Shown here in pieces: positions 1-10,819 of a stretch of DNA of 10,819 nucleotides (the first letter of the stretch is position 1; the number at the start of each line of letters is the position of its first letter). The notes beneath the pieces were generated by a model that saw only the letters and a program-made list of their open reading frames with translations, searched no databases and was not told the origin of the DNA. A program made the translations under genes and the position numbers. This stretch comes from a bacterium (GTDB lineage Bacteria > SM23-31 > JAUVVT01), in the NCBI GenBank assembly GCA_030616165.1, contig JAUWXV010000123.1:1-10819 (forward strand). The letters are read 5' to 3'.

Positions 1-18
1 AGACAAGAATGTCTGTCC
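1..18. repeat. Short palindromic intergenic repeat, copy 1
   Basis: The sequence AGACAAGAATGTCTGTCC has a 5-bp inverted repeat (AGACA / TGTCT) around a 4-base loop. It recurs with one mismatch at 2926-2943. It begins at the window edge, so it may be longer on the left. It lies about 27 bases beyond the 3' end of the PhzF-like gene. The palindromic core reads similarly on both strands. Confidence 0.6.
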
Positions 19-45
19 TACCTTCATTTTTTTAATGAAACGTCA

Positions 46-951
46 TTACATATACATATTCCCAGAAATAACAGTAACAGCGCTGCCAGTTATGGATAAA
101 GAATCGACTTTATTATTTTTTTCAATAATTGATACTTCAACCCTTCCGGGTCTGTTCAGGCAGTCACCCTGCTCACCAATGTAAGAATATTTTCCATCTT
201 TACCACTAATAAGTCTATTTTCTACCATATATACCCCGACTTCCCCCTGTGCTGAGCCTGTTACCGGGTCTTCATTAATCCCGAGGGCAGGGACAAAACA
301 CCTTAAGTGCAGAGCAGAAATAGGGTCAACAGTCTCAAGCGAGAGTAAAGTAAATACTTTTATCCCGGTCTTCTCACTTAATTTTAACATACTTAAAAAA
401 TTGGGATTCACCCCAAAAAGTGCATCTATCTTTTTTACCGGAATAACAATAAGATAACCCGTGCTCATTATCGGCAGAGAATCGTCAAAAATATCTTCTG
501 AAGAGTTAAAAATTTTCTTTAATATACTTTTATCCATTTCAGACTTAGAAAATTCGGGAATAGGAATAAAAAAAGTAATTTTAATATACCCCTTTTTCGT
601 AATCTTAACTAAAACCCTTAAAATTCCTTTTTTTGTTTGAACTCTGTATTTATAGTTTCCTGGTTTTTCCATACCATATTTTTTCTCTTCAGCAAGTGCA
701 TAAAACCCAGCTATAGTGGCGTGCCCGCAGAGATCAACTTCAGTTGTTGGTGTAAACCACCTTACCGTAAGATCAACATCTGGAGAAGTAGGAGGAAAGA
801 AAAAAATCGTCTCCGAAAGATTCATTTCACGTGCCATACTCAACATTTGTTTTTCTTTAAGTCCGCTGGCAACTGTAATTACTCCTGCTGGATTCCCACA
901 GAATGGGACATTTGTAAATGCATCAACCTGTTTAATCTTGATTCTTTTCAT
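46..951 (-). CDS. PhzF family phenazine biosynthesis-like isomerase
   Basis: This 301-aa protein has the usual PhzF length and motifs. The N-terminal signature QVDAFTxxPFxGNPAGV is at residues 8-24. The NLSET motif at 44-48 holds the Glu (E47) that matches the catalytic Glu45 of Pseudomonas PhzF. RWFTPTTEVDLCGHAT is at 64-79 and EDPVTGSAQG at 227-236. The family has a two-lobed diaminopimelate-epimerase fold and works without cofactor on small amino-acid-like acids. No phenazine genes are nearby, so the real substrate is unknown and a phenazine role should not be assumed. No signal peptide is visible, so it is probably cytoplasmic. The ATG is preceded by GGGGA five bases upstream, which supports this start. 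It is transcribed divergently from the PpiD-like gene and appears to be a single-gene unit, though the left side is cut by the window. Confidence 0.93.
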   Translation of the reverse strand: MKRIKIKQVDAFTNVPFCGNPAGVITVASGLKEKQMLSMAREMNLSETIFFFPPTSPDVDLTVRWFTPTTEVDLCGHATIAGFYALAEEKKYGMEKPGNYKYRVQTKKGILRVLVKITKKGYIKITFFIPIPEFSKSEMDKSILKKIFNSSEDIFDDSLPIMSTGYLIVIPVKKIDALFGVNPNFLSMLKLSEKTGIKVFTLLSLETVDPISALHLRCFVPALGINEDPVTGSAQGEVGVYMVENRLISGKDGKYSYIGEQGDCLNRPGRVEVSIIEKNNKVDSLSITGSAVTVISGNMYM

Positions 952-1104
952 TTAATCCCCAATGTTTTCAAAATTTAAAATAAGACTTTTAAAAATAAAT
1001 ATTGATTTTTTTTAACATTTAAGTTAAATTTCAATAGAATTTAATAATAATTATTTAATTATCAAGAATTTTTATATTAAAAATATAAAAGATAGGGGTT
1101 TATT
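952..1104. promoter_or_regulatory. Divergent intergenic promoter region
   Basis: This 153-base, very AT-rich spacer separates two divergent start codons, so it must hold the promoters for both the PhzF-like and the PpiD-like gene. Ribosome-binding sites are clear at each end: GGGGA on the minus strand beside 952-960, and AGGGG at 1094-1098 on the plus strand, six bases before the ATG at 1105. No convincing -35/-10 pair stands out against the A+T background. Confidence 0.5.
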
Positions 1105-2919
1105 ATGGGATTAATGAATAAAATGCGTGATAAGATGCGTATTATACTAATAATACTTGTTATTGCATTTGTCGGTATGATAGTTTTTCAGTGGGGAATG
1201 AACCTCAGAAGAAGCGGTATGGGAGGTGCACCGACAGGGGTGATTGGCAGTATTAATGGAATAGATATTTCTTATGAATATTTTTTTCAACAAATTCAAC
1301 GGGAATACCTGGAAATAAGAGAAACTACTGGAAGTGAGCCCGATGAAATGAGAATGAGACAAGCAAGGGATGATGTCTGGGAAAGAATTGTTAGTCAGAC
1401 TTTAATAGACCATGAAATCCAAAAAAATAATCTTTATGTTTCAGATGATGAAATTATTTTTATTATAAAAAATAATCCAAATAATCCCCCTGAATTCCTC
1501 AAATCAATTCCAACATTTCAAACTGACGATAAATTTGACCCACAAAAATACCAGGATGCACTTAACAATCCTAATGTTGATTGGTCGGAAATTGAAAATA
1601 TTATAAGGTTAACACAACCTTCAAGGAAAATCCAGGATATTGTCAATTCTACAGTAAGAGTAACATCACAGGAGGTCGAAAAACAACTATTTTTAGCAGA
1701 GACTAAATGTAATGCAAAGTATATCCTAAGCGAACCTGGAGATTTTATAGATGTTAGGATAAACATCCAAGGTGAAGAAATAAAAGAATACTATAACTCC
1801 CATACAGAAGATTTTCAGGAAGATGAAAAGTGTAAACTAAAATACGCATTATTCAGCATAGAGACAACCAAACAAGACACTCAAAGAATATTTCAGGAAG
1901 CCCAGACATTGATAGAAAGAATTGAATCTGGAGAAGACTTTGCCGAACTCGCAAGACAATATTCTCAAGACCCAACAGCCGAAAATGGTGGTGACCTCGG
2001 TTATTTTTCCGAGGGGGATATGGTTGAATTCTTTGAAAAAGCGACGTTTTCTGCAAAGAAGGGAGAGGTCGTAGGTCCAATAGAAACGGATTACGGATTC
2101 CACATAATTAAAGTCTTTGACAAAAAAGTGAATCGAAAAGGAGAGATTGACTCAGTAAAAGCAAGTCATATTCTCTTGAAGATAGAACCATCTTTAGAAA
2201 CTATTAATGATGTAAAATATAAAGCGGTTGACTTTGCAGAGATTGCAAAATCGATTGGATTCGAAAAAGCATTAGAAGAAGATAATATTGAAACTTTTGA
2301 GACTCCATTCTTCGAGAATACAGGCTTTATACCTGGAATAGGAATGCTTTATATTGCAACAGACTTTGCCTTCAGAGGAAATGTGGGCGACATAAGTGAG
2401 CCGATTAAAACTGAAAATGAATATTACGTGTTAAAATTAATTGAAAAACTCCCGAAAAGAACAAATCCACTGAATGAGGTTAGCGTTACAATAGAAAATA
2501 TCCTGAAAAGAGAAAAAAGTATGTCTCTTGCTGAACAAAAAGTCTCTAAAGTACACAATAATATTCTTTTGGGGAAATCTTTCGAAGAAGCCGCTGAAGA
2601 GGATTCTATGGAAATTAAGGAAACCGGTTCATTCGGTTTCTTTGATTATATTATTGATGTGGGGAATGAAACAAAATTCACAGGAATAGCCCTTAAACTA
2701 AATGAAGGTGAAGTTTCAAAACCAGTGCAGACTCCTAAGGGATGGTATTTGATAAAACTTACCGAAAAATCCCTCGCAGATACCACTAATGCCAATGATA
2801 GAAAGAACTTTATATACAGCAGCCTCCTTGATAATAAAAGACAAGTTAATTTTACTGCATGGTTAGAGAATTTGAGGGATAAAGCAAAAATAAAGGATTT
2901 CAGAGACAGATATTTTTAA
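1105..2919 (+). CDS. PpiD-like membrane-anchored peptidyl-prolyl isomerase / periplasmic chaperone
   Basis: This 604-aa protein is close in length to E. coli PpiD (about 620 aa) and has the same plan. A short basic N-terminus precedes one membrane segment (about residues 12-29), which should anchor the rest in the periplasm. A SurA/PpiD-like helical chaperone region follows (about 45-235), beginning GVIGSINGIDISYEYF. A parvulin (PpiC/rotamase) domain spans about 242-340, with the typical stretch FAELARQYSQDPTAENGGDLGYF and later GPIETDYGFHIIKV. Its first strand reads LKYALFSI where active parvulins usually have a SHIL motif, so isomerase activity may be weak. Two further parvulin-half-like segments follow at about 375-447 and 491-554. 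The likely role is folding of exported or outer-membrane proteins. AGGGG six bases before the ATG supports the start. It appears monocistronic. The general family is secure, the exact orthology to PpiD less so. Confidence 0.85.
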   Translation: MGLMNKMRDKMRIILIILVIAFVGMIVFQWGMNLRRSGMGGAPTGVIGSINGIDISYEYFFQQIQREYLEIRETTGSEPDEMRMRQARDDVWERIVSQTLIDHEIQKNNLYVSDDEIIFIIKNNPNNPPEFLKSIPTFQTDDKFDPQKYQDALNNPNVDWSEIENIIRLTQPSRKIQDIVNSTVRVTSQEVEKQLFLAETKCNAKYILSEPGDFIDVRINIQGEEIKEYYNSHTEDFQEDEKCKLKYALFSIETTKQDTQRIFQEAQTLIERIESGEDFAELARQYSQDPTAENGGDLGYFSEGDMVEFFEKATFSAKKGEVVGPIETDYGFHIIKVFDKKVNRKGEIDSVKASHILLKIEPSLETINDVKYKAVDFAEIAKSIGFEKALEEDNIETFETPFFENTGFIPGIGMLYIATDFAFRGNVGDISEPIKTENEYYVLKLIEKLPKRTNPLNEVSVTIENILKREKSMSLAEQKVSKVHNNILLGKSFEEAAEEDSMEIKETGSFGFFDYIIDVGNETKFTGIALKLNEGEVSKPVQTPKGWYLIKLTEKSLADTTNANDRKNFIYSSLLDNKRQVNFTAWLENLRDKAKIKDFRDRYF

Positions 2920-3173
2920 ATGGAGAGACAAGAATGTCTGCCCAACCAATGTCTTACAATATTATTAAAGAAATCTATTAATTTCATTGGTAATTTTATG
3001 TTTTAATTCTTCATTTAAATTTTGCTGAGCATAATGCAATGATATGATTTATTCATTATAAATTCAAATTTTATGAATAATAAAGATTAATAAAGATATC
3101 TCAAATATGTGAAAATTTACATGAAATTAGTTAATTATCACAAAAAATTAGAAAGACTTAGAATTTTTTAACT
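2920..3173. other. Convergent intergenic spacer
   Basis: This AT-rich spacer lies between the 3' ends of the PpiD-like gene and the propeller-like gene. It contains the second palindromic repeat copy near its left end and a small direct repeat, AATAAAGATTAATAAAGATA, near 3078-3097. No ORF with coding character and no strong hairpin followed by a T-run was found, so the transcription ends of both genes remain undefined. Confidence 0.5.
2926..2943. repeat. Short palindromic intergenic repeat, copy 2
   Basis: AGACAAGAATGTCTGCCC matches the sequence at 1-18 in 17 of 18 bases and in the same orientation, with the AGACA / TGTCT inverted pair intact. It starts seven bases after the PpiD-like stop codon. 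Both copies sit just past the 3' end of a gene, which would suit a stem-loop that ends or protects transcripts, although no T-run follows. A dispersed intergenic repeat is equally possible. Confidence 0.6.
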
Positions 3174-4493
3174 TTATCTCAAGACAATAAAAGTTCTTGA
3201 TTTTTTAATTTTTTCTGTTCTGAAGTTATAAAGATACATTCCATTTGCAACGTTCAAACCCTGCTCGTTTTTCCCATCCCAGGAGGTAGTGTGAATGCCG
3301 GGACTATAATAAAAATTTACCAAACTTTTTACCTTTTTCCCGATAATACTATAAATATCTATCCTGACATTTGAAGATTCCTTCAATTCAAAAACTATTG
3401 TAGTTTCGTTTACCAAAGGATTTGGTATATTTTGCAATCCAACAAAGTTTTTATCTTTAAAATCTTTACTTAAAAGGTCTGAAATTTTTTGATAAAAAAG
3501 CATATATTCAAACTTAATATACCCAATATGCCAATCAAAATTGTCATATGCCGAATACCAAATTTTCACGTTATCAGTTAATTCATCATATATAAAAGTT
3601 GAACGATAAATACACTGACTGTCCCATTTATTCTTATATATGCAGTCAATAATTGGCTTATCAAGAGCATCCCAGAATATGCCATCTTTGCTTTTTACAA
3701 AAAACAACCTTGTATATAAAGCATTCATACCAACCGGATACGCCGCAACCAGCATCCAATATTCGTTAAAAGCGGGATTATATAATACATCAATATGCCA
3801 CACGATATATCCTTTTTGGAAAAGGAATACTTTCCCTGGTGGAGTCCAATTAATTCCATCTGTTGAGCACCTCATTTCAATAAAATTTCTATTAGACTGC
3901 CACCCTTCTTCACCAGAATTCACACTCCACATTACATACTTTGAATCTTTGTAAATAATGGATGGAGATACTATTTGCACTGGTTCATATTCAAAGATTA
4001 TTCCGGGAGAACTCCAGTTAATTCCATCACTGGATTTCAAATACTTTAAACTGTACCTTTGGTATTTACGCCTCGTTATAGATTCAATATAATAAATCCA
4101 TAACTCATCAGTATTCGGATTATACAAAATATCAGGGTCAGCATTGTAACCATATTTTAATCTCTCAACAACTGGATTTGCCAGACCATTTGGAACAATC
4201 CATTTAATTCCATCATCACTGACCAAAATTGATGGATTCTCATATTTATTATTCCCATCAGGATAAGGAGTCATCGCCATCCAGTATTTATAATTATTCC
4301 AACTATCTGGAAAACAAACAACAGAGGGATGAACTACCTCACCAGAGCCATCGTATGTGGGCGTATTCAGAAATGATTCAGCATTGTTTAAATATGAGTC
4401 TCTCCCCGGATAATCCTGGGCAAATAAAATTCCAAATCCGAATAATATAAACAAACTAACAAAGAATAATTTTAACTTATAAATAGGAATCAT
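3174..4493 (-). CDS. Secreted beta-propeller-like protein with C-terminal FlgD-like / type-A sorting domain
   Basis: This 439-aa protein starts with a clear signal peptide: a lysine-containing start, a hydrophobic run at about 9-24, and likely cleavage near FAQ-D. Residues about 45-330 contain a recurring motif S-x-D-G-I-x-W at 92-98, 154-160, 210-216 and 268-274. These Asp-box-like turns are spaced about 55-60 residues apart, as blades of a propeller would be. Phrases such as NADPDILYNP and HPSVVCFPDSWNNYKYWMAM resemble GH43/GH32-type and sialidase-like propeller proteins, but I cannot assign a catalytic triad or a substrate. Residues about 351-439 form a FlgD-Ig-like or type-A sorting domain: NIPNPLVNETTIVFEL, VRIDIYSIIGKKVKSL, then SWDGKNEQGLNVANGMYLY and a closing VLR. 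Such tails direct export by the type IX system in Bacteroidota and relatives. It appears to be a single gene. No good ribosome-binding site precedes the ATG, but the signal peptide supports the start. Confidence 0.8.
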   Translation of the reverse strand: MIPIYKLKLFFVSLFILFGFGILFAQDYPGRDSYLNNAESFLNTPTYDGSGEVVHPSVVCFPDSWNNYKYWMAMTPYPDGNNKYENPSILVSDDGIKWIVPNGLANPVVERLKYGYNADPDILYNPNTDELWIYYIESITRRKYQRYSLKYLKSSDGINWSSPGIIFEYEPVQIVSPSIIYKDSKYVMWSVNSGEEGWQSNRNFIEMRCSTDGINWTPPGKVFLFQKGYIVWHIDVLYNPAFNEYWMLVAAYPVGMNALYTRLFFVKSKDGIFWDALDKPIIDCIYKNKWDSQCIYRSTFIYDELTDNVKIWYSAYDNFDWHIGYIKFEYMLFYQKISDLLSKDFKDKNFVGLQNIPNPLVNETTIVFELKESSNVRIDIYSIIGKKVKSLVNFYYSPGIHTTSWDGKNEQGLNVANGMYLYNFRTEKIKKSRTFIVLR

Positions 4494-4544
4494 TTAATAA
4501 TTTCTAAAGAGATTTTTACAGATATTTTATTTATGTTAGATATG

Positions 4545-4552
4545 CAAAGGTA
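4545..4552 (-). promoter_or_regulatory. Possible Bacteroidota-type -7 element
   Basis: On the minus strand this reads TACCTTTG, an exact fit to the Bacteroidota -7 consensus TAnnTTTG, about 52 bases before the start of the propeller-like gene. No good -33 TTTG or TTG box is seen at the usual distance, and a chance match in this AT-rich stretch is possible. Confidence 0.25.
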
Positions 4553-4655
4553 AAATAATATAAATAACTGAACCTGGATTATTCATAAATTTGTATTAAA
4601 TAAATTATATTATCAATAATAACAATAAATAAGAAAGATTTTAGTATTTTTAATC

Positions 4656-4870
4656 TGTCATTCCCGCCTGCGCGGATATTGCAGAACTATCTTTTTTGTC
4701 ATTCCGAGCAAAGCCCGAAGGGCGAGGTTGAGGAATCTCCAGCTAATTTGAGATTTCTCTCCGCCAAAGGCGGATCCGCCTTCGGAGGACACTACGTCCC
4801 CCGAGTACTCGGGGGACTTCGGTCGAAATGACACGGAGGTGTTGTGCAACAAATACCTGTGGGGGAATGA
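4656..4870. repeat. MITE-like nested inverted-repeat element
   Basis: This GC-rich block of about 215 bases sits in very AT-rich DNA. Its inner ends are imperfect inverted repeats: TGTCATTCCGAGCAAAG at 4697-4713 pairs with CTTCGGTCGAAATGACA at 4817-4833 (14 of 17). An outer pair also exists: TCATTCCC at 4658-4665 against GGGAATGA at 4863-4870. Between outer and inner arms, TTGCAGAAC (left) matches the reverse complement of GTTGTGCAA (right), so the whole arms of about 50 bases look related. Inside are further palindromes: GCCCGAAGGGC at 4713-4723, TCCGCC-AAA-GGCGGA at 4760-4774, GGCGGATCCGCC at 4769-4780 and a perfect 22-base palindrome at 4796-4817. No transposase is present. It would suit a non-autonomous mobile element or a structured repeat family. 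Target-site duplications were not identified. Confidence 0.7.
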
Positions 4871-4949
4871 GAGAGGTTATTCAGCGTTAGTAGGTTTATA
4901 TATATGATATACATAATATTGGCTATTAATTCAACAAAGTATTAGTTTG

Positions 4950-4970
4950 AAATTCCAGGCAAAGGAATTT
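4950..4970 (-). terminator. Stem-loop just after the M19 dipeptidase-like stop
   Basis: AAATTCC (4950-4956) and GGAATTT (4964-4970) form a perfect 7-bp stem with a 7-base loop, one base beyond the stop codon. It is in the right place to end the operon transcript, but no T-run follows on the minus strand and the stem is AT-rich. It may instead protect the 3' end, or mean nothing. Confidence 0.25.
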
Positions 4971-4971
4971 T

Positions 4972-6126
4972 CTATTCTGCAAGTATTTCATTCCATATTC
5001 TTATAAAATTACCGCCTAATATTAAAGAAATTTGTTCATCAGTGTAACCGTGCTTATAAAGGACTCCTATGAAATTATTCCAATGTTCATACATAGATTG
5101 AGCCTCAACTCCAGTTGGTTTCCTCGGATTTTTTGTAACACCAGGCAATTGGCCGATATATGGATTGCCCTTGTCATGTCCCAGCCAACCCACAGCAACA
5201 TGTTCTATTCCAACCAAGTTTACCATGTAGTCGATTTCTTTCACCAATAATTCATAAGGTGTTGTTTTTTCACTTATATAACGAATACCCACTAATCCTC
5301 CAGTTGATGCAATTGCTTTAACCTCCTCATCATTATGCTGCCTTTCAGTATTAATAAATGCTGTTAAATTAGTATGTGTTGAAACAATTGGTTTTGTAGT
5401 AATTTCTGCAAGATGAAAAATGCCTGTTGCTGAAAGATGCGATACTCCTATCATCATACCAATTCTGTTCATCTCTTGAACAACCTCCACACCAAATTTC
5501 GATAATTTTCCCGAGAACTTTCCTTCCCACCATCCATCAGCAAGCTGGTTTCTTCCATGGTGCGTCAACTGCATACCTCTAATACCTAATCGATAAAAAT
5601 TACGAAGTAGTGCTAATCTACGGTCGGGATGATAATCAGGTTCAGGGTCAATCTGAATTGATGCCCCACCTTCAAGGTCCAGAAAGAATTTGACTCTATT
5701 TTTATCAGGCTGGGCAGGGATATCTGCTTTATTCTTAATAATGGAAGCTTTACCATTTGTCTTTTCAATTTCAGTTAAAAGCATATCCACAACACGCATC
5801 GAACCTTCAAATAAGCGCTCATGTCCACTCCTTTCTGGCACAGACTCTCCACCAGCCGGTATGATTACAACATCAACGCCTCCCTCTAAAAGTCTCGGTA
5901 ATAAGAAGTCTTTCAGCGGCGAGTTTTGAGATTTTCGTCTTGTATCAAATCTGTCGTTAAATTCCCATATATCCCGATGACCTTCTACAATTATGTAGTC
6001 ATGGGGACTCTTATATGCTCTTGAAACCGGTGATTCTCTATTCGAAATCATTACTCCCAGCATACTCCCTCCAACAACAGAACATGACTGTGACATAAAT
6101 TCCCTACGTGTTATCTCTTTACTCAT
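4972..6126 (-). CDS. Tat-exported M19 (membrane dipeptidase-like) family protein
   Basis: This 384-aa protein begins with a twin-arginine signal (TRREFM at residues 6-11, then a hydrophobic run), so it should be exported folded. The rest fits peptidase family M19, zinc-dependent dipeptidases of the amidohydrolase superfamily. Visible ligand motifs are EGHRD at 48-52 (H50, D52), LDLEGG at 149-154 (E152), GVSHLS at 227-232 (H230) and STHTNL at 249-254 (H251). The motif GIEHVAVG at 306-313 precedes the place where the family usually has a G-x-D-F/Y-D segment with the catalytic Asp (Asp288 in human renal dipeptidase). Here the sequence runs GWLGHDKG, so that Asp is missing or shifted to D318. It is the last gene of a set with two amidohydrolase-like genes and overlaps the upstream stop codon by one base. 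The family is fairly sure. Activity and substrate are open. Confidence 0.85.
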   Translation of the reverse strand: MSKEITRREFMSQSCSVVGGSMLGVMISNRESPVSRAYKSPHDYIIVEGHRDIWEFNDRFDTRRKSQNSPLKDFLLPRLLEGGVDVVIIPAGGESVPERSGHERLFEGSMRVVDMLLTEIEKTNGKASIIKNKADIPAQPDKNRVKFFLDLEGGASIQIDPEPDYHPDRRLALLRNFYRLGIRGMQLTHHGRNQLADGWWEGKFSGKLSKFGVEVVQEMNRIGMMIGVSHLSATGIFHLAEITTKPIVSTHTNLTAFINTERQHNDEEVKAIASTGGLVGIRYISEKTTPYELLVKEIDYMVNLVGIEHVAVGWLGHDKGNPYIGQLPGVTKNPRKPTGVEAQSMYEHWNNFIGVLYKHGYTDEQISLILGGNFIRIWNEILAE

Positions 6127-7466
6127 TACTCCTCCCTCTCCCCAATCTGTTGATATTTTTCCTGATATTTGAGATATAGAGTTTTGTGTTTGTTGTTTAA
6201 ATCAATATTCCGTCCCTTGATGTAGAGTTTTTCAACCTGGGTTATGATTTCCAACGGGTCGCCGGTAGTCACTATCAAGGTAGCATCTTTACCCACCTCC
6301 AGACTTCCGACCTGGTCATCGACGCCCAGAATTTCCGCCGCATACAGGGTAACCGCTTTCAAGGCTTCATCTTTGGGTAAACCATAGGCAGAAGCCATGG
6401 CTACATGGTATGGGAGATTTCGCTCGTTGCCAGAACCAGAACCTCCAGCAATACAGAATTTTACTCCAGCCTCGTACAGGCGTGCAGGTAATTTAAACGG
6501 TTCATCATAATCGGCATCCCGACGATACGGCAGTCGCAAAATCGGGGTAACAATCACCGGAATATTCTTTCGTTTTAGAAGGTCTGCTGCACGATATGCA
6601 TCTGCCCCACCCATGAGAACCATTTTTACCTGCTCCCGGTCAGCCCATTCCACTGCTGATTTAATCTCCAATAAACTATTGGCATTCACCCAGAGAGGTA
6701 ATTCTCCACGCAGAACGGGAAGCATAGCCTCCCAGCGGACATCTATTTTATGGAACGGAACACCCTTCTTCCCTGAAGCTTCACGAGCGGCTTTATAAGC
6801 GCGTGCTTCCCGAAAGACATTTGACAATTCATCTAACTGTTCTTTTATTTGTTTTCGCTGTTCTTCTATTCTCTGAGTCAATCCAAATGGAGTTCTAATT
6901 CTCATCCTCGGCCAGTTCAGCACCATTCCCACAGGGGCTTTCATAATCATATCCTCCCATGTCCATCCATCAAGCATCAGCAGTGCTGCTTTTCCGGAAA
7001 TCAGACCGCCGGACGGCAGAGAAACGACAAGGGCTATACCATTTGCGCGAGTTACTGGAAAACGCTCAGATTCGGGATTTATCGCCACTTCTACGCGCAC
7101 ATTCGGGTTAACATTACCGGTCTCGGCAAAATCCCGAGTAGCAGAAACTGAATTAATTTCCGTCAGCCCCAGTTGTGACTTTGCCTCAATTAGACCGGGA
7201 TAAACATGTTTTCCCGTTATATCTATCTTGACTGCATCAGAAGGTATGCGTATATTGAGACCGATATCGGTGATTTTCCCCTTATCAAAAAGAATCATAC
7301 CTTTTTCAATAACTGGACTGTTAACTGGATGGATGGTTCCACCAATTAGAGCAATGGGATATTTTTGCGGCGGTGCCGGGATTTGGTCGGATGCTTTAAT
7401 AATCATTGACCAAAAAGCACAAAATGCTATTAAAAATCCCAATTTGTATATCTTTTTAATAATCAT
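6126..7466 (-). CDS. Exported amidohydrolase-like protein lacking the metal-binding residues
   Basis: This 446-aa protein has a signal peptide (hydrophobic run at about 9-23) and the frame of an imidazolonepropionase-like amidohydrolase. The N-terminal beta part GMILFDKGKITDIG is at 56-69, GKHVYPGLIEAKSQLG at 85-100, and the C-terminal GSLEVGKDATLIVTTGDP at 387-404. The fold's usual metal ligands are replaced. The HxH of PGLIDAHxH is K96-x-Q98. The strand-5 His position (LPLWVNANS, 257-264) appears as N261. The strand-8 Asp region reads KFCIAGGSGSG (336-346). A charged helical insert, possibly coiled coil, lies at about 197-230. It is therefore probably a non-catalytic relative or a partner of the neighbouring 1001-aa protein. 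GGAGGG eight bases before the ATG supports the start. The upstream gene ends 144 bases away and the next gene overlaps by one base. Confidence 0.82.
   Translation of the reverse strand: MIIKKIYKLGFLIAFCAFWSMIIKASDQIPAPPQKYPIALIGGTIHPVNSPVIEKGMILFDKGKITDIGLNIRIPSDAVKIDITGKHVYPGLIEAKSQLGLTEINSVSATRDFAETGNVNPNVRVEVAINPESERFPVTRANGIALVVSLPSGGLISGKAALLMLDGWTWEDMIMKAPVGMVLNWPRMRIRTPFGLTQRIEEQRKQIKEQLDELSNVFREARAYKAAREASGKKGVPFHKIDVRWEAMLPVLRGELPLWVNANSLLEIKSAVEWADREQVKMVLMGGADAYRAADLLKRKNIPVIVTPILRLPYRRDADYDEPFKLPARLYEAGVKFCIAGGSGSGNERNLPYHVAMASAYGLPKDEALKAVTLYAAEILGVDDQVGSLEVGKDATLIVTTGDPLEIITQVEKLYIKGRNIDLNNKHKTLYLKYQEKYQQIGEREE
6127..6136 (-). promoter_or_regulatory. Strong ribosome-binding site at the TAATG overlap
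   Basis: On the minus strand GGGAGGAG lies two bases before the ATG at 6126, inside the last codons of the 446-aa gene. The stop and the next start share one base (TAATG). This layout favours translational coupling of the two genes and supports the chosen start, which also keeps the Tat signal complete. Confidence 0.65.
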
Positions 7467-7610
7467 TTAAAATTCCCTCCGAATTTTATTCTTAAATATC
7501 AGAATGAATGAAGAATCCCTGAGATTTTTTATAAATATTACTTTTCTATATTCCGGATCCTTCAACAATGAAAACATTTCATTTTTTATATTTATGATTA
7601 TAGTCCTTTA
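7467..7610 (-). other. Spacer between the two amidohydrolase-type genes
   Basis: This 144-base AT-rich gap is longer than normal within an operon. On the minus strand it holds a TATAAT hexamer at 7597-7602 but no matching -35 box, and a small AATGAAA / TTTCATT inverted repeat. It could contain a second promoter or a processing site. Joint transcription of the three genes is therefore likely but not certain. Confidence 0.35.
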
Positions 7611-10600
7611 TTACTTTTCGCGCAGGATTTTTTGAACCAGAACTGCACGTTCTCTTGCCATCTTCTCACGGAGCTCTTTGTCTTCCTCTATATCAAAATA
7701 TTTTCGTCCATCAATCCACGTTTGCTCACAGATACTGTAAGTTGAAAGGGGTGAACCACTCCAGATAACAAAATCCGCATCTTTGCCAACTTCCAGACTA
7801 CCAACGCGATTATCAATGCACAGTTGTTTAGCAGGATTCAATGTAACAAATTTCAGGGCTTCTTCCGGCGATACATTTCCATATTTCACAGCTTTTGCTG
7901 CCTCTAAATTCATACGTCTTGCCAGTTCTGAGTTATCAGAATTGAAACTCACCAAAAGACCCTGGTCATACATAAGAGCACCGTTGTAAGGAATAGCGTC
8001 CCATACTTCATATTTGTATGCCCACCAGTCGGTGAATGTGGTAGGCATCGAACCATGTTTTTTCAACACTTCTGCAACTTTATAACCTTCAAGAATGTGG
8101 ATAAGGACATCAACTTTGAAGCCTATTTCTTCTGCAAGTCGAATCGTGGATAGAATCTCGTCTTGTCGATAGGAGTGGCAATGGACTTGTATCTTCCCAT
8201 CAAGTACATCCAGCAAGGGTTCAAGCCGTAAATCTTTACGTGGAGGGATAAGGTTTTTGTTTTTCATTTTTTGCGTATTATACTCCTCCCATTCTCTGCG
8301 GTAATCTTTCGCTGATAGAAAGGTATCACGGATGAGTTGTTCAACGCCCATTCGCGTCCGTGGATAACGAGGAGTAAATTGTCCTACCCTACTGGATTGT
8401 TTGACATTTTCACCAAGTGCGAATTTGATTCCTGGCTTTGCACCATCGAACTTCATCTCTTCAGGAAGCGCACCCCATCGCAATTTAATAGGGGAAGTCT
8501 GTCCACCTATGGGATTCGCCGAGCCATGAATCAGATATGACATAGTTAAACCGCCAGCAAGTTGACGATAGATGTTTATATCGTCACTATTTATGACATC
8601 ACCAATATGTGTTTCAGAAGTAATGGCATGTGTCCCTTCATTTACACCACCACTGATAGCAATGTGTGAGTGAGCATCGATAAGACCGGGAGTAATATGC
8701 TTACCTTCCGCATCGATTACAAGTGCGCCTTCAGGTACGTATATATTTTTACCGACTGCTACTATTTTACCTTTTTTCACCATCAAATCTGCGTTTCCGA
8801 GGATACCGTCCGGTCCACACGTCCAGATAGTGGCGTTTTTTATTAAGAGGACTTCCGGTAGTACTGGCGGTTCGGTTCTGCCAAAAGCACCTTCCGGGTA
8901 AACTACAGGGAATTCCGTCATTTGAACGGATTCTAACTTTTTAGGTTCCTGTTTTTCTTTCCAGGGTTCTTTTAATTCGGCTTGCCAGGTTAATATGCTC
9001 CCATCACCTAAAGTACCGCTGCCAGATATCCTTGTTTCTTCAACTATACCACTCATTCTTGCCATTCCAGCGAAACCTATGGAATCACCCGGAAAAACAA
9101 AAGAGAGCAACCTTCTGTCCAGAATTACTTTAGTGACCTTTATTTTCTTTTTGTTGATACTCAGATTTGCCTGAGGCTTTGCTGGCTCACCCGATATAAC
9201 AATGGAACCGCCAATAGCCTTCCCTTTTGCATCAATCTGGAGAGTCCATGTACCTCGCACATCCACTTCTGGCTGGGGAGTAATTTCATAACGTTTGCCA
9301 GCTACCCATGTCTCGAGAATTTTAGTTTTGTCAGCAAACAGGTCGCCATCAGAGATAATAAGATTTGCTATCTTCCCTGCTTCCAAAGTGCCGAGAAATT
9401 GTGACATCTTCAACCATTCAGCAGGTATAGTGGTCAACGATGCTAATGCTTTATCAGGAGACAATCCACGCTTGACAGCAGTCCGCAACTTTGAAAGAAA
9501 ATCATCTATTTTCTGCAATCTTGAAGTTGTCAATGCGAAATCGATATTGGCTTTTGCCAAACGCGATGGATTTTCCGGGGCAAAATCCCAATGCCGAAGG
9601 CCTCTAAAACTAATATCAAGTTCGCTTTCAGTCGTTGAAACATCAGGTGCTTCCGGGAAATTGAGAGGTACAATCAATTTAATGCCCGTGTTTTTTATCG
9701 CCTGCAGACGCCGATATTCATAACCAGTGCACCTCACCCATATCTCCAGACCAAACTCCCTGGAAATTTTATCTGAACGCAGTATATCAAGTTCATTTGA
9801 TAATTCCATCACTACTGGTTTACGACCCACCGCATAAGGATATAGATCAGCAAGAGAAAGATTGATTTCTGGTGCGGTCTGTCCAGGAGGCGCTTTTTTA
9901 TATGCAGTCCATGCCTGGTCATACCAGAGAGCATCAAGAAATGTCTGGCGAATAAGTGCTATACCACCCATAAGCGAACCCGGATAGCCAGCAACTCCAC
10001 GACCCGTAATGCTCCGTCCTCTACTGAACGACATAGCCTGTGCCACATCATCCGAAAATATCGCCCTGTTGGGAGAAGTATCAGTAAGAAAAGTGAGAGC
10101 ACCAATACCACGGAAAATACCATCGGGTGGAAAAGTCAAAACCATGGTAATACCGTTTTTACGGAAACTCTGGGCAGTCTTCTCATCCGGGCGAAAAAGT
10201 TTCGAAGCACGCTGTTCTGGACGCACCGCTGCATTCCAGTGCAGACCCCCTTTTGCCTCTTCGCCAGCAGTAACCTCCCGCTGTTCAATTTGGGGAATGC
10301 CGTAATTCGTAAAAAGGTCAATAAAACCAGGATATATGGTTTTTCCATTTACATCACAGATAACTGCATCTGGTGGTATAACAACATTGGTTCCAACTGA
10401 TTCAATGCGGTCATCACGGATAACCATGGTTCCATTCTGAAGAGTCCTGCCTGGGGCAATAATTATGCGGGCGTTTTTGAATGCCACCACATTTGGTGTA
10501 TTTTCATGAAGACCAATCACAGGGGCTATTTGTCCCAAACAAAATCCTGCTGCGAGCAGCAGAAAAAGCAGTATCACACTGCAATTAAATAACCGTTTTT

Positions 10601-10616
10601 GAAATAAAATTTTCAT
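7611..10616 (-). CDS. Exported double-module amidohydrolase (inactive-looking N-half, active-looking C-half)
   Basis: This 1001-aa protein is twice the usual amidohydrolase length. A signal peptide (hydrophobic run at about 12-27) suggests periplasmic location. Module 1 (about 42-445) has the amidohydrolase frame, but the metal motif is GFIDLFTNYG at 97-106, with F102 and N104 in place of HxH; it closes with LGTLEAGKIANLIISDGD (408-425). A beta-rich linker follows (about 450-550). Module 2 (about 585-975) is an imidazolonepropionase-like amidohydrolase with full ligands: LIDAHSH (H649, H651), GENVK (735-739), VHCHS (H812, H814), H840 before LEGYKVA, and NSDNS (D894), then GSLEVGKDADFVIWSGSP. 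Both modules contain LIRxTFLxA (221-229 and 761-769), evidence of internal duplication. It probably hydrolyses a cyclic amide or peptide-like substrate, which cannot be named from sequence. AAGGA seven bases before the ATG supports the start. It is first of a three-gene set. Confidence 0.88.
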   Translation of the reverse strand: MKILFQKRLFNCSVILLFLLLAAGFCLGQIAPVIGLHENTPNVVAFKNARIIIAPGRTLQNGTMVIRDDRIESVGTNVVIPPDAVICDVNGKTIYPGFIDLFTNYGIPQIEQREVTAGEEAKGGLHWNAAVRPEQRASKLFRPDEKTAQSFRKNGITMVLTFPPDGIFRGIGALTFLTDTSPNRAIFSDDVAQAMSFSRGRSITGRGVAGYPGSLMGGIALIRQTFLDALWYDQAWTAYKKAPPGQTAPEINLSLADLYPYAVGRKPVVMELSNELDILRSDKISREFGLEIWVRCTGYEYRRLQAIKNTGIKLIVPLNFPEAPDVSTTESELDISFRGLRHWDFAPENPSRLAKANIDFALTTSRLQKIDDFLSKLRTAVKRGLSPDKALASLTTIPAEWLKMSQFLGTLEAGKIANLIISDGDLFADKTKILETWVAGKRYEITPQPEVDVRGTWTLQIDAKGKAIGGSIVISGEPAKPQANLSINKKKIKVTKVILDRRLLSFVFPGDSIGFAGMARMSGIVEETRISGSGTLGDGSILTWQAELKEPWKEKQEPKKLESVQMTEFPVVYPEGAFGRTEPPVLPEVLLIKNATIWTCGPDGILGNADLMVKKGKIVAVGKNIYVPEGALVIDAEGKHITPGLIDAHSHIAISGGVNEGTHAITSETHIGDVINSDDINIYRQLAGGLTMSYLIHGSANPIGGQTSPIKLRWGALPEEMKFDGAKPGIKFALGENVKQSSRVGQFTPRYPRTRMGVEQLIRDTFLSAKDYRREWEEYNTQKMKNKNLIPPRKDLRLEPLLDVLDGKIQVHCHSYRQDEILSTIRLAEEIGFKVDVLIHILEGYKVAEVLKKHGSMPTTFTDWWAYKYEVWDAIPYNGALMYDQGLLVSFNSDNSELARRMNLEAAKAVKYGNVSPEEALKFVTLNPAKQLCIDNRVGSLEVGKDADFVIWSGSPLSTYSICEQTWIDGRKYFDIEEDKELREKMARERAVLVQKILREK

Positions 10617-10819
10617 AACACCTTCCTTAAAAAAGTTAAAATGGAACTAACTTTGAAAGAAATTTATAAATTATTATGCTCAATGCACTAGTGAAGTGAT
10701 TTCTTAATCCTTTAACTAATAATTCTTCTATATTAGTATAAAATAGAATATTTAATGTCAAATGTCAAAATCCAAATGTCAAATCAAGCTCAAAATCCAA
10801 ATATCAAAATAACTATAAA
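10617..10819 (-). promoter_or_regulatory. Leader and possible promoter of the amidohydrolase gene set
   Basis: This AT-rich region lies upstream of the 1001-aa gene and contains no ORF. On the minus strand TTGACA (10756-10761) and TATACT (10735-10740) form a possible sigma-70-like pair, but the 15-base spacing is short. The start codon would be about 120 bases downstream. The -35-like box falls within the short repeat tract at 10754-10810. Confidence 0.3.
10754..10810. repeat. Short AT-rich repeat tract (ATGTCAAAT / CAAAATCCAAAT units)
   Basis: The tract is built from repeated short words: ATGTCAAATG, TCAAAATCCAAATGTC, ATGTCAAATC, CTCAAAATCCAAATATC, ending TCAAAAT. TGTCAAA occurs three times and CAAAATCCAAAT twice. 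It stops near the window end and may continue. It is not a CRISPR array: the units are too short and there are no regular spacers. It resembles dispersed low-complexity intergenic repeats seen in some uncultured bacterial genomes. Confidence 0.55.

Follow-up and report, generated by a model that had tools for sequence, protein, structure and literature searches.

A conserved pair of bacterial genes for three exported amidohydrolase barrels, one of which retains the metal ligands

The stretch of DNA analysed here, referred to as the window, comprises 10,819 nucleotides of a contig (JAUWXV010000123.1) from a bacterium of the GTDB lineage SM23-31 and carries three adjacent open reading frames on the minus strand, at 7611-10616 (1001 aa), 6126-7466 (446 aa) and 4972-6126 (384 aa). 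Pfam assigns two Amidohydro_1 (PF01979) matches to the 1001-aa protein, one to the 446-aa protein and a Peptidase_M19 match to the 384-aa protein, and none of the three proteins scores above the cut-off of any NCBIfam model. Below, N and C denote the amino- and carboxy-terminal half of the 1001-aa protein, and P denotes the 446-aa protein. As judged from the sequences, the 1001-aa and 446-aa proteins begin with hydrophobic leaders of the Sec type and the 384-aa protein with a twin-arginine leader (TRREFM). In the sequence TAATG, the stop of the P gene and the start of the M19 gene overlap, and because of this overlap the three genes look locally co-transcribed. The features of the locus are as follows.

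7611..10616, minus strand: N+C protein, 1001 aa, exported, with a Sec-type signal peptide, the N barrel, a beta domain and the C barrel (open reading frame, two PF01979 stretches, AlphaFold2 model)
9276..10490, minus strand: N barrel, residues 43-447, amidohydrolase fold without metal ligands (VIA-align and ligand columns)
8964..9254, minus strand: all-beta domain of ~100 aa, residues 455-551, between the barrels (AlphaFold2 strands, pLDDT about 85-93)
7677..8864, minus strand: C barrel, residues 585-980, the catalytic module as judged by its ligands (ligand conservation, VIA-align to 3ooq)
6126..7466, minus strand: P protein, 446 aa, exported, full-length amidohydrolase homologue without metal ligands (phmmer to 3ooq, 77 homologues)
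4972..6126, minus strand: M19 dipeptidase-like protein, 384 aa, Tat-exported (Pfam PF01244, 201.6 bits)

The top Pfam match of the beta domain at residues 455-551 reaches 13.6 bits, which is under the cut-off, and shorter N modules of about 430-460 aa may be without this domain.

Members of the amidohydrolase superfamily are recognized by a barrel with an HxH motif on strand 1, a His on strand 5, a His on strand 6 and an Asp on strand 8, and this arrangement is found in C. Alignment with relatives places its ligands at H649 and H651 (HxH), H814, H840 and D894, as a sequence-only reading of the window had proposed, and all five are present in 90 of 90 homologous C modules, a count that for HxH is partly built in, since the 80 loci used here were picked by C motifs of which one includes HxSH; the caution does not extend to the remaining ligands of C or to any count for N or P. 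Also invariant in C are E660, K731, E736, K868 and E870. The same reading had noted F/N and K/Q in place of HxH in the N-half and in the 446-aa protein, and both replacements hold and extend to the homologues, in which the division between C on one side and N and P on the other is well beyond what chance would give. In N, F102 and N104 replace HxH, and E271, C296 and S365 occupy the other three positions, with those past HxH taken from alignment numbering; among 84 N modules, 60 contain none of the five ligands, 22 contain one and two contain two, and none has HxH. In P, where K96/Q98, N263, G286 and G341 stand at the ligand positions, no ligand remains, and among 77 P modules the ligands number none in 30, one in 37 and two in 10. 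A single P module, that of L062, has HxH, and it holds no other of the five ligands. The strand-6 His is replaced by Gly in 75 of the 77 P modules, and E736 is likewise lost in N and P. By fold, the N-C-P set belongs to the amidohydrolase superfamily throughout: the AlphaFold2 model of N, compared by VIA-align, has the barrel with the flanking beta-sandwich, and P is homologous over its full length to a solved member. The metal-ligand set that defines the enzymes is missing from both (0-2 of five ligands in the 84 N and 77 P modules alike), and N and P would on these alignments be unable to act as metal hydrolases of the usual kind.

The same three modules recur as a unit across many phyla. 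Genomes searched with the P protein alone gave no relatives, and loci were instead collected by a genome scan with an alignment of C modules, which yielded 80 loci whose open reading frames were sorted with N, C and P profiles built from 33 modules of distant genomes. These loci span Planctomycetota, Bacteroidota, Ignavibacteria, Acidobacteriota, Verrucomicrobiota, Pseudomonadota (Idiomarina, Undibacterium) and Armatimonadota, with further hosts among KSB1, Zixibacteria, Eisenbacteria and Marinimicrobia. In 62 of the 80, P comes after an N+C fusion, and in 10 there is N+C without P, two of them for want of sequence; separate N, C and P genes occur in two loci, C and P are fused in two, the N match is split in one, and the remaining three begin with C because of a contig or frame cut. 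L041 and L045 have separate genes with the order unchanged, and fusions of C with P are represented by L046, L047, L070, L072 and L171. In 60 of 67 cases, no more than 150 bases lie between the C gene and the start of the P domain. The sequence-only reading had proposed to see in homologous gene sets whether the neighbours and the ligand replacements are conserved; the N-C-P arrangement and the loss of ligands are, and intact HxH, which that reading had named as counter-evidence, is confined in N and P to the one P module of L062. P is missing from the flank in 8 of the 78 loci with room for it (L079, L084, L086, L092, L093, L113, L132 and L133), and P is not strictly obligatory everywhere, unless it is encoded elsewhere in these genomes. 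One locus of unusual layout, L172 (G344, 1953-8999), has a frame of more than 2300 aa that starts with N and a partial C (match to residues 603-870) and then runs on into unassigned sequence.

The pairing of C with P was also seen in a census of 241 whole genomes, about one per family, in which a strong C was taken as 440 bits or more and the better of the C and P profiles was counted at each place. Strong C modules are present in 27 of the 241 genomes, and the same 27 have P; the two are adjacent in 26, the exception being G324, where they lie on different contigs. No other recurrent neighbour genes were found in the flanks of the 80 loci except among close relatives. The conserved unit is N-C-P alone, and its neighbours hint at no pathway from which the substrate might be guessed.

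Among solved structures, 3ooq, the amidohydrolase TM0814 of Thermotoga maritima, is closest to C and to P alike. The C model matches it with a VIA-align Z of 41.5 at 36% identity, P matches it by phmmer with an E value of 7.8e-41 over residues 42-422, and the P profile does so with an E value of 2.5e-74, 3ooq being the sole structure matched at E<=1e-20. TM0814 shares the set of GEN, HxH, H, H and D with C and differs in being a single intact module with no fused pseudo-module in its chain; a literature search found no paper on it. The N model aligns with dihydroorotase 4bjh (VIA-align Z 22.8 over residues 41-446), and the N half has no special likeness to any one enzyme among the matches listed. 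AlphaFold2, supplied with 49 aligned N+C proteins, models the 1001-aa protein with a mean pLDDT of 89.1 and a pTM of 0.87, and a pTM of this height for a chain of two barrels would imply a defined packing of N on C. A natural C+P fusion, that of L072, folded in search of a C-P interface, gave a model too poor for this purpose, with a pLDDT of 64.1 and a pTM of 0.41 from a thin C-half alignment; its input (A5) was a compromise alignment, MAFFT having tended to put P rows on the C half.

Both metal-less modules are maintained. Between related species, and where dS could be estimated, dN/dS (Nei-Gojobori) is 0.04-0.10 (N), 0.04-0.08 (P) and 0.02-0.06 (C), values that place N and P under purifying selection. 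When 75 modules are put on a tree, N, C and P are each set off from all the rest by a single branch, with SH-aLRT support of 93, 99 and 83, respectively, and the intact single modules are placed by C, although in the wider tree described below part of the P rows from C+P fusions cluster separately and C is less well supported as a single group. Since the three are separate clades in the 75-module tree, the inactivations predate the spread of the set over the phyla. On this sequence evidence N and P are best described as ancient, selected pseudo-enzyme partners, not products of decay. This agrees with the sequence-only reading as far as the N, C and P barrels are concerned, with purifying selection, ancient separate clades and travel with the active module all on its side. 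Losses of the same kind are also found among single-module, TM0814-like relatives, where a tandem neighbour is short of the full site in L048, L164, L165, L167 and L168; L048 and L164 share one loss event, L167 is a partial loss, L165 combines two intact copies with a single lost one, and the events are apparently independent. A tree with these tandem rows, a quick tree for which long branches are a caveat, requires the site to switch between the intact and the lost state at least four times, at least three of them beyond the N-C-P set, and loss beside an intact copy has therefore happened repeatedly.

We hypothesize that the products of the two genes make up a single exported enzyme system with three homologous amidohydrolase barrels, of which C alone, with its metal site, would carry out the chemistry, presumably by hydrolysing an amide, peptide or similar bond. 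The N barrel, which precedes C in the same chain, and the P barrel, which follows C either in the next gene downstream or in the same chain, would be pseudo-enzymes, that is, barrels without metal at the canonical site, retained to hold C in a working assembly. They would probably also help to form the substrate cleft, as the inactive alpha subunit does for the active beta subunit in the M16 mitochondrial processing peptidase (MPP), and P is expected to bind to N-C. The gene fusions and the N-C model suggest a subunit role for N and P, and we consider it likely that C is the catalyst and that N and P are its pseudo-enzyme partners in assembly or in the substrate cleft.

Sets of an enzyme and its pseudo-enzymes are already known as a kind, of which N-C-P is a new case; no description of the N-C-P gene pair was found in a literature search, which had most subscription journals outside its reach. 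In MPP, the inactive alpha subunit takes part in building the active centre and itself binds the substrate, and in MPP and its bacterial M16B relatives, encoded by two adjacent genes or as one chain of ~1000 residues, the inactive subunit is needed for activity (PMC11266112). The likeness to N-C-P lies in the combination of an active metal subunit with an inactive homologue from adjacent or fused genes. However, fold and chemistry are unrelated, MPP has one pseudo-module where N-C-P has two, and the dependence is proven in MPP and presumed for N-C-P. Within the superfamily, ATCase activity in Pseudomonas aeruginosa depends on a pseudo-dihydroorotase (PMC7053772), which is, as N and P would be, an inactive amidohydrolase-superfamily chain required in a complex; in contrast to N and P, it serves an unrelated enzyme, is cytosolic and has no active paralogue as a partner. 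The CRMPs, or dihydropyrimidinase-related proteins, have kept the fold and lost most ligands (PMC4051505). They resemble N and P in this respect and were selected for protein-protein roles in homo- and hetero-oligomers, whereas they are animal, cytosolic and neuronal proteins and form no gene set with an active copy. By analogy, N-C-P may work like these three systems. A metal-dependent bile salt hydrolase was also considered as a relative and rejected; it is an enzyme of Desulfovibrionaceae, and inactive subunits are not mentioned for it (PMC13081902).

N and P could instead have a separate function in the same pathway as C, for example by binding or delivering a substrate or product, by sensing, or by retaining a ligand of the surface or the cell wall, and form no complex with it. 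P has nearly invariant residues of its own (D112, E115, R140 and W168) and N has kept Q224 and D228, which suggests a specific role beyond scaffolding, and the P-less flanks described above also fit independent proteins. However, most loci have N and C in one covalent chain, the model packs the two confidently, C+P fusions exist, and N, C and P are related to one another, as expected for subunits that arose from a homo-oligomer, and we regard a separate function as unlikely. Still less probable, in our judgement, is that N and P are enzymes after all, working without a metal or with other ligands. While the barrel fold is fully kept and a Glu equivalent to E660 of the C module is present in 75 of the 77 P modules, a search of the N and P alignments for a substitute cluster of invariant His or Cys residues found none, the only such residue conserved above 85% being H46 of P, which is N-terminal and lies before the barrel, and the ligand positions of N and P are filled by many different residues that form no single new constellation. 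Local decay or sequencing error in the genome of the window, an assembly of 343 contigs, can be dismissed as an explanation with near certainty, given the same losses in many phyla, in finished and unfinished genomes, in open frames and with dN/dS far below 1.

If C is the catalyst and N and P are its pseudo-enzyme partners, a more general view may be ventured, which we hold tentatively and rate at somewhat under an even chance: N-C-P would represent a widespread class of exported three-barrel hydrolases with one catalytic barrel and two metal-less paralogues as obligate subunits that build the substrate chamber, and the pairing of intact and metal-less copies, which arose several times in the wider subfamily, would mean that an enzyme which began as a homo-oligomer has an inherent need for asymmetry. 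Annotation pipelines name all these genes 'amidohydrolase', though two of the three modules are without the usual metal site. Should N and P be obligate partners, assays of single proteins may fail for that reason, and the set would offer a bacterial model, present in many phyla, of an enzyme that depends on its own dead copies; the independent losses in single-module relatives make this question of dependence open to comparison.

The M19 gene stands apart from the set. The sequence-only reading had counted four barrels in three adjacent proteins; the three adjacent open reading frames and three of the barrels stand, whereas the M19 protein lies outside the conserved set. An M19 gene occurs in 1 of the 80 flanks of N-C-P loci and is no conserved neighbour, and it was ruled out as a member; it is a local neighbour, coupled to the set here though not elsewhere. 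Nor did the suggestion that this protein lacks its catalytic Asp and is a further selected pseudo-enzyme find support. The HxD, Glu and two His residues typical of peptidase family M19 (membrane dipeptidase) are all present, and H50, D52, E152, H230 and H251 are kept in comparison with 29 homologues. Where nearly all of the 29 homologues carry the last Asp as G[ST]D, this protein reads VGWLGHD, and its D318, which may be the displaced last Asp, follows a three-residue WLG insertion. The insertion is absent from all 29, and no close M19 relatives carrying it were found in the phylum of the window, in two other phyla or on plasmids.

Elsewhere in the window, positions 3174-4493 encode a secreted 439-aa protein with a C-terminal type IX secretion sorting domain (TIGR04183, above its cut-off). 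The palindrome AGACAAGAATGTCTG occurs at 1-15 and again at 2926-2940, and the two copies flank a block with a PhzF-like and a SurA/PpiD-like gene.
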